NCBI GenBank assembly: GCA_016208975.1
Contig: JACQXA010000004.1
Span: 1,737,015 to 1,801,014 of the forward strand
Direction: 5' to 3'
Origin: Nitrospinota bacterium
GTDB lineage: Bacteria; Nitrospinota_A; UBA7883; JACRLM01
DNA: 64,000 bases
The notes beneath the pieces were generated by a model. The model was not told the DNA's origin. It was given only the letters and a program-made list of their open reading frames with translations, and made no database searches. The translations under genes were made by a program, and so were the position numbers. This document shows positions 1-64,000 of the stretch, one piece after another. The stretch's first letter is position 1. Each line of letters opens with the position of its first letter.

Positions 1-72
1 CGTTCAGCTTCATGCCCGCCGGGTTCCTGGCCGTGTATTTAAAAACAGGCATGGCTATTTTATTTGTATGGT

Positions 73-1701
73 TTAACAGATGGACAGGCCGGGTGTGTAT
101 GTGGCCCTTTCCACCTCTGCGACGGTGGTAACGCCATACCCCACCTTTCGAAGCCCGTCATCCCGCATCGTGTCCATCCCCTGGGATTTAACGGCGTAAT
201 CCTTAATGGCCGACGCTGGGGAGCGGGAAAGGATAAGCCCTTTGAGCTTTTCATCGGAGTGTATAAGCTCGAAAATCCCGGTTCTTCCCCGGTAGCCTGT
301 CTTGCCGCAATGTGGGCAGTTTGCCATGGCTTCCGTCTTGCCCGCGCACCGGTGGCATACCCGCCGCGCCAGCCGCTGGCCCACGGCGCATTTCACGGTG
401 TCCGCCACTTTATATGGCGCCACCCCCAGGTCTGTCAGCCTTGTAAAAGCCGAAGCCGCGTCCACCGTGTGCAAAGAGCTTAGCACCAGATGTCCCGTCA
501 TGGCCGCCTGCACAGCCACCTCGGCGGTTTCCGGATCGCGGATCTCTCCCACCATTATGATGTCCGGATCCTGCCTCAAGGCCGACCGCAACCCTCGGGA
601 GAAAGTTAACCCCGACTTGATGTTCACCTGGGTTTGCCGCACATTATGGATGCGCCGCTCCACCGGGTCTTCAATGGAAACGATGGTGCGCTCCGGGGAG
701 TTTAACAGGCTAATGGCGCTGTAAAGTGTTGTGGTTTTACCGGAGCCTGTAGGGCCGGTCACCACCACCAATCCCCATGGGTGTTTCAATGATTCCAGCA
801 ATCTCTCGAGGGTAACACCTCCCATGCCGGTTTCGGCCAGTGTCATGGCTTCGCCGCTTCTTGCCAATAACCGAAGGACCACACATTCGCCGTTGATGGT
901 GGGGAATGTGGACACGCGGAACTCCACCAGGCCGCTTTCGAGCGTAAGGTTAAACCCTCCGTCCTGGGGGGCACGGGACTCCGCCGTGTCCAGTCCGGCC
1001 ATTATCTTTATCCGGCTGGCCACGGCAGAGCATATCCGGGCAGGGTGGGCTCCGGCGGATTTCATCATGCCGTCCACGCGGTACCGGACTTTCAGGTTCT
1101 TTGAATCCGGCTCAAGATGGATGTCCGAAGCCCCCTCCAGCGCCGCCCGGCGGATTATCCCCTCCACAAGGCTGGAGACCGGTTCCGCCTCCCAGCCGGA
1201 CGACTCAATTGCGCCGCTATAACCAGACTCCACAAACGAACCGGAAACCGCGCCGGGTTCGCAAACTATGGGGCGGGCGTAGGTTTTATCGATGGCCATC
1301 AGTATCTTCTTTTCGGTTGCGATGGAGACTTCCAGAGGAAGCGAGACCCTGGCCGCCAGCTCATCGCGGGCAAGCAGGTCCAACGGGTCGGCCATGGCCA
1401 CCCTTACTGCGCCATTGGGTTTGCCGATGGGCGCCAACAGGTGTTTTCTTGCGAAAGACTCGGGGATGAGCCGGAGTAAATCTTCGGAAGGCGTTTCCAG
1501 TTCCGGCTCGGCCATGGGCGCGCCCAGCTGGCGGGAGAGAATTTGGGTAAGCTCTTCCTCGCTTAAAAAACCCATGGAAACGACTATCCGGCCCAGCCTG
1601 CCACCTCTGGTTTCCCGTTCCACAAGGGCGCGGCCCAGCTGTTCAGCGGTAACCGCTCCGGATTCGGTAAGGATGTCCCCCAGACGTTTGCCAGTGATCA
1701 T
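73..1701 (-). CDS. PilB/GspE-family assembly ATPase
   Basis: This is a hexameric ATPase of the type IV pilus assembly / type II secretion family, acting at the cytoplasmic face of the inner membrane. The 542-residue protein has an MshEN-type N-terminal domain (about residues 5-60), then the core ATPase: Walker A GPTGSGKTT near residue 313, an Asp box with SIEDPVE, and a Walker B region with IMVGEIRDPE followed by SSLHT. Two CxxC pairs (CHRC and CPHC) near the C-terminus form the usual zinc site of PilB/GspE proteins. Retraction ATPases (PilT) lack the MshEN part, so an assembly role is favoured. No other pilus gene is in view, so pilus and secretion cannot be told apart. Confidence 0.9.
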   Translation of the reverse strand: MITGKRLGDILTESGAVTAEQLGRALVERETRGGRLGRIVVSMGFLSEEELTQILSRQLGAPMAEPELETPSEDLLRLIPESFARKHLLAPIGKPNGAVRVAMADPLDLLARDELAARVSLPLEVSIATEKKILMAIDKTYARPIVCEPGAVSGSFVESGYSGAIESSGWEAEPVSSLVEGIIRRAALEGASDIHLEPDSKNLKVRYRVDGMMKSAGAHPARICSAVASRIKIMAGLDTAESRAPQDGGFNLTLESGLVEFRVSTFPTINGECVVLRLLARSGEAMTLAETGMGGVTLERLLESLKHPWGLVVVTGPTGSGKTTTLYSAISLLNSPERTIVSIEDPVERRIHNVRQTQVNIKSGLTFSRGLRSALRQDPDIIMVGEIRDPETAEVAVQAAMTGHLVLSSLHTVDAASAFTRLTDLGVAPYKVADTVKCAVGQRLARRVCHRCAGKTEAMANCPHCGKTGYRGRTGIFELIHSDEKLKGLILSRSPASAIKDYAVKSQGMDTMRDDGLRKVGYGVTTVAEVERATYTPGLSIC

Positions 1702-1891
1702 GGAAGATTAAGCCCCCTGAAATGCCGGCAGGCGCCGGCGTATTTCAACGGGGAAATGTTAACCCAAAACCGTGGGTTCCGGCAATAATATGGTTTGTTG
1801 GACGCAAAACTCCCCTTTACCTGCCCGGCCGCCCCGCATGGCCGGTCACGCCCCGCAAAGGCGCCGCCGTATTTCCTGACGCTAAGCCAAG

Positions 1892-2290
1892 TCAGGCTTT
1901 AGGTTTTACTTTAGCGTCCATGCTCAAGGGTCCGGCGCCAAAATAGGCTATCAACAAGGCCCCGCCCATCATCGAAAGGTTCTTCATGAACATAATCATC
2001 TGTATCTGTCTTGCCATGGGTTCGGTGACAGCCCAGAAGTTATGCATCATGACGGTGACTGGCGCCAGGAACAGCACAATAAGCGCTCCGCCATACCTGG
2101 CTTTAAAACCAAGGATAATGAGCAACGCTCCCGCCAGGGCTAGCAACCCCGACAATGGCACCGCGATGATGGCCAATGGCACACCCTGCGACTGGGCGTA
2201 TGGAACCAGCCCGCCGGTGAAATGGCCGGGGGCCGACATAAGGAAGATGGCGGAGAAGAATATCCGCCCCAAGAGTTCCGCGTACTTCAT
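1892..2290 (-). CDS. DoxX-family membrane protein
   Basis: A 132-residue protein with about four hydrophobic segments typical of the DoxX family, which in other bacteria associates with oxidoreductases or thiol and oxidative-stress functions. The Gly/Pro-rich N-terminal region (FLMSAPGHFTGG), the second helix with IILGFKARYG and the MHNFW motif after the third helix fit the family. The ATG at 2290 is supported by AGGAGG a few bases upstream. A 6-bp inverted repeat around 1875-1896 overlaps the stop codon but has no convincing T-run. The substrate or partner is unknown. Confidence 0.75.
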   Translation of the reverse strand: MKYAELLGRIFFSAIFLMSAPGHFTGGLVPYAQSQGVPLAIIAVPLSGLLALAGALLIILGFKARYGGALIVLFLAPVTVMMHNFWAVTEPMARQIQMIMFMKNLSMMGGALLIAYFGAGPLSMDAKVKPKA

Positions 2291-2322
2291 GGCTCGGTCC
2301 TCCTAGAGAGATCATTCAACGC

Positions 2323-2351
2323 TTATCCAGCCCGACACGCCAGCTGGATAA
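2323..2351. promoter_or_regulatory. Perfect 9-bp inverted repeat upstream of DoxX gene
   Basis: TTATCCAGC at 2323-2331 is repeated inverted as GCTGGATAA at 2343-2351 with an 11-base spacer. It lies 33-61 bp upstream of the DoxX start codon, where an operator or leader hairpin would sit. The TATAAT-like and AT-rich stretch at about 2391-2415 could hold the promoter on the minus strand. Its role as an operator is inferred from position only. The rest of 2291-2442 shows no gene. Confidence 0.35.
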
Positions 2352-2442
2352 AACGCCGGGTCGTCTCACCCGCCCCCGCTGTTGAGCGACTATCAACAAT
2401 ATAAATATTATAAACCCACCTTGTAAATCCGGCGCGGATTTG

Positions 2443-2593
2443 GGTGGTGTCCCGGTTTGAAAGTACAGGGGAGATTCTTCACTTACGCCCAGAATGACAA
2501 TATAAAAGCCGTTGATAACATTGTCATCCTGAGCGAAGCGCAAGCGAAGTGAAGGATCTGTATATTATTTGGGATTCAAACTGGGACACTACC
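2443..2593 (+). mobile_element. MITE-like element, copy 1 (151 bp)
   Basis: A 151-bp non-coding element bounded by imperfect terminal inverted repeats: GGTGGTGTCCCGGTTTGAA on the left and the complement of GGTAGTGTCCCAGTTTGAA on the right. The interior is a long imperfect palindrome (arms about 2468-2498 and 2517-2560) that could fold into a hairpin around a short AT-rich loop. The flanks CGGATTTG (2435-2442) and AGGATTTG (2594-2601) look like an 8-bp target duplication with one mismatch. A second copy of exactly the same length lies at 17686-17836. No transposase is present in the window. It sits about 150 bp upstream of yebC. Confidence 0.8.
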
Positions 2594-2740
2594 AGGATTT
2601 GGCGATTCCATGGGAGTGGACGAGCCTGGGCGTGGTGGATAAAAACCGCTGGCGGGCGCGAGGCGGGATAAGGCTCCGGATGGTGGTATTATATTGCCTC
2701 GAACAATTTCCCCAAGATCAGGAGGTTTTTAAAGCAGGCC

Positions 2741-3493
2741 ATGGCCGGTCATTCCAAGTGGGCGCAGATAAAACATAAAAAGAAGATTGTGGACGCCAAG
2801 CGCGGATCGCTGTTTACCAAGATAATAAAGGAAATCACCGTGGCCGCGCGCCTTGGCGGGGGCGACCCTGGAGGCAACTCGCGCCTGCGGCTGGCCGTCA
2901 CCAAGGCCAAGGGGGTCAACATGCCAGCCGACAATATAGACCGCGCCATAAAGAAAGGCACCGGGGAATTGCCCGGCGTCTCCTACGAGGAGGTGACATA
3001 CGAGGGTTACGGGGCTGGCGGCGTGGCGGTGATGGCGGAAGTGATGACCGACAACAAGACCCGCACCGTGGCGGAAATCCGCAACATCTTCGGAAAGGCC
3101 GGAGGCCAGATGGGGGAGACCGGCTGTGTCTCCTGGGTGTTCAATAAAAAAGGCGAGGTGGTGGTGGACAAAGCGGGCGCTTCGGAGGACACGGTGATGG
3201 AGATCGCCCTGGACGCGGGAGCCGAGGATATGGACACCAGCGGCGACACCTTCAACATATTCACCCCCCCCGCCGCCCTGGAAGCCGTAAAAGCCGCTCT
3301 GGAGGCCCGGGGTGTGAAGGTGGAGTCGGCGGAACTTGGCATGATCCCCATAAACACTGTGAAGGTGGATTCGGAGGATATCGCCAAAAAAGTCTTGCGG
3401 CTCATGGAGACGCTGGAGGATCACGACGACGTGCAGAAAGTCCACGCCAACTTCGACATCCCCGACGAGATACTGGAAAGGGCCACCGCCTGA
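2741..3493 (+). CDS. yebC: YebC/TACO1-family translation/transcription factor
   Basis: A 250-residue member of the YebC family, proteins reported as transcriptional regulators and as translation factors that relieve ribosome stalling at proline-rich stretches. The invariant start [14 protein letters not shown] is present, followed by the usual [10 protein letters not shown] segment, and the length is normal. The gene heads yebC-ruvC-ruvA, a common bacterial arrangement. An AGGAGG at 2720-2725 is 15 bases from the ATG, longer than usual, but the conserved N-terminus fixes the start. Confidence 0.95.
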
Positions 3494-3497
3494 CGCC

Positions 3498-3986
3498 ATG
3501 AAGGTAATAGGGGTGGATCCAGGAACCATGGTAACCGGGTATGGCGTTGTCTCCGAATTAAAGGGAGTGAAAAAGTGCCATGCCTGGGGGGTTATCCGCC
3601 CCATGCCCAAGGCGCCCATGCCAAAGAGGCTCCGGCAGATCGCCGAGGGGTTGCGCGAGGTGATAAGGTCTCACCAACCGGACGAACTGGCGCTGGAGGA
3701 GACTTTCGTGGCCAAAGACCCCAGGGGCGCGTTAAAGCTGGGGCAGGCCCGGGGGGTGATAATGCTGGTAGCGGAGGAGTCGGGTTTGCCGGTGTCGGAA
3801 TATTCGCCCCTGAAGGTCAAGCAGACCCTTACAGGCTACGGCCAGGCGGAAAAAGAACAGGTGCGGGTGATGGTTCGCCATGCGCTGGCGCTCAAAGAAA
3901 ACCCGGAGCCGCTGGACGCATCAGACGCGCTGGCCATCGCCATAACACATATAAACCATACCGGCCCGCTGGGGCAGGCCAAATGA
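3498..3986 (+). CDS. ruvC: Crossover junction endodeoxyribonuclease RuvC
   Basis: Holliday-junction resolvase that makes paired nicks in four-way junctions within the RuvABC complex. The 162-residue protein has the RNase H-like fold signature: Asp7 in GVDPGT, the Glu pair at 67-68 in ALEETF, and the acidic DASDALA motif near residue 140, together supplying the metal-binding carboxylates. It starts four bases after yebC and its stop overlaps the ruvA start (ATGA), so translation is coupled. Confidence 0.96.
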   Translation: MKVIGVDPGTMVTGYGVVSELKGVKKCHAWGVIRPMPKAPMPKRLRQIAEGLREVIRSHQPDELALEETFVAKDPRGALKLGQARGVIMLVAEESGLPVSEYSPLKVKQTLTGYGQAEKEQVRVMVRHALALKENPEPLDASDALAIAITHINHTGPLGQAK

Positions 3987-4600
3987 TAGCTCACATCAGC
4001 GGCAGGCTGATCCAGAAAAAACCGGCCCACGCCGTGGTGGAAGCCGGGGGGGTGGGATACCTGCTTTTCATATCCCTGCAAACATATTATGTTTTGCCTG
4101 AAGAGGGGGCGGCCGTCTCCCTCCACGTCCACACTTCCGTGCGGGAAGACGCCATAAACCTTTTTGGATTCATTTCGGCGCGGGAAAGGGAAGTGTTTGA
4201 GAAACTCATCGGGGTGAACAAGGTGGGCCCCAAAATGGCCATAACGATCCTTTCCGGAATGCCATGCGAGGAGTTCGCCAACGCCGTGCAAAACAGGGAC
4301 GTGGCCAGGTTAAGCCTAATACCCGGCATTGGCAGGAAGACCGCCGAACGGCTTATAGTGGAGCTTGCCGACAAGCTCTCAGCGGCGGATTTCGCCCCTG
4401 TCGGGGGCTCCGGCGTTTCCGGAGGAACCAGCGCGTTAAATAACGATACCGTGGAGGCGCTCATTTCCCTGGGGTATGGCCGGGCCGAGGCTGTTCGGGC
4501 CGCAAGGGAGGCGTTCAATGGAAAAAGCGGTGGCCGGGCTGTAGACAGCGTTCAGGACGGCATCCGGGAGGCGTTGAAGCTGTTATCGGCGGGGAAATAG
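3983..4600 (+). CDS. ruvA: Holliday junction DNA helicase subunit RuvA
   Basis: A 205-residue protein that binds four-way junctions and loads the RuvB motor. It has the N-terminal OB-fold (MIAHISGRLIQKK), two helix-hairpin-helix motifs (about residues 74-90, GVNKVGPKMA, and 109-126, IPGIGRKTAERL) and the C-terminal RuvB-binding domain after a flexible Gly/Ser linker. Its ATG overlaps the ruvC stop. The usual partner ruvB does not follow: a tRNA gene and rmuC come next, so ruvB must be elsewhere on the genome. Confidence 0.96.
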   Translation: MIAHISGRLIQKKPAHAVVEAGGVGYLLFISLQTYYVLPEEGAAVSLHVHTSVREDAINLFGFISAREREVFEKLIGVNKVGPKMAITILSGMPCEEFANAVQNRDVARLSLIPGIGRKTAERLIVELADKLSAADFAPVGGSGVSGGTSALNNDTVEALISLGYGRAEAVRAAREAFNGKSGGRAVDSVQDGIREALKLLSAGK

Positions 4601-4660
4601 CCGTGGAAACGGATAAAAAACCGCACCGCGCCGGATTTTGCAAAAATGAAATATGTTTGC

Positions 4661-4688
4661 TTGACAAGGCGGCCTGTTTGGATAGAAT
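4661..4688 (+). promoter_or_regulatory. Sigma-70-type promoter for tRNA-Gly
   Basis: A perfect -35 box TTGACA (4661-4666) and a -10 box TAGAAT (4683-4688) are separated by 16 bp, ending 16 bases before the tRNA 5' end. This is one of the best-matching promoters in the window and fits a stable-RNA gene. Confidence 0.8.
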
Positions 4689-4704
4689 TAACTTTCGTTG
4701 TTTC

Positions 4705-4779
<75 letters not shown>

Positions 4780-4838
4780 AATCCAACAAACCGCGCGGCG
4801 GCATCATGTTATTCGCGCCCCCCTGCTGGCTATAAAGC

Positions 4839-6092
4839 ATGGATCAACTAATTTTCGCCGGGCCGGTCTTGATCAGCGTCATTCTCGCCGCCCTCGTATT
4901 CTACCTTTACAGAAGCCGTGACGGATCCGCCGGAAAGGACATTTATCTCCTCGAAAAAGGGCAGGAGCGCATTGAAAGGCTATTGCCCGAGGAATTTTCC
5001 CGCCTGCGGGGGGAGCAGAGGGATTCGGTTAAAGCGATGGGCGATTCGCTTTTCTCACAGGTCACGAACATGGCCTCCCTTACGGAGAAGAATCTGGAAG
5101 GGGTTTTAAACCAGTTCGCCGGTTTCAGGAAAGAGCTTGAATCCACGCGCCAGAGCCTCGATATGAAGATGAAAGCCATGCAGGATGAGAACTCGGCGCG
5201 GCTGGAGAAGATAACCGGTATAGTTGACGAAAAGCTTCATGAAACCCTGCAAAGCCGGCTTGGCAACGCTTTCAAGCAAGTGAGCGACCAGTTGGAGCAG
5301 GTCCACAAGGGGCTTGGGGAAATGCGTAGCCTCGCCGCCAGCGTAGGCTCGCTGGAAAAAACGCTGGCCAACGTGAAGACCCGGGGCGTTTGGGGCGAAG
5401 TGGCGCTGGAGGCCCTTTTGGAGCAGATAATGCACCCTGGACAATACGAAAAAAACGTCGCCACCCGGCCAAGGTCCAATGAACGGGTGGAGTTCGCCAT
5501 AAAGCTTCCGGGCGCTGGAGACAACGGTTCCATATGGCTTCCGGTGGACGCCAAGTTCCCGGTGGAAGATTACATCCGTCTTGTGGAAGCGCAGGATAAA
5601 GGGGATCCGGCGGGGGCGGATGCGGCGGCCAAGTCTCTGGAGACAAAGATAAAGACCTTCGCCAAAAGCATCCGCGACAAGTATCTTGAACCGCCGCATA
5701 CCACCGATTTTGGCGTCATGTTCCTGCCCACCGAGGGGTTGTACGCTGAAGTCCTGAGACGGCCCGGCCTGGCGGAGGGTTTACAGCGCGAGTTCAGGGT
5801 GGTTGTAGCCGGTCCGGTGACGCTTGCGGCGCTGTTGAACAGCCTGCAGATGGGATTCAAGACCCTGGCGGTGGAGAAACGGGCCGGGGATGTGTGGCGC
5901 GTGGTGGAGTCGCTCCGGGTGGAGTTTGGCAAGTTCGGCGACCTTTTGGCCCGCACGCGGAAAAAGATAGAAGACGCCGCCACCTCCATGGACGATGTTG
6001 AAAGCCGCGCCCGGGTCATTACCAAAACGCTGGGCCGGGCGCAGAAACTCGACGAACCCCCTGGCGAAGAAAACGCCGAAGCCAAGAATTGA
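4839..6092 (+). CDS. rmuC: DNA recombination protein RmuC
   Basis: A membrane-anchored nuclease-fold protein of the RmuC family, linked to limiting inversions and rearrangements at short repeats. The 417-residue protein has an N-terminal transmembrane helix (about residues 4-23), a long coiled coil (about 40-180) and the RmuC domain from about residue 185, with WGEVALEALLEQI, the VDAKFP strand expected of the nuclease core, and FLPTEGLYAEVL. The length is normal for the family. Confidence 0.93.
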   Translation: MDQLIFAGPVLISVILAALVFYLYRSRDGSAGKDIYLLEKGQERIERLLPEEFSRLRGEQRDSVKAMGDSLFSQVTNMASLTEKNLEGVLNQFAGFRKELESTRQSLDMKMKAMQDENSARLEKITGIVDEKLHETLQSRLGNAFKQVSDQLEQVHKGLGEMRSLAASVGSLEKTLANVKTRGVWGEVALEALLEQIMHPGQYEKNVATRPRSNERVEFAIKLPGAGDNGSIWLPVDAKFPVEDYIRLVEAQDKGDPAGADAAAKSLETKIKTFAKSIRDKYLEPPHTTDFGVMFLPTEGLYAEVLRRPGLAEGLQREFRVVVAGPVTLAALLNSLQMGFKTLAVEKRAGDVWRVVESLRVEFGKFGDLLARTRKKIEDAATSMDDVESRARVITKTLGRAQKLDEPPGEENAEAKN

Positions 6093-6117
6093 TACCCGCG
6101 CGGTTCCATCATCCTTA

Positions 6118-7380
6118 ATGAAATTTAAAGCGTTATTGATAAAGACGGTTTGCGGCGCGTTAGCCGTTTCGTGGCTGGCTTCGTGCGTCTCCATGGGAAA
6201 AACGGAGGAAAGCGCCACGGTAAGACCGGATACGGGAAAGCCTGTGAAAACACTTCCCAAGAAAAAAATGGAGAAGAAGCCCAAGAAGCCCCCGGCAAAA
6301 GAAGAGGAAAAGCAGGCCGGAAAACCGGAGGAACGCGCGCCTTTTAGATACCCATCCGCCGGAGAGGGGCGCGCCATGGTCGCCAGGCTACTTCCGTCTT
6401 ATGTGAAAGACCGCGATGGATGGGCGACGGACATCTTCACGGCGTTCTCCGCGCTCAGCGTCGCCCCGACGGACCGGAACTTTTGTGGTGTCGTAGCCAT
6501 CATCGAGCAGGAATCATCTTTCGAGGCGGATCCGGCGGTGCCGGGTCTTTCCACCATCGCCTGGAAGGAGATTGAGGAGCGGCGCGCGCGCCATGGCATT
6601 CCCCAATCCATGATAGACATCGTCCTTGATTCCACCTCGCCCGACAAACGCACATACAGGCAACGCATAGACTCAAGCAGGACCGAGAACGATTTAAGCA
6701 AAGTCTTCGAGGATTTGCCAGGCGGGAAAGGCATCCTGGCCGGATTCAATCCCGTGCGAACGGCCGGGGCCATGCAGGTGAATGTCGAATACGCCGAGCG
6801 TCACGCCAAGCTCAAGCCCTATCCATATGCGATAAAAGGAAGTATGCGGCGGGAGCTTTTCACAAGGCGCGGCGGTGTCTATTTCGGCGTAGCCCACCTG
6901 CTGGACTATCTGGCGCCCTACAACGAAATGCGTTACAGGTTCGCGGACTTCAACGCCGGTCATTATAGTAGCCGCAACGCCGCCTTTCAGGCTGTGGTTT
7001 CGATGCTTTCCGGCGTTCCCGTCGCGCTGGATGGCGACCTTATGTCCAGGAATCCCGAGACCGGCGAAACCTTCCGCGCCCTGATGTCGATTTCCGGCCG
7101 CCTTGGGTTGACGCGTCCTGAGATACTCAGAGATCTTAAAATGGAGAAAAGCGCCGGTTTTGCCGCCACAGGCCTCTACACGAGAGTCTATGCCCTGGCC
7201 GACCCCATTGCCACGGGCCGCCGCGCCATCCGGGCCACAATTCCGCAAATAAAGCTCCAGACTTCCAAGAGCAAACGCAACCTTACTACCGAATGGTTCG
7301 TTGAGCGGGTCAACCGCAGGTTCGTCTCATGCATAGCCCGCTCAGGCCCGTCGGGGCAGGAAGATGATGGCGGGATGTGA
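6118..7380 (+). CDS. DUF1615 lipoprotein, lytic transglycosylase-like
   Basis: A 420-residue predicted lipoprotein. The ATG at 6118 gives a signal peptide ending in the lipobox LASC at about residues 20-23; longer in-frame starts would run into rmuC. A Lys/Pro-rich linker follows. The body carries an EQESSF motif, matching the catalytic Glu region of SLT-type transglycosylases, and GAMQVNVEYA, which resembles their GxMQV motif, in the arrangement of the DUF1615 family. A role in peptidoglycan cleavage at the outer membrane is therefore likely but not proven. It is followed by a run of FlgO-type lipoproteins. Confidence 0.75.
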   Translation: MKFKALLIKTVCGALAVSWLASCVSMGKTEESATVRPDTGKPVKTLPKKKMEKKPKKPPAKEEEKQAGKPEERAPFRYPSAGEGRAMVARLLPSYVKDRDGWATDIFTAFSALSVAPTDRNFCGVVAIIEQESSFEADPAVPGLSTIAWKEIEERRARHGIPQSMIDIVLDSTSPDKRTYRQRIDSSRTENDLSKVFEDLPGGKGILAGFNPVRTAGAMQVNVEYAERHAKLKPYPYAIKGSMRRELFTRRGGVYFGVAHLLDYLAPYNEMRYRFADFNAGHYSSRNAAFQAVVSMLSGVPVALDGDLMSRNPETGETFRALMSISGRLGLTRPEILRDLKMEKSAGFAATGLYTRVYALADPIATGRRAIRATIPQIKLQTSKSKRNLTTEWFVERVNRRFVSCIARSGPSGQEDDGGM

Positions 7381-7420
7381 ATGCGATTCTTTGCCCGGAT
7401 TGAAAAAAAGCTCAAGTTTG

Positions 7421-7450
7421 TTTACGAAAGCGCCGATTGTTTAATATAAT
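7421..7450 (+). promoter_or_regulatory. Likely promoter of the FlgO-like operon
   Basis: TTTACG (7421-7426) and a perfect TATAAT (7445-7450) are separated by 18 bp, in an AT-rich gap 25 bp upstream of the first FlgO-type gene. The -10 box is strong and the -35 weak. Confidence 0.5.
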
Positions 7451-7474
7451 TTAACGAAAATTAGGCTGAATTCT

Positions 7475-8131
7475 GTGAAAAAAGCGTCAATATTCACTCA
7501 AATTAACAGCGCGCCTGTTTCAGCCATAACCTTAAGGCGTCTGGCAATGGCTATTCTTTTACCTCTGGCGTTGTCGGGGTTTGGCGCTTGCGCCGCCTTG
7601 CATCGAGCCGAGGTTGCCGCTGTATCCAGCTCCCCCGCCGAGTCCCTGAACAAGAAAATCAGGGAAGTGGCCCTGGACCTTGTCACAGGAATGAGGGATT
7701 TCGACCCCACAGAGAGGACCATTGCGGTGGCCACTTTCGTGGACTTGGACCGTATGGGGGAAACCTCGTCTTTCGGCCGGTTTTTCGCCGAACAGCTGGG
7801 CGAGGAGCTTTACAGGCTGGGGTTCAAGGTCCGCGAGTGGCGCCAGCGGAAAGATGTGGAGGTGACGGAGGATAAGGGGGAATTCTATTTAACCCGCAAC
7901 TCCGCGGACATAATGAAAACCGCCAAGGTGGACGCGGTGGTGGCCGGGTCTTATACTGTGGTGGGCGATGAGGTGGTGGTAAACGCCCGCCTGCTCAACG
8001 TGGATACGACCAAGGTAATGTCTGTGGGCAGGATGGTGGCTTATATCAGCGGGAACGACGCCCTGGCGGAGCTTCTCCGCAGGAACCTCACCAGGACAAT
8101 GCCCATGATAAAAGTGAGTGGCGGAAAATGA
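7475..8131 (+). CDS. FlgO-domain lipoprotein 1
   Basis: A 218-residue protein with a signal sequence and lipobox-like GFGAC, then one FlgO domain from about residue 75: VATFVDLDRMGETSSFG, the EQLGEELYRLGF helix and the VNARLLNVDTTKV strand. In Vibrio, FlgO is an outer-membrane lipoprotein needed for flagellar stability. The GTG at 7475 gives an unusually long signal n-region; an ATG at 7547 is a plausible shorter start. The stop overlaps the next gene. No flagellar structural gene is nearby, so a flagellar role is only family-based. Confidence 0.75.
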   Translation: MKKASIFTQINSAPVSAITLRRLAMAILLPLALSGFGACAALHRAEVAAVSSSPAESLNKKIREVALDLVTGMRDFDPTERTIAVATFVDLDRMGETSSFGRFFAEQLGEELYRLGFKVREWRQRKDVEVTEDKGEFYLTRNSADIMKTAKVDAVVAGSYTVVGDEVVVNARLLNVDTTKVMSVGRMVAYISGNDALAELLRRNLTRTMPMIKVSGGK

Positions 8132-9336
8132 AAAATCCCGTTTCCTTTAAAAAGTCCGCCGCCACCATGGCGGCCATAAGCGTCATTATATTGACGGCCT
8201 CATGCGACCCCTATCGCAAGGAACCGGATTTCCAGGGGAGCTTGAATCCCAGCACCAATTACAAGCAGGACCCTTACGCATCTTCAAGCCAATGGCCCCC
8301 CTTCGCGGAGGTTTATACCCAGCGGTTTGTGTGGAAAATGCGCTATATAGCCGACCAGCTGGCCAGCCGCGTGAAGGGAAACGGGCAAGACAGGGTGACG
8401 GCGCTGATGACCACCATAACTCCCGTGGATAACATTCAAAAACCCACAAGCTTCGGCCGCCTGATAACCGAACAGCTGATGACGGAGATGGACAAGGCCG
8501 GGTTCCGCGTGGTGGAGGCCAGGAAGACCGCCGATTATAACGTGGTGGAGAACCAGGGGGAGTTCGCCCTGTCCCGCGACGTGAAGCGGATCGGCGCCGA
8601 GTTCGCCGCGGACGCGGTGGTGGTGGGCACATTCTCCCGGAGCAAGGACCAGGTGCTGATAAACGTGCGCCTTGTGGGGATCAAAGACTCGTCGGTGCTG
8701 GCCAGCGCCTCGGCCATGATGGACATCAGGGGTGACAAGTTCCTTGCGGCCATAATAGACGAGGACGCGGCGGGCGGAGCCTCCATGACCGGGGACATAG
8801 CCATCCGCAAAAAAGTTTTGCCGGAAGTGGACCCGTATTCCGATGTTCTTCACGGCATGCTTAAAACCATGGCCGGCAGAGTGGCGGAGACCGCTTCCGC
8901 CTCAGGTGTCGGCAAATCCGGCTCTGTTGCCGTGGCCACCTTCGTGGACATTAACCACATGTACAAGGCGGCCACCTTCGGCAGGTACGTTGGCGAGCAG
9001 ATGATAAACGAGCTTTCGGGGCTGGGCTTTCGCGTGATGGAACTGAGGGCCACTCCGGACATACTGGTGGACGTGCGGCTTGGCGAGATGGGGCTTTCCC
9101 GCGAGGCCCACAGGCTTATGCAAAACAGCGGGGCCGACGCGGTGCTGGTGGGCACATACACCAAAGCCGGTGAAACCGTTGTGGTGAGCGGGAGGCTGGT
9201 GTTCCCGAAAAACCGCCAGGTTGTGGGGGTGGGCGATATACTGGTGGACGCATCGCCGAAAAACAAATTCATTACGGCGTTACTGGAGCGGGAAGTGACC
9301 ACTATCACCCCGGCTGAAACGGTGGAAGGATATTAA
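8128..9336 (+). CDS. Lipoprotein with two FlgO domains
   Basis: A 402-residue lipoprotein (lipobox LTASC near residue 26) holding two tandem FlgO-type domains, roughly residues 60-210 and 245-395. Each shows the same order of motifs: a T(F/I)VD-type first strand, SFGR or TFGR, an E-Q-x-x-x-E helix, GFRV, the LSRD or LSRE segment and a DAVxVGT strand. The tandem copy suggests intragenic duplication from neighbours of the same family. It overlaps the previous gene by 4 bp. Confidence 0.75.
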   Translation: MKNPVSFKKSAATMAAISVIILTASCDPYRKEPDFQGSLNPSTNYKQDPYASSSQWPPFAEVYTQRFVWKMRYIADQLASRVKGNGQDRVTALMTTITPVDNIQKPTSFGRLITEQLMTEMDKAGFRVVEARKTADYNVVENQGEFALSRDVKRIGAEFAADAVVVGTFSRSKDQVLINVRLVGIKDSSVLASASAMMDIRGDKFLAAIIDEDAAGGASMTGDIAIRKKVLPEVDPYSDVLHGMLKTMAGRVAETASASGVGKSGSVAVATFVDINHMYKAATFGRYVGEQMINELSGLGFRVMELRATPDILVDVRLGEMGLSREAHRLMQNSGADAVLVGTYTKAGETVVVSGRLVFPKNRQVVGVGDILVDASPKNKFITALLEREVTTITPAETVEGY

Positions 9337-9338
9337 CG

Positions 9339-9926
9339 GTGATGATAAAACCTGCGGTCGGCTCATTAAGAAAAGCGGCGGGCCTCCTGCGCGCCATGGC
9401 CTTGCTGGCGGTGATCGCGGGGCCGCTGGCCTCATGCGCCACCATGGTGGGGGATTCCGGCTATGCGCAATCCAAGGGGGACATTTTCGGGGCGCGTTTC
9501 CTGGCCCACACCATTTACGACCAGCTCCGGAGCCGGGAGGTTTTAAACCAGCCCATAATAGTCACAACCTTTGTGGACTTGAACAACCTGAACAAGACAT
9601 CGGTGTTCGGCAGGGTGATAGCCGAGCGGCTGTTAAATGAACTGCACCTGGCCGGGTTCACGGTTTCAGAGATCCGCAAGGGGCGCGACATTTTCTTCCG
9701 CGAGGAGATGGGGGAGATGATCCTCTCCCGGGACGCACGCGAGGTGCTGGGAAAAACCCAGGCCCGGGCGGTGCTGGCGGGCACATACGTCGCCACGGCC
9801 GAATCGCTCATCATCAACGCCAGGCTCATAGATATAAACAGCCCGTTGGTGCTTTCTTCGTGTTCCTACACGTTGAGAATGAACAAGGAACTCGAAAAAC
9901 TGCTCACCGGCGAGTCGCCTTTTTAA
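9339..9926 (+). CDS. FlgO-domain lipoprotein 3
   Basis: A 195-residue lipoprotein with lipobox LASC and a single FlgO domain (TTFVDLNNLNKTSVFGR, EMILSRDAREVL, ARAVLAGTYV). It begins 2 bp after the previous stop. GTG at 9339 is 8 bases from a GGAAGGA ribosome binding site and is followed directly by an in-frame ATG at 9342, so the exact start is unsure. With its two neighbours it makes four FlgO domains in a row. Confidence 0.75.
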   Translation: MMIKPAVGSLRKAAGLLRAMALLAVIAGPLASCATMVGDSGYAQSKGDIFGARFLAHTIYDQLRSREVLNQPIIVTTFVDLNNLNKTSVFGRVIAERLLNELHLAGFTVSEIRKGRDIFFREEMGEMILSRDAREVLGKTQARAVLAGTYVATAESLIINARLIDINSPLVLSSCSYTLRMNKELEKLLTGESPF

Positions 9927-9988
9927 CTTAAGTGGCGAAGGTCGAAATCATGAATGGAAAATACACGGCGAAAAAGGCGGATATAAAA

Positions 9989-10609
9989 ATGAAGTCAATC
10001 GCGGTTGCGGCTCTGGCCCTTTTTGTCCTGGGCGCGGCTCCGGCCCCAGCTGAAGAAGTGGAGCAGAAACCCGTGACGCCCGGCGCCCAGGCCGCGGTGA
10101 ACGAAAAGGCTCCGGCGGCGGAGACCAAGCCAAAAACCGCCTCGGCGGAGCGGTTGGCCAAAAGCACCGCGAAAAAAAACGCGGACAAAAAGAAGAACGG
10201 CGCCACGGGGGCCAAGGAACCAACCCCGGCCCCGGCTGAAAAGGCTCCGGAGCCTGTGCCGCCGGTTACAGGCGGTGGGGCGGAGTCGGCCCTTAACCTC
10301 TCCAAAAAACCCGTTGGCGAGCCCACGGCAGTCACCACGGCTCCGTTGCCGTATGTGGTCAGGAAAGTCTCGGTGCTGGTGGAGTCGAACCCGTCGGGAA
10401 GCGACATCGAGATTGACGGGGTGTATGTTGGCTCCACCCCGGTGGAGCTTATGGTGAAGGAAGGCGTCCATTCCATGAGAATCTCCAAGGAAGGGTATCT
10501 TTCCTGGGAGAAACCGGTGAAAGCCTATAACGGGCTTTATATAAACCCCGCGCTGGTTTCTGAAAGCACGCGTAAAAAGGAAACCACCGAAAGCGTGAAG
10601 GTGAAATAA
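9989..10609 (+). CDS. Secreted PEGA-domain protein
   Basis: The ATG at 9989 gives a clean signal peptide cut after APAPA, and AAGGCGG lies 10 bases upstream; in-frame GTG (9932) and ATG (9950) starts would bury that signal. A long Ala/Lys/Pro-rich low-complexity linker (about residues 25-115) precedes a PEGA domain (about residues 125-190) with ESNPSGSDIEIDGVYVG and the VKEGVHSMRISKEGY strand. PEGA domains are small surface beta-domains thought to bind cell-wall or envelope partners. It is the last gene of the FlgO run. Confidence 0.75.
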   Translation: MKSIAVAALALFVLGAAPAPAEEVEQKPVTPGAQAAVNEKAPAAETKPKTASAERLAKSTAKKNADKKKNGATGAKEPTPAPAEKAPEPVPPVTGGGAESALNLSKKPVGEPTAVTTAPLPYVVRKVSVLVESNPSGSDIEIDGVYVGSTPVELMVKEGVHSMRISKEGYLSWEKPVKAYNGLYINPALVSESTRKKETTESVKVK

Positions 10610-10631
10610 CCGCCGGGCTTTACGGACCCCA

Positions 10632-11186
10632 CTACATTTCGTTGAGCTTTTCCGGATCCAGTTTGTTCCAGAACTGCGCGAAATAATCCACGGCGGAGAT
10701 TATCGCAAGCCCCATGGCGGTAAGGATGGCTATCTGCCCTATGAAGTGGAACAGGGCATTAAAATCCAGTATCAGAAAAAGGATAGCCGTTATCTCCGCC
10801 CCCATCTTGTATTTGCCCGAAGCGCCGGAGGCTATGTGGATGCCCTGGGCCGAGGCTATCATGCGCAGGCCGGACACGGCGAACTCCCTGCCCAGGATAA
10901 CCACCACTATCCATGCCGATACCCTGTCCAGCTCCACCAAGGGCACCAGCGCCGCCAGCACCAGGAGCTTGTCCGCCACAGGATCCAGCAGTTTGCCAAG
11001 CAAGGTTACCTGGCTTGTTACGCGGGCCATGTGGCCGTCCAGCCAGTCGGTGGCCGCCGCAAGGCCGAACACCACCGCCGCCGCCATGCACGACCAGAAC
11101 GAGGCCGTTATGAGGAACACCAGCACCAGGGGTATAAGGAATATGCGGAACAGGGTGATTTTGTTTGGCAGGTTAAGTTCTAGCAT
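10632..11186 (-). CDS. pgsA: CDP-diacylglycerol-glycerol-3-phosphate 3-phosphatidyltransferase
   Basis: Inner-membrane enzyme that makes phosphatidylglycerophosphate from CDP-diacylglycerol and glycerol 3-phosphate, the committed step to phosphatidylglycerol. The 184-residue protein has the CDP-alcohol phosphotransferase signature D50-G51-x2-A54-R55-x8-G64-x3-D68-x3-D72 and several transmembrane helices. It is convergent with the PEGA gene and separated from the upstream M23 gene by a terminator. Confidence 0.92.
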   Translation of the reverse strand: MLELNLPNKITLFRIFLIPLVLVFLITASFWSCMAAAVVFGLAAATDWLDGHMARVTSQVTLLGKLLDPVADKLLVLAALVPLVELDRVSAWIVVVILGREFAVSGLRMIASAQGIHIASGASGKYKMGAEITAILFLILDFNALFHFIGQIAILTAMGLAIISAVDYFAQFWNKLDPEKLNEM

Positions 11187-11219
11187 TTGTCCGCCCCTCT
11201 AAAAACGGGGTACATAAAG

Positions 11220-11252
11220 AAAAAGGCGGCCAGCGTTTCCGCCAATGCCGCC
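11220..11252 (-). terminator. Rho-independent terminator after the M23 peptidase gene
   Basis: On the minus strand, GGCGGC (11252-11247) and GCCGCC (11230-11225) form a GC-rich stem with a partly paired inner part, followed by five or more T residues. It lies between the M23 gene and pgsA. Confidence 0.75.
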
Positions 11253-11278
11253 CGCCCGGGTTCCATCAAAAGCCGGTA

Positions 11279-12238
11279 TCAGTCTTCCAGTATATACCTG
11301 TACGGGTTTACCGGCACGCCATTTAACAGCACTTCGTAATGCAGATGCGGCCCGGTGGAGCGGCCGGTGCTACCCACAAGGGCCACCACGTCACCCCGTT
11401 TTACCTTGCGGCCCACATTTACCATCAGCTTGGAGTTGTGCCCGTAACGGGTGGACACGCCGTAACCGTGGTCGATCTCGACCATATTGCCATACCCGCG
11501 GTGAATGCCCGCGTTAACAACTATACCCGAAGCGGGAGCCACCACCGGCGAACCGTTTTGAGTTGCGATGTCCAGCCCCTCGTGCAATTCACGCATGTTG
11601 GTGAAAGGGGAGCGGCGGTAACCGAAAGTGGAGGTTATCCAGCCCCGCACCGGCCAGATGGACGGCGTGTGGGACAACATGGCGGACTGTTCTTTGAAAT
11701 GCTCGTCGAGTTCGAAGAAGCTTATCTCCTGGGTCTCGGCCTGCTGTTTTATCTGGTTGAGGTCGTTGTTGAGCCCGTCTATCACCGACTGGTTGAGCCT
11801 GCCGGTGGCCGAAGAGAAATCCACATCCTTGTCCATGGTGGGGCCGCCGAGCCCGAAATCGGAAGTGGACGGAGTCTGCTTTTCCAGGGCGGTGATGATT
11901 CTGAGCTTCCTGTCGAATTTTTCCAGCCGGGAAAGCTGGGTTTCGATCATTTTCATTTTCTGGGAGAACTGCTGTATCTCCAGCTTCTGGCTGACGGTGA
12001 CGCCGCGCAGGTCCCTAAGCTCCGAAAGCTCCTCGGCTTTTTTCAGGATGGAGATAGAGAACAACGCGAAACAAACGCCAATCACGGCCACCAGCCCCAC
12101 AGCGCCCTTTACTACCGCTTTGGGTGTGGAGAACCGGATGAACCTGCCGGTGACATCGGGCACGAAAATAAAGGTATATTTCCTGGACAGGAGCCCTCTA
12201 AACCGCTCCTTGAGCTCAGCTAAATTTACCCGCTTCAT
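11279..12238 (-). CDS. Membrane-anchored M23 metallopeptidase
   Basis: A 319-residue zinc endopeptidase expected to cut peptidoglycan cross-links or to act as a degenerate hydrolase activator in the periplasm. It has a short basic cytoplasmic start, a transmembrane helix (about residues 42-65), a coiled coil (about 67-120) and a C-terminal M23 domain with HEGLDIA, RYGHNSKL and the GPHLHYEV metal and catalytic motifs. All expected His/Asp ligands are present, so it should be active. The gap 12239-12491 upstream shows no gene. Confidence 0.9.
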   Translation of the reverse strand: MKRVNLAELKERFRGLLSRKYTFIFVPDVTGRFIRFSTPKAVVKGAVGLVAVIGVCFALFSISILKKAEELSELRDLRGVTVSQKLEIQQFSQKMKMIETQLSRLEKFDRKLRIITALEKQTPSTSDFGLGGPTMDKDVDFSSATGRLNQSVIDGLNNDLNQIKQQAETQEISFFELDEHFKEQSAMLSHTPSIWPVRGWITSTFGYRRSPFTNMRELHEGLDIATQNGSPVVAPASGIVVNAGIHRGYGNMVEIDHGYGVSTRYGHNSKLMVNVGRKVKRGDVVALVGSTGRSTGPHLHYEVLLNGVPVNPYRYILED

Positions 12239-12491
12239 CCTAAATGTAGTCCCAGGCTCTTGTTTAATGTTCGTGTTTGAGAATAAGAGATATGCGCCTC
12301 AAAAAAACCCCCTTCGGTTTGGCATGCGGCTCCGCATTGTTTTTGCGCCAATTACGGAATGAGGGCCCCGCACGTTCAGAAATTTATATCCCATTCAAAC
12401 CAAGGGGTCAAGCATTTTCTACTCCCGCCCGGAGCGGCCGGTTTAAGGTTTTATTTGCCTTCGCCGCCTGCTCCCGCTATTAATTATCTCC

Positions 12492-13247
12492 ATGAGTGAC
12501 GAAGGGCTTTTGAAGCGGCGCATCCGGATGGACCTGCAATATCTCGGGACAAATTACGCCGGGTGGCAATGGCAGGACAACGCCCTGTCCATCCAGGAGG
12601 TGGTGGAGAATGCGCTGGAGAAAATAGTTGGGCATCACGCCCGCCTCCACGCCTCTGGCAGGACCGACGCCGGAGTGCACGCCGAGTTCCAGCCGGCCCA
12701 TGCCGATGTGGCCACCAGGCTCCCGGACTACAAGATATTAAATGGCCTCAACTCCCTTCTGCCTGCCGATGTGGCGGTGTTGGCGGTCTCCACAACGCCG
12801 GAAACGTGGCATTCACGTTTTTCCGCAATTGAGAAGACCTACCGTTACACCATCTTCAACAGAAGGATAAGGTCCCCCTTCCTGATAGGGAGGGCTTGGC
12901 TTATCCACCGGCGCCTGGATGTGGAAGCCATGCGCGCCGGTTCCCTGGCCCTGCTTGGAGAACATGATTTCTCATCGTTCCGCTCGGCTGGATGTTCCGC
13001 GAAACATCCCGTAAGGGCCATAACGGAGGCCTTTATTGAGCGGGCGGGGGATGTTGTCACGTTAAGGTTTACCTCCAACGGGTTTTTAAGGCAGATGGTT
13101 CGTAACATGGTGGGGACTCTGGTGGACGTGGGCAAGGGGAAAATGGAGCCCGGCGCCGTTAACACTATCCTGGAGGCGAGAAACCGGGCGTTGGCAGGCC
13201 CCTGCGCCCCGGCGGAAGGGCTTTCCCTGATAGACGTTAGATACTGA
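12492..13247 (+). CDS. truA: tRNA pseudouridine(38-40) synthase TruA
   Basis: A 251-residue enzyme that converts uridines 38-40 of the tRNA anticodon arm to pseudouridine. The catalytic Asp59 sits in the family motif ASGRTDAGVHA, and the C-terminal half has the usual NGFLRQMVRNMVG segment. The length is normal. It is a single gene facing a bidirectional terminator. Confidence 0.95.
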   Translation: MSDEGLLKRRIRMDLQYLGTNYAGWQWQDNALSIQEVVENALEKIVGHHARLHASGRTDAGVHAEFQPAHADVATRLPDYKILNGLNSLLPADVAVLAVSTTPETWHSRFSAIEKTYRYTIFNRRIRSPFLIGRAWLIHRRLDVEAMRAGSLALLGEHDFSSFRSAGCSAKHPVRAITEAFIERAGDVVTLRFTSNGFLRQMVRNMVGTLVDVGKGKMEPGAVNTILEARNRALAGPCAPAEGLSLIDVRY

Positions 13248-13252
13248 CAGAC

Positions 13253-13287
13253 AAACTCCCCGGCCCGCCAAGAGGCCAGGGAGTTTT
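13253..13287. terminator. Bidirectional terminator between truA and DUF5610 gene
   Basis: AAACTCCC (13253-13260) pairs with GGGAGTTT (13279-13286), extended inside by GGCC/GGCC. A T-run on the plus strand and A residues flanking the left arm let it serve the convergent genes on both sides. Confidence 0.75.
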
Positions 13288-13308
13288 CATGGAGGTAACT
13301 GGCTTTAT

Positions 13309-14145
13309 TTAACCCGCCTGCCCCTCAACTTGCTCGTTATCCTTGAGGCCTTTTTCCTGGGCCTCCTCATTGCCTGCGGAGGCCTGCGCCTCCTCCCGGC
13401 GGGTGGCGAAGAAGTCGTCCACGAAATTCTTCCATACTCCGCCGCTGGCGGCATCCTTGGACTCCTGGGGGTTGGCGCGCATGAAATCGAAGAACGCGGA
13501 CAGGCTTTGGCTCACCAGGTCTTTGGTCTTGTTGACGCCATCGGCCACCTCGGTGGGCAGGTCTCCCAATATCTGGAGCGCCTCTTTAAAGCCTTTGTCC
13601 ACGGCGCCTTCCACCATCTTCTGATACTCGTCCACCTGCTCTTCGTAGCTTAAGTCCTTACGCTGGCTGGCGAACATGGGGAAGAAACTCAAGGCGAAAT
13701 CGGTTATCCGCTGGGCGGTGGCCTCGGGGCTGTAAGGGTTAGCCTCCATCGCCGCCGCCTGGGCCTCGGCCACATCCACGGCCTGTTTCATGCGGATGTC
13801 TATCTGCACACTGGCCTCGGTGGTCTGCTGGTAATAGGCGGACACTTTTGAGCCATCGGCGCCTTGGGATTGAATGGAGCCCTCGAATGTCTGCTTCACA
13901 TTGGCGCGGATGGATATTTCGGATATGGACTGGGCGAACTGGTCTTTCGCCATTTTGCCGGAACTGAAAAAGCTCCTCAGTTTCTCCACAAGTTTCTGAA
14001 TAACATTGTCTAATTGCACACTGTCGCTTTTTGCCGGGGTTTCGCTTTTACCCTGGCCCTGGCCGGATTTCAGCTCCTTTAGGTCGTACAGGTTCACTTT
14101 TCCTTCGGAAGAGGGACGAACCCCTCCCGGTTCAATGCTGGTCAT
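13309..14145 (-). CDS. DUF5610 domain protein
   Basis: A 278-residue protein without signal peptide or membrane segment. Its C-terminal half (about residues 135-235) resembles the DUF5610 family: NPYSPEATAQRITDFALSFF, then KGFKEALQILGDLP. The N-terminal part is charged and low in complexity, and the C-terminal tail is Glu/Gln-rich. No function is established for the family; related proteins often occur in motile Gram-negative bacteria. It stands alone between terminators. Confidence 0.6.
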   Translation of the reverse strand: MTSIEPGGVRPSSEGKVNLYDLKELKSGQGQGKSETPAKSDSVQLDNVIQKLVEKLRSFFSSGKMAKDQFAQSISEISIRANVKQTFEGSIQSQGADGSKVSAYYQQTTEASVQIDIRMKQAVDVAEAQAAAMEANPYSPEATAQRITDFALSFFPMFASQRKDLSYEEQVDEYQKMVEGAVDKGFKEALQILGDLPTEVADGVNKTKDLVSQSLSAFFDFMRANPQESKDAASGGVWKNFVDDFFATRREEAQASAGNEEAQEKGLKDNEQVEGQAG

Positions 14146-14240
14146 AGCTACCCCCTGGTTTGTATCCTTCTTAATTTTTTATCGGTAATGGAGGAGACAA
14201 CTTTAATGATACAGCCGAAAGATGGCGGGTGAGGGGGGGA

Positions 14241-14273
14241 AATAAAGCCGCCGGAGGTTTTACGCCCCGGCGG
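14241..14273 (-). terminator. Terminator after the sigma/anti-sigma/Spy operon
   Basis: On the minus strand a 7-bp perfect stem CCGCCGG/CCGGCGG with a 12-base loop is followed by CTTTATTT. It lies 26 bp after the stop of the Spy-like gene. Confidence 0.65.
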
Positions 14274-14298
14274 TTGGGGGAGGGCAGGTTAAGCGGTA

Positions 14299-14772
14299 TT
14301 ACCTGGGGCCGGGGCCGCCCGGCTCTTCGCCAGGCTCATCGGGGGCGCCGCCACGCATGTGGGATCCGCCCATCATTCCCATTCCCATCCTTTCCACCAT
14401 CTTCTGCTTTTGCTCCGGGGTGAGGAGCCCCATCATCCTGGCGCGGATCTCCAGCGTCACCCGGCTCTGCTGGGCGTGCAGTTCGGCCAGGTCGCCTATC
14501 AGCTTGTCCACCAGCTTCAGGTCTTGTTTGTCCTTCTGGATTTCCTCGTCGAAATCAATCCTTTTGATTTCGATCTTCGCCTTGATCTCGGCCAGTTTCT
14601 TGCGGGTCTCCTTTTGAAGCTCCCGCACTGCCTTTATCTGGTCTTTGGTGAGATTGAGCTCTTGCACATAACTCATCTTCGCCGGCCCCCGGCCCTGGTT
14701 TCCCGGCGGCTGGGCCAGGGCAATGGGGGCGCCAATAACAAAAACCAAAACAGCCATCATGAGACTACGCAT
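14299..14772 (-). CDS. Spy/CpxP-like periplasmic stress protein
   Basis: A 157-residue periplasmic protein with a signal peptide ending ALAQ, a helical body with the two LTxxQ-type motifs of the Spy/CpxP/CnrX group (LNLTKDQIK and LLTPEQKQK), and a Met/Gly/Pro-rich tail with possible metal-binding Met and His. Such proteins are chaperones or metal sensors that feed back on envelope stress systems. The ATG at 14772 overlaps the anti-sigma stop and has GGAGG just upstream; longer in-frame starts are shadows of the anti-sigma gene. The context supports a role as periplasmic sensor for this sigma/anti-sigma pair. Confidence 0.8.
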   Translation of the reverse strand: MRSLMMAVLVFVIGAPIALAQPPGNQGRGPAKMSYVQELNLTKDQIKAVRELQKETRKKLAEIKAKIEIKRIDFDEEIQKDKQDLKLVDKLIGDLAELHAQQSRVTLEIRARMMGLLTPEQKQKMVERMGMGMMGGSHMRGGAPDEPGEEPGGPGPR

Positions 14773-15196
14773 TGTCGTTTCCTCCATACACCGTAATAAA
14801 TGGATCCAGCTGGGCGCGCATGAATCCTTCGATATCTTCTTCCGGGGCCATTGCGCCGTTTGCGGCCTTGCCATCAAAACCGTTGGCGAACACCGGCTCC
14901 ACCGTTTCACCCATGAACTGGTTCAGCGCCGCCTGATCCGCCGGGCCTATCTCCACCGGCCCTTTGCCGTTAGGCGAACTTATAAGCACGGCCAGCGCCA
15001 CCAGCGCCGCGGTGGCGAAAGTCAGCCCCGCCCCGGCGCCCCACGGGGCCCTCACCCGGCGCTCCAGCCAATCCCATATGGATGGCGTGGCGTTACCGGA
15101 GGTTACCTGTGAAATCTCCCGCTCCACTTTCGTCCGCAACGAATCGGGCGCCGAGAGCCTTGGGGCATTCGAAAAAAGCTTGTCTATGTCTTTCAT
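14765..15196 (-). CDS. Anti-sigma factor (single-pass membrane protein)
   Basis: A 143-residue protein whose start overlaps the ECF sigma gene by 4 bp. The N-terminal 50 residues would be cytoplasmic and bind sigma, a single transmembrane helix lies at about residues 54-73, and the remaining 70 residues are periplasmic and acidic. The HxxxCxxC zinc anti-sigma motif is not present, so it is a different subclass, similar in layout to CnrY- or RseA-type proteins. The assignment rests mostly on gene order and topology. Confidence 0.75.
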   Translation of the reverse strand: MKDIDKLFSNAPRLSAPDSLRTKVEREISQVTSGNATPSIWDWLERRVRAPWGAGAGLTFATAALVALAVLISSPNGKGPVEIGPADQAALNQFMGETVEPVFANGFDGKAANGAMAPEEDIEGFMRAQLDPFITVYGGNDNA

Positions 15197-15759
15197 TGCC
15201 TGTCACCTGAACCTGCGGCCATCTCTTCGAGTTCCCGCCTTCCCCGGGCCAGTCTTGAGCGGACTGTTCCCACAGGAACTTTCGTGGCCTCCGCAATCTC
15301 CTCGTAACTCAAACCCTCCAACTCCCTTAATATCACCGCCAGCCTTCTCTCAGGCTCCAGCCTGCCCAGAAACTCCGCCAGCGTTTTCTCCGTCTCCATC
15401 TGTTCAATAGAGAGTTGCGGGTTGTTCCTCATGAACATCGCCTCGTCCACTTTAGCCATGGTCTCCTCGCCGGGAACCACGCGGACATTTTTTCGTTTCC
15501 CCGCGTGGTTTAGCGATTTGTTGGCCGTAATCCTGTATAGCCACGTGGAGAACGAAGAGTCTCCCCGGAAAGAGCCAAGGTTTTTCCAGGCCGACACGAA
15601 CACATCCTGCGCCAGGTCTTCGGCCTCGTCGAAGTCGTAGGTCATCCTGTACGCCACGCTCCAAACCATGTTCTTGTACTGTTCGAAAAGAACCCCGAAC
15701 GCCTCTTGGTCTCCGTTCCGGGCCTTCTCCACAATCCGGGCTTCGTCCATATTCCTCAT
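15193..15759 (-). CDS. ECF RNA polymerase sigma factor (RpoE-like)
   Basis: A 188-residue group 4 sigma factor. Region 2 is clear (FEQYKNMVWSVAYRMT, DAEDLAQDVFVSAW-like segment at about residues 45-60) and region 4 has the helix-turn-helix LSYEEIAEATKVPVGTVRSR at about 150-170. It is overlapped by its anti-sigma gene, and a matching ECF-type promoter lies upstream of the preceding small gene, suggesting autoregulation. An in-frame ATG at 15750 is an alternative start. Confidence 0.92.
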   Translation of the reverse strand: MRNMDEARIVEKARNGDQEAFGVLFEQYKNMVWSVAYRMTYDFDEAEDLAQDVFVSAWKNLGSFRGDSSFSTWLYRITANKSLNHAGKRKNVRVVPGEETMAKVDEAMFMRNNPQLSIEQMETEKTLAEFLGRLEPERRLAVILRELEGLSYEEIAEATKVPVGTVRSRLARGRRELEEMAAGSGDRQ

Positions 15760-15814
15760 CTGGCAGTGGTCTGCGCGGCGCTCATCCTATAGCTACCGCG
15801 CGGTTTTCCGCTGG

Positions 15815-16129
15815 TCACTCCAGCCTGTCGCAAACCCCGTTGTTGTCCTCATCCACAAACCCTGCGCCACCAGCGCTGGCCCCCTTGTGGAATCCCATTT
15901 TACCGCCACCCCGCATGGGGCAAACCGTTGGAGATGAGGAATCGCCTGGCTGGCTCTTTTCCTGGTTCGCCGAAACCCCGGCCTTGTCGCAAACGCCGTT
16001 ACCATCGGTGTCCGTGTAATATGGCCCCCGACGGGCCGGATCACCTCTGTAAGAGCTGGCTATGGCTGGCGCCAGAATCAAAGCCCCGGCCATCACCGCC
16101 ATTGCGGTAATCATTGTGAGCTTTTTCAT
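15815..16129 (-). CDS. Small secreted protein with two Asp/Cys repeat motifs
   Basis: A 104-residue exported protein: the ATG at 16129 has AAGGAGAA upstream and a signal peptide ending around AIASS. The mature part carries two near-identical motifs, DTDGNGVCDK and DEDNNGVCDR, which resemble EF-hand-type calcium loops (DxDxNG) each followed by Cys. A further Cys (TVCPMRGG) lies between them, so disulfide or metal binding is possible. It is the first gene behind the ECF-type promoter and 55 bp ahead of the sigma gene, so it is probably a sigma target. No specific function is known to me. Confidence 0.6.
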   Translation of the reverse strand: MKKLTMITAMAVMAGALILAPAIASSYRGDPARRGPYYTDTDGNGVCDKAGVSANQEKSQPGDSSSPTVCPMRGGGKMGFHKGASAGGAGFVDEDNNGVCDRLE

Positions 16130-16161
16130 GGCCGTTCTCCTTGTCCGTCTTTTTCTGACAA

Positions 16162-16190
16162 TTGGACAGGGTAGGGGCGTGAAAAGTTCC
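16162..16190 (-). promoter_or_regulatory. ECF-sigma-type promoter
   Basis: On the minus strand a perfect RpoE-class -35 box GGAACTT (16190-16184) is followed after 16 bp by GTCCAA (16167-16162), a good ECF -10 box. It sits about 33 bp upstream of the small secreted protein gene, which precedes the ECF sigma gene. Positive autoregulation of the sigma operon is the natural reading. Confidence 0.6.
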
Positions 16191-16263
16191 CGGCTGGCGG
16201 GAGAAATTTTCAACCCGCTGAAAAATCAGGAGAGGTTCTCGGAGCCTGTGGCGCTACAACCCC

Positions 16264-17598
16264 CTATGGGCAGGCGATATATGAGCCGCTGGTGGGATTC
16301 TCAGGCGTGGAGGGCGACCCTGCCACATAACAAGTGTTACCCGCGCTGGCCTGGAACGAGTAGAACTTGCCCGGCTGGCAATTGTATGTGAGCGTTTTCG
16401 GGTTCACATCGGCCGTTACGCCGCCTACCCAATAACTGTTTACCCATGGGCCACCGGCGGCGGTGAATTCATTTACGGTGAGGTTGAACACCGCTATGCC
16501 GTCCGAGACGAAACTGCCCGCCGGGTATTCAACAGTGACGTTGATAATGGCGGACGAGGCGCCAGCGCCTATCACGCCGGTTACCGTCATCATCTGCGGC
16601 GTTGGGTAAGTGCACGTGGATCCGAAAGTAATGGAGCCGTAAGTGACGTTATCCTGCAGGTCGCGCACGGCGACTGTGGCGGTGTAGGAGCCTATCTGGT
16701 TAACGGTGAAGTTTATGCTTTGCCCCTCATCCTGGAAAGCGAAACCCTTATCCGACGTGATGGTCCAGTTGTATATAAGGATGTCTCCCGGATCGGAATC
16801 GGAGGCGCTGGCGGAAAGCGTAACCGTTTCCCCGGTTTGCGGTGTGGAGTTGGAGACGTTGACGCTGTTTATCACCGGCGCGGAGCCGTATATATAGAAA
16901 TCCATCCGCGCCTGGGCCACTCCACCCTTGCCATCCTCCACCACCAGAGACAACACATAATGCCCCCCGTCCAGCGGGGCCGTGGTGGTGATGGACTGGC
17001 CGGTGAATGTGCGGGATTCCCCATACGGCCCAAACCCGTACCAAGTGTATGTCAGGGTGTCTTCCGGATCAGGATCGGAAGCGTATCCTGTGATGGTCAC
17101 CTGTTGCCCCGGGCTGGGATAAGTGTCCGGAGTGTTTATTGAGGTTATTTGCGGCGGCGCGTTGACCTCCAGGGTTATCCTCACCGTGGGCGAGGAGCTG
17201 GCGGCCACCGTCACAGTCTGCGAGCCGGTGAAGCTGGCTCCGAAATTGGTCTGGACCGTTACGTCGAAACGCCGGTCGCCAAAAGTGAGCGTCAGGTCCG
17301 TCGCAAGAGTGTCCAAAGGCAGGTCAATGCTTATAGGGTCCATCCCGCTACCGGATACAGTCAGGTTCACCCTGGTCACATAAACCGGGGCGGCGTATTG
17401 CAAAAGGGATGTTTGATTCGTCAGCCGTTGCGTGGCCGGGTCGTAATCATACCCGGAAGGCCATACGAGCTCCAGTTGGGTTTGTCCTGATGGGCCGCCC
17501 TTTTCCTGGTCTAAAGACGCGCTACACCCGTATAAGGCGGTAAACGCCCAAAAAAGAATGGCAAAAACGCCTGCGCCTTTTCCCCTTGCAAGGCTCAT
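16264..17598 (-). CDS. Lipoprotein with PKD/Ig-like repeats
   Basis: A 444-residue surface-type lipoprotein. The N-terminus is a signal sequence with lipobox ALYGC. After a Ser/Thr-rich beta region come two repeats of PKD type (about residues 145-240 and 240-330), recognisable from SDPDPEDTLTYTWYGFG and ASDSDPGDILIYNWTI, each with a VVEDGKGG or AVRDLQDN edge strand. PKD domains mediate protein or carbohydrate contacts on cell surfaces. No catalytic domain is seen. Confidence 0.7.
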   Translation of the reverse strand: MSLARGKGAGVFAILFWAFTALYGCSASLDQEKGGPSGQTQLELVWPSGYDYDPATQRLTNQTSLLQYAAPVYVTRVNLTVSGSGMDPISIDLPLDTLATDLTLTFGDRRFDVTVQTNFGASFTGSQTVTVAASSSPTVRITLEVNAPPQITSINTPDTYPSPGQQVTITGYASDPDPEDTLTYTWYGFGPYGESRTFTGQSITTTAPLDGGHYVLSLVVEDGKGGVAQARMDFYIYGSAPVINSVNVSNSTPQTGETVTLSASASDSDPGDILIYNWTITSDKGFAFQDEGQSINFTVNQIGSYTATVAVRDLQDNVTYGSITFGSTCTYPTPQMMTVTGVIGAGASSAIINVTVEYPAGSFVSDGIAVFNLTVNEFTAAGGPWVNSYWVGGVTADVNPKTLTYNCQPGKFYSFQASAGNTCYVAGSPSTPENPTSGSYIACP

Positions 17599-17685
17599 CG
17601 AGCGGTTATCCCTATGATAGGTTGGCCCTTGTGGATATTATACGTTTATTTCCCCGTGGATAAGCCTTAAAAAAAATAGAACTTT

Positions 17686-17836
17686 GGTAGTGTCTCAGCT
17701 TGAAAGTACAGGTGAGATCCTTCACTTACGCCCAGAATGACAATATAAAAGCCGTTGATAACATTGTCATCCTGGGCGAAGCGCAAGGGAAGTGGATGAC
17801 CTGTCTGTTATTTGGGATTCAAACCGGGACACCACC
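17686..17836 (+). mobile_element. MITE-like element, copy 2 (151 bp)
   Basis: Same length, orientation and structure as the element at 2443-2593. It begins GGTAGTGTCTCAGCTTGAA and ends with the complement of GGTGGTGTCCCGGTTTGAA, and shares the identical central stretch around CCGTTGATAACATTGTCATC. The flanks AGAACTTT (17678-17685) and AGAACCTT (17837-17844) again look like an imperfect 8-bp target duplication. It lies 75 bp upstream of the sulfide:quinone reductase start, so it could alter that gene's promoter. The remainder of 17599-17911 holds no gene. Confidence 0.8.
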
Positions 17837-17911
17837 AGAACCTTTGAATCCTTTAATGGCGCCGCTGTTTCTTATATTATAAGAACAACCCTCTTTACTG
17901 GAGGCTCAAAA

Positions 17912-19186
17912 ATGAAAAAAATACTTATCCTTGGCGCGGGCACCGGTGGCACCATACTGGCCAACATTTTCACCTCGCGCCTCGACCAGAAAGAGTGGGA
18001 AGTTACGGTTATAGACAAGGAATTGAAACACTGTTACCAGCCCGGTTTCCTTTTCCTTCCATTCAAGCTTTACGGGTATGAAAGCGAAAAAGATGTTACT
18101 CATCCCATAACCCGCCACCTGCCCCGGGAGGCGAAATTCGTGAACGCCAATATCACCTTGATAGACTACCAGCGCAACCTGGTGGAGACCTCGGCCGGGC
18201 AGTTTGGATATGACTGGCTGATTATAGGGCTGGGTTGCCATGTGGAGGCTTCGGAGGTGGATGGGCTGGAAGAGGCCATGGGCAAGAACGCCTACACCTT
18301 CTACACGTTGGATGGGGCCATGGAAATGCAAAAAGCGCTGGATGGTTTTAACGAAGGGCGGCTGGTATTAAACATAGCGGACATGCCCATTAAGTGCCCT
18401 GTGGCGCCCATTGAATACGTCTTCCTTGCGGATTATTATTTTAACCTTCGCGGCATCCGCGACCGGGTGGAGATATCCCTGGTGACCCCGCTTACCGGCG
18501 CGTTTACGAAACCCGTGGCCACCAAGGCGCTGGGTAAGATAGCGGAGGAGAAGAACATAAAGATAGCGCCCAACTTCGCCATAAGCGAGGTGGATTCCGA
18601 AAAGAGGGTCATCACGTCCTTTTCCGGCGAGCGGATTGAGTATGACCTTCTGGCCAGCGTACCGCCCAACCTGGGGCCGGATGTTATCGAGGAGTCCGGC
18701 ATAGGCAACGGCATGGGATACGCCGTGACGGACGACCATACATTGAAACTTAAAAAGGCCCATAACGTTTATGTGGTGGGGGACAGCACAAACGTGCCAA
18801 CCTCCAAGGCAGGATCCGTGGCCCATTTCGAGGCGGAGATAATAGCGGAGAACCTTATCCGCGAGATAGGTGGCAAAGAGCCTTTGCCCAATTACGACGG
18901 CCATTCCAACTGTTTTATAGAATCCGGCTACCACAAGGCGTTGCTGTTCGATTTTAATTACGATACGGAGCCGGTCCATGGTGTTTACCCGCTTCCCGCA
19001 ATAGGGCCGTTCGCCCTGCTAAAAGAGAGCAGGCTGAACCACTGGGGCAAACTGGCTTTCAAATATATTTACTGGAACCTGCTACTGACCGGCCATCTGC
19101 CCGGGGATCCGTTATTGCCAGTCACCATGAGCGTCGCTGGCAAAGATCTCGCCGAGATAGAGCGCAGTCATCTGGGCCATCACTGA
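17912..19186 (+). CDS. sqr: Sulfide:quinone oxidoreductase-type flavoprotein
   Basis: A 424-residue FAD enzyme of the SQR family, which oxidises sulfide to polysulfide at the membrane and passes electrons to quinone. It has the N-terminal dinucleotide motif ILGAGTGGTILAN, a second nucleotide site with VYVVGDSTNVP, and Cys residues at about 41 (KHCYQPGF), 161 (IKCPVAP) and 333 (GHSNCFIES), the last two at the positions expected for the redox pair. The C-terminal region is amphipathic. The start at 17912 has TGGAGG seven bases upstream; longer in-frame starts run into the MITE. Sulfide detoxification or energy use are both possible. Confidence 0.85.
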   Translation: MKKILILGAGTGGTILANIFTSRLDQKEWEVTVIDKELKHCYQPGFLFLPFKLYGYESEKDVTHPITRHLPREAKFVNANITLIDYQRNLVETSAGQFGYDWLIIGLGCHVEASEVDGLEEAMGKNAYTFYTLDGAMEMQKALDGFNEGRLVLNIADMPIKCPVAPIEYVFLADYYFNLRGIRDRVEISLVTPLTGAFTKPVATKALGKIAEEKNIKIAPNFAISEVDSEKRVITSFSGERIEYDLLASVPPNLGPDVIEESGIGNGMGYAVTDDHTLKLKKAHNVYVVGDSTNVPTSKAGSVAHFEAEIIAENLIREIGGKEPLPNYDGHSNCFIESGYHKALLFDFNYDTEPVHGVYPLPAIGPFALLKESRLNHWGKLAFKYIYWNLLLTGHLPGDPLLPVTMSVAGKDLAEIERSHLGHH

Positions 19187-19197
19187 CCTTAAGCCGG

Positions 19198-20361
19198 ATG
19201 CGCATATTATTTCTTGCCCCCCAGCCGTTCTTCGAGGCCCGGGGTACGCCCATAAACGTGCGGAACATGGTTACGGCGCTTTCGGAATTGGGGCACGAGG
19301 TGGACCTGCTTGTTTACCCCCACGGGGATAACGTGGACATTCCCAACGTCCGCATCCACAGGGTTATCCGCATACCCGGTCTTGGAAAAGCGCCAATCGG
19401 CCCGTCGAAGGAGAAAGTCATCTACGACGCGGCCATGATGATCCATGCGTTCACAACCCTTGTGCGCGGGAAATACGACGCGATCCACGCCGTGGAGGAC
19501 GCGGCGTTCATGGCGTGGCCCCTGTCATGGCTGTTCGGCGTCCCCTTTGTTTTCGATATGGACTCCATAATGTCCGACCAGTTGCGTTACAGCCGGTTCA
19601 TGAGAGACGGGTTTTTGCTGAAAGCTTTTGAGAGGATGGAAAGCGCGGCGTTAAGGTCCGCCAGCATGGTGATCACCGTTTGCGGCCATCTCACCGAGGC
19701 GGCGGCCCTGAGGGTGGATCGTTCGAAAATATTCCAGATAGAAGATACACCCATGACAGGCGCCCCGCCACCTGGATTGGCCGTTGAAAAACTCCGGGCG
19801 GAGCTTGGCCTGCCGGAAGGTTGCGAGCCTGTCGTGTACACCGGCAATCTGGAGAAATACCAGGGGATAGACCTCCTGCTGGATTCCGCCGTGGAAGTGG
19901 CCAGGGAACATCCCTCAGTGAGGATCGTAGTGGTAGGGGGTAGCGGCGCCGACGTGGAAAAATACAAGGCCAAAGCAGGAGCCATGGGCCTTGGGGCGAA
20001 CGTGGTATTTGCCGGCCCCAAGCCGCCGGAAACCATGCCCACATATTACGAGCTGGCGGATATTCTTGTGTCCCCGAGGATAGAGGGGACCAATACGCCG
20101 CTGAAAATATACACTTATCTGGACACCGGCAAACCCGTTGTAGCCACAGACCTGCCCACCCACACCCAGGCGCTCAACCGCGACGTGGCCATGCTGGCCC
20201 GCCCCGAAAAGATGGAATTCGCCCGGGCCATTCTGCTACTATTGAATGATAAAGGTCTCCGCCGGGCGCTGGGCGACCGGGGCCGGGAATACGTGCGGAG
20301 CAATTTCAGCTACGCTTCGTTCAGGAAAAAGCTGGAAGAAGCCTATAAACACATCCGGTAA
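19198..20361 (+). CDS. GT4-family glycosyltransferase
   Basis: A 387-residue glycosyltransferase of the GT-B fold. It shows the N-terminal acceptor-side motif RGTPINVRNM, a central VVYTGNLEKYQGIDLLLD strand and the C-terminal donor-sugar motif EGTNTPLKIYTYLDTG with the conserved PLK and acidic residues used by GT4 enzymes. It starts 11 bp after the sqr stop and ends before a strong terminator. The sugar and acceptor are unknown; neighbours (radical SAM proteins, epimerase) hint at an envelope glycoconjugate or lipid. Confidence 0.85.
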   Translation: MRILFLAPQPFFEARGTPINVRNMVTALSELGHEVDLLVYPHGDNVDIPNVRIHRVIRIPGLGKAPIGPSKEKVIYDAAMMIHAFTTLVRGKYDAIHAVEDAAFMAWPLSWLFGVPFVFDMDSIMSDQLRYSRFMRDGFLLKAFERMESAALRSASMVITVCGHLTEAAALRVDRSKIFQIEDTPMTGAPPPGLAVEKLRAELGLPEGCEPVVYTGNLEKYQGIDLLLDSAVEVAREHPSVRIVVVGGSGADVEKYKAKAGAMGLGANVVFAGPKPPETMPTYYELADILVSPRIEGTNTPLKIYTYLDTGKPVVATDLPTHTQALNRDVAMLARPEKMEFARAILLLLNDKGLRRALGDRGREYVRSNFSYASFRKKLEEAYKHIR

Positions 20362-20383
20362 CGCGCCGGGGTAAACAATTGGA

Positions 20384-20413
20384 GGGGGCCGGTTAAAGGC
20401 CCCCTGTTTTTTT
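20384..20413 (+). terminator. Strong rho-independent terminator
   Basis: GGGGGCC (20384-20390) pairs perfectly with GGCCCCC (20398-20404), loop of seven, followed by a T-rich run to 20413. It ends only six bases before the start codon of the next gene. Confidence 0.88.
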
Positions 20414-20419
20414 AGTTGC

Positions 20420-21499
20420 ATGGCCCTTTTCACGCAAGCGATAAACCTGGCCCGGTTCAAACTGGGCGCAACACGCCCCATCTGCGGCCCAATGAAGGCT
20501 CAGTGGGAGCTGACGTACCATTGCAACCTGAAATGCCTCCATTGCCAGATATGGAAAATACCTTATTCCCAGATACGGCAGAACACCCTGTCGCTGGAAC
20601 AACAGAAAAGGATACTTGACGACCTGGCCGCCAACGGCGTACGGCACGTTTCGTTCTCCGGCGGGGAGATGTTCCTGCAAAAAACCGTTTACGAGCTTAT
20701 CGCCCACGCCAAATCCCGGGGAATGAAAGTGGGAGGCAACTCCAACGCGTTCCTGATAAATCCCATGATCGCCGGGAAAATCGCCGATAGCGGGCTGGAT
20801 ATGCTTTATATCTCCATGGATGGCGACAACGCGGCCACTCACGACCATATCCGGGGCGTTCCCGGCGCGTTCGGCCGGGTTTTCGAGGCGGTCAAGAACC
20901 TTAAAAGCGCCAAGCCGGGCATAAAAGTTTTTTTCAACACCACCATAAACGCCATGAACGTGGGCCAGCTTACGGGCATAGCCAGGCTGGCCAGGAAAGC
21001 CGGGGTGAACGGGCTGACCATCGAGATGACCAACACGTTCGACAAATATTCCCCCAACCGGGAGCTTATATTGCCCGATGAAAAACTGCCGCTTCTAAAG
21101 AGCCAGATAAAGGAGCTGTTCGGGAATTACCGGGAACTGCTTCCCCATCCCCCCGGCTATTTCGACGAGTTTGAGACCTATCTGCACAACCCGGACGAGT
21201 TGTATAAATACCGTTGCGTCGCCGGGTACACCACGGCGCAGATACACCCGAACGGCGATCTGTACCCGTGCCCTGTGGCGTTCAAAAAGATAGGCAACCT
21301 GGCGGAGAAACCTTTCAAGGAGCTGTGGTTTTCCAGGGAAGCCGATGAAATACGGCTGGACATAAAGGAAAACCGGCACCCTATCTGCTGGGTGACCTGC
21401 GTAAGTCCTTTGAACCAGTATCTAAGCTATCTGTCGCCAACCAGGTTCCACAAGCTTCTGCGGCCCGAAACGGTGGCGCACATACTAAAAAAGATATAA
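20420..21499 (+). CDS. Radical SAM/SPASM-like protein A
   Basis: A 359-residue radical SAM enzyme. The [4Fe-4S]-binding CxxxCxxC is at Cys35, Cys39 and Cys42 (TYHCNLKCLHC), followed by the SGGEMF motif that contacts the SAM amino group. A C-terminal Cys cluster (RCVAGYT, YPCPVAF, PICWVTC) resembles a SPASM-type auxiliary cluster region. The substrate is unknown. No ribosome binding site is visible, and the terminator just upstream leaves almost no leader, so expression must come from readthrough or a promoter inside the previous gene. It is 2 bp from the next radical SAM gene. Confidence 0.8.
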   Translation: MALFTQAINLARFKLGATRPICGPMKAQWELTYHCNLKCLHCQIWKIPYSQIRQNTLSLEQQKRILDDLAANGVRHVSFSGGEMFLQKTVYELIAHAKSRGMKVGGNSNAFLINPMIAGKIADSGLDMLYISMDGDNAATHDHIRGVPGAFGRVFEAVKNLKSAKPGIKVFFNTTINAMNVGQLTGIARLARKAGVNGLTIEMTNTFDKYSPNRELILPDEKLPLLKSQIKELFGNYRELLPHPPGYFDEFETYLHNPDELYKYRCVAGYTTAQIHPNGDLYPCPVAFKKIGNLAEKPFKELWFSREADEIRLDIKENRHPICWVTCVSPLNQYLSYLSPTRFHKLLRPETVAHILKKI

Positions 21500-21501
21500 T
21501 C

Positions 21502-22503
21502 ATGAAAACCTTCATGGGCGCGGTGGAAAGCCTCGGGCGGGTATATCTTTCATACATCCGCCGGGCCGAGCGCGTAAACCAGCTTCCCACCCGGGTATGG
21601 ATAGAGCCCACCGCCGCGTGCAACTTCTCGTGCGGCCATTGCCCCCACGGGACCGGCGCCGACATACCCAAGGGGCTCATGAAAATGGAGCTATTCACCC
21701 GGATAATAGACGAGCTTGCCGGCTCGCTGAACGACGTTAACCTTTTCCACCGGGGGGAGTCGCTCATCCATCCGCGCCTTGCGGACATGGTGGAGTATTG
21801 CTCGGCCCGGGGGCTTCACACCAGGCTTCACACCAACGCGGGGCTTCTTACGGAGGAGCGGGCCATGGCCCTCATCGAGGCGGGGCTTTCATACATCTCC
21901 TTCTCGGTGGACGGATACAGCCGGGATGTTTACAACAAGAACCGAATCGGCGGCGATTTTGACGAGACCGTGGCCAACATCCGGCGGCTTCTGGAACTGA
22001 AGAAGGAAAAGGGGCGGGGCCCGTTCACCATAGTGCAGGTGATGGAGATAGGGGAAGACGAGCCTGGCAAGGAGGAACGCCGCGAGGATTTCGTCAAGAA
22101 TTTCGCGGGGCTGGGGCTGGACCGGTTCGTGGTGCGCACGCCCCATAACTGGGCGGGTGATTTTGAACAGTTCGGCCATGGCCTTAACGGGCGTAGCGCC
22201 CGGTTCACACCATGCACGTTCCTCTGGTATTCGATGACAATAATGTTTGACGGGCTGGTGGCGGCGTGCCCGCAGGATTTCTTCCGCAAGATAGAAGTGG
22301 GCTCCGTGGCGGACAAGTCCGTGGCCGAGGTGTGGAACAACGAGGTCCTGCGCGGCCTTCGCCGCCGGATGGGCCAGCGGAACGTGGCGGGCCTTTCCCC
22401 TTGCGACCAGTGCGACATGCTCACACGCAAAACTTTCATGGGCGCGCCTGTCAATTATCTGTCAACGTTCCTCCGGGACAACCTGCTGGTGCGCCAGAGG
22501 TGA
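21502..22503 (+). CDS. Radical SAM/SPASM-like protein B
   Basis: A 333-residue radical SAM enzyme with CxxxCxxC at Cys40, Cys44 and Cys47 (AACNFSCGHC) and a C-terminal SPASM-like Cys set (TPCTFLW, AACPQDFF, SPCDQCDM). It is paralogous in layout to the protein before it but clearly divergent. The pair is translated almost without a gap and leads into an epimerase gene. The function is unknown; envelope lipid or sugar modification is suggested only by context. Confidence 0.8.
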   Translation: MKTFMGAVESLGRVYLSYIRRAERVNQLPTRVWIEPTAACNFSCGHCPHGTGADIPKGLMKMELFTRIIDELAGSLNDVNLFHRGESLIHPRLADMVEYCSARGLHTRLHTNAGLLTEERAMALIEAGLSYISFSVDGYSRDVYNKNRIGGDFDETVANIRRLLELKKEKGRGPFTIVQVMEIGEDEPGKEERREDFVKNFAGLGLDRFVVRTPHNWAGDFEQFGHGLNGRSARFTPCTFLWYSMTIMFDGLVAACPQDFFRKIEVGSVADKSVAEVWNNEVLRGLRRRMGQRNVAGLSPCDQCDMLTRKTFMGAPVNYLSTFLRDNLLVRQR

Positions 22504-23567
22504 GTGGCCAGGAGGATTCCTGCCCGGTGGGAAAGCCGCTCTCCGATGAGCAGGCCTTGCGGCGGATGCCACGGGATCCGGCGGACCGCGTTGTTATCAC
22601 CGGCGCCACCGGATTCGTTGGGAAACGGTTAGCTAAAGCCCTCCATCAACGAGGCTATAAACTGCGTGTGCTGGCCCGGAGTAGCAAGGATGACGCTTAC
22701 TTCCAGTCGCTGGGCGCCCAGATATATCACGGTGACATTAAAGACCCGGCGGTTCCCGGTTGGCTTATGGACGGCGCCTGCGGGCTTTTTCACCTGGCCT
22801 CTATAGTCCAACAGGCCGGTCTGCCCGACGAAGAGTTTTGGGATGTGCATGTCCACGCAGTCAAACGGCTGATGGAAGAGTCCGCCAGACATGGGGTAAA
22901 ACGGATTGTCCACTGCTCCACAACGGGCGTGTTGGGGGATATCACAAACCCGCCGGCGGACGAAACTTTTCCTTACAGCGCCAAAGATATTTATCAGGTC
23001 ACCAAGGCGGAGGGGGAAAAGACAGCGTTAGCTTTCAACGGAGTGGACGGGCTGGAGGTAACGGTAATTCGCCCTGCCATGGTGTATGGCCCAGGCGATA
23101 CGCGGCTATTAAAACTGTTCAGGCTCATCGCCAGCGGGTCGTTCCGCATGATAGGCGCCGGTAGTGCGCTGGCCCACCCGGTTTATGTGGATGATTTAGT
23201 TGATGGGATGATACTGGCCTACGAGTCCCCCAAAGCGCCCGGCTCCGTTTATATTCTGGGTGGTGACAGGTATGTGACACTGTGGGAATGGGCTAAAACC
23301 ATCGCAACCGCCTCGGGCGTGAGCCTATCCGGCAGATCGATACCCTATTTGCCCGTAATGATAGCCGCTGTCTTGTGCGAAGGCATATGCAAACCATTCG
23401 GCATAGAGCCGCCCCTTTTCCGCAGAAGGGTGGATTTCTTTGTGAAGAACCGGGCTTTTTCCATAGACCGGGCTAGGCGGGAATTGGGTTACAGCCCGAA
23501 AACCGGCTTGCCGGAAGGCGCGGCGGCCACCATAAGGTGGTACAGGGAGAACGGGTTAATAAGGTGA
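22500..23567 (+). CDS. NAD(P)-dependent epimerase/dehydratase (extended SDR)
   Basis: An extended short-chain dehydrogenase with the Rossmann motif TGATGFVGKRL, the catalytic YxxxK in DIYQVTKAEGEK, and RPAMVYGPGD, typical of sugar-nucleotide epimerases and related dihydroflavonol or sterol dehydrogenases. Start choice is open: GTG at 22500 overlaps the previous stop (GTGA), while GTG at 22527 has AGGAGG 11 bases upstream. The Rossmann fold begins about residue 30 from the first of these. It closes the surface-type cluster before the B12 region. Confidence 0.8.
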   Translation: MSGQEDSCPVGKPLSDEQALRRMPRDPADRVVITGATGFVGKRLAKALHQRGYKLRVLARSSKDDAYFQSLGAQIYHGDIKDPAVPGWLMDGACGLFHLASIVQQAGLPDEEFWDVHVHAVKRLMEESARHGVKRIVHCSTTGVLGDITNPPADETFPYSAKDIYQVTKAEGEKTALAFNGVDGLEVTVIRPAMVYGPGDTRLLKLFRLIASGSFRMIGAGSALAHPVYVDDLVDGMILAYESPKAPGSVYILGGDRYVTLWEWAKTIATASGVSLSGRSIPYLPVMIAAVLCEGICKPFGIEPPLFRRRVDFFVKNRAFSIDRARRELGYSPKTGLPEGAAATIRWYRENGLIR

Positions 23568-23596
23568 CGGGACCTTCAGGTTACATGCTATTTCCC

Positions 23597-23624
23597 TTGA
23601 AAACTTCCCCGCCCCGTTTATATA
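23597..23624 (+). promoter_or_regulatory. Promoter of cobalamin operon 1
   Basis: TTGAAA (23597-23602) and TATATA (23619-23624) with a 16-bp spacer, just before the riboswitch. The same design (TTGAAA, 16 bp, TATACA) precedes the second riboswitch. Confidence 0.65.
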
Positions 23625-23630
23625 CTTCCT

Positions 23631-23805
23631 TCACCGGTATGGGTTCCCCCTTCCGGGGGGATAATAGGGAAGGCCGTTAAAACCGGCCGCGGTCCCCGCC
23701 GCTGTATGTGGGTACGAAAACTTCATTTAGCCACTTTCCCTTTTCAAAAAGGGATGGGAAGGCGAAGCCAGTAGGGCGATCCACGAGCCAGAAGACCTGC
23801 CCAGC
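23631..23805 (+). ncRNA. Cobalamin riboswitch 1
   Basis: An adenosylcobalamin-type aptamer in the leader of the cobC-cobU operon. Visible landmarks are the GGGAAGGCCG segment with its matching CGGCC, the CCCCGCCGCTGTA core, a variable arm around 23720-23765 and the B12 box GAGCCAGAAGACCTGCC (23785-23801). GCCCAGC at 23799-23805 can pair with GCTGGGC at 23849-23855. Ligand binding should repress downstream expression, here probably at translation (see the hairpin and short ORF that follow). Confidence 0.92.
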
Positions 23806-23874
23806 CGAAAGCGCGAAACGTTCCGCGGTTATGAACATCAGGCGCAAAGCTGGGCGGCCAAGCTAAACTGGGTG

Positions 23875-23911
23875 CAGTCCCCCGCATTCCTATCACATTA
23901 AGCGGAGACTG
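23875..23911 (+). promoter_or_regulatory. Hairpin that can hide a ribosome binding site
   Basis: CAGTC..CCGC (23875-23885) pairs with GCGG..GACTG (23902-23911) around a 16-base loop. The 3' arm contains CGGAG (23903-23907), the ribosome binding site of the short ORF starting at 23917. There is no T-run, so a translational sequestor fits better than a terminator. Confidence 0.5.
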
Positions 23912-23916
23912 TGTTT

Positions 23917-24012
23917 ATGCCCGATTTTCTTTCGATGCCTGTTCTTGCGGTACGCATTCAACATTCCTCAACCTCTTTACGCTCAGGAGCCGTGTTATGG
24001 ACGGAATTGTAA
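23917..24012 (+). CDS. Short ORF overlapping the cobC start (possible leader peptide)
   Basis: A 31-codon ORF starting MPDFLSMPVL. It has CGGAG nine bases upstream and runs into the cobC start at 23997, ending 16 bases inside cobC. It lies in the expression platform of riboswitch 1. A similar arrangement follows riboswitch 2, which makes chance less likely. The peptide shows no recognisable motif, and whether it is translated is unknown. Confidence 0.35.
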   Translation: MPDFLSMPVLAVRIQHSSTSLRSGAVLWTEL

Positions 24013-24605
24013 TCCTTGTCCGTCATGGGGCCACAGCGGCCACCGAAGAAGGAAAATTTTGTGGAAGGAGGGACCTCCCACTTTCAAACGAAGGGGAACA
24101 CCAGGCCAAATCCATCGCCGGAATGATGGCGTTAGAGCGCCCCGGCAGGATTCTTTCCAGCCCCCTGGCAAGGGCGAGGCAGACCGCCGGCATCACCGCC
24201 CAGGGATTAGGGCTTCCGGTAGAGCTTGCGCCGGAGCTTTTCGAAGCGGATTTCGGAGAGTGGGACGGCCTTTCTTTTGATGAGGTCCAGAAACGTTACC
24301 CCGGCGAATATGGCCGGTTCCGCTCGCTTGACATTGGATTCGCATTTCCTGGCGGTGAACCTCTGGCCGATTTTTGTGACAGGGTCCGTTCCGCGGCGGA
24401 AATCATCCGGGGCGCGCTGGGCCCGAAACCTGTGGCCGTGTTCTCCCATGGTGGCGTTATCCGGCATCTTATCTGCGAGTTTATGGGACTGGATTTTTCC
24501 AAAAGCTCATCGTTTTATATTCCACCCGCCGGAGTGGCCCGGATAGTCATTTCCGGGTCTAAGGGCGCTTTAATGTCCTTGGGCCGCGCGGGAGACCATA
24601 TATGA
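23997..24605 (+). CDS. cobC: Alpha-ribazole phosphatase-type histidine phosphatase
   Basis: A 202-residue histidine phosphatase. The active-site motif VRHGAT carries the phospho-His, and the second motif [10 protein letters not shown] holds the second catalytic His. In this location it most likely removes the 5'-phosphate from alpha-ribazole phosphate or cobalamin phosphate in nucleotide-loop assembly. AGGAG is seven bases upstream of the ATG, and the stop overlaps cobU by 4 bp. Family assignment is firm; the exact substrate is inferred from context. Confidence 0.87.
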
Positions 24606-25138
24606 GTGGCGTAATTCTTGTCACCGGCGGGTGCCGGAGCGGTAAAAGCGCTTTTGCCAGGGGGCTTGCGGAGGCGAAGTCCGGCCAGAGATTTTTCATA
24701 GCCACCGGCGAGGCGCTGGATGACGAAATGAAACACCGTGTGGAGCTTCATAGAAAAGAGCGGGAGGGGAAAGGCTGGGCCACAATCGAAGAGCCTATCG
24801 AACTGGCCGGGGCCATCACGTCCGCACCGGGCGGAGCCGTGGCGCTGGTGGATTGTCTTTCAATGTGGGTAAGCAACCTGATGCATAAATCCCCCTCCAT
24901 TACGGAGGATGATATATCCGCGCTTGTCACTCAAACGGTGGACTGCGCCCGGGAGACGGGGGCGTTTTCCATATTCGTCACCAGCGAGGTGGGCATGGGA
25001 GTGGTTCCCGAAACGCCCATGGGGCGAAGATACCGTGACCTTTTGGGGCGGGTTAACCAGACATTGGCCGCCGGGGCCGACGAGGTGTACCTGGTGGTGA
25101 GCGGGATCCATATGGCGTTGAAGAAAGGAAAAGTGTAG
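24602..25138 (+). CDS. cobU: Adenosylcobinamide kinase/guanylyltransferase
   Basis: A 178-residue bifunctional enzyme that phosphorylates adenosylcobinamide and attaches GMP, giving adenosylcobinamide-GDP. The P-loop GGCRSGKS (residues 7-14) and the guanylylation-site region ELHRKEREG are both present, and the length is normal. It overlaps cobC and abuts cobT directly. Confidence 0.94.
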
Positions 25139-26203
25139 ATGGGACTGTTGGAGGAGACGATACAAAAAATCAACCCCGCCAGCGCGGAAGGCAGAAGGCT
25201 GGCCCGGGAACGCATCGCAACCCTTACCATGCCCTATTGGGCTCTGGGCAGGGTGCTGGACCTGGCCGAATCTCTGGCGGGGATGGCTGGCGGGTTGTCG
25301 TTCAGCGTTAGCCGAAAAACCGTTGTGGTTATGGCCGGTGATCACGGAGTGTGCGCCGAAGGGGTTAGCAAATACCCGAAAGATGTTACCCCCCAGATGG
25401 TGGCCAATTTCATTCAAGGCGGCGCAGGGGTGAACGCCATCGCAAAGGTGAGCGGCGCCCGGGTTGTGGTGGTGGATATGGGAGTGGACGCGGATCTTGC
25501 CCCCATGGCAGAAGACGGGAAGCTGATAATAAAAAAGATCAGGAGGGGCACGTCCAACATCGCCACAGGTCCGGCTATGAGCCGGGAAGAGGCTGTGGCC
25601 AGCATCGAGGCGGGCATAGAAGTGGCCCGGTCGCTGGCCGGTTCCACCGACGTGTTCGGCACGGGGGACATGGGCATAGGCAACACCACGCCTAGCTCCG
25701 CCATTGTGTCGGCCATAACCGGCAGGAAACCGTCCGAAATAACCGGCCGGGGCACCGGCATTGATGACTCCCAGTTGCGTCACAAGGTTTCCGTGGTGGA
25801 GCGCGCCCTGGCCGTGAACCGGCCGGATCCGGCGGACGGGGTGGATGTGCTGGCCAAGGTGGGCGGCTTTGAGATAGGCGGGATAGCCGGGCTTATCCTT
25901 GGCGCGGCCTCCATGCGAAAGCCGGTGGTGATAGACGGGTTCATATCCACCGCCGGGGCGCTCATCGCCAAGGCCATAAAAAAGGAATCCTCCGATTACA
26001 TGATAGCCGCCCACTTGAGCGTGGAACCGGGTCATCGCGCCATGCTGGAGCATCTTGGCGCAAAAGCGCATCTTGATCTGGACATGCGTTTGGGCGAGGG
26101 TAGCGGCGCGGCGCTGGCCATGTGCATCGTGGAGGCGGCGCAAAGGGTTCTTACCGAAATGGCCACTTTCGATTCGGCGGGAGTGTCCCAATCGGACGAA
26201 TGA
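25139..26203 (+). CDS. cobT: Nicotinate-nucleotide-dimethylbenzimidazole phosphoribosyltransferase
   Basis: A 354-residue enzyme that joins dimethylbenzimidazole with nicotinate mononucleotide to make alpha-ribazole phosphate. It carries the family hallmarks VVVMAGDHGVCAEGVS, the FIQGGAGVNAIA segment, GTGDMGIGNTT and the catalytic Glu in LSVEPGHRAML. The partner base is made by BluB in the second operon. Its stop overlaps the cobS start. Confidence 0.95.
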   Translation: MGLLEETIQKINPASAEGRRLARERIATLTMPYWALGRVLDLAESLAGMAGGLSFSVSRKTVVVMAGDHGVCAEGVSKYPKDVTPQMVANFIQGGAGVNAIAKVSGARVVVVDMGVDADLAPMAEDGKLIIKKIRRGTSNIATGPAMSREEAVASIEAGIEVARSLAGSTDVFGTGDMGIGNTTPSSAIVSAITGRKPSEITGRGTGIDDSQLRHKVSVVERALAVNRPDPADGVDVLAKVGGFEIGGIAGLILGAASMRKPVVIDGFISTAGALIAKAIKKESSDYMIAAHLSVEPGHRAMLEHLGAKAHLDLDMRLGEGSGAALAMCIVEAAQRVLTEMATFDSAGVSQSDE

Positions 26204-26937
26204 AAGCCTTTTTCGAATCCCTCGAGTTTCTAACCGTTATCCCCATCCCTTCTTCGTTGCGCGGAGGGGAGGGGGGATTGGGCCGGCTCGCGCCATGGTT
26301 CCCGCTAACGGGGCTTTTCATCGGGCTGATGGCTGTGGCGCTTAATTACGGCGCCACAAGCTTCCTGCCCCTTCTGCCCTCGGTGGCGATAACGGTTCTC
26401 TTCCTTTCGTGGATTTCCGGAGGACTGCACATGGACGGGCTGTCCGACACCGCCGACGGATTTTTAAGCGGAGCCGGGCGTGAACGGATAGTGGAAATAA
26501 TGAAAGACAGCCGCGCCGGGGCCATGGGCGTTTTCGCCGTGGCCAGCGTGGTTCTGCTGAAAACCTGCGCGCTGGCTTCCGTTGCTCCGGCGCATGGGGC
26601 CGTGGCGGTGTTGTTGACACCGGTGGCTGGGCGTTGCGCCATGCTTTACGCGGTTGCCACCCAGCCGTATGTGTCCGGCCCAGGCGGGTTGGGGCACGCG
26701 TTGAACGCCGGCTATGGGAAAAGCCGCGCGCTGTGGGCCGTGGCCGCTCTGGCCGTAGCAGGACTTGCTGGTGTTGGATTATGGGGGCTCAGCTGGGCGG
26801 TGACTGTGTTAGTTGTGGTTTTATTGTTCGCAAGGTGGTGCGCAAAAAAGATCGGTGGCATGACCGGCGACAATTACGGCGCCCTGTGCGAGATATCGGA
26901 GACCGTATCCCTGCTTTTCTTCTCCGCGATGGTGTAG
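26200..26937 (+). CDS. cobS: Cobalamin synthase (adenosylcobinamide-GDP ribazoletransferase)
   Basis: A 245-residue polytopic membrane enzyme that condenses adenosylcobinamide-GDP with alpha-ribazole (phosphate). The characteristic acidic motif GLHMDGLSDTADGF and the following DSRAGAMGVF segment, needed for metal-dependent transfer, are present. The ATG at 26200 overlaps the cobT stop (ATGA). Several hydrophobic segments agree with an inner-membrane location. Confidence 0.94.
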   Translation: MKAFFESLEFLTVIPIPSSLRGGEGGLGRLAPWFPLTGLFIGLMAVALNYGATSFLPLLPSVAITVLFLSWISGGLHMDGLSDTADGFLSGAGRERIVEIMKDSRAGAMGVFAVASVVLLKTCALASVAPAHGAVAVLLTPVAGRCAMLYAVATQPYVSGPGGLGHALNAGYGKSRALWAVAALAVAGLAGVGLWGLSWAVTVLVVVLLFARWCAKKIGGMTGDNYGALCEISETVSLLFFSAMV

Positions 26938-26941
26938 GAAA

Positions 26942-28012
26942 ATGGTGAACAGCTCTTTCGGCCATGGCGGCGACATCAACAGGTACTCGCAGGAGTCCGG
27001 CCTGCGTCCATCGGAGATTCTGGATTTTTCCGCCAGCATAAACCCGCTGGGTCCGCCCCATTGGTTTAAAAACGTTATCGAAGAAACATTGCCGGAATTG
27101 TCCAGGTATCCCGATCCGTTCTGTTCGGTCTTTATCCGGGCGGCGGGGGAGGCGTTGGAGGTTCCTGAAAGCCAGGTTGTTCCCGGGAACGGCGCCACCG
27201 AGCTACTGCGCGCCATACCCATGGCCATTGCCGCGAAGCGGGGGGTGGTCCCCGTTCCCGCCTATACCGATTATGAGAGGGCGTTGTCTCTGGCCCGGCT
27301 TCACGTGGAGATGGTTCCCTGCGACATGGGAAACGGATTCTCCCTGAACGTTGATGTACTGCGGAAGGTTATCAAGCCTGGCGACATGGTTTACATCGGC
27401 AGGCCCAACAACCCTACAGGCCACGCGCCAGATGGCGACATCATAAGGGAAGTGGCGATGGAATGCCCGGAGGCCGTGTTCGTGGTGGACGAGTCTTTCG
27501 GCGGGTTTGTGGATGGGTTCGACACCCTGATAAACCGCAGGCCGGACAACGTGATTGTGGTGGTGTCGCTCACCAAACTTTTCGCCGTGCCAGGGTTGAG
27601 GATAGGTTACCTTGTGGCCGGTGAGGCCATGGCTAAAAAGATAAGGGATTATGTTCCACCATGGTCGGTAAATTCCCTGGCCCAGGCAGTGGGCGCCAAG
27701 GCCATGAAAGACTTCGATTATATGGAGCGGTCCCGAAAATTTGTCCGTGAAAATCGTGAAAAGCTGGCGGGCGCGCTTTCGCGCATCCGGAGTCTTTATA
27801 TTTATCCAGCCGCCGCCAATTTCCTGCTGGGCCGCGTGGAAAAAGAGGGCGTTAACGCTACGGGTCTATATGCAAAACTTTTGCGGCGCGGAATCGCCAT
27901 CCGAGTGTGCGGGGATTTCAAGCGGCTTGATGATCGCCATTTCCGTGTGGCCGTGCGGGATGAGGCGGAAAATAGAAGGCTGGTCGCGGATCTTGGCGAG
28001 GCGTTGAGATGA
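26942..28012 (+). CDS. cobD: Threonine-phosphate decarboxylase-type PLP enzyme
   Basis: A 356-residue fold-type I PLP enzyme of the histidinol-phosphate aminotransferase/CobD group. It has the N-terminal FGHGGDINRYS of CobD proteins, the DESFGGFVDG loop and the PLP-Lys motif SLTKLFAVPGLRIGY. It should decarboxylate L-threonine O-3-phosphate to aminopropanol phosphate, the linker attached by CbiB, whose gene overlaps by 4 bp. Confidence 0.9.
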   Translation: MVNSSFGHGGDINRYSQESGLRPSEILDFSASINPLGPPHWFKNVIEETLPELSRYPDPFCSVFIRAAGEALEVPESQVVPGNGATELLRAIPMAIAAKRGVVPVPAYTDYERALSLARLHVEMVPCDMGNGFSLNVDVLRKVIKPGDMVYIGRPNNPTGHAPDGDIIREVAMECPEAVFVVDESFGGFVDGFDTLINRRPDNVIVVVSLTKLFAVPGLRIGYLVAGEAMAKKIRDYVPPWSVNSLAQAVGAKAMKDFDYMERSRKFVRENREKLAGALSRIRSLYIYPAAANFLLGRVEKEGVNATGLYAKLLRRGIAIRVCGDFKRLDDRHFRVAVRDEAENRRLVADLGEALR

Positions 28013-28965
28013 AACAAGGGCTGTACATCGCCGCCGCCCTGGCCATGGACGCGGCGTTGGGAGATCCCCGATGGGCGCCTCACCCGGTAAGGATCATCGG
28101 CAATCTGGCGGCAAAGCTGGAGGGGGCTACCCGCAAAGCAATCGGAAATCAAAAAACAGCCGGTGCGGTTACGGCCATCGCTATTGTTGGCGGCGCATGG
28201 TTTTTGTCGTGGGCTGTGGTGGCTGGGGCAAACAAGCTCTCTGTCTATATTGGCGCCGTAGCGTCGGTGTTCGTTATCTACACCACCATCGCCCTGCGGG
28301 ACCTTTCGGATCACGCCATGAGGGTTTACAAGGCCCTTTGCGCCGGGGATATGGAGAAGGCCAGGGGCGCAGTGGCCATGATCGTGGGGAGGGACACCGC
28401 CGATCTCAGCGAGGAAGACGTGGCCCGGGCGTGCGTGGAAAGCGTGGCCGAAAGCATGGTGGACGGCGTCACCGCCCCTATATTCTACGCGGCGCTGGGG
28501 GGCGCTCCGCTGGCGATGGCTTACAGGGCCGTGAACACGCTGGATTCCATTTTTGGCCACAAGGACGAAAAATACATCCGTTTCGGATGGGCCTCCGCCC
28601 GGCTGGACGACGCGGCCAATTACATCCCGTCAAGGCTTACGGCGCCCTTGGTGGCGCTGGCGGCCCTGATTTTGAGGATGGACGCTTCCGGCGCCATGAG
28701 AACATGGCGGAGAGATGCGCGTAAACACGAAAGCCCCAACTCGGGCCATGCCGAATCGGCGGTGGCCGGGGCGCTGGGTTTGCGGTTGGGAGGGACGCGA
28801 AGCTACGATGGTGTTGAAGCCCGCTCACCGTTTATCGGCGAAGCTATAAATCCGCTAACAAGGGAAAGCATCCCAATGGTGTTGAAACTGGTTAACGCCA
28901 CATCAGTTCTTTTCGCGGCCATGGTGATTGTTGTTTCAGTTTTAGCGGCGCGGCTACTGTTCTAA
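28009..28965 (+). CDS. cbiB: Adenosylcobinamide-phosphate synthase CbiB
   Basis: A 318-residue membrane protein that amidates adenosylcobyric acid with aminopropanol phosphate. Family features are MDAALGDPRWAPHPVR near the N-terminus, the central AESMVDGVTAPIFYAALGG and the FGWASARLDDAANYIPSR segment. It ends the first cobalamin operon. No clear terminator was seen in 28966-29037 before the second promoter. Confidence 0.94.
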   Translation: MKQGLYIAAALAMDAALGDPRWAPHPVRIIGNLAAKLEGATRKAIGNQKTAGAVTAIAIVGGAWFLSWAVVAGANKLSVYIGAVASVFVIYTTIALRDLSDHAMRVYKALCAGDMEKARGAVAMIVGRDTADLSEEDVARACVESVAESMVDGVTAPIFYAALGGAPLAMAYRAVNTLDSIFGHKDEKYIRFGWASARLDDAANYIPSRLTAPLVALAALILRMDASGAMRTWRRDARKHESPNSGHAESAVAGALGLRLGGTRSYDGVEARSPFIGEAINPLTRESIPMVLKLVNATSVLFAAMVIVVSVLAARLLF

Positions 28966-29037
28966 ATACAGCGCGTTCAAACTTTCAAGCGCAACCGGCT
29001 ATAAATTCAGGGGTTGCCTGAAAGCTCCAAAATCATG

Positions 29038-29065
29038 TTGAAAACAGGCCGCTGGTGGTTATACA
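29038..29065 (+). promoter_or_regulatory. Promoter of cobalamin operon 2
   Basis: TTGAAA (29038-29043) and TATACA (29060-29065) separated by 16 bp, about 7 bp before the expected transcript start and the riboswitch. Confidence 0.65.
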
Positions 29066-29071
29066 TTTAGC

Positions 29072-29235
29072 CTGTTAGCCGGTGGCCCTTTAGGGGCCGC
29101 TAAAAGGGAAGACGGTTAAAATCCGTCGCGGGTCCGCCGCTGTGACCGGGGACGAAAGCCCGAAAAAAAGCCACTGTTCGAGAGGACGGGAAGGCAGGGT
29201 GATTAGGACGAACCGGAAGCCAGAATACCTGCCGG
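29072..29235 (+). ncRNA. Cobalamin riboswitch 2
   Basis: A second B12 aptamer with the elements GGTGGCCC, AGGGAAGACGG with matching CCGTC, CCGCCGCTGTGACCGG and the B12 box GAAGCCAGAATACCTGCC (29216-29233). It controls the large bluB-cbi operon. Short CCCT (29256-29259) can pair with AGGG (29269-29272), part of the ribosome binding site of the short ORF at 29282, suggesting translational control. The rest of 28966-29361 holds no other gene. Confidence 0.92.
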
Positions 29236-29281
29236 CGAAGTTTGGGCAAGTTCAACCCTCGTGAATCAAGGGAGGCTGTCG

Positions 29282-29365
29282 GTGGATTTACGTCCGTCCT
29301 GTTTCTTTGGCGCCATTGGGCCGCGGAAAGCGGTTCCATCATTTTCCACGGCGCTGTCATCATGA
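29282..29365 (+). CDS. Short ORF overlapping the bluB start (possible leader peptide)
   Basis: A 27-codon ORF beginning GTG (VDLRPSCFFG) with a strong AAGGGAGG six bases upstream. Its TGA stop overlaps the bluB ATG in the coupling arrangement ATGA. bluB itself has no visible ribosome binding site, so translation may reach it through this ORF. The same layout occurs after riboswitch 1. Expression has not been shown. Confidence 0.45.
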   Translation: MDLRPSCFFGAIGPRKAVPSFSTALSS

Positions 29366-30069
29366 GCCACCGTTTTCCTGTTGAATGGCGCGAAGGCGTT
29401 TACCAGGCTATTGAAAGCAGGCGCGACATGCGCCATTTCAAGGGCGACGCCGTGGACGCCAACGCCCTGGCCAGGATTCTATCCGCCGCGCATCACGCCG
29501 GTTCCGTGGGGTTTATGCAACCGTGGAACTTCATAATCATCGAAGACATTTCCATCCGTGGCGCCGTGCGCGCCCACGTGGAAAAAGAGCGGATACGCGC
29601 CGCCTCGGCCTTTGAAGGCGCCCGCAAGGAAACCTACCTGGGGTTAAAGTTGGAGGGAATACTGGACGCGGCGGTGAACATCTGCGTCACTTGCGACCGG
29701 GAGCGCTCCGGCCCGGCGGTGCTTGGCAGGAACACCATCCGCGACACCGACCTTTACAGCGTTTGCGCCGCCGTGCAGAACCTTTGGCTTGCGGCCCGCG
29801 CCGAGGGGCTGGGGGTGGGTTGGGTGAGCATACTTGAACCGGACGCTCTACGGGCGATTCTGGGCATACCGGAAAATATCCTGCCGGTGGCCTATCTGTG
29901 CGTGGGGCATGTGGAAAGCTTCCCGGAACGGCCAACGCTGGAAACATCGGGCTGGGCGCCAAGGATTCCGCTGGAGGAACTGGTGTTCAGCGACGTGTGG
30001 GGCCGCCCTTCCAACGGTGAGATGACAAACGCGTTGCGTCATTCGTGGAAGGAGCCGCGCCATGAATAA
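29362..30069 (+). CDS. bluB: 5,6-dimethylbenzimidazole synthase BluB
   Basis: A 235-residue flavin enzyme of the nitroreductase fold that breaks down reduced FMN with O2 to make dimethylbenzimidazole, the lower base of B12. It has the BluB pattern RRDMRHFKGDAV, then HHAGSVGFMQPWNFIII and GVGWVSILEP. The ATG at 29362 fits the conserved N-terminus but lacks its own ribosome binding site; a longer TTG start at 29242 would begin beside the riboswitch and is unlikely. An O2-using enzyme inside a cobalt-early operon is notable. Confidence 0.9.
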   Translation: MSHRFPVEWREGVYQAIESRRDMRHFKGDAVDANALARILSAAHHAGSVGFMQPWNFIIIEDISIRGAVRAHVEKERIRAASAFEGARKETYLGLKLEGILDAAVNICVTCDRERSGPAVLGRNTIRDTDLYSVCAAVQNLWLAARAEGLGVGWVSILEPDALRAILGIPENILPVAYLCVGHVESFPERPTLETSGWAPRIPLEELVFSDVWGRPSNGEMTNALRHSWKEPRHE

Positions 30070-31444
30070 CGGATTTGCCGCGTTGCTTGTGGCGGGAACC
30101 AATAGCGGGGTGGGGAAGACCACCATATCCCTGGCCCTCACATCCTTGCTTTGCAGGCGGGGTATAAAGACGCGGACGTTCAAGGTGGGGCCGGATTTTC
30201 TGGATCCCACGTACCTTTCATTGGCGTCTGGACAGCCATGTTACAACCTGGACGGATGGATGGCCGGGGAGGATTACACCCGGCGGCTGTTCGCGGAGAA
30301 ATGCGAAGGGTTCGACGCGGCGGTGATAGAAGGTGTGATGGGGCTGTACGACGGCGCCTCGCCCGTTTCCATTGAAGGCGGTACGGCCCATACAGCGGCC
30401 ATCACCGGGGCGCCGGTGGCGCTGGTGATGGACGCCAAGGGGATGGGCGGCAGTGTGGCGGCGCTGGTGAAAGGTTATTGCGGGTTCACTCCCGGTGTGA
30501 ACGTTGCGGCGGTGATAGCCAACAATTGCGGGTCAACGCGGCATGGGGAGGTTTTAAGAGAAGCCCTGATGGCCGCTAACCTGCCGCCATTGGCCGGAGC
30601 CATACCCAGGGGGGCTTTCCCGCAGTTCTCCAGCAGGCATTTGGGGCTGGTAAGCGCCGACGGACGCGCCATTAACCGGGAAACGCTCGACCACATGGCC
30701 TCCGCCATCGAACAATATTGCGACGTGGAGCTTTTATTAAACCTGGGGCGGATGGCGCGGCCAAAGGTGGATGCGGATAAAAACCGGAAGCCGCCATTAA
30801 TCCGCAAAACCCGCATTGGCGTGGCGTTCGACGAGGCGTTTCATTTCTATTACGCCGACACCCTTGAAGGGCTGGAACAGCGCGGTTGCGAGATCGTAAA
30901 GTTCTCACCCGTGACGGACGCTCACCTGCCGGAGGGGCTAAGCGGGATTTATATCGGCGGGGGATACCCGGAAGAGTACGCTGAACGCCTTTCCTCAAAC
31001 CGGCCGATGCTGGAGGGTATCCGGGGTTTTAATGGGCCTATCTACGCCGAATGCGGGGGGCTGATGTACCTTTCGCGGGGAATTGTGGCGCTGGATGATA
31101 AACGGTATCCCATGGCTGGTCTTTTGCCTGCAGGCACGCGGATGAGGCAAGGCCGGAAGTCGCTGGGCTATGTGGAGGCGGAGCTGGCGGCGGACTCCGT
31201 TTTGGGCCGGGCCGGAGATGTTTTACGCGGCCACAGGTTCCACTATTCGGAACTGGATGGAGAAACGGCGCTGGATGACAACTGGATCCCGGCATATTCC
31301 ATCCGCGCCCGGGCGGGCCGGGCCGCAGAGACTGAAGGGTTTTCCCGCCCTGGTTTAATGGCAAGTTATGTCCACGCTCATCTGGCGTCCCATCCTTCCG
31401 TGATGGACTCTTTTATTAAGACATGTTCGGGGGAACAAAAATGA
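30062..31444 (+). CDS. cbiA: Cobyrinate a,c-diamide synthase CbiA
   Basis: A 460-residue glutamine-dependent amidotransferase that amidates the a and c side chains of cobyrinate using ATP. The N-terminal P-loop is GTNSGVGKTT and the C-terminal class I glutaminase domain has its nucleophilic Cys in YAECGGLMYLS and a late His in YVHAHLASHP. The start overlaps bluB by 8 bp and the stop overlaps cbiC by 4 bp. Confidence 0.95.
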   Translation: MNNGFAALLVAGTNSGVGKTTISLALTSLLCRRGIKTRTFKVGPDFLDPTYLSLASGQPCYNLDGWMAGEDYTRRLFAEKCEGFDAAVIEGVMGLYDGASPVSIEGGTAHTAAITGAPVALVMDAKGMGGSVAALVKGYCGFTPGVNVAAVIANNCGSTRHGEVLREALMAANLPPLAGAIPRGAFPQFSSRHLGLVSADGRAINRETLDHMASAIEQYCDVELLLNLGRMARPKVDADKNRKPPLIRKTRIGVAFDEAFHFYYADTLEGLEQRGCEIVKFSPVTDAHLPEGLSGIYIGGGYPEEYAERLSSNRPMLEGIRGFNGPIYAECGGLMYLSRGIVALDDKRYPMAGLLPAGTRMRQGRKSLGYVEAELAADSVLGRAGDVLRGHRFHYSELDGETALDDNWIPAYSIRARAGRAAETEGFSRPGLMASYVHAHLASHPSVMDSFIKTCSGEQK

Positions 31445-32154
31445 TTCAAGAAAACACCACCGGCGCCAGGAAAAAACGCGCGCTGATACACGCCTTGTAC
31501 GAGTCGCCCATAGGCCCGGAAGAGATAGAGGCCATGTCTTTCGCCGCCATAGACCGGGAGGCTCCGAGCCATAATTTCCCGCCGGATGAATGGCTGATAG
31601 CGCGGCGTATGATTCATACCACCGCCAACTTCACCCTCGCCGGGGCGCTCCGTTTTTCGAAGGACGCCATATGTTCGGCTGTTAAGGCGTTGCGGGCCGG
31701 GGCGGCGATATACTCCGACTCCAACATGATAAAAAGCGGCGTGTCGGTGGCGCGGCTTCAATCGGTGAACGCAAATTACACGAAAGAAAAAATAGTTTGC
31801 CACGTGGCGGACGCGGACGTGGCGGCGGAGTCGAAAAATACAGGCCTGCCCCGCTCCCTTTTCGCCGCGCGCAAGGCGAAGGATATATTGAACGGCGGCG
31901 TGGCTCTTTTTGGGAACGCGCCGGTGGCGCTGATGGAGCTAAACAGGCTGATCCTGGAGGAAGGGGTAAGGCCCGCGCTGGTGGTGGCCATGCCCGTGGG
32001 GTTTGTGCACGTGGTGGAGAGCAAGGAAGAGCTTATGTCGCTGGGCGTTCCATATATTGCCCTGGAAGGTAGATTGGGGGGGAGCCCGCTGGCGGTGAGC
32101 GTAATCCACTCCCTATGCGCGCTGGCGGTGGCTGATAAGGAGGTGGCAAATTGA
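31441..32154 (+). CDS. cbiC: Cobalt-precorrin-8 methylmutase CbiC
   Basis: A 237-residue enzyme that moves the C11 methyl group to C12, giving cobyrinate. Typical family segments are RMIHTTANFTLAGALRFS, the IYSDSNMIKSGV strand and the FGNAPVALMEL and PVGFVHVVESKE stretches; the catalytic His is in MIHTT. It overlaps cbiA and cbiX by 4 bp each. Confidence 0.94.
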   Translation: MIQENTTGARKKRALIHALYESPIGPEEIEAMSFAAIDREAPSHNFPPDEWLIARRMIHTTANFTLAGALRFSKDAICSAVKALRAGAAIYSDSNMIKSGVSVARLQSVNANYTKEKIVCHVADADVAAESKNTGLPRSLFAARKAKDILNGGVALFGNAPVALMELNRLILEEGVRPALVVAMPVGFVHVVESKEELMSLGVPYIALEGRLGGSPLAVSVIHSLCALAVADKEVAN

Positions 32155-32672
32155 ACGCGAATAATAAACAGGCGGTGATACTGATGGGGCATGGAAGCCG
32201 GGTGCCCGGCGCCGCCAACGGCATGGAGAAGGTCGCCCAGGCGTTAACCCAAAGCGGCGCCTACCACATGGTGGAGACCTGCTACATGTCCCGGCTTGGG
32301 CCACATTTCCCCGAAACGGTGGAAAAATGCGTGACAGGCGGAGCCAAGGTTGTTTCGCTTATCCCCTATTTCCTGCACATGGGTCTGCATACGCGGCTGG
32401 ACATCCCGGAGATGATGAAGACGGAAGCGGCCAGGTATCCCGGCGTGAAGATAATCTTCGGCGAATGCATAGGGTTCGACGAGCTGATGATAGAGATAGT
32501 GAAAAAACGGGTGGAAGCCTCGTGGAAGCTTGCCGATGTGCGCGACATGGTTTTGGAGCCGCGCGAAAAATTCCCCCTTCCGCCAGGAGACTTGGAGTTT
32601 GTGCCCATGACCCCGGAGATGGCAGAAAAATTCCGGGAAGGAGGGCGTTGCGGCCATGACCATCATCACTAA
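32151..32672 (+). CDS. cbiX: Sirohydrochlorin cobaltochelatase, CbiX type
   Basis: A 173-residue chelatase that inserts cobalt into sirohydrochlorin, the entry step of the cobalt-early route. The metal-site His is in ILMGHGSRVPG, and LHTRLDIPEM carries the second. It uses a TTG start overlapping the cbiC stop, supported by AAGGAGG seven bases upstream. The C-terminal tail CGHDHHH is a likely cobalt-handling extension. The gene overlaps cbiM by 17 bp, linking import and insertion of cobalt. Confidence 0.9.
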   Translation: MNANNKQAVILMGHGSRVPGAANGMEKVAQALTQSGAYHMVETCYMSRLGPHFPETVEKCVTGGAKVVSLIPYFLHMGLHTRLDIPEMMKTEAARYPGVKIIFGECIGFDELMIEIVKKRVEASWKLADVRDMVLEPREKFPLPPGDLEFVPMTPEMAEKFREGGRCGHDHHH

Positions 32673-33405
32673 AAGAGTTACAGCCATCGCGGGGATTGCG
32701 GCGCTGATAGTGGCCGCCGCGCCGGATCCCGCCTATGCCATGCACATTTCCGACGGCGTACTGCCCGCCGGATGGGCGGTTTTCTGGTGGGCGCTGGCGG
32801 CGCCTCTGGTGGCGTGGAGCGCCAAGGCGCTGGAGGCGAAAAACGGCGGCGTTTCGGAAAAACCTTTCGTGGGCCTGGTGGGATCTGCGGTTTTCATCAT
32901 TTCGCTGATGCCTATCCCCGTGCCGGTGGCCGGTTCCTGTTCGCATCCTTGCGGCGTCGGCCTTGCGGCGTTGTTGATCGGGCCCAGGCGCGTTGTCGCT
33001 ATCTCGGCGGTGGCGCTCGCCCTGCAAGCGGTTTTTCTGGCCCACGGGGGGTTGACCACCCTTGGGGCCAATATCATGTCCATGGGCGTGGCTGGGGCTT
33101 TGGCCGGATACGCCACGTTCACGGTGGCGCGGAAACTTGGCGCGCCAGCGGTTGCGGGAGCGTTCATGGCTGGGCTTGTTTCAGATTGGGCCACTTACTC
33201 CTTCACATCGCTGGAGCTGGCGTCGGGGCTGACTATTGACGGCTCCATCCTGCCCATGTTCGGGGCCATCATGGCGGCGTTTTCTCCCACGCAAATACCC
33301 CTCGGGATTTTAGAGGGGTTTGTAACCGCCGGAGCGTACCGGTTTGTCATGGAGCGGAGGCCGGAGTTGCTACCGGCCATGAGAGGCGCGGGAGAGCGGG
33401 CATGA
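32656..33405 (+). CDS. cbiM: Cobalt ECF transporter S component CbiM
   Basis: A 249-residue membrane substrate-binding component of the cobalt ECF transporter. CbiM proteins bind Co(II) with their N-terminal Met-His-Ile; here that MHISDG sequence is internal, right after a signal peptide ending AYA, so signal cleavage would create the metal-binding N-terminus. The later SCSHPCGVGLAALLIG and ANIMSMGVAG segments match the family. Confidence 0.93.
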   Translation: MTIITKRVTAIAGIAALIVAAAPDPAYAMHISDGVLPAGWAVFWWALAAPLVAWSAKALEAKNGGVSEKPFVGLVGSAVFIISLMPIPVPVAGSCSHPCGVGLAALLIGPRRVVAISAVALALQAVFLAHGGLTTLGANIMSMGVAGALAGYATFTVARKLGAPAVAGAFMAGLVSDWATYSFTSLELASGLTIDGSILPMFGAIMAAFSPTQIPLGILEGFVTAGAYRFVMERRPELLPAMRGAGERA

Positions 33406-33650
33406 AAACACTTATGGAACCCTATCTTTCCATGGCGATGGCCAATACATGGGAAGGGGTGGACAAAACCGTAGTCGAAAAATTCGCCGCCCAGTCTGGC
33501 AGGGAGCCCTTTGTCATATTCTCCTGGGTGGATGGCGACATATTACTGCTGATGTTCCTTCTTGCCGGCGTTACCGCCGGATTCATATCCGGTTACTATT
33601 ACCGGGAACTGTTCCCGGCGAAAAAAAGCGAGACATCCCGTGACGCATGA
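33402..33650 (+). CDS. cbiN: Small CbiN-like transporter subunit
   Basis: An 82-residue protein with one clear transmembrane helix (about residues 48-68) and an extracytoplasmic N-terminal part. It overlaps cbiM by 4 bp and precedes cbiQ, the usual place of CbiN or similar small helper subunits. Sequence alone gives weak support, so the name rests mainly on order and topology. Confidence 0.6.
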   Translation: MKTLMEPYLSMAMANTWEGVDKTVVEKFAAQSGREPFVIFSWVDGDILLLMFLLAGVTAGFISGYYYRELFPAKKSETSRDA

Positions 33651-33651
33651 C

Positions 33652-34413
33652 ATGTGGCGGGAAGGGGGCGCGGAACCCGAGGCATCCAGCAAGGTTGATC
33701 CCCGCGTGGGCCTGCTTCTTTCAGCCATCGCCATTTTCAGCGTCACCGCTTCGGCATCCGCGGCGTTCCCCCTGGCCTGCATGGCCATGTCGTGGGCGGC
33801 TCTCATATACATGGGCGCCAGGGTGAAAAAAACGCTCGCCGTAATGGCGGGCCCGCTGGCAATGGGAGCTATGGCGTTAGCGCTTCAATCGTTCATGTCC
33901 GGCTCAACGCCGCTATGGGGTATGGAGATTTCCGGTTTGCCGCTTACAATTAAGGCCGAAGGGGTCCGGGCGGGAGTCTTGACCGCCTCACGCATAGCCG
34001 GAGGCGTTTCGGTTTTCGCGCTACTTTGCCACGCCGCGCCAGCGCGGAAAATATTGGCCGCATGCCGCTGGCTTGGAGCCCCCCAGGCGCTGGTGGAGCT
34101 GGCCAACACAATGGTAAGGCAGGTTTTCAGCCTGCTGGACATGGCGAGGGACATGGCCATGGCGCAGAAAGCGCGGCTGGGCTACGCGGGCAGGCGCAGG
34201 GCTTTGACGTCCGCCGGGGCGTTGAGCGGCGCGGTATTGTTAAGGGCCGTGACCCGGGCGGAAAACGCCCACCTGGCGATGATGGCAAGGGGCTATAACG
34301 GCAGTATGCCGCTACCAGCTCTCAATCCGCTGGGCGCGAGGCAATGGATAACCTTGGCGTCGGGTGTTGCGGCCATCGCGGTTTCCTTCATATTGCTGGG
34401 AGGCGTGGCTTGA
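33652..34413 (+). CDS. cbiQ: Cobalt ECF transporter T component CbiQ
   Basis: A 253-residue transmembrane coupling subunit with several hydrophobic segments and the ARG motif region (NAHLAMMARGYNG) that transmits ATPase movement. The ATG at 33652 follows the cbiN stop directly; a GTG at 33640 in the same frame is an alternative. Pairs with CbiO. Confidence 0.88.
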   Translation: MWREGGAEPEASSKVDPRVGLLLSAIAIFSVTASASAAFPLACMAMSWAALIYMGARVKKTLAVMAGPLAMGAMALALQSFMSGSTPLWGMEISGLPLTIKAEGVRAGVLTASRIAGGVSVFALLCHAAPARKILAACRWLGAPQALVELANTMVRQVFSLLDMARDMAMAQKARLGYAGRRRALTSAGALSGAVLLRAVTRAENAHLAMMARGYNGSMPLPALNPLGARQWITLASGVAAIAVSFILLGGVA

Positions 34414-34427
34414 AAAGCGGAGCGGCA

Positions 34428-35285
34428 ATGCAAGCCATAGGGCTTGGGTTCTCTTACGGCGACGGGCCGGACATCCTTCAAGGGCTGGATTTCCATCTGC
34501 CCCACGGAGGATTTACCGCCGTGCTGGGCGCCAACGGCTCGGGGAAAACCACTCTGTTGAAACTGCTGTCGGGGCTTGTCAGCCCCAAGAGCGGGGAAAT
34601 AATGTTGCGCGGCCAGCCCATGGGCTCCATATCCCATGAAAAAAGATACACCTCGGTGGGGCTGGTGTTCCAGAACCCGGACGACCAGCTTTTCGCCCTT
34701 ACCGTTGAGGAGGATGTGGCTTTCGGCCCCAGAAACATGGGGCTGGATGAATCCATGGCGCGGAAAAAAACCGTCGAGGCGTTGTGTCTTGTTGGCGCCG
34801 CGCATCTTGCGGACAGGCCGGTTTACGAGCTTAGCTTCGGGCAGAAAAAAAGAGTGGCCATAGCCGGGGCGCTGGCCATGGGCCCTTCCATCCTTTTGCT
34901 GGACGAACCCACCGCCGGGCTGGATCCTGCCGGGGAGCTGAACCTTATGCGCCTGCTGGGCGAACTTCACCGGGACCGGGGCGTGACGATAGTCATGGCC
35001 ACCCATTCGGTGGACCTGCTTCCGCTTTTCGCCGACCGGATTATGATCCTCGAAGAGGGACGGTTGATGAAAGACGCCCCAATAAAAAACGCGCTGGCGG
35101 ACGGGGGGCTCCTGGAACAGGCTGGTCTGCGCCTGCCGTATGTAACCCACCTGATGCGGGAACTTGAAACTAAAGACGGGCTGGAGATGGGAAGCCTGCC
35201 CCTTACCGTGGGGGAAGCCCGGCTCCGGATTCTGGATATCCTTGCCGGGAACGCTTCGAGCATAAAGGCGGTGGCGGACCGATGA
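34428..35285 (+). CDS. cbiO: Cobalt ECF transporter ATPase CbiO
   Basis: A 285-residue ABC ATPase that powers cobalt uptake. Walker A is GANGSGKTT, the Q-loop region is FQNPDDQLF, the signature is LSFGQKKRVAIAG and Walker B is ILLLDEPTAGLDP. The ATG at 34428 has GGAG seven bases upstream; a TTG at 34410 overlapping the cbiQ stop is also possible. Overlaps cbiD by 4 bp. Confidence 0.94.
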   Translation: MQAIGLGFSYGDGPDILQGLDFHLPHGGFTAVLGANGSGKTTLLKLLSGLVSPKSGEIMLRGQPMGSISHEKRYTSVGLVFQNPDDQLFALTVEEDVAFGPRNMGLDESMARKKTVEALCLVGAAHLADRPVYELSFGQKKRVAIAGALAMGPSILLLDEPTAGLDPAGELNLMRLLGELHRDRGVTIVMATHSVDLLPLFADRIMILEEGRLMKDAPIKNALADGGLLEQAGLRLPYVTHLMRELETKDGLEMGSLPLTVGEARLRILDILAGNASSIKAVADR

Positions 35286-36349
35286 GCGGAAAACTCAGGG
35301 AAGGTTACACCACCGGCGCCTGCGCGGCGGCTTCGGCCAAGGCGGCTGTGACGCTGTTGTTAGGCTCGCCCCCTCTAAGGGAGGTGGACATACCGATGCC
35401 CGGCGGTGGAAGAGTGGTTCTGCCGCTGGAATTGGCGGAGACCCGGGGCGCCAGCGCCATGGCCGCCGTCCGCAAAGACGCCGGGGACGACCCGGACATA
35501 ACCAACGGCGCTCTTGTTATGGCCAGCGTTTCATTGGAAAACGGGGAGGATGTGACCTTCAGCGCCGGTGAAGGGGTGGGGGTGGTGACGAAGAAAGGGT
35601 TGCAGATCCCTCCGGGGGAGCCCGCCATAAATCCCGGCCCAAGGCAGATGATAACCAACGCCGTCCGGGAAGTGACCTCGAAAGGGGTGCGGGTGACCAT
35701 ATCCATCCCCGGCGGCCGGGAACTGGCGCAAAAAACCTTCAACCCCAGGCTGGGGGTGGAAGGGGGGCTTTCCATACTCGGCTCCACGGGCATTGTGAGG
35801 CCTTACAGCCATCCGGCGTTGCGCGAGTCGCTCAAATGCGCGCTGGAGGTGGCCTTGGCCGGCGGAAACGAGTTTTTGGTTTTCACCGCCGGTAACATAG
35901 GCTCTAAAACGGCGCTGGCGTTGCTGGATGTGAAACCCGAGGCCGTGGTGGAGGTGAGCAACGAATGGGGCTTCATGCTGGACACGGTGAGGGGAAAACC
36001 GGTAAAAGCCTTGCTGGTGGCTGGCCATCCGGGGAAACTGGCCAAGCTGGCCGGAGGTTATTGGGACACCCATTCGTCCCGTTCCGGTTCCGCCGTTCCA
36101 ATTGTGTCGGCGCTGGCGTCGAAAACCCTGGGCGTCTCCATGGAGGGGCATTCCACGGTGGAAGGGATTTTTGAGACGCTTACGGGCGCTGAAATTAACA
36201 CGGTGGCCTCTGCGCTGGCGGAGCGTGTGCGACAGGCTGTATTGGCGAAGGTGGAACAAAAATTCCCCGTGGCGGTGGCGTTGGTGGACATGAAAGGAAG
36301 GATTCTCGGAGACTCCGGGGATATGGGCCCATGGCCGAAAAAAGGATAA
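35282..36349 (+). CDS. cbiD: Cobalt-precorrin-5B C1-methyltransferase CbiD
   Basis: A 355-residue enzyme specific to the anaerobic (cobalt-early) route, adding the methyl group at C1. The family opening REGYTTGACAAASAKAA is present, with NPGPRQMI and the GSTGIVRPYS segment. It marks this cluster as the CbiD-type pathway and not the CobF/CobG oxygen-dependent one. It overlaps cbiE by 19 bp. Confidence 0.95.
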   Translation: MSGKLREGYTTGACAAASAKAAVTLLLGSPPLREVDIPMPGGGRVVLPLELAETRGASAMAAVRKDAGDDPDITNGALVMASVSLENGEDVTFSAGEGVGVVTKKGLQIPPGEPAINPGPRQMITNAVREVTSKGVRVTISIPGGRELAQKTFNPRLGVEGGLSILGSTGIVRPYSHPALRESLKCALEVALAGGNEFLVFTAGNIGSKTALALLDVKPEAVVEVSNEWGFMLDTVRGKPVKALLVAGHPGKLAKLAGGYWDTHSSRSGSAVPIVSALASKTLGVSMEGHSTVEGIFETLTGAEINTVASALAERVRQAVLAKVEQKFPVAVALVDMKGRILGDSGDMGPWPKKG

Positions 36350-36969
36350 CCATAATCGGCTTTGGTCCCGGTGGGGAGGATTATGTTTCCCCCGTGGCCC
36401 GGCGCAAGGCTTTGGAGGCGGATTGCGTCATAGGCTCACCGAGGCTGTTAAAGCTCCTGCCGGACAGTGGACAGGAAAAAATACCCTACGGGGCTGACAC
36501 CCAAAAAGCGCTGGAGGCCATAGCCGAAAGGATTCCCTCCCGCCGTGTGGCGGTGCTGGTGAGCGGCGACCCGGGCATAAGTAGCCTGGCCACGCCGGTG
36601 ATAAAAAAGTTCGGCTCCGGTATGTGCGAGGTGATACCCGGCGTAAGCTCGGTGCAGTGCGCATTTGCGGCGGTGGGGCTGGGCTGGGCGGACGCCCGGG
36701 TGGTTACGGCCCACGCCAGCGTTCCGGACTCGTTGCTACCATCGCTGATGGAAGAGCCGAAAATAGCGTTTTTGGCCGGTTCGGACGAGGCGGTAAGGTG
36801 GATAGCCGGGATGGCTGTGAAAGCGGGGGCAGGGCGCAGGCTGTTCGTTTGCGAGAACCTCACCCTGCCGGAGGAGCGGGTGAGGGAGTTTGGGCCGGAG
36901 GAATTGATGACTTACAAGGCGCCGTCCATGACGGTGGTTCTGCTTATAAGGAAGGAGTGTTTCAAATGA
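36331..36969 (+). CDS. cbiE: Cobalt-precorrin-7 C5-methyltransferase CbiE
   Basis: A 212-residue SAM-dependent methylase of the tetrapyrrole family: ITIIGFGPGGEDYVSP at the N-terminus, VLVSGDPGISSLA and EVIPGVSSVQCAFA in the binding cleft. Its length covers only the CbiE half of the CobL/CbiET fusion; the C15-methylating and decarboxylating CbiT half is absent here and not found elsewhere in the cluster. Confidence 0.92.
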   Translation: MAEKRITIIGFGPGGEDYVSPVARRKALEADCVIGSPRLLKLLPDSGQEKIPYGADTQKALEAIAERIPSRRVAVLVSGDPGISSLATPVIKKFGSGMCEVIPGVSSVQCAFAAVGLGWADARVVTAHASVPDSLLPSLMEEPKIAFLAGSDEAVRWIAGMAVKAGAGRRLFVCENLTLPEERVREFGPEELMTYKAPSMTVVLLIRKECFK

Positions 36970-37694
36970 CCTACGGCACACTGTACGGCATCGGCGTGGG
37001 GCCGGGCGACCCGGAGCTTGTCACCGTGAAGGGGGCGAGGCTTCTGGGGGAGTGCAAAAAACTTTTCGTGCCCAAGGCGCGGATAAAGGCCGAAAGCGTG
37101 GCGCTTGCCATCATCGAACGGTACGTGAACCCCCAGGCCGTCATTGAGGAACTGGTCTTCCCCATGGTGATGGACAAAAACGAGTTGGAACGGCAGTGGG
37201 CGGAGTCCGCCTCGAAAATAGCCTCGTGGCTTGCCACCGGGCAGGACGCATGTTTCGTTACCCTGGGGGATTCGTTGCTCTACTCCACATACATCTATCT
37301 TGTGCGGGCGCTGAAGAAAGCGGCGCCGGAGGCCAGGGTGTCCACCGTGCCGGGAGTAACGGCGTTTTCCGCCGCCGCGGCTCTCACGGATTTTCCGGTG
37401 GGGGAGGCCAAGGAGCCGGTGACCATCATTCCCGCCGCCGACGATCTGGGCTCTGTGCGGCAGGCCGTCCGGGGGGAAGGGACCGTGATACTGATGAAAG
37501 TGGGTAAAAGGCTTCACGGCATCCTGGACGCTCTGGAGGAGGCGGAGGTTATAGACAGCGCGGTGTTCACCGCCTACGCCGGGCTTGAGGGGGAGCGGGT
37601 AGAGACGAACCTGAGGAACCTGAAGAACGAGGATCCGCAGATTGGCTATCTTTCCACCATCCTCGTGCATTGCGGGAAGAGGAAGGAGGCGTGA
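36966..37694 (+). CDS. cbiL: Cobalt-precorrin-2 C20-methyltransferase CbiL
   Basis: A 242-residue SAM methylase carrying out the first ring methylation after cobalt insertion. It shows YGIGVGPGDPELVTVKGA, FVTLGDSLLYSTYIYL and STVPGVTAFSAAAA, all typical of CbiL/CobI. The ATG at 36966 overlaps the cbiE stop, and its own stop shares a base with cbiF. Confidence 0.93.
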   Translation: MTYGTLYGIGVGPGDPELVTVKGARLLGECKKLFVPKARIKAESVALAIIERYVNPQAVIEELVFPMVMDKNELERQWAESASKIASWLATGQDACFVTLGDSLLYSTYIYLVRALKKAAPEARVSTVPGVTAFSAAAALTDFPVGEAKEPVTIIPAADDLGSVRQAVRGEGTVILMKVGKRLHGILDALEEAEVIDSAVFTAYAGLEGERVETNLRNLKNEDPQIGYLSTILVHCGKRKEA

Positions 37695-38446
37695 TGAAAG
37701 TCTATTTCGTGGGGGGCGGCCCCGGAGATCCGAAACTTCTCACCGTGCGGGCGAAAGAGTTGCTGGAGAACTGCAAATGTTGCGTGTACGCCGGGTCGCT
37801 GGTAAGCGACGAGGTGCTGGCGCTGATACCGGCGGAGGCCGAGAAATACGATTCGGCGGAGATGGACTTGGCTCAAACCGTGGCAGTGGCCGTGAAATGC
37901 GCCGCTAAAAATGTGGACATGGTGCGGTTACATTCGGGCGACCCGTCCATATTCGGCGCCATCAGGGAGCAGATGAACGAGTTGGACAGCCACGGGATAG
38001 CATATGAAGTGGTTCCTGGCGTAAGCTCGTTCCAGGCCGCCGCCGCCGCGCTGAACCTGGAGCTTACGGCGCCGGAAGTGGCGCAGGCGGTTATACTGGC
38101 CAGAACAGCGGGCCGAACGCCGGTTCCGGACGAGCAAGGCATTGACGAGCTGGGAAGGACTCGCTCCACCTTGTGCCTGTTCCTCTCCGTAGGCGACCTG
38201 GAGAACACCGCCACGCGCCTTTCAATCCATTATGGTGAAGACTGCCCCGCCGCCGTGGTAAGCCGGGCCTCATGGCCCGACCAGATGATTCTCACCGGAA
38301 CACTGGCCGACATCGCCGGTAAAACCAAAGATGCGGGGATAAAGAAAACGGCCATGGTCATCGTGGGTTGGGCGCTTTCGCGGGACATTCCCGCCTCCCG
38401 GCTTTACGCCAGCGATTTTTCCCATGGATACCGTCAGGCCAGGTGA
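37694..38446 (+). CDS. cbiF: Cobalt-precorrin-4 C11-methyltransferase CbiF
   Basis: A 250-residue SAM methylase. Landmarks are VYFVGGGPGDPKLLTVRA, YAGSLVSDEVL, RLHSGDPSIFGAI and RTAGRTPVPDEQ, a set characteristic of CbiF/CobM. It starts right at the cbiL stop (GTGATG) with GGAGG just upstream, and overlaps cbiG by 23 bp. Confidence 0.94.
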   Translation: MKVYFVGGGPGDPKLLTVRAKELLENCKCCVYAGSLVSDEVLALIPAEAEKYDSAEMDLAQTVAVAVKCAAKNVDMVRLHSGDPSIFGAIREQMNELDSHGIAYEVVPGVSSFQAAAAALNLELTAPEVAQAVILARTAGRTPVPDEQGIDELGRTRSTLCLFLSVGDLENTATRLSIHYGEDCPAAVVSRASWPDQMILTGTLADIAGKTKDAGIKKTAMVIVGWALSRDIPASRLYASDFSHGYRQAR

Positions 38447-39236
38447 CGCCGCCTGGGTGGCGGTGATAACCCTGTCGCCGGAAGGGGGGAAACTGGCCGG
38501 AGCGCTGTTAAACCGGCTTCCCGGCTCCCGGGGTTACATCCATGAAAAAGCCGCATACGGGGACGGAAGGTTTGAAAAATTTTCGAGGGTGGTGGACCTT
38601 ACCGCCGAAATATTCGGGAAGGTTCGTGGGCTTGTGTACATCGCCCCCTGCGGAGCGGTGGTGCGCGCCATAGCGCCGCACCTGAGCGGGAAGAAGACCG
38701 ACCCTGCGGTTGTGCAGGTGGACATCGGCGGGCGTTACGCCGTAAGCCTTCTGAGCGGCCACGAGGGGGGCGCCAACGACCTTGCCATGGAGGTGGCCAA
38801 CGCCATCGGGGCCGAGCCGGTCATCTCCACATCCACGGAAGCGGCAAAAAATATAATTGTCGGTGTGGGATGCAGGAAAGGAAAATCCGCCGGGTCCATC
38901 AAGGCCGCCATCATGGACTCGCTGGAAATAACCGGGGTGTCGCTTGCAAAAGTACGTTTAATAGCCTCGGCGGACGTGAAGGAGAACGAGCCGGGGTTGA
39001 TCGAGGCGGCCCGGGAGCTTGGATTGCCGGTGAGGTTCATCCCGTCGGAAGACATCCGCCGGGCGGACCTGCCGGTGGAGCGGTCTGATTTCGTTCAAGA
39101 AAAAGTTAACCTGCCAGCGGTCGCCGAACCTGCGGCCCTGCTGGCTGGAAGGAGGACATCATTAATACTGAAGAAACTCAAGCGCGACGGAGTGACGGTG
39201 GCGCTGGCAAAGGAAAACTGTTCGTCGTTGGAATAG
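38424..39236 (+). CDS. cbiG: Cobalt-precorrin-5A hydrolase CbiG
   Basis: A 270-residue enzyme that opens the delta-lactone and releases the two-carbon fragment, allowing ring contraction to proceed. The N-terminal domain has the APCGAVVRAIAPHL and LLSGHEGGANDLA segments, and the C-terminal domain has VGVGCRKGKSAGSIKAAI. It is somewhat short for the family. The 3' end overlaps the apparent 5' end of cbiH by about 76 bp in another frame. Confidence 0.92.
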   Translation: MDTVRPGDAAWVAVITLSPEGGKLAGALLNRLPGSRGYIHEKAAYGDGRFEKFSRVVDLTAEIFGKVRGLVYIAPCGAVVRAIAPHLSGKKTDPAVVQVDIGGRYAVSLLSGHEGGANDLAMEVANAIGAEPVISTSTEAAKNIIVGVGCRKGKSAGSIKAAIMDSLEITGVSLAKVRLIASADVKENEPGLIEAARELGLPVRFIPSEDIRRADLPVERSDFVQEKVNLPAVAEPAALLAGRRTSLILKKLKRDGVTVALAKENCSSLE

Positions 39237-39952
39237 GCCCCGGAGGGCCGCTGGACCGCACAAGACGGGCCGAGGCGGCCATCGCCCAGTGCTCGGTGGT
39301 GGCGGGGTATAAAAGGTATCTGGAAAACGTGGCGGACCTCACCGCCGGGAAGGAGCTGATCTCCTCCGGCATGACACAGGAGACCGAGCGGTGCCGTCAG
39401 GCTTTGGCCAAGGCGGCCGAGGGGCATACCGTGGCGCTCATCTCATCCGGCGACGCCGGGGTGTACGGGATGTCCGGCCTGGCCCTGGAGCTGATGGAAG
39501 AGGACAAGGTGGACGTGGCCGTGGAAATAATCCCCGGCGTGTCCGCCGCCAACGCCGCAGGAGCCAGGCTAGGGGCGCCGCTGATGCTGGATTACGCCAC
39601 CATAAGCTTGAGCGACCTGCTGGTTCCATGGGAGTCCATAAAGATCCGGCTGGAGGCCGTGGCGGCGGCGGATATGGTTACGGCCCTGTACAACCCAAGA
39701 AGCAAGAAACGGGTGGAACAGCTGGCGGAGGCGGCGGAGATATTTAAACGCTACCGGCTTAACAGCACCCCTGTTGGCGTGTGCGACAGCGTGGGTTACG
39801 ATGGGGAGGAGCGGATCATATTGACCGATCTTGATAACTTCCTGTCGGAAGATATAGGCATGATGTCTATCGTCATCATCGGCAACAGCCAGTCCCGCCG
39901 GATGGGGGAATGGTTCGTGACACCCCGCGGATACCGGGGAAAAAGGTTTTAG
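39161..39952 (+). CDS. cbiH: Cobalt-precorrin-3B C17-methyltransferase CbiH, unusual start
   Basis: SAM methylase that carries out the ring contraction step. The conserved N-terminal strand GKLFVVGIGPGG is encoded at about 39210-39245, upstream of the first ATG/GTG/TTG in this frame (GTG 39296), so that shorter reading would lack the SAM-binding opening. Within the frame the best initiation site is ATT at 39161, five bases after AAGGAGG (39149-39155), giving 263 residues. Later motifs (ALISSGDAGVYGMSG, EIIPGVSAANAAGA, ADMVTALYNPRSKKR) are intact. Alternatives are frameshifting from cbiG, a natural CbiG-CbiH fusion broken by a one-base change, or a sequencing error. Confidence 0.8.
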   Translation: MNTEETQARRSDGGAGKGKLFVVGIGPGGPLDRTRRAEAAIAQCSVVAGYKRYLENVADLTAGKELISSGMTQETERCRQALAKAAEGHTVALISSGDAGVYGMSGLALELMEEDKVDVAVEIIPGVSAANAAGARLGAPLMLDYATISLSDLLVPWESIKIRLEAVAAADMVTALYNPRSKKRVEQLAEAAEIFKRYRLNSTPVGVCDSVGYDGEERIILTDLDNFLSEDIGMMSIVIIGNSQSRRMGEWFVTPRGYRGKRF

Positions 39953-40735
39953 ATGAAGGTACTGCTTCTGGGCGGCGCCAGCGAAACCATGCCCCTAGCC
40001 ATGGCCCTGGCCACGCGAGGGCTGGAAGTAATAGCCTCCACCGCCACGGATAACGAGCTGGATGTGGGCGGCCACCCGAAGATCAAAAGGAGAATCGGGC
40101 GGCTCACCGCCGAAGAGATGGCGGCGTTCATCCGTGAAGAGGGGATAGGCGCTGTCCTGGACGCCACGCACCCTTTCGCCGTGGAAGCCCAAAAAAACGC
40201 CATGAGCGCCGCGAATACGGCTGGCTTGCCGTATCTGCGTTTTGAGCGCCCCGGGCTTACGATGGACTATGAACGGGTTCATTGGGCGGACGATCACGAG
40301 GAGGCGGCGCAAATCGCATTTTCATTCGGCAAGGCCGCGCTGTTGACCACAGGGTCCCGGAATCTTGCCCCATACGTCCGGCAATCTGTTGAAACCGGTG
40401 TCCCGTTGGTTGCCAGGGTTTTGCCCCATCCGGAATCGGAAGAGGCATGCCGGAAGAACGGGCTGGATTTCAGTTCCGTTATTTTCGCGCGCGGGCCGTT
40501 CTCGGTGGAGGAAAATCTTGAGACCATCAATAAATACTCCATAGGCGTCATGGTCACCAAGGAAAGCGGCCAGGCGGGCGGCGTTATGGAAAAGGTGGAA
40601 TCGTGCCGGTTATCGGGCATTCCCCTTGTGGTGGTGCGAAGGCCCCGGGAAGAGGCGGGAGATTCTTTCGCCGATATGGAAAAGATAACGCAGGCGGTTA
40701 TGGTTATCGCCGGAGGGAATGGCGCCAATGGGTAA
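39953..40735 (+). CDS. cbiJ: Precorrin-6A/cobalt-precorrin-6A reductase
   Basis: A 260-residue NAD(P)H-dependent reductase of the CbiJ/CobK family, reducing the corrin macrocycle. The N-terminal Rossmann strand is VLLLGGASETMPLA, followed by AVLDATHPFA and, near the C-terminus, IGVMVTKESGQAGG. It starts directly after the cbiH stop and overlaps the next gene by 17 bp. Confidence 0.92.
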   Translation: MKVLLLGGASETMPLAMALATRGLEVIASTATDNELDVGGHPKIKRRIGRLTAEEMAAFIREEGIGAVLDATHPFAVEAQKNAMSAANTAGLPYLRFERPGLTMDYERVHWADDHEEAAQIAFSFGKAALLTTGSRNLAPYVRQSVETGVPLVARVLPHPESEEACRKNGLDFSSVIFARGPFSVEENLETINKYSIGVMVTKESGQAGGVMEKVESCRLSGIPLVVVRRPREEAGDSFADMEKITQAVMVIAGGNGANG

Positions 40736-42251
40736 GCCCGCCCGTTGCCTGGCGGTGTTCGGCTCCGGCTCCGACGTGGGTAAAAGCGTTACGGCGGCGG
40801 CATTGTGCCGTATATTTTACGGAATGGGCCTGCGGGTGGCGCCGTTCAAGGCCCAGAACATGTCCAACAACTCCAGCGTCACCATGGACGGCGGCGAGAT
40901 AGGCCGCGCCCAAGCCGTGCAGGCCGAGTGTTGCGGCGTGGAGCCCTCGGTGCACATGAACCCGCTTCTGCTCAAACCCTCGGCGGAAAACAGGTCGCAG
41001 ATGGTGCTATTGGGTAAAGTGGCCGGGGAAATGACCTCCGGCGATTTCAGGAAAGATAAAACCTGGCTGTTTTCCAGAACACAGGAGAGCCTAGACAAAC
41101 TGCGCGCCGCGAACGACCTGGTGATAATCGAGGGCGCCGGGTCCTGCGCGGAGGTGAACCTGAGGGAGTTCGACCTGGCGAATTTCCGCACGGCAATATC
41201 TTGTGGCGCGCCGGTCCTGCTGGTGGCGGACATAGACCGGGGCGGGGTTTTCGCCCAGGTTATAGGAACATTGGAGCTTCTAACGCCGCAGGAGAGGGCG
41301 ATGGTAAGGGGAATCATCATCAACCGGTTCCGAGGCGACCCGTCGCTTTTTACCGAAGGAGTTGGATTTATTGAGCGCCGGACGGGCCTGCCGGTGCTGG
41401 GGGTGATACCCCAATTCACCCATATAACCATAGACCACGAAGACAGCGTGTCGCTGGAAAAACTTACCGACCCTCAAACCGTCGCCTTGCCGGACAAGAT
41501 AAACATCGCGGTGGTGAAACTCCCCCGCATATCGAATTTCACCGATTTCGCGCCGCTGGCGGCGGAGCCTTCGGCGAAGGTTTCGTATCTTTCCAAACCC
41601 CGGGCGCTGGATGGCATGGATCTTCTGCTGATACCCGGAAGCAAAGCCACCATAGCGGATCTGCGGTGGCTCAAGGAAACCGGCTGGGCGGATATCATAA
41701 AAACCTACGCCGCTGGTGGCGGCAGAGTGGGCGGTATCTGCGGCGGCTACCAGATGATGGGGTTGAAAATGGAGGACCCTCACGGGGTGGAGGGCGTTCC
41801 GGGCGAAGAGGAGGAGGGGCTTGGTCTGTTGGAAGCCAGAACGGTAATGGGGGCCGAAAAAAGAGTTGCCAGGGTAATGGGCCGGTGGGTTGACGGTGGA
41901 CACAGGCTGAGCGGGTACGAGATACACATGGGAATCACCATCACCGGGAACGGAGTTTTAAAACCTCTTGAGATGATGGATGAAGATGGCGCATATAGGC
42001 CGGAGGGCGCCATGTCCCATGGCGGAAAGGTTTGGGGGGGCTATGTGCATGGCCTGTTCGACGAACCCTCTTTCCGCGTCCCGTTCCTGAAGGGCCTCAA
42101 ATCGATGGATATGGCTGGCGCCTTCGATTCCGGGCCATCAAGGCAGGGGCAGTATGATCTGCTGGCGGAGCATTTCAAACGGCATCTGGATATGGATAAA
42201 TTGCTGGAGATAGCTGGCGTGGCCGCATATCAGCCCCCGGAGGAGAGATAA
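40719..42251 (+). CDS. cbiP: Cobyric acid synthase CbiP
   Basis: A 510-residue glutamine-dependent amidotransferase that amidates the b, d, e and g side chains of adenosyl-cobyrinate diamide. The P-loop region VFGSGSDVGKSV, the PFKAQNMSNNS motif and the glutaminase Cys in GGICGGYQMMG are all present, with the late GYVHGLFD His. The length is normal. One base separates it from cobO. Confidence 0.95.
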   Translation: MAPMGKPARCLAVFGSGSDVGKSVTAAALCRIFYGMGLRVAPFKAQNMSNNSSVTMDGGEIGRAQAVQAECCGVEPSVHMNPLLLKPSAENRSQMVLLGKVAGEMTSGDFRKDKTWLFSRTQESLDKLRAANDLVIIEGAGSCAEVNLREFDLANFRTAISCGAPVLLVADIDRGGVFAQVIGTLELLTPQERAMVRGIIINRFRGDPSLFTEGVGFIERRTGLPVLGVIPQFTHITIDHEDSVSLEKLTDPQTVALPDKINIAVVKLPRISNFTDFAPLAAEPSAKVSYLSKPRALDGMDLLLIPGSKATIADLRWLKETGWADIIKTYAAGGGRVGGICGGYQMMGLKMEDPHGVEGVPGEEEEGLGLLEARTVMGAEKRVARVMGRWVDGGHRLSGYEIHMGITITGNGVLKPLEMMDEDGAYRPEGAMSHGGKVWGGYVHGLFDEPSFRVPFLKGLKSMDMAGAFDSGPSRQGQYDLLAEHFKRHLDMDKLLEIAGVAAYQPPEER

Positions 42252-42252
42252 G

Positions 42253-42789
42253 ATGGACAAACAGGAAACGCGCGGCCTAACGGTGATATTCACCGGCGAC
42301 GGCAAGGGTAAAACCTCCGCCATGCTGGGGGCGGTCATGCGGGCGCTGGGGCATGGCATGAAATGCAAGGTTATCCAGTTCATCAAGGCCAACAGCGCCA
42401 CGGGGGAGCTTGAGACGGCGAAAAGGCTGGCTCCCCAGCTTGAGATAGTCCAGGCCGGGCTTGGCTTCACTTGGCTCCCCGGCCACGGTATTGATGAACA
42501 TGAGAAAGCCGCTCAAGCTGGATTGGCTTTGGCAATGGAAGCCCTTGCCTCCGCCGATTACGGGCTGGTGGCGATGGACGAGGCGCTTTACGCCTTGAAA
42601 AAGGGGCTTGTATCGCTGGATCAGTTAAAACAGGCTGTACTCGCCAAACCGGCCCACACCCACCTCATTCTCACGGGGCGGGGCGCGCCCCAGGAGCTTG
42701 TGGAACTGGCCGATATGGTGACCAGTATGGAATCTGTTAAACATCCCATGAGCAAAGGCATCCCCGCCCAGCCAGGGCTGGATTATTGA
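42253..42789 (+). CDS. cobO: Cob(I)yrinic acid a,c-diamide adenosyltransferase
   Basis: A 178-residue CobA/CobO-type enzyme that adds the 5'-deoxyadenosyl ligand to the corrinoid cobalt. It has the P-loop FTGDGKGKTSA and the VIQFIK and VAMDEALYALKKG segments of the family. It is the last gene of the operon. A palindrome TTGATTA/TAATCAA (42786-42801) overlaps the stop, but it has no T-run. No gene is seen in 42790-43087. Confidence 0.93.
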   Translation: MDKQETRGLTVIFTGDGKGKTSAMLGAVMRALGHGMKCKVIQFIKANSATGELETAKRLAPQLEIVQAGLGFTWLPGHGIDEHEKAAQAGLALAMEALASADYGLVAMDEALYALKKGLVSLDQLKQAVLAKPAHTHLILTGRGAPQELVELADMVTSMESVKHPMSKGIPAQPGLDY

Positions 42790-42997
42790 TTAGATAATCA
42801 ACCCTCCCTTTACGCGCGAATGGCGTGATATCCCCTTTTCGGAATACGGCTTTTTACATCCATTATTAAAGCCCCGATCTCTTTCCACTGCCATGTGGAA
42901 CGTAATGTTCCTTATTTGTTCTTTTAGTATCATTTAGATGTCATTAAAAAATAAAAGCTTATAAGCATAATTGTTGGGCGCATAAATAAAATTTATA

Positions 42998-43026
42998 TGG
43001 ACTGATTCGTCCCACAATGGTATAAA
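42998..43026 (+). promoter_or_regulatory. Likely promoter of the chemotaxis operon
   Basis: TGGACT (42998-43003), a 17-bp spacer and TATAAA (43021-43026), the -10 box preceded by TGG in extended form. It lies about 60 bp upstream of cheA. A short inverted repeat GGAAC/GTTCC is near 42898-42912. The -35 match is moderate. Confidence 0.45.
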
Positions 43027-43087
43027 ATGCCCGTTGAATGCCTCTAATTCATTCATTCTAGTTTTAAACCTCAGTCCGGAAATTGTA

Positions 43088-46084
43088 ATGGGTCTTGATG
43101 ATAGCGAGCTGTTAAACGAAATAATCCTGGAGTCCAAGGAGCATCTTTCCAGAATAGAGCCGGACCTGCTCAGCCTGGAAAAAAACCTTGGCGATATTTC
43201 GGCGGACCTGGTGAACCGGCTTTTCCGCACCATGCACAGCATCAAGGGCGGTTTTGCGTTCATGGGCCTGCTCAACATTTCAAGCCTCGCCCATTCCATG
43301 GAGAACGCCCTGGCCCGTCTGCGCGACGGCCAGATACAGCCCACGCCGGAATTGGTGGACGCGTTGCTGGCCGGTGTGGACAAGACCTCCGAGCTACTGG
43401 ACAACGCCACAGAGTCGGAATCCATATCCACTGAAGAGATAAAACGCAAGCTTGCGCCGTTCACGGAAGGGATGGGGGAGGAAACTTCCCACATCGAGAT
43501 TCCGTCCGCCCAGGCCGCCACGCAAGTGACCCCGCCGGTAGCGGCCCCTGCGGCGGTGGCCCTGGAGGAAACCGCTGTGCCACTGCAGGCAGGCCAGGCT
43601 GGCGACGGATCCGCCAAGGACAAGCCGGGCCAGTCTAAAGCCCAGGACGCGGTGCGGGTGAAGGTTAGCGTGCTGGACCGGCTTATGAACCTGGCGGCGG
43701 AAATGGTGTTCGCCCGGAACCAGATGATGAGCGCGCTGAACATAAAAACCCTGGAAGCGCTCGACAGGGGCCGGACCATGGAGATCATCGACTGCTCCAT
43801 GGACGAGGCCAGAAGGAACATGATGACGGCCTTTTCAAAGCTGGGCGGCGGTCTTGTGGACAATGGCGCCGCGCGGGATACGCTGGGGCAGATAGTGGGA
43901 AAAGAGCTGGACAAGCTCAAGCAAAAGTTCCTTGCCGCAGTGTCGGCCCCCTTGAATGAATCGCCCCATGTAAAAAAGGCGGCCCGGCAGGTTAATTTTG
44001 TCACATCCGAACTGCAAGAGAGCGTGATGGGCACCCGGCTCCAGCCGGTGGGCGCGGTGTTCGGCAAACTTCCCCGCATAATCCGGGACCTTACCCGTTC
44101 CCTGAAAAAAGAGATAAATATCGAAGTGGTGGGTGAAGAGGTGGAGCTGGACAAATCCATCATCGAAGCGCTGTCCGACCCGTTGACCCACATCATCCGC
44201 AACTGCGCCGACCATGGGATCGAAATGCCCGAGGCCCGGGAAAAGGCCGGTAAGAATCCCGCAGGGCACGTGCGCGTGGCGGCCTATCACGAGGGTGGCC
44301 AGGTTTATATAGAAATAGAGGATGACGGCAAGGGGATAGACCCCGGCGTGGTGAAACGCAAAGCCCTGGAAAAGGGGTTGATAACCCCTGAGCAGGCTGG
44401 CGCCATGAGCGACACCGAGGCGCAACGGCTTATATTCGCCCCCGGTTTCTCCACCGCCCAGGCCGTTACGGACGTGTCGGGCAGAGGGGTTGGGATGGAC
44501 GTGGTAAGAACCAACATAGAAGACCTCGGCGGCTCTGTGGAGCTTGGCTCTTCTCCTGGACGCGGCACGAAACTCATATTGAAACTGCCCCTAACCATGG
44601 CCATAATGCCGGCGCTTATCGTGGTGTCCGAGGGGAGGCGGTACGCCATTCCCCAGGCCAATATAGACGAGCTTGTGAGGGTTCGCGGGGTGGACTCGGC
44701 CCGCGTGATAGAAAAACTGGGGGACGCGGCGGTGATCCGCAGACAGGGGAGGTTGCTACCGCTGGTATATCTAACAGACCTGTTCGGCCTTAAGAGGACC
44801 TTTCCGGATTACAGGGAACACGCGAGAAAAGACGACCGCCGGGCCACGCTGGTGGACCGCCGGAAAAAGCCCCTTTCCATAGACGAGTTTGCCGGGGAGT
44901 TTGATGAAACGGACGTGGACGGGGATGTTTCCATGGAGCTAAGGAAGCAGGAGATGGAGCGCCGGGCGGAACGGGACAGGCGCAAGAGCCTTTATAACGC
45001 CCTTCAGATAATCGTGTTGAAGGTGGAGAGCCACCGGTTCGGCCTGATAGTGGACAGCCTGCTGGACACCGAGGAGATCGTGGTTAAGCCCCTCTCCGCT
45101 TACCTGAAAGGATGCGGGTGCTATTCTGGCGCCACCATCATGGGGGACGGCAAGGTTGTGATGATACTGGACCCTTCCGGAATAGCGGCCCACACCAAAA
45201 TGAAGTTCGACGCGGTGGACATGGCCCACGAGGCGGCTCAGAAAGCCAGGAAAACGCTTGTAGCGGCCGAGAAACAGAGCCTCCTGCTTTTCAGGGCGGG
45301 GCGCGAAGAGGTGTTCGCCATAAATATCGACCTTGTGGGCAGGATAGAGGAGATTTCCGCAGGCAAGATAAAATCAGTCGGCGACAAGGAGTTCCTCAAT
45401 TACGCGGACCACTCCATGCGAATCCTCAGGCTGGAGAATTTCCTGCCCATCAACAGGCCGCAGAGCGCGCCGGAGAAGTTTTCCGTGATCATTCCCAAAC
45501 TGGTCAGGAGCCCCATGGGCATTGTCGCCTCCGAGATCCTGGACGTGGTGAAAAGCGACGCCAGGATTGACCGGGACAAGGTGAAGGGTATTGGAATATT
45601 CGGCTCCGGGGTCATAGACGAACGGCTGGTGATATTCATGGACATTTATTCCCTGTACGAAACGGCGGAGCCTGAAATTTACAAAAACCTCGCATCGCAC
45701 GGGAAGCTTACGGGCAAGAAAATACTTCTGGCGGAGGACACCGCCTTTTTCCGCATGGTAACCACAAAATATCTGGAGGAGCAGGGGCTTGTGGTGAAAG
45801 CCGTAACCGACGGGCAATACGCATGGGAAACCCTTTGCGCCGGAGAGCGGTTCGACCTGCTGATAACCGACGTGAACATGCCCAGGATGAACGGCATAGA
45901 GCTTACAAGGAAAGTCCGTTCCTCCGGCAAGTTCGCGGACATGCCCATAGTGGCCCTCACATCCATGGGGCTGGACCGCGACAAGAAAACAGGGCTGGAC
46001 GCCGGGGTGGATTATTACGAGCTGAAGCTGGACAAGGAGCGGCTCCTTCACGCCCTGCGGAAGGTCTTCGGAGAGGAGAGGTAG
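43088..46084 (+). CDS. cheA: Hybrid chemotaxis histidine kinase CheA with receiver domain
   Basis: A 998-residue CheA. Domains in order: P1/Hpt with phospho-acceptor His50 in MHSIKGG; a low-complexity Ala-rich linker and no obvious P2; dimerisation; HATPase_c from about residue 360 (RNCADHGIEMPEAR, DDGKGIDPG, GRGVGMDVV); CheW-like P5 from about 505, interrupted by a charged insert (about 575-635); a second CheW-like segment (about 730-865); and a receiver domain (about 875-998) with AEDTAFF, phospho-Asp in LITDVNMPRMNG and Thr/Lys switch residues. ATG 43088 fits the P1 domain; the TTG at 43034 adds nothing recognisable. Hybrid CheAs are typical of pili- or surface-signalling systems. Confidence 0.92.
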   Translation: MGLDDSELLNEIILESKEHLSRIEPDLLSLEKNLGDISADLVNRLFRTMHSIKGGFAFMGLLNISSLAHSMENALARLRDGQIQPTPELVDALLAGVDKTSELLDNATESESISTEEIKRKLAPFTEGMGEETSHIEIPSAQAATQVTPPVAAPAAVALEETAVPLQAGQAGDGSAKDKPGQSKAQDAVRVKVSVLDRLMNLAAEMVFARNQMMSALNIKTLEALDRGRTMEIIDCSMDEARRNMMTAFSKLGGGLVDNGAARDTLGQIVGKELDKLKQKFLAAVSAPLNESPHVKKAARQVNFVTSELQESVMGTRLQPVGAVFGKLPRIIRDLTRSLKKEINIEVVGEEVELDKSIIEALSDPLTHIIRNCADHGIEMPEAREKAGKNPAGHVRVAAYHEGGQVYIEIEDDGKGIDPGVVKRKALEKGLITPEQAGAMSDTEAQRLIFAPGFSTAQAVTDVSGRGVGMDVVRTNIEDLGGSVELGSSPGRGTKLILKLPLTMAIMPALIVVSEGRRYAIPQANIDELVRVRGVDSARVIEKLGDAAVIRRQGRLLPLVYLTDLFGLKRTFPDYREHARKDDRRATLVDRRKKPLSIDEFAGEFDETDVDGDVSMELRKQEMERRAERDRRKSLYNALQIIVLKVESHRFGLIVDSLLDTEEIVVKPLSAYLKGCGCYSGATIMGDGKVVMILDPSGIAAHTKMKFDAVDMAHEAAQKARKTLVAAEKQSLLLFRAGREEVFAINIDLVGRIEEISAGKIKSVGDKEFLNYADHSMRILRLENFLPINRPQSAPEKFSVIIPKLVRSPMGIVASEILDVVKSDARIDRDKVKGIGIFGSGVIDERLVIFMDIYSLYETAEPEIYKNLASHGKLTGKKILLAEDTAFFRMVTTKYLEEQGLVVKAVTDGQYAWETLCAGERFDLLITDVNMPRMNGIELTRKVRSSGKFADMPIVALTSMGLDRDKKTGLDAGVDYYELKLDKERLLHALRKVFGEER

Positions 46085-46087
46085 AAA

Positions 46088-46561
46088 ATGGCGAACAGAT
46101 TGCTTCTTTCCTTCCGGCTGGGCGCAAACCTTTTCGGGATAGATGTGCTTCTGGTGCGGGAAGTTATCCACCAGTTCGACCAGACGCCGGTGGAGCACGC
46201 CCCGGAGTTCGTGCGCGGCCTTATAAATCTCCGCGGCCAGATCGTTACATTGCTGGACCTGGGGGAGCGCATCTGCTCCCAGAAGCGCGAAGGGGCCGGT
46301 TACACCCATTGCATAATCCTCAAAACCGCCGGGGAGATAGCCGGCAAACATGACGGTGGCCCGGGAACGTGGCTTCCGGAAGAGACGGTTGGCCTTGTGG
46401 TGGACGGTATTGGCGACGTGGTGGAAGCGCCCTTGGAAGGCGTCACTCCCCCTCCCGCCAATTTGAGGGGAGTAAATGAAGAATACGTCGAGGGCGTTGT
46501 GGCGCTGGAAGGCGATTTGATGATGCTTGTTGACCCGGAAAACGCGTTGCGGCTGGAATGA
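46088..46561 (+). CDS. cheW: Chemotaxis coupling protein CheW
   Basis: A 157-residue CheW that links receptors to CheA. It has the two beta-barrel lobes, with LGANLFGIDVLLVREV at the start, RGLINLRGQIVTLLDLG in the middle and GLVVDGIGDVVEA later. It follows cheA by 3 bp with a GGAGAGG ribosome binding site inside the cheA end, so the two are made together. Confidence 0.94.
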   Translation: MANRLLLSFRLGANLFGIDVLLVREVIHQFDQTPVEHAPEFVRGLINLRGQIVTLLDLGERICSQKREGAGYTHCIILKTAGEIAGKHDGGPGTWLPEETVGLVVDGIGDVVEAPLEGVTPPPANLRGVNEEYVEGVVALEGDLMMLVDPENALRLE

Positions 46562-46594
46562 AAACATTCATGGGTAAAGGACAAAGGTGAAACC

Positions 46595-48997
46595 ATGGCG
46601 CTTATAGAATGGGAAGAGAAGTACAGCGTTGACGTAAAAGAGTTCGACGACCAGCATAAAAGGCTTTTTGACATCATAAACGAGCTTCACGCCGCCATGA
46701 AGGCGGGGCAGAGCGTTGAAGGTCTTAATGTCATCCTTGGCGAATTGCTGGAGTACACCCAGTCTCATTTCAAGGAGGAGGAGACGAAAATGTCCTCCCG
46801 GGGGTATCCTGATTTCCAGCGGCACAAGGGGGAGCACGAGAAGCTCATCGCCGACGCCGTGGCTTTCGCCACCCGGTTCAAGGAGGGGCATGTCTCCGTG
46901 GGGGTGGAGCTTATGAATTTCCTCGTGGACTGGCTCCAGAACCACATAATGCAGACGGACAAGAGATACTCCTCTTTCTTCAACGAAGGCGTGGCCAAAC
47001 CGGCCCCCCAACAGGCCGCATCCGCCGGTACAGACCCGGGCGCGCCGCAGGCCGCCAGGTTATCCAAGGCTCCTGAAGCGTCTGGTGGTGGATGGACCAT
47101 CCGCAAGAAGATGATGGTCAACTGCGCGCTGGTTTCGGCCTTGATGGTGTTCGTGGCCGTGGCCGGGTTCTGGATGACATCACGCATAAAAAGCTTCGCC
47201 AGCGCGGACATAGTCAATGCCTGGAAAGCCGCCGACGGCGCCATGGAAAGCAGGATCAATTTTCTTACCATCGTTTGGGGCGTGCTTTCGTCCACCACGG
47301 ATGTTTCAGATGAAGGGCGCAAGGCGTCCATGGATAGGTTTGAGAAAGGGGCCTCTGGTCTTGCGGAGTCCCTGAAGGACCTGAAGGAAAGCGGCGTGGC
47401 CAATCCTGCGGCGGTGGAAAAAGTGTCGGCCAAGCTGGAAGCGGTTAAAGCCAAGGGTAAGGAGATAATAGAAATCTCCGGCCATGTGTTTGAGCTGATG
47501 AACAAGACAGACTCCGCCGTGGGAAGCCTTGCTGGCAATGGCGGCCTTTCGGGGATCCAGACAAACCTGGTATGGAGCGCGGCCATGGCCGCCAACGATT
47601 ACGCCTCGTATGGAGACGACGGCGCCAGGGAGGAGTTCGAGAAACTGTACGGCAGGGTTGAGGGCTCAATCCCGGCCTCCGCCGGCAAGGCGGAGTTCTT
47701 GAAAAACTCCAGGGAGCTTGTGGACCTGGCCGTGAAGAGGGTTTCCCTGCGGACGGAGCTTAACAAGGATGTTAAGGAGATAGACAGCGAGCTTGTCCGC
47801 ATTGAGGATGGGGGCGAGGGTGTGGACGGCACCGACGGCCACACCGCCAAACTGTTGGAGGGCTTGATGGGAATGGCCACCCTGGCCCAGGTTGTCACGG
47901 TGTCGGTACTGCTAATTGGCGCCATCGTGTCGGTAGTGTTCAGCCTGAGGATGACCAAGAGCATCACCGGGAACATAAACCAGACCGTGGCGGCCCTAAG
48001 AGACCTTTCAGAGGGCAGGGGAGACCTGACCGCCCGCCTGGACGTGACTTCCCATGATGAGCTGGGGGATATGGCCAGGTGGGTAAACTCTTTCATCGCC
48101 AAACTGCAGTCCCTCATCCGCGACGTTTCCAAATCTTCGGAGTCTCTTTCAGGCTCCGCCAACGCCATGACCTCCGTGTCAACCCAGCTTGCCAAGGGGG
48201 CGGACCAGATGTCCACCAAGTCCGGCAGTGTGGCCGCCGCCATGGAGCAGATGACCGCCAACATAGGCGCCATCAACGTTTCGGCGGAGAGCATGTCCTC
48301 CTCGGTGAACACCGTGGCCGCGGCCATAGAGGAAATGAACTCCTCCCTGTCCGAGGTGGCCAAGAACTGCTCGCAGGCGTCCAATATCGCCTCCAACGCC
48401 GACAACAAGGCCAAGCTGGCCTCCGAAACCATGCGCGACCTGGACGTTTCGTCGGAGGAGATCGGCAAGGTGCTGGAGACCATCAAGGATATCGCCGACC
48501 AAACGAAGCTGTTGGCCCTCAACGCCACCATAGAAGCCGCCAGCGCCGGCGAGGCTGGCAAGGGCTTCGCCGTGGTTGCCGACGAGGTTAAGGAACTGGC
48601 AAAGCAGACAGCCGTGGCCACAGAGGAGATAGAGCGGCAGGTGGAGATGATCCAGGGCAAGACCTCCGGGGCCGTGCAGTCCATTTCCCATATCGCGTCG
48701 GTGATAGAGGAGATGAACTCCATTTCAAGGATGATAGCCAACGCGGTTGACCAGCAGTCGGAAACGGTGAGGGAGATAGCCAGGAGCGTTGTGGGCGCTT
48801 CCCACTCGGCCAAAGAGATAGCGGGGAACATCCACGAGTTGTCCACCGGCGCGGGGGACGTGTCCGGCTCCATAAAGGAAGTAAGCAAGGCGGCGCAGGA
48901 CACGGCTTCCGGCGCGGCCAAGTCCAACGCCGCCGCCATGGAGCTTGCCCAGCTGGCGTCACGGTTGCAGGCGATAGTCAGGCAGTTCAGGGTTTAA
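46595..48997 (+). CDS. Chemoreceptor with N-terminal bacteriohemerythrin domain
   Basis: An 800-residue methyl-accepting protein. Residues 1-135 form a hemerythrin with the full di-iron ligand set: His21, His58, Glu62, His77, His81, then His and Asp in NHIMQTD. A transmembrane helix follows (about 168-190), then a periplasmic helical domain to about 425, a second helix (about 430-452), HAMP, and a signalling domain with the hairpin-tip region [20 protein letters not shown]. Cytoplasmic hemerythrin placed ahead of the membrane suggests O2, NO or redox sensing. It is co-transcribed with cheA and cheW. Confidence 0.9.
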
Positions 48998-49018
48998 GGT
49001 TTTTCCGGAGTGTTGCAG

Positions 49019-50584
49019 ATGAAGCTAAAAGCGCGTTTGATATTGTTTGCGGCGGTTCCCACGGCGGCCCTGCTTGCGGTAGTGGCCGTGGGCATGTCCG
49101 TTTCGGCGCCTGGCGCCGCCGGATGGGTTGGAATTGCCGGGGCGCTGGGCCTTGCGGCGGGCGTAGGATGTTCGTTTTACGCGGCGTATTACGGCGGCCA
49201 GCTTTCCGCCCGGCTGGAAGGGGTGAACAGGATAGTCACCAGTTTCGCCAGCGGCGACCTGACCGAGCGTGTGAACCTGGGGCCGCTGACCGATGAGATA
49301 GACCACAACGCCCACGGGGTGAACAGCCTGGGCTCCGGGCTGGCCGAGATCGTCGCCGGGATAAACCGGGAAAGCGACGCCATAGCCAACTCTTCATCGC
49401 AGTTCTGCCATGTGTCCACCCAGCTTATAAGCCGGGTGGAGGACATCAACAAGCGCTCCATGAACATAGCCGCCGCCAGCGAACAGCTCTCCAGCAACGT
49501 CAATACCATCGCGTCGGCGTCCAAGGGTGTGTCCGAGTCCGTCACGTCGGTGGCGGCTTCCATCGAAGAGATGAGCGCCTCGCTTGCCGATGTGGCCAAA
49601 AACTGCCAGCGGGAATCCCGGATCGCCGCCGAGGCTAACGACCAGTCCCGCAGGATACACGAGATAATGAACCGTCTCCTGTTATCCTCCAGGGAAATAG
49701 GAAAAGTGCTGGACGTGGTTATGGACATCGCCAGCCAGACCAATCTTTTGGCGCTAAACGCCACCATAGAGGCCGCCAGCGCGGGCGAGGCGGGCAAAGG
49801 CTTCGCCGTGGTGGCCGGAGAGGTAAAAGAGCTTTCAAGGCAGACATCGTCGGCCACCGGCGAGATTGGCAGGAAGATATCCGAGATGCAGGCCAACGCA
49901 AAAGAGGCCGTGGCCGCCATTGAAAGCATCTCCGGGGTCATAAGCGAGGTAAGCGCCATCTCCGAGAGCATCGCCGCTTCGGTGGCCCAGCAGTCCGCCG
50001 CCACCAGCGGGATATCCGGCTCCATATCCGCCACCTCCCAGGGCACGTTCGAGATATCTCACAACATCGGCGAGGCGGCCCGGGCCTCGGTGGAAGTGGC
50101 CAGGAACATCCTTGCGGTAAGCGAGCAGGCCAAGGTTATTTCCAACGGGGTGGTGGAATCCAACAACGCCGCTTATGACCTGGCGAACATGGCCGACAGG
50201 CTCAGGGAGATAGCCAGCAAGTTCAAGACAAGCCACAAGGTTTTCGACAGCACCATGGTGAAAGTGGCGCACAATTACTGGAAAACACGCCTCAACAGCG
50301 CCCTGTTCAAAAACCAGACGCTAAACCCATCGGAGATATCCGACCATACCCAGTGCAAGTTCGGTAAGTGGTATTTCGGCGACGGTGTCCAGAAGTTCGG
50401 GCATAGCGGCTCGTTCCAGGAGATAAACGTGTGGCACGAAAAAATCCACAAGCACGCCAGGGAAATCGCCCAGTTGTTAATCGATGGCCGCCGGGAGCAG
50501 GCGATTGAAAAGTACGAGGGTTTCCACTCCCTCACCAGCCACATGTTCAAACTTTTAGACAGGCTGGAAGCTGAGGTAAACTAG
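49019..50584 (+). CDS. Chemoreceptor with C-terminal CZB zinc domain
   Basis: A 521-residue receptor with short N-terminal membrane helices (about residues 5-55) and almost no periplasmic part, then HAMP-like and signalling regions with the tip [20 protein letters not shown]. The last 100 residues are a CZB domain with the zinc ligands expected: His in [11 protein letters not shown], Cys in [11 protein letters not shown], and later His in [10 protein letters not shown] and [11 protein letters not shown] receptors sense zinc or hypochlorous-acid type oxidants. ATG at 49019 has GGAG eight bases upstream; the in-frame GTG at 49010 is less suited. Confidence 0.9.
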
Positions 50585-50619
50585 GAGGCCTATCCAGGGC
50601 CCGGGTCTTTTGATATGCA

Positions 50620-50649
50620 GGCATTGGGGTAGCCCAATGCCTTTTTTTT
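50620..50649 (+). terminator. Strong terminator between the receptor genes and cheB
   Basis: GGCATTGGG (50620-50628) pairs perfectly with CCCAATGCC (50633-50641), four-base loop, then eight T residues. It splits cheA-cheW-receptors from cheB-cheR and ends only 22 bp before cheB. Confidence 0.92.
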
Positions 50650-50671
50650 CTATTATCCATTGGAAGCAGTC

Positions 50672-51772
50672 ATGAAGTTGAAAGCCATAATCGCCGATGA
50701 CATGGTGCTGTTCCGGCGGCTGTTGTCGGACGCCATGTCCAGCCTGCCGGACGTTGAAGTGGCGGGTGTCGCCGCCAATGGGGCCATAGCCCTGCGCCTG
50801 CTTGAGGAGAAGAAAGCGGATGTGGTGTTCATGGACGTTTACATGCCCGAGATGGACGGCCTGGAGGCGCTGAAGCGTATCAGGATATCCAACCCGGCCA
50901 CGCAGGTGATAATGGTGAGCGGCGTGGCCGACCGGGAGGCGGACGTGGTAATAGGCGCCCTCAGGATGGGCGCGCTGGATTTCATAAGAAAACCCGCGGG
51001 CCCCAACGCCACGGCGAACCTTATGACACTCCGGAAGGATGTGGAGCGGGCGCTGGATGTCGTGAGGGCCAGGCTTGCGCCCGGATATAAACCCAGGGCG
51101 CGCCTGTCAACCACGGCGCAGGCGCCAGGCAAGGCCACCGCCGCGGCACCCGTGGCGGCCAGGCCGAAAGTGGAGCCCGGCCAGTTTTCCTTACTGGCCA
51201 TCGGCTCATCCACGGGAGGACCCGAAGCGCTGGCGAAAATAATACCCCTTCTGCCAGCGGGGTTCCCACTGCCAGTGGTTATCGTTCAACACATGCCCCC
51301 GGTGTTCACCGCCGTTCTTGCGGAAAACCTCGCCAGGCAGTCGCGCATAAGGGTGCGGGAGGCCGCCGATGGCGACCGGCTTGAAAGCGGCCTGGCGCTT
51401 ATAGCCCCGGGAGGGCGGCATATGACCGTGAAAAAAAACGGCGGCGGTTACCTGGTGGAACTGAACGACGGCCAGCCGGAGAACAGTTGCAGGCCCTCGG
51501 TGGATGTGCTTTTCAGGTCCCTGGCGGAAACTTTCGCCGACAAATGGGTGCTTTCGCTGGTGCTCACCGGCATGGGGCAGGACGGAATGAAAGGGGTGGA
51601 AATCCTGAGAAAGAAGAATAAATGCCTGTCGCTGGTCCAGTCGCGCGAGACATGCGTAATATATGGCATGCCCCGGGCGGTGGAGGAAAACGGGTTGGCG
51701 GACAGGGCCGTGCATTTAGACGAGATAGCCAGGGAGCTTGCGGCCCTGGCCAGCAAGAATAACAGCATATGA
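50672..51772 (+). CDS. cheB: Protein-glutamate methylesterase CheB
   Basis: A 366-residue response regulator/methylesterase that demethylates receptors for adaptation. The receiver (residues 1-120) has IIADDMVL acidic residues, phospho-Asp in VVFMDVYMPEMDG and Lys in FIRKPAG. The catalytic domain has Ser in AIGSSTGGPEAL, His in VIVQHMPP and Asp in VLTGMGQDGMKG. ATG at 50672 has GGAAG just upstream. The stop overlaps cheR. Confidence 0.95.
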   Translation: MKLKAIIADDMVLFRRLLSDAMSSLPDVEVAGVAANGAIALRLLEEKKADVVFMDVYMPEMDGLEALKRIRISNPATQVIMVSGVADREADVVIGALRMGALDFIRKPAGPNATANLMTLRKDVERALDVVRARLAPGYKPRARLSTTAQAPGKATAAAPVAARPKVEPGQFSLLAIGSSTGGPEALAKIIPLLPAGFPLPVVIVQHMPPVFTAVLAENLARQSRIRVREAADGDRLESGLALIAPGGRHMTVKKNGGGYLVELNDGQPENSCRPSVDVLFRSLAETFADKWVLSLVLTGMGQDGMKGVEILRKKNKCLSLVQSRETCVIYGMPRAVEENGLADRAVHLDEIARELAALASKNNSI

Positions 51773-52611
51773 AACAGGTCCATTTAAGCGACAGCGAGTT
51801 TTCGTTGCTGGCCCAGCTTATTGACAGGGAGATGGGAATATTCCTTGAGAAGGACAAGAAATATTTCGTTGAGACCAAGCTCAAACCGTTACTGCATGAA
51901 ATGGGGCTTCACAGTTTCCTCGATCTTTATCACAAAGCCGCTAGCGCCCCAGGCCACCATCTGGCGCAGGCAATGGCCGAGGCCCTAACCACCAACGAGA
52001 CAAGCTGGTTCAGGGACGGCGGGCCGTACAAAGCCCTGGAGAAAGAAATTTTCCCAAAGACCGCCCGGACCGTCCATGACCACCGGCGTGGCAAAATACG
52101 CGTATGGTCGGCGGCCTGCTCCACCGGGCAGGAGCCTTACTCCATCGCCATGGCGTTTCTGGAGTCATTGGACGGCGGGCATATAACGGACCATGTGGGA
52201 TTGGAGATAACGGCCACCGATATTAGCAAGGACGCGTTGGCGGCCGCCCAAAAGGGAAGGTACGACCAGCTGGCCATCGAGCGTGGCATGCCCAAGGACC
52301 GGCTGGAAAAATATTTCAGCCCTGACGGAAAAGAGTATGAACTGTCTGGCGATGTGAAAAAATTGGTTCACTTCAAGCATTTCAATCTGAAAAAAAGCCT
52401 CCACGAGCTAGGCATGTTCGACATAATATTCCTCCGGAACGTGGCTATTTATTTTTCAGCGGAATTCAAGAAAGACCTTATGGCCAGAACAGCCGGGGCG
52501 CTACGGCAAGAAGGCTACCTTTTTCTGGGCTCGTCCGAGTCCGCCGCAGGTTACAAAAACCTTTTTGCGCTCCATCATGGACATGGAGCCATCTATTATC
52601 AGAAGATTTAA
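51769..52611 (+). CDS. cheR: Chemotaxis protein methyltransferase CheR
   Basis: A 280-residue SAM-dependent methylase that methylates receptor glutamates. It has the N-terminal helical domain, TNETSWFRD for substrate binding, VWSAACSTGQEPYSIAM for SAM, and the FDIIFLRNVAIYF strand that closes the site. Its ATG overlaps the cheB stop (ATGA). It converges on the minus-strand operon with an 11-bp gap and no visible terminator. Confidence 0.94.
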   Translation: MKQVHLSDSEFSLLAQLIDREMGIFLEKDKKYFVETKLKPLLHEMGLHSFLDLYHKAASAPGHHLAQAMAEALTTNETSWFRDGGPYKALEKEIFPKTARTVHDHRRGKIRVWSAACSTGQEPYSIAMAFLESLDGGHITDHVGLEITATDISKDALAAAQKGRYDQLAIERGMPKDRLEKYFSPDGKEYELSGDVKKLVHFKHFNLKKSLHELGMFDIIFLRNVAIYFSAEFKKDLMARTAGALRQEGYLFLGSSESAAGYKNLFALHHGHGAIYYQKI

Positions 52612-52622
52612 TCCCCTTTGGC

Positions 52623-53813
52623 TTAGGTAAGTGACAAGAGGACGGGCAGTAACAGTTTTTCATCGTAATACGGGCCGCTTTGCTCGCTTATAAGTGGGGT
52701 GTCTATGACGGTGATCCCCATTTCCCTTACATGCTCCAGCTCCAGCGGCCACGGATATGAGCCGTTAACTGTGTCCACCACAACATAATTTAACAACCGG
52801 TCAATTTTACCCCCGCCGCTTCTGGCAAGATATTTAACCAGCGTCTCCACGCAATCGCCCACGGTCATGCCCACCTGCTCCGGGTCGTGCCCCGAATTGG
52901 GGATGTAAACTTTGGGGCATTCGTTCATCGTTACGCAACGCCCCACGCCGGAGGGCAGCAGGTTGGCCACCACGCTGGAGTAAAAACTGCCCATGGGGTA
53001 GCAGATAAGCTCCGCCTGGCCGATCATCTCCTCGGTCTTTCTGCGTATGCCAACATCCACAGGCTCTTCGGATGCCAGGTTGCGGGTGGTGTACATGTTC
53101 CTGATGGGGAAAAGGATGGGGCCGTTTTCCTTGCCTGTGAAAAGGTGCTGGCCTACTATCACGTCCCCATTCTCCAGCTCCACGGCCAGATGGCGGCTTT
53201 TATTTACCGTAGGGCGCACAACACCTCTGGCTTCCACCAGCCGGGAAAATAGGAATATAACGGGATCCAGATGCCTGCCGTTGTTCAAGTAGCCGCCGGT
53301 GAGAATAAGATTCCCCACCGAGGCCCCCTTCAGGTCGAACCCGTCTGGCATAACGGAGCGAAAATAACCCAGGTGGTTCCGTATTATCTTGCGCATGGGG
53401 TCGTTTATGGCGGCCACCATTGGGTCATGACCGGCTATCAACCGCTCCAGTGTGGTGAAAAGGGCGTTGTTGTCCGAGTCTTTGGGCATGCGCCTCGCGA
53501 AAAGCTTGTAAACCTCCGGCGCTCCCAACGCCGACTGGTCGGCCAGCGCCATAAGCCTGTTGCGCACGTCCCCAACGGCTGGCATGTGGAACGCTTTACG
53601 GAGCGCGGCGGAGCTTCCGCCGGAATCGAAAGGCGTTACCAGATGGATGGAGTTGTGGGTGTAACGCGCCAGTTCGCGGCTGAGCCCGGAGAGGGCGGAG
53701 CCGCCACTGAAAAATAATATCCGGGGCCCAAGCTCCGGAGCCCTGGCGTACCGGGCCACGCGAATAGGGTCGGGTATGGAAACCTTCCGCGTGACCTTTA
53801 CCGAAAAAGCCAC
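52623..53813 (-). CDS. CofD-like protein of a GAK-type system
   Basis: A 396-residue protein of the CofD/YvcK superfamily. The nucleotide-binding opening ILFFSGGSALSGLSRELA (about residues 30-48) and the HLVTPFDSGGSSAALR segment with GDVRNRL match the family, which includes 2-phospho-lactate transferase CofD and the UDP-sugar-binding YvcK. Here it belongs to the subgroup found with HprK-like kinases and ATP-grasp enzymes. It is the last gene of the operon, 6 bp after the kinase. No F420 genes are near, so classical CofD function is unlikely. Confidence 0.8.
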   Translation of the reverse strand: MAFSVKVTRKVSIPDPIRVARYARAPELGPRILFFSGGSALSGLSRELARYTHNSIHLVTPFDSGGSSAALRKAFHMPAVGDVRNRLMALADQSALGAPEVYKLFARRMPKDSDNNALFTTLERLIAGHDPMVAAINDPMRKIIRNHLGYFRSVMPDGFDLKGASVGNLILTGGYLNNGRHLDPVIFLFSRLVEARGVVRPTVNKSRHLAVELENGDVIVGQHLFTGKENGPILFPIRNMYTTRNLASEEPVDVGIRRKTEEMIGQAELICYPMGSFYSSVVANLLPSGVGRCVTMNECPKVYIPNSGHDPEQVGMTVGDCVETLVKYLARSGGGKIDRLLNYVVVDTVNGSYPWPLELEHVREMGITVIDTPLISEQSGPYYDEKLLLPVLLSLT

Positions 53814-53819
53814 GTCCGC

Positions 53820-54908
53820 TTATTGTCCTCCGAGTATGTCCAGACATACTCCGGTGGCCTGGTCGAAATCCACCCCGCCGGTGATCTCATATACATCCGT
53901 TCGTTCCAGAACGTCCAGGTATTGCTCCTCCGATGGCGGCGTATCGCTTCCATCGCCATCAGGCAGGTAGAAAAGACCGGCGGATTTCATGAAGGCGGCC
54001 AGCAGGTCCCGCCTTTCCCGCGGGTCCACCCGGCGTGCGTCGAAGCTTTCCACTCCCCGGCTCCAGTTAAGTATAACCAGGCTGGACATCACCCCGGCCA
54101 GGGTGAACCTGCCTTTGCCGTATAGGTCGTCTATGAACACGTCGTACTTATGCTCCAGCCGCCACAACTCGTCGGGCCCCAATGACGAGAAACGGTCACG
54201 ATCCTCGGGAGTCATCACGGCTTTCAGTTTTTCGTTGTTGAGGGCCGTGCCGGGATTAATGCGGGGAAGCTTGGCTACCCCTTTCATTACCGCCACATTC
54301 CCTTCCCGTCTTACCATCAGCCGGTCGTTGCTTATAAAGTCCAGCCCATGCCCTAGCAAATGGAGGGCAAGGGTGCTTTTTCCCATGCCGGAGAAACCGG
54401 CTACCGCCAGCCCCCGGCCGCCCGCCGCCACGCCAGCGGCATGGGCCAACAGGCTACCCGCGGAAAGCTCCGCCTGGATAAACCGGCTGTTGATAAAGTT
54501 GACCACCTGGTTGTCGTTGTCCAGCGAGGGCCCAACCGCCAGGTTTAACCCCGGGCCGAACGCGAACACCATACCGGTGAGCCTTTTGCGCACAACGCGG
54601 CCGTCGGCGAATTCGATATACTCTTCCTTTATCCTGGTTTTTCCAGGGTCAGGTTGTTTTATGGTTAACGACTCGCCGGGGAATTCCGGGGCGGGGCCGT
54701 CTATGGCGTATATCCTTATACCCTCCCTCCCGGTTCCGCTTACGATGAATCCGTCGAAATAGCGTTTAAGCTTTTCCAGCAAAGAGGCGGAATTGGAAAA
54801 AATGGTCATCCGTATCCCGTCGAACGCAAGATCCATCCGCTCGCTGGCGGGGTTCCGGGAAAGTGTCTCTTCGGCCACGCCCATTACCGATCCGGTTTTA
54901 ATCGCCAT
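53820..54908 (-). CDS. HprK-related kinase (GAK-type system)
   Basis: A 362-residue kinase with the P-loop GFSGMGKST at about residues 170-178, followed by HLLGHGLDFISNDRLMV, like the core of HPr kinase/phosphorylase. The N-terminal 160 residues are a beta-rich domain unlike HprK's own. It overlaps the ATP-grasp gene by 11 bp and precedes the CofD-like gene. The target is unknown: no HPr is nearby, and small-molecule or lipid phosphorylation is as likely as protein phosphorylation. Confidence 0.82.
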   Translation of the reverse strand: MAIKTGSVMGVAEETLSRNPASERMDLAFDGIRMTIFSNSASLLEKLKRYFDGFIVSGTGREGIRIYAIDGPAPEFPGESLTIKQPDPGKTRIKEEYIEFADGRVVRKRLTGMVFAFGPGLNLAVGPSLDNDNQVVNFINSRFIQAELSAGSLLAHAAGVAAGGRGLAVAGFSGMGKSTLALHLLGHGLDFISNDRLMVRREGNVAVMKGVAKLPRINPGTALNNEKLKAVMTPEDRDRFSSLGPDELWRLEHKYDVFIDDLYGKGRFTLAGVMSSLVILNWSRGVESFDARRVDPRERRDLLAAFMKSAGLFYLPDGDGSDTPPSEEQYLDVLERTDVYEITGGVDFDQATGVCLDILGGQ

Positions 54909-55779
54909 TGCCTACCTTTCGAATAACGTAATCCGCGTATAACTGGGCCGCGTCCACGCCGCAACCTTCCAATAATCCCCGGAACCCTCCGAACGCCGAC
55001 ACCTCGAACACCACCGGGCCATCACTGGTTTCGGCGATGTCCACTCCCGTGAAATCCAGCCCGAACAGTGACTGCGCGCGCCCGGCCATATCTATCATTT
55101 CCTTGGGCGGGGAGAATTTCTCGTATTTACCGCCACTATTGATAGTGGTGTTCCACGAGCCCCGGCTCACCCTGGCGTACGCCGCCAGGTATTCGCCGCC
55201 AAGGAACGCAAGGCCCAAGTCCCTTCCCGGCAGGCTGATTTTTTTCTGAATGTACATGACGGGGTTCCCGGCTATCTTGAACCTCTCCACCTCATCCCTT
55301 GCTCCGGAGCCGCTACTTATTAGCGCCATTCCCCTGGCCTTGGTGGAGAACATGGGTTTGAACACCGCCTCTCCAAAGCGCTCAACCGCGTCCACGGCAT
55401 CCTCGACGCCTTCTGTGATAACTGTGGGTGGCATTGGGATACCACCCAGGGCCAGCGTGGCCGTGCAACTGGCCCGGTTGAGCATCCTGCCTATATTCTC
55501 CGGGCTGGAGAAAAAGCGCGTACCCGCCTTACCAGCGGCGCGCAGGATTTCCAGCCTATCCATGGCGTTGGGCGAGTACACCTCGCCGATTTTCTTTACT
55601 ATCACCCCGTCAAGCGCGCCCATGTCCGCCCCGGCGCATTTAATGCGCCCCGTGCCCATGTCCACCGACATCCTCTCAACGTCTATCACAGCCGAAAATC
55701 CCGTCCGGCGCTCCACCGCCTGGGCCAGCCTTTCGGTGGACCAGCCACCAGGTATTCCCGCTACAGCAATTCTTTTCAT
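54898..55779 (-). CDS. RimK-like ATP-grasp ligase (GAK-type system)
   Basis: A 293-residue ATP-grasp enzyme. It has the central AVFKPMFSTKARGM ATP-binding loop, the IQKKISLPGRDLGLAFLGG strand pair and the metal-binding end DFTGVDIAE..VFEVSAFGGFRG, closest in style to RimK and related amino-acid ligases. Such enzymes form amide bonds by acyl-phosphate chemistry, so an amino-acid or carboxylate is probably joined to an amine. It sits between the PhoU-APH fusion and the HprK-like kinase, 11 bp from the former. Confidence 0.82.
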   Translation of the reverse strand: MKRIAVAGIPGGWSTERLAQAVERRTGFSAVIDVERMSVDMGTGRIKCAGADMGALDGVIVKKIGEVYSPNAMDRLEILRAAGKAGTRFFSSPENIGRMLNRASCTATLALGGIPMPPTVITEGVEDAVDAVERFGEAVFKPMFSTKARGMALISSGSGARDEVERFKIAGNPVMYIQKKISLPGRDLGLAFLGGEYLAAYARVSRGSWNTTINSGGKYEKFSPPKEMIDMAGRAQSLFGLDFTGVDIAETSDGPVVFEVSAFGGFRGLLEGCGVDAAQLYADYVIRKVGNGD

Positions 55780-55790
55780 ACGTCCTGTCC

Positions 55791-57431
55791 TTAAAAAACC
55801 ACAGCTTCAAGAGGTATCTCAAACTCCTCCCAGGGTTTGCCCTCATGACCCAGGAGTTTCTCCAGGAAATAAACGCCTCTCATGTACATGATCTTGGCGA
55901 AATCTTTCTTCGCCACGAACCGTGTGGATGTGATGAAAGAGCGGGCCAGGCCAAGGGTAAGCCTGGCGTTAAACGACGCGTCGCCCATTTGTCCGGCGTA
56001 TTCGGTGGCGAACCGGTAAAAATCCAGCACCCTCTCATTGATGAGCTGGCGCCGCTCGAAATCGGGCGTCGGGAGCCGGAAATGGGACACCATGAACACC
56101 GACACGTCCTGCAGGTAGTCCGATTCCTTGGACCTGTAAAGGTCTATAAAATGGATTCGCTTCTCGCGATGGTCGTAAAGGATGTTGTTGACGTTGAAAT
56201 CGCCGTGGATGAAAACGGAGAAGGGGGCGCTTAAAGCCGCGTCCAAGTCTTCGGCCCGCCGGATAATTTCATTTAACGACATCACCCTCACCGCGCCGAT
56301 CTGCTTGGCGGTGGAGCCGAAATAAGGATGGAGCCTGCGGGTTTCGGTCAGGCGCTCTGACAACTGGCGCACATACCCGGCGCTGGCTTTGCTAGGCTTC
56401 ATGGTTTTAGCCCATACGCGGCTTAAAAGCTCCTTTAAGGCATCATAGGCTTCTTTCTCCTCTTCGCCATCCCCCTTGGTGGCAATCTCCTCGAATGAGT
56501 GTCCACCAAGATACTCCAGCAGAAGCGCGCCCTCGGCACTGCCGTTTTGAAACCCGACTATCTCCGGCGTCAGGCCCGGCTCGATTTCTTTCCAGCGGGC
56601 AATGTTCTCCCGCTCCATTGCGAGTTTGCGGAGCCTGCCGTGTTTGAAAATGACCTCTTTATCCTTGCCAGGCCCTTCTTTCCTGTGAACCTTGCTTATC
56701 CTGCACCCGGAGCGGGTTCCCCAGATGGATTCCACCTCCACATCGGCGATCGCTCCGGAAATATCCGAGGAGGCCAGCGTTTCCTCCAGCACGCGGTATT
56801 CGTGGATCTTGAACTTGTCACCCAAAATGGAGAAGATCACCGCCTCGCCGATGTTAAGAAGTGAGTCACCGGCGCGTTCCAGATAGCGGAGTATAAAGAG
56901 GGTGGTTATTAGGTCCCCCACGTTCCTGCCGGAGCCCAGTTCCTTCAATATCCTTTCGAAGCTTATTTTGTAAAGCTTGTCTAGCGACATCTCGCTCCGG
57001 CATATCTTGAGCGCCAGGGAGATGTCCCGCCCGGCCATGGCCGCCTCCACCCCTTCTATGGCGGAACCCAGTTCGTCAAAAAACGACTCATAGTCATAAC
57101 GCTTGATGAAATCCTGGGCGGAGAAGTGGCTCATCTGATCGAGGATGTTTATCATGAAGTCGGCGATGCGCTCCAGGTTGGAGGCTATTGTGAGCGTAGC
57201 GCGCACGGAATCCGCCGTTCTTTTGTCCGGCGGCTGGCCTCCGACCATCACAGAAAAACATTTGTTCTCGATGACGCTCTTGAGGTTGTCTATGTAATCC
57301 TCCCGCTCCCGGATACGCTCCCCAATGCGCGCGTCTCCGCCCTCGATGGCGGCCATGGTGTTTTCAATCTGGCGGATTACCTCGATCACCAGCAGTTTGA
57401 ACTGCTCGTTTATGCCGGGCTCAACAATCAT
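55791..57431 (-). CDS. PhoU domain fused to APH-type kinase
   Basis: A 546-residue fusion. The first 230 residues are PhoU-like: two three-helix repeats with Glu/Asp-rich lines such as ASNLERIADFMINI and LRYLERAGDSLLNIG, the signature E-x-x-x-D metal motifs of PhoU. The remainder is an aminoglycoside/choline-kinase-fold domain with the catalytic loop IHGDFNVNNILYD (about residues 407-419) and a metal Asp in HFIDLYRSKE. APH-like enzymes phosphorylate small alcohols. Joining this to PhoU is uncommon and suggests a phosphate-related control of the kinase. Its 3' neighbour is the ATP-grasp enzyme. Confidence 0.75.
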   Translation of the reverse strand: MIVEPGINEQFKLLVIEVIRQIENTMAAIEGGDARIGERIREREDYIDNLKSVIENKCFSVMVGGQPPDKRTADSVRATLTIASNLERIADFMINILDQMSHFSAQDFIKRYDYESFFDELGSAIEGVEAAMAGRDISLALKICRSEMSLDKLYKISFERILKELGSGRNVGDLITTLFILRYLERAGDSLLNIGEAVIFSILGDKFKIHEYRVLEETLASSDISGAIADVEVESIWGTRSGCRISKVHRKEGPGKDKEVIFKHGRLRKLAMERENIARWKEIEPGLTPEIVGFQNGSAEGALLLEYLGGHSFEEIATKGDGEEEKEAYDALKELLSRVWAKTMKPSKASAGYVRQLSERLTETRRLHPYFGSTAKQIGAVRVMSLNEIIRRAEDLDAALSAPFSVFIHGDFNVNNILYDHREKRIHFIDLYRSKESDYLQDVSVFMVSHFRLPTPDFERRQLINERVLDFYRFATEYAGQMGDASFNARLTLGLARSFITSTRFVAKKDFAKIMYMRGVYFLEKLLGHEGKPWEEFEIPLEAVVF

Positions 57432-57452
57432 TCGCTCACGCCAGTACCCGCG

Positions 57453-57713
57453 CTAGGCTCGGGCCTGCCTCTCTTTCCACTCCAGTTTCACTTTGAGCCG
57501 GTAGAAGCCCTCTTTCGGGCTTCCTTCAGCCTTAACCTTCACCATGTCCGCCAATTCCAGGTAAATGTGGCTCTTTTTGGAGCCCAGGAACAGAAGACCC
57601 GCTGAAAGGCCATCCACAATTTCCTTGAGGAGCTTGGCTATGGCCTCCCGGTCCTGATACGACTCAAACTCGAACTCGCCTTGCTCTTCCATGGCCATCG
57701 GCCGTTCTTTCAC
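57453..57713 (-). CDS. Amphi-Trp domain protein 1
   Basis: An 86-residue protein made of one small domain: a predicted helix (AIAKLLKEIVDGLSAG), three strands, and the closing amphipathic strand with conserved Trp, RLKVKLEWKERQA, as in the amphi-Trp family found beside HprK-related kinase and ATP-grasp genes. Its start overlaps the stop of the neighbouring paralogue by 4 bp (ATGA). No signal or catalytic residues are visible; a binding or carrier role is possible. Confidence 0.75.
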   Translation of the reverse strand: MKERPMAMEEQGEFEFESYQDREAIAKLLKEIVDGLSAGLLFLGSKKSHIYLELADMVKVKAEGSPKEGFYRLKVKLEWKERQARA

Positions 57714-57988
57714 TCAACCGCGCCGCTCTTTATGAAAATGCCGTCTTCCGCCGAGGGCTTTTTCTCGTCCCTCCAGGAGAACGAGAGTTTTAGCTTGGCC
57801 TTGCCGTCTTTGCGCTTGGCTTCCACCTCCACCTTGATCAAACCGGCCGGCTCCATGCTCAACTGCCTGTCCTTGGATCCCATGGTAAGCTTGCCGCTTC
57901 CAAACCCTTCCACCAGCGCGCCCAGGTAGCGCACCACAGCGTCTTTGTGAAGTTCAGCGTCGTAGTTAAACTCGTTTTCCTTTGACAT
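57710..57988 (-). CDS. Amphi-Trp domain protein 2
   Basis: A 92-residue paralogue of the protein that follows: helix HKDAVVRYLGALVEGFGSG, strands ending in KLKLSFSWRDEKK with the conserved Trp, and a short tail. The ATG at 57988 has AGGGGGGAA immediately upstream; an ATG at 58003 in the same frame is possible but would overlap the preceding stop without its own site. The pair is probably a tandem duplication. Confidence 0.75.
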   Translation of the reverse strand: MSKENEFNYDAELHKDAVVRYLGALVEGFGSGKLTMGSKDRQLSMEPAGLIKVEVEAKRKDGKAKLKLSFSWRDEKKPSAEDGIFIKSGAVE

Positions 57989-57999
57989 GTTCCCCCCTC

Positions 58000-59181
58000 T
58001 CACGAAAGCCTGTTTTTGTACTCTTCAATCACCCGCCGACGGCTTGCGTTAGCCGCGATGAGCGTTTTGCTGATCGAATGATCGTCCCATGCGGTTTGCA
58101 CGCCTATCTCCCGCCCGGCCTTCTCCGGGTTCTGGAAACGCGGCTCCTTGGCCTTCTCGCTCATGTGGGTGTCGTCCCCCATGAATATGAGAAGTTGCCT
58201 TTGCTTGCCTTTCCTTGTCTTGTTCTGCCGCAGGACAACCTGGATAAGAAACTCAGTGTATTCGTTGGACTGCGGATTCCACACCTCGTATCCGTCCAGG
58301 TCGTAGTCGGCCAGCAGGATAGGCCAGAACTGCTCCGGGTGAGGCACAACGACGCCAGCGCCCAGCGACCTGGCCTCCTCTATCACCTCCTCTGTGGAGT
58401 AGAAATACGAAAGAGAGAAGTTGGCTTTCACAACCTTTTTAACGGCTCCCACGAAAAGCTGTACACGGTTTATCAGCCGGTCGTCAAGGTGGGCGCGGCA
58501 TTCGTCTATATAATCGGTCAGCAGTTTGTTTTTCATGGCCACCTGCGGGGTGACCTGCTCTTTGGCGTAAATAATGGCAAGAAGCTTGCCCGCCAGTGTC
58601 CTGGCCAGCGCCACAATCTCCTCATTGGCGCCAGTCTCTTGGGCGGGCACGGCCAGCCTGTGCTCAAGCGACGGGTCAACGAGGGTCTCCAGGAACTCCA
58701 GCAACTGCCCGGAGCGGTATTTGAAAGTATGCTCCAGCATGGCTTTCAGGGTGTCCGCTCCCTCCACTTTATCCTCGCGCATGTGGAGCAACAGCTGTAC
58801 CTTCCGGTTGAAACCTTTCGAGTAACAGTCCACCTCCACTCCAGCGAAGCCGTCCATGGCCATGATGATGTTATGCTGGGTCGGGATGACCAGCTCGCGC
58901 CGCCTGCTGGGAAACATGTTGTTCACCCTCTCGCGGATGAGGTCCAGCGGGATGTGCTCCGGGTGCCAGTGGACGGCCAGCACAGACTCCTGCCTGGGAT
59001 AGATCCTGGAAGGCTGGGTAAGCGCCAGCCTTTGCTGGGGCGTAAGCTCCGTGGAGATAACGCGCAGATAGGCCTTCTCGTCCCACTCTGTTATTTCCCG
59101 GGAGCTTTGGGCCGCGGAAGGCCGGGGCCGGAGCTGGCGTGGTGGCTTGGGGGCTTCTAATGTCATTGTTCTCTCAGACAT
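58000..59181 (-). CDS. Unrecognised protein with PHP-like metal motifs
   Basis: A 393-residue soluble protein I cannot place by full-length similarity. It has a spaced set of motifs like the PHP phosphoesterase fold: HWHPEH (residues 71-76), HPEQF near 279, GYEVWNPQS near 295 and GDDTHMSE near 334. In PHP enzymes such His/Asp clusters bind two or three metals for phosphate-ester hydrolysis. The middle section is helical. It precedes the amphi-Trp pair and follows a 99-bp gap in which a 9-codon ORF with GGAGG (59188-59217, minus) lies. The PHP assignment is inference. Confidence 0.55.
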   Translation of the reverse strand: MSERTMTLEAPKPPRQLRPRPSAAQSSREITEWDEKAYLRVISTELTPQQRLALTQPSRIYPRQESVLAVHWHPEHIPLDLIRERVNNMFPSRRRELVIPTQHNIIMAMDGFAGVEVDCYSKGFNRKVQLLLHMREDKVEGADTLKAMLEHTFKYRSGQLLEFLETLVDPSLEHRLAVPAQETGANEEIVALARTLAGKLLAIIYAKEQVTPQVAMKNKLLTDYIDECRAHLDDRLINRVQLFVGAVKKVVKANFSLSYFYSTEEVIEEARSLGAGVVVPHPEQFWPILLADYDLDGYEVWNPQSNEYTEFLIQVVLRQNKTRKGKQRQLLIFMGDDTHMSEKAKEPRFQNPEKAGREIGVQTAWDDHSISKTLIAANASRRRVIEEYKNRLS

Positions 59182-59280
59182 CCTGTTTCACTGGCTAAAA
59201 TACCTCTTCAATTTCATGATAATCCTCCGCGCCTCCGCTCGCCGTTAGGAAGAGGTTAATTCCACTCTTGCAACCTGGCG

Positions 59281-60333
59281 CTAAACGCAATCCATTCTTA
59301 CGTAAAACGAAAGACGGCTTGCGGTAACGCGGCTTTTACCGGTGTAGAAGAACGCGGCAAGCCATATTGACTGCAGGAACAGGATCACCCACGGGTCCCA
59401 TAAAGTCAGAAGGCCCCGGGCCGCGTCTATATTCCCCACATCAGGGGGCTGGCCGATAAGCCACATTACCAGGGCCGCGTAAAACGGCGCCACTATACCC
59501 ATGATCTGGTAGGCCGATATCTTCCCGCCGCCCCGGTAGTCGGCCCGTAGGGTTTCCGAAAAGACCCGCCAAAACTGGGTGACGGTTATGGATACTATGA
59601 ACGCCTCCATGAAATAGGCGTTGAGGAACAGCCAGGAGGAAAGGACAGCCTGGGTCATGTAAATCACCGAGGTCATTGCCTGCACTGGAGCCACGGGGAC
59701 GCCTTCCAGCCCGCCCTCATAGGCGATCTTCTTGGTTTTACCGTGGAAGATCATGCCCAGCCCTTTCAGTGTCTTTTGGCTCCATGGACTTAGCGAAGAC
59801 AAGGATACCCCGTAACAGCACCCGAAACTCAAACAGGCCAGCCTGCCTATCCCCTCGCCGAAGGAATAGGCCACCGCCGCCGCTGAAATAGCGGGCAGGA
59901 CCGGCAAACCACCAGCGGGAGTTTCACTGAACAGCCTGTCCACCCCCACGGCAAGCCAGGGGCAAACGATGATACCGGTGAACACCGCCCCGCCCACCGT
60001 GAAGGTGTGGAGTTTCCCTTCCACAATTCTGGCCACTATTTTTGAGGCCGGGGCGCACACAAGAAGCGTAAGTATTATGAAGACCACGGCCCCGGTGAAC
60101 GAGGCGCCAAGAGAGCCGTAGAGGATTATAAAAAGAGCCACGGCGGAGGCGTACGCCGTGGCTGTAAGGAAACCGTACCAGGTGAAATTGACCCCTTCCC
60201 ACTGCCCCTCGCCTATCTTGCGCGCCGGGGCCGAGGCGATCATCTGCCAGCGTTCGCCGGGAAGGTTGCGGAAGCCCCATGCCAGGGCCATACCCGAAAC
60301 CAGCGCCAGCCCGGCTATGAACACGCCATTCAT
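59281..60333 (-). CDS. Lgt-like membrane protein
   Basis: A 350-residue polytopic membrane protein with seven or more hydrophobic segments. The central motif GEGIGRLACLSFGCCYG (about residues 160-176) and HTFTVGGAV resemble prolipoprotein diacylglyceryl transferases with the GR-x-x-C-x-x-x-GCCYG variant. Lgt moves the diacylglyceryl group of phosphatidylglycerol to a Cys. Its place in this operon instead of beside housekeeping genes suggests a specialised acceptor. Its start overlaps the decarboxylase-like gene by 4 bp. Confidence 0.7.
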   Translation of the reverse strand: MNGVFIAGLALVSGMALAWGFRNLPGERWQMIASAPARKIGEGQWEGVNFTWYGFLTATAYASAVALFIILYGSLGASFTGAVVFIILTLLVCAPASKIVARIVEGKLHTFTVGGAVFTGIIVCPWLAVGVDRLFSETPAGGLPVLPAISAAAVAYSFGEGIGRLACLSFGCCYGVSLSSLSPWSQKTLKGLGMIFHGKTKKIAYEGGLEGVPVAPVQAMTSVIYMTQAVLSSWLFLNAYFMEAFIVSITVTQFWRVFSETLRADYRGGGKISAYQIMGIVAPFYAALVMWLIGQPPDVGNIDAARGLLTLWDPWVILFLQSIWLAAFFYTGKSRVTASRLSFYVRMDCV

Positions 60334-61367
60334 GCGTGCCCTCCCCGTTTGAGGTATTCGGGCCAGGCTGTGGCGATAAGGGAACGGGCCCTAAGGTCGG
60401 TTTCTATAAGGGGCTGGTCAAAACCCTTGGAGAACCGGCTCTCCACGCCCGGCAGGCGCATGTTGTGGACTATGTCTTCCGCGAACACCGTCCGGCTATG
60501 CTCGAAAAGGAGCACTACCGTGCTAGAGCCAGGCCTGAAAAGGCTTTTGGGCATCCCTTTTCGAAGGAACATGCCCGGCTTGATATCCTGCGGGTTTTCG
60601 TATTGGCTCTCGCTGTAAACCTGTTTGATCTCGCCTATCATCAGCGCCACCACTTCTATCATTATCACGTGCCCGGCGTTGGCGCCTCCCTCCACGTCGG
60701 TATCTATCACGGTCACCACCCGCTTGTTTTTCGAGTACGGCGTAACCTCGGCCACCACTGCTCCGGGATTGCACGAATGGTAGCCGCCGTCTATCTCGTA
60801 GATGTCCACTACCCTTCCGGATACCGGCACATGGTTGTAGTGATACTTTTCCGGAGTCAGGCGGAAGATGGCGAAATCCCCGTCCACCATCTTTTCAAGC
60901 CAATGGGTTTTGTCATACCCCACCAGATCTTCCATCTCGAAATATTTGCCTTTCAGGTAGATATAAGAGTTCTCCCTGAACGAGCCGATTATCACCCGCG
61001 CGTCCGAAGGGGCGACTATGGCGTAAGGGTCGTCAGGCATGGGGCGGGTTTCCCAGTAGCGTATTTTGCGTTCGAAAAGCTTTCTGTAAGTGGTGAAGGT
61101 CTCCGGGTCTTCCAGGCATTCCGAAAGGTCTATCTCCCCCTCATCCAGAAACGATTTGCCGCCGAAAAGCCTGTGGCCGAAAGGCATGTCGAAATTGAGA
61201 TACCCCAGTACCGAGGAACTCCAGGAACTGGTGAGCGCCCGGAACAGCGCCGGGGCGTTTTCCCGGGCGTTGGCGTAAAGATACCGCACGGCGGCGTCAC
61301 CGAACAGTTTCTCCGTTTTTATCTCGCCACTGTCGCGGTCTATGTACTGATGTTGCGTGGTTTTCAT
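60330..61367 (-). CDS. Phosphatidylserine decarboxylase-like enzyme
   Basis: A 345-residue protein of the PSD family, which makes phosphatidylethanolamine through a pyruvoyl group formed by self-cleavage. The elements of the catalytic set are visible: Asp in VAPSDARVI (about 119), His in YHYNHVPVSG (about 175) and the cleavage region RPGSSTVVLLF (about 275-285) with Ser in place. The longer N-terminal part and the GSST form of the motif set it apart from the housekeeping Psd. ATG 61367 has GGGAGG upstream. Confidence 0.8.
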   Translation of the reverse strand: MKTTQHQYIDRDSGEIKTEKLFGDAAVRYLYANARENAPALFRALTSSWSSSVLGYLNFDMPFGHRLFGGKSFLDEGEIDLSECLEDPETFTTYRKLFERKIRYWETRPMPDDPYAIVAPSDARVIIGSFRENSYIYLKGKYFEMEDLVGYDKTHWLEKMVDGDFAIFRLTPEKYHYNHVPVSGRVVDIYEIDGGYHSCNPGAVVAEVTPYSKNKRVVTVIDTDVEGGANAGHVIMIEVVALMIGEIKQVYSESQYENPQDIKPGMFLRKGMPKSLFRPGSSTVVLLFEHSRTVFAEDIVHNMRLPGVESRFSKGFDQPLIETDLRARSLIATAWPEYLKRGGHA

Positions 61368-61400
61368 AAATCTGTCCTCCCGTAACGCCGTTTCCGGCGG

Positions 61401-63752
61401 TCAATCCTTGCCATTCCCATGAATCACCGCCAGGAAAAGCCCGGCAAGCCTTACGATGTCCCCAAGCCTCGCCTTCTCGTCCATGACGCTCTCCTTCACC
61501 GAATGGGCGAACTCGGCGGTCTCGGCGGCTATGTCTTTTCCCAGCGCATCCAGAAAAAGGTTGTAGCCTTCTTCCATGTTTTTTCTTCTCAGCCCTTCGC
61601 GGTAATACCGCTCCATCGCCGCGTTAAACTCCTCGGCTCCCATTCTCATAGGGGCCTTCGCTCCGGCCTCGCCGGTGGCGGCCTTGGCCATCCGGCCCCA
61701 GGCCGACCGTTCCCAAGGCTTGTCAATCCCTTCCATCAGAGACTTTAAGGCTTCGCCCATTCCGAAGGCCTCCACAAGCTCGGCCCCTTCCCTTGCGATA
61801 AGGGAAAGGAGCGCCCTGCGGTATTCGCTGTTGTGGATCCGCATATAACCCTGGTACCTGCCGCTGAGTCTTGTGCTATTGGCATGGGATAACACACGAG
61901 TCAGGAAACGGTTCGCCGTGCCGGTTTTTACATAAAATGTGGGAAGTCCTATGGCGGAGCCGAAAAATATCTGCCGCCGCTCGCTTTCCATAAATGGGTT
62001 GTCGGGGATATGGGAATGATCCACGGCCCCCTCCGCCACAAGTTTGAAGGCCAGCGCGGTTACCAGGGATTGCAGGCTGGCCGCCGCCCCCATGTCCTCC
62101 TCGATGTTTTCGAACACGCTGTAATGGCGCCCCTCGAAGCCGAAATATCCCGCTTTGTGGAACTCCCGGAGTTTGTATAGAAGATAGAGCGACATCCGCT
62201 CGTCGAACACCCCAAGACTGGCCAGGTCTTTTTTTAACCGCCGGTCGTTATCCAGCCTGCCGTCCAGCGCCGGGCTGGACTCCGTTGAAAGCAGGCACAC
62301 AAGATAGTCGATGAGTCTGAAATCCGGCACAAAGTCCCCTTTTAACCCGAAGGCGGAACTTACAAGATTGTCCAGCCACAACGGCCCGAAAGGGGTTATG
62401 GGAAGCCCGAATACGTTGAGCCTGGCCTTCTTTTTCCACCGGCGCCACAGCATCCGCAGATGGGTAAAATCCAGCTCGTGGGAAAGAAACCCAAGCGCCC
62501 GCTCCGGATGGAAGTCGGAAAACGCCAGCCGGTAGGGCGCGGCGCTGTATGTACCCACGAACAACGGCAGGAAATGCTCCACTATCTTTATGACCAGGTC
62601 GCCCACCAGTTTTTCGCCGGCCCTTCCGAATCCGCTGTTCTTGTCGGCCCTGGCGGCCGTAAGCCTTTTGCTCCCGATGCTGATGTGGGTACCATTATTG
62701 GCCAGGCTTATGTTGGAAACGTTGGGGAGCACAACCAGGTTGCTAGTGATAATCCCGGCGCTCCGGAGCTTAAGCACTGCGTTCAGCTGGCTCCGGGAAA
62801 GGGTTTGGTGGCAAAGCCGCATATAGTCGTGCTTGTCCTCACCCCTGTCCCACCCGGAAAGGCATGGGCTCATGTAAAGCTCCCGATAAAACTCGTCGGA
62901 CACCAGGTCGTTCAACTTCTTCTGCCGGATGGGCGGGTGAGGGGCGAAATACACCATTACCCTCTGCCCGTTGGCGGCCAGGCCGAACCGCTCGTTGGCG
63001 TACTGGGCCAACAACTGGATGAACATGTAGCGGAGCGCAGTTTCACGGGCAAGCGCCTTGCCCACGCCGTTTTCCCGGGTAAGGGTGGGGACGTAGAAAG
63101 AGCAAATCTCCGGAGACGTGTTATCCGACGAGAAATGCCCCAGCAGTTTTTCGGCCATATCCAGCGCGGGCAGGCTCATCCGCGAGCGAAGGGCTCCAAT
63201 AAGGTCGGCCAGCGCCAGTTTTAACAGATAGCTAATGGGAACCCTTACTATCTGCTCGCCGCTCTCGGTTAGCAGGAACCTGTCCGAATCGCTCCGGCGC
63301 GGCCCGTCGGGAACCCGCTTGTCCTCAAGCATATCCTGCGCCAGCGCCATGTCGGCGTAGTTGTTCAGTAACCTGCGGGGAAACCGGGCCCAGCTGTTCT
63401 CCCATACCCCCTGCTTGTTATCGCCCAAAAACTCTTCCAGCTCTGAAAGCCGCTTTTTGGGAGTGTCGCCGGACGCGGCCCTTCTTTCAACATTAGCGAA
63501 ATAACTGGACGCGGCTATGGTACGGGGAAGGTCCACGCGCTCTTTATCTCCAACCACCACCGCTAAAAGCTCGTTCTCGGCTCCTGCGGTGATATCACCA
63601 GGGGTGAAAGGCAACGATTCTATGAACGCGTCCCGCCCGGCATTGGCGTTAACGCCCAGGGATTCCAATATGGTCCCGATGGACGGAAGCCACGAACCGT
63701 CATCGCGGACGGCTTCGGGCGCGGGCATTTGAAGCTCTTCCAGACGGCTCAT
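61401..63752 (-). CDS. Large protein of unknown function heading the GAK-type operon
   Basis: A 783-residue, apparently cytoplasmic protein with no signal peptide and no firm membrane segment. I do not recognise a family. Visible points are a possible basic/charged segment around residues 90-155, the stretch FYVPTLTRENGVGKALARET (about 215-235), a YFAPHPPIRQKKLND segment, and a late FYVKTGTANRFLTRVLSHAN. Helical content looks high. It is the first gene of the operon and lies 33 bp before the decarboxylase-like gene. The start codon follows TTGGAG. It could be a scaffold or a new enzyme. Confidence 0.7.
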   Translation of the reverse strand: MSRLEELQMPAPEAVRDDGSWLPSIGTILESLGVNANAGRDAFIESLPFTPGDITAGAENELLAVVVGDKERVDLPRTIAASSYFANVERRAASGDTPKKRLSELEEFLGDNKQGVWENSWARFPRRLLNNYADMALAQDMLEDKRVPDGPRRSDSDRFLLTESGEQIVRVPISYLLKLALADLIGALRSRMSLPALDMAEKLLGHFSSDNTSPEICSFYVPTLTRENGVGKALARETALRYMFIQLLAQYANERFGLAANGQRVMVYFAPHPPIRQKKLNDLVSDEFYRELYMSPCLSGWDRGEDKHDYMRLCHQTLSRSQLNAVLKLRSAGIITSNLVVLPNVSNISLANNGTHISIGSKRLTAARADKNSGFGRAGEKLVGDLVIKIVEHFLPLFVGTYSAAPYRLAFSDFHPERALGFLSHELDFTHLRMLWRRWKKKARLNVFGLPITPFGPLWLDNLVSSAFGLKGDFVPDFRLIDYLVCLLSTESSPALDGRLDNDRRLKKDLASLGVFDERMSLYLLYKLREFHKAGYFGFEGRHYSVFENIEEDMGAAASLQSLVTALAFKLVAEGAVDHSHIPDNPFMESERRQIFFGSAIGLPTFYVKTGTANRFLTRVLSHANSTRLSGRYQGYMRIHNSEYRRALLSLIAREGAELVEAFGMGEALKSLMEGIDKPWERSAWGRMAKAATGEAGAKAPMRMGAEEFNAAMERYYREGLRRKNMEEGYNLFLDALGKDIAAETAEFAHSVKESVMDEKARLGDIVRLAGLFLAVIHGNGKD

Positions 63753-64000
63753 GGTTTACTGCTCCAAGTGTTCGGTTGTTTTCATAACCTGTTAAAATTT
63801 TAAGGAAATAAAGTTTTTTCCGGGGTTAGATTACGATTAGTATTTCGTTAGGAGCGCGTCTTTCGTGGCTTTTCCCTTTTGTTTCCCATGCGTTACAAAG
63901 GGGACCGTTCATCGCTGAATCCTGCCATGGTGATTTAACCGAAAGTTAAAATCCGGCGGACCCCGCTTCCAATACAATCTCCCATGGGGAAGCCCTGCAA
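63753..64000. other. Upstream region of the GAK-type operon
   Basis: No gene was found. An AT-rich stretch at about 63790-63830 could hold the operon promoter on the minus strand, but no -35/-10 pair is convincing. An inverted repeat GATTTAAC/GTTAAAATC with a five-base loop lies at 63932-63953 and may be a terminator or operator belonging to the next gene to the right. Confidence 0.3.

Follow-up and report, generated by a model that had tools for sequence, protein, structure and literature searches.

A very likely AUU start codon for cbiH inside its overlap with cbiG, shared by two bacterial phyla

Where does translation of cbiH begin when its reading frame offers no ordinary start codon ahead of the conserved core of the protein? 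The question is raised by a 64,000-nucleotide stretch of a Nitrospinota genome (here termed the window). A preliminary description of this DNA had stated that no ATG, GTG or TTG lies in frame upstream of the SAM-binding segment FVVGIGPGG of CbiH, and our analysis agrees: the segment begins at 39221 and the earliest such codon is a GTG at 39296, downstream of the motif. An ATT at 39161, five bases past an AAGGAGG sequence, had been proposed as the start, with a frameshift, indel or base change in a former cbiG-cbiH fusion as the alternative. Initiation at AUU is very uncommon: NTG starts account for 99.84% of bacterial coding sequences in one survey (PMC5850271), and among 61,358 reconstructed AUG starts a single one had switched to AUU (PMC5622118). 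The literature searched contained no description of cbiH/cobJ starting at AUU. From the sequence comparisons described below, we consider the ATT start of cbiH very likely to be real.

Results

The gene belongs to an anaerobic B12 operon comprising cbiD, three TP-methylase genes, cbiG, cbiH, cbiJ, a cobQ-type amidotransferase gene and cobO, in a draft genome of 2.97 Mb and four contigs. Within this operon (window 35282-42789), a cbiE-type gene (36331-36969) has no adjacent cbiT or cbiC, and no Rfam elements were detected at the gathering threshold between 34000 and 43000. The cbiG and cbiH features given below lie on the plus strand. The cobalt-precorrin-5A hydrolase gene cbiG (38424-39236) ends with a TAG at 39234-39236. 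The frame of cbiH/cobJ, encoding the C17-methyltransferase, is -1 relative to cbiG and open from after a TAA at 39107-39109 up to a TAG at 39950-39952. Counted from the ATT, cbiH covers 39161-39952 (263 codons) and shares the last 76 nt of cbiG. Both proteins are intact and full length, as judged by Pfam CbiG_N and CbiG_C for CbiG and by TIGR01466 (cobJ_cbiH; 293.9 bits against a cut-off of 246.35, 8.8e-88) for CbiH, which also matches PDB 2zvb (1.5e-55) and retains its GxGPG motif.

The putative initiation signal is embedded in cbiG. Its Shine-Dalgarno sequence AAGGAGG (39149-39155) contains AGG AGG, read in cbiG as Arg243-Arg244, and is separated by a confirmed 5-nt spacer (ACATC) from the ATT at 39161-39163, which is formed by the last base of the Ser246 codon TCA and the first two of the Leu247 codon TTA. 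The 16S rRNA tail of the window genome, TGGATCACCTCCTT, pairs with AAGGAGG over 7 bp. This duplex, at -11.0 kcal/mol, ranks with the strongest in the operon; the value for cbiG's own ATG is -2.9.

We searched 24 genomes of the window's phylum and found a close CbiH in 15, of which 12 have the same junction, two (L013 and L016) combine a shortened cbiG with an ATG and one (L020) is distant. A search of the phylum of Desulfatitalea alkaliphila yielded 36 more genomes with the same junction, including that named isolate, for a total of 48; the phylum labels of the relatives rest on loci L034, L035 and L036. In all 48, the ATT occupies exactly codon -23 counted from the GxGPG glycine, within the pattern GGAG-NAC-NNN-ATT-A, and 33 have no ATG, GTG or TTG between codons -60 and -4 relative to the motif. 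Moreover, an in-frame TGA directly precedes the ATT in one genome (L144) and an in-frame TAG lies within the Shine-Dalgarno sequence in another (L143), so that entry into the cbiH frame from farther upstream is blocked in these two. Eight of the 48 carry an ATG or TTG seven codons past the ATT (codon -16), which may serve as a second start there. The wider CbiH tree places all ATT rows in a single clade (SH-aLRT 100, branch 0.5), within which five exceptions are nested. The trait counts as a single origin; raw genome counts overstate independence, which comes from substitutions within the clade.

This distribution bears on two other accounts of the junction. A sequencing error or decayed gene might be suspected in a draft assembly of four contigs, but the identical junction in 47 other genomes and the full-length CbiG and CbiH with their conserved motifs leave this idea a negligible probability. 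The indel or base change in a former fusion considered in the preliminary description is likewise not borne out: the junction check in relatives that it had called for revealed separate cbiG and cbiH frames in all 48 genomes, no fusion as one continuous open frame in any of them, and a two-gene layout that needs no indel.

A programmed -1 frameshift in the overlap, stimulated by the internal Shine-Dalgarno sequence, would also join CbiG and CbiH. It would fit the -1 register of cbiH in 48/48 genomes and the position of a Shine-Dalgarno-like sequence inside a coding region, as at the known bacterial sites in dnaX and prfB. We nevertheless regard it as very improbable on several grounds. The permitted stretch contains no X XXY YYZ slippery heptamer in 46 of the 48 genomes, and in the other two the heptamers occupy differing positions, each over 120 nt 5' of the motif. 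A shift to the -1 frame would leave the conserved TTA-ATA unable to re-pair. The Shine-Dalgarno sequence is 5 nt away from this site, whereas about 10 nt or more separates the two elements at dnaX-type sites. Finally, cbiH keeps a separate start in three genomes in which cbiG is not adjacent (G104, G067 and G603).

Initiation at the ATT is further favored by codon-level tests of whether CbiG coding accounts for the signal. We resampled synonymous cbiG codons by usage in 1,000 draws and obtained the Shine-Dalgarno sequence plus ATT in a mean of 0.39 of 48 genomes (maximum 3), against 48 of 48 observed; for 18 representatives sharing <72% identity, 18 were observed and 0.17 expected. Across the signal, CbiG reads L-L-A-G-R-R-T-x-L-I-L. 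Residue x varies among seven amino acids (S, T, K, R, E, Q or A) encoded by eight codons, every one of which ends in A (48/48), and the leucine after it is TTA in 48/48 although TTA makes up 4.5% of leucine codons in these cbiG genes. By comparison, five different codons occur for the CbiG leucine at -31 and six for that at -30. The tree of ATT rows requires a minimum of 19 replacements of x, all of which left its wobble base, the A of ATT, intact. Over the same tree, 15 changes are counted for the leucine codon at -31 and 16 for that at -30, and none for TTA. On these codon statistics, conservation of the ATT is greater than CbiG coding explains.

Stop codons in the cbiH frame follow the same boundary. 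None occurs after the ATT in the 48 genomes (21.3 expected) or in the 18 representatives (7.8 expected), and the 25 genomes with a stop before the Shine-Dalgarno sequence compare with 20.6 expected. Canonical starts further upstream, such as an ATG at -116 in Desulfatitalea, had been considered and were rejected, as they are not shared and stops before the ATT occur at chance frequency. Between the ATT and the next possible start (codons -23 to -17), 47 genomes contain 0 stops against 8.4 expected; in the same stretch, the 18 representatives contain 0 against 3.65 (P about 0.02). Together, the conservation in 48 genomes and the codon-level tests strongly support the ATT start named in the preliminary description.

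The stop-free codons also speak against a CTG at 39218-39220, directly before FVVGIGPGG. A product started there would have the N-terminus MFVVGIG, similar to that of many CbiH proteins, an AAAGGA lies a few bases upstream, and CTG occupies this codon in 33 of the 48 genomes. The codon is TTG in two genomes and others such as CTC elsewhere, so that 13 genomes lack both CTG and a canonical start at this position, and a CTG start would leave both the conserved Shine-Dalgarno-ATT pair and the absence of stops in codons -23 to -17 unexplained. We therefore rejected this candidate, which is not conserved and is very improbable as the cbiH start.

Why an ATT should be retained is suggested by the genetic code in this register. 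Any NTG start places TGN in cbiG, encoding Cys, Trp or, if A comes next, a stop; ATA yields Tyr or a stop, ATC yields Ser, and ATT yields Leu (TTA/TTG) or Phe. Among known starts, ATT alone keeps the CbiG leucine. This residue, Leu247, does not vary among 32 aligned CbiG proteins and lies in the first of two modelled beta strands (245-254 and 257-264; block pLDDT about 95), which form a hairpin encoded almost wholly inside the overlap. The first 18 CbiH codons (39161-39214), a variable leader up to Gly18, are doubly coding with this hairpin, and none of the 48 genomes has a CbiH-frame stop in the region after the ATT. The model of CbiH shows residues 1-14 as disordered (pLDDT below 50), which suggests that most of the constraint is imposed by CbiG. 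Dual coding is likely to be the cause of the ATT, since an NTG would destroy the invariant CbiG leucine.

The five exceptions within the ATT clade (L013, L016, L050, L051 and L135) have each lost or shortened the overlap. In L013 and L016, cbiG stops short of a new ATG, and the corresponding codons read CGG..CTT and CGG..CTG. In L050 and L051, cbiG is not adjacent and the ATT is retained beside a new ATG two codons on; either codon could be used as the start. In L135 (G603), cbiG is found on a different contig, with the corresponding codons CGG AGG ACA ACG CTT, and the nearest canonical start of cbiH is a TTG. In genome G067 (L166), which belongs to the same set of exceptions, a 1.8-kb stretch with a TIR/Lcl_C gene separates cbiG from cbiH; cbiG has lost the Shine-Dalgarno codons (AAA AAG) and kept TTA, and cbiH carries AGGAGG and ATT, with a new ATG two codons past the latter. 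G104 resembles G067; cbiG was looked for in this draft genome and not found. Overall, the Shine-Dalgarno codons are altered in 4/4 exceptions with a readable cbiG, and the leucine codon is CTT or CTG in 3/4. Canonical starts appear to arise where the overlap is lost, a direction of change that the tree alone does not prove.

As a separate observation, the gene between cbiG and cbiH in G067 (L166 1278-2264, contig 142) encodes a protein with a TIR domain and an Lcl C-terminal domain. It was apparently inserted at the former overlap, and similar short stretches flank it on both sides.

These lineages also inform a further possibility, in which AUU is the start but is kept mainly for low or IF3-controlled CbiH synthesis rather than by the overlap, a role that has been proposed for infC, pcnB and Staphylococcus aureus cvfC1. 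Known AUU starts do reduce yield: expression from S. aureus AUU (as in cvfC1) and AUA starts in poor medium was about 10% of that from AUG (PMC13009471). We consider this reading unlikely for cbiH, as lineages without the overlap gained a canonical start and a Shine-Dalgarno sequence among the strongest in the operon works against low yield. Constraint by dual coding is compatible with selection for low CbiH output as well.

Discussion

Taking together the position of the AUU, its Shine-Dalgarno sequence, its conservation and the reading-frame constraint, and for the lock the code table and the lineage pattern, we infer, with a probability of roughly 0.9, that cbiH is translated from AUU 39161 and locked into this codon by the overlap with cbiG. 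The near-perfect AAGGAGG five bases 5' would recruit the 30S subunit, and the initiator tRNA would start at AUU 39161; CbiH would presumably begin with fMet-Asn-Thr, continue as a short disordered leader and reach its SAM-binding strand after that. The weak codon is probably compensated by the strong Shine-Dalgarno sequence and by the A after the start (AUUA); bacterial genes in general are enriched in A at the fourth position (PMC5850271). Because the start would lie within the last cbiG codons, which encode a conserved beta hairpin, the overlap would hold cbiH to AUU.

By sequence criteria, cbiH resembles AUU genes with a strong Shine-Dalgarno sequence, having a suitably spaced in-frame AUU and, in 33 of 48 genomes, no canonical start. 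The closest likeness is Escherichia coli infC, the gene of IF3, with GGAGG upstream, an AUU start and A as fourth base (ATTAAA; NC_000913 reads ggaggaataaggtATTAAA). In contrast to cbiH, a metabolic gene starting 76 nt inside the preceding gene, infC does not overlap thrS in the annotation, and its AUU serves IF3 autoregulation (PMC13009471). S. aureus cvfC1 (AUU) and ccpN (AUA) likewise combine a conserved non-canonical start with an extended, strong Shine-Dalgarno sequence (PMC13009471). Conservation of cvfC1 is within staphylococci and that of ccpN reaches to Bacillus subtilis, whereas the cbiH junction occurs in two phyla; the staphylococcal starts were shown by ribosome profiling and reporters (PMC13009471), whereas that of cbiH is read from sequence. 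Furthermore, cvfC1 heads its operon, and no overlap lock is described for it (PMC13009471). E. coli pcnB also has a chromosomal AUU start, which, according to the work of Binns and Masters (2002) as cited in PMC13009471, is read as a limit on expression.

Known AUU cases are thus read as regulation, whereas the AUU of cbiH seems to have been fixed across two phyla for lack of an alternative. This makes cbiG-cbiH a test case for overlaps shaping start codons and suggests that a strong Shine-Dalgarno sequence can carry a needed enzyme on AUU. Gene callers limited to ATG, GTG and TTG would be expected to truncate or extend CbiH in these genomes. A combined role, in which the overlap locks the AUU in place and the AUU additionally acts as a control point for low, IF3-dependent synthesis of the ring-contraction enzyme CbiH inside cbiG, appears rather doubtful; if true, translation status would set anaerobic B12 flux across two phyla.

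In two distant cbiH genes, L086 (G273) and L090 (G190), a canonical start is likewise missing nearby, and an ATT follows a purine-rich, Shine-Dalgarno-like sequence, about 10 codons before GxGPG and over the CbiG segment VT[L/F]A. They may represent an independent case of an ATT start, comprising two genomes only.

Other cbiG-cbiH pairs use ordinary starts. L061, L083 and L105 have the same -1 frame and an ATG in the same part of cbiG, with Cys or Trp in CbiG opposite the ATG, whereas CbiG of the ATT clade keeps Leu. Among lineages with an ATG inside cbiG, the CbiG residues at this site are 'RC' in L061, L074 and L105, 'LC' in L083, L084 and L094, and 'IW' in L102, L107 and L111. The Cys or Trp at these nine loci resembles a footprint of the start codon in the overlapping protein.
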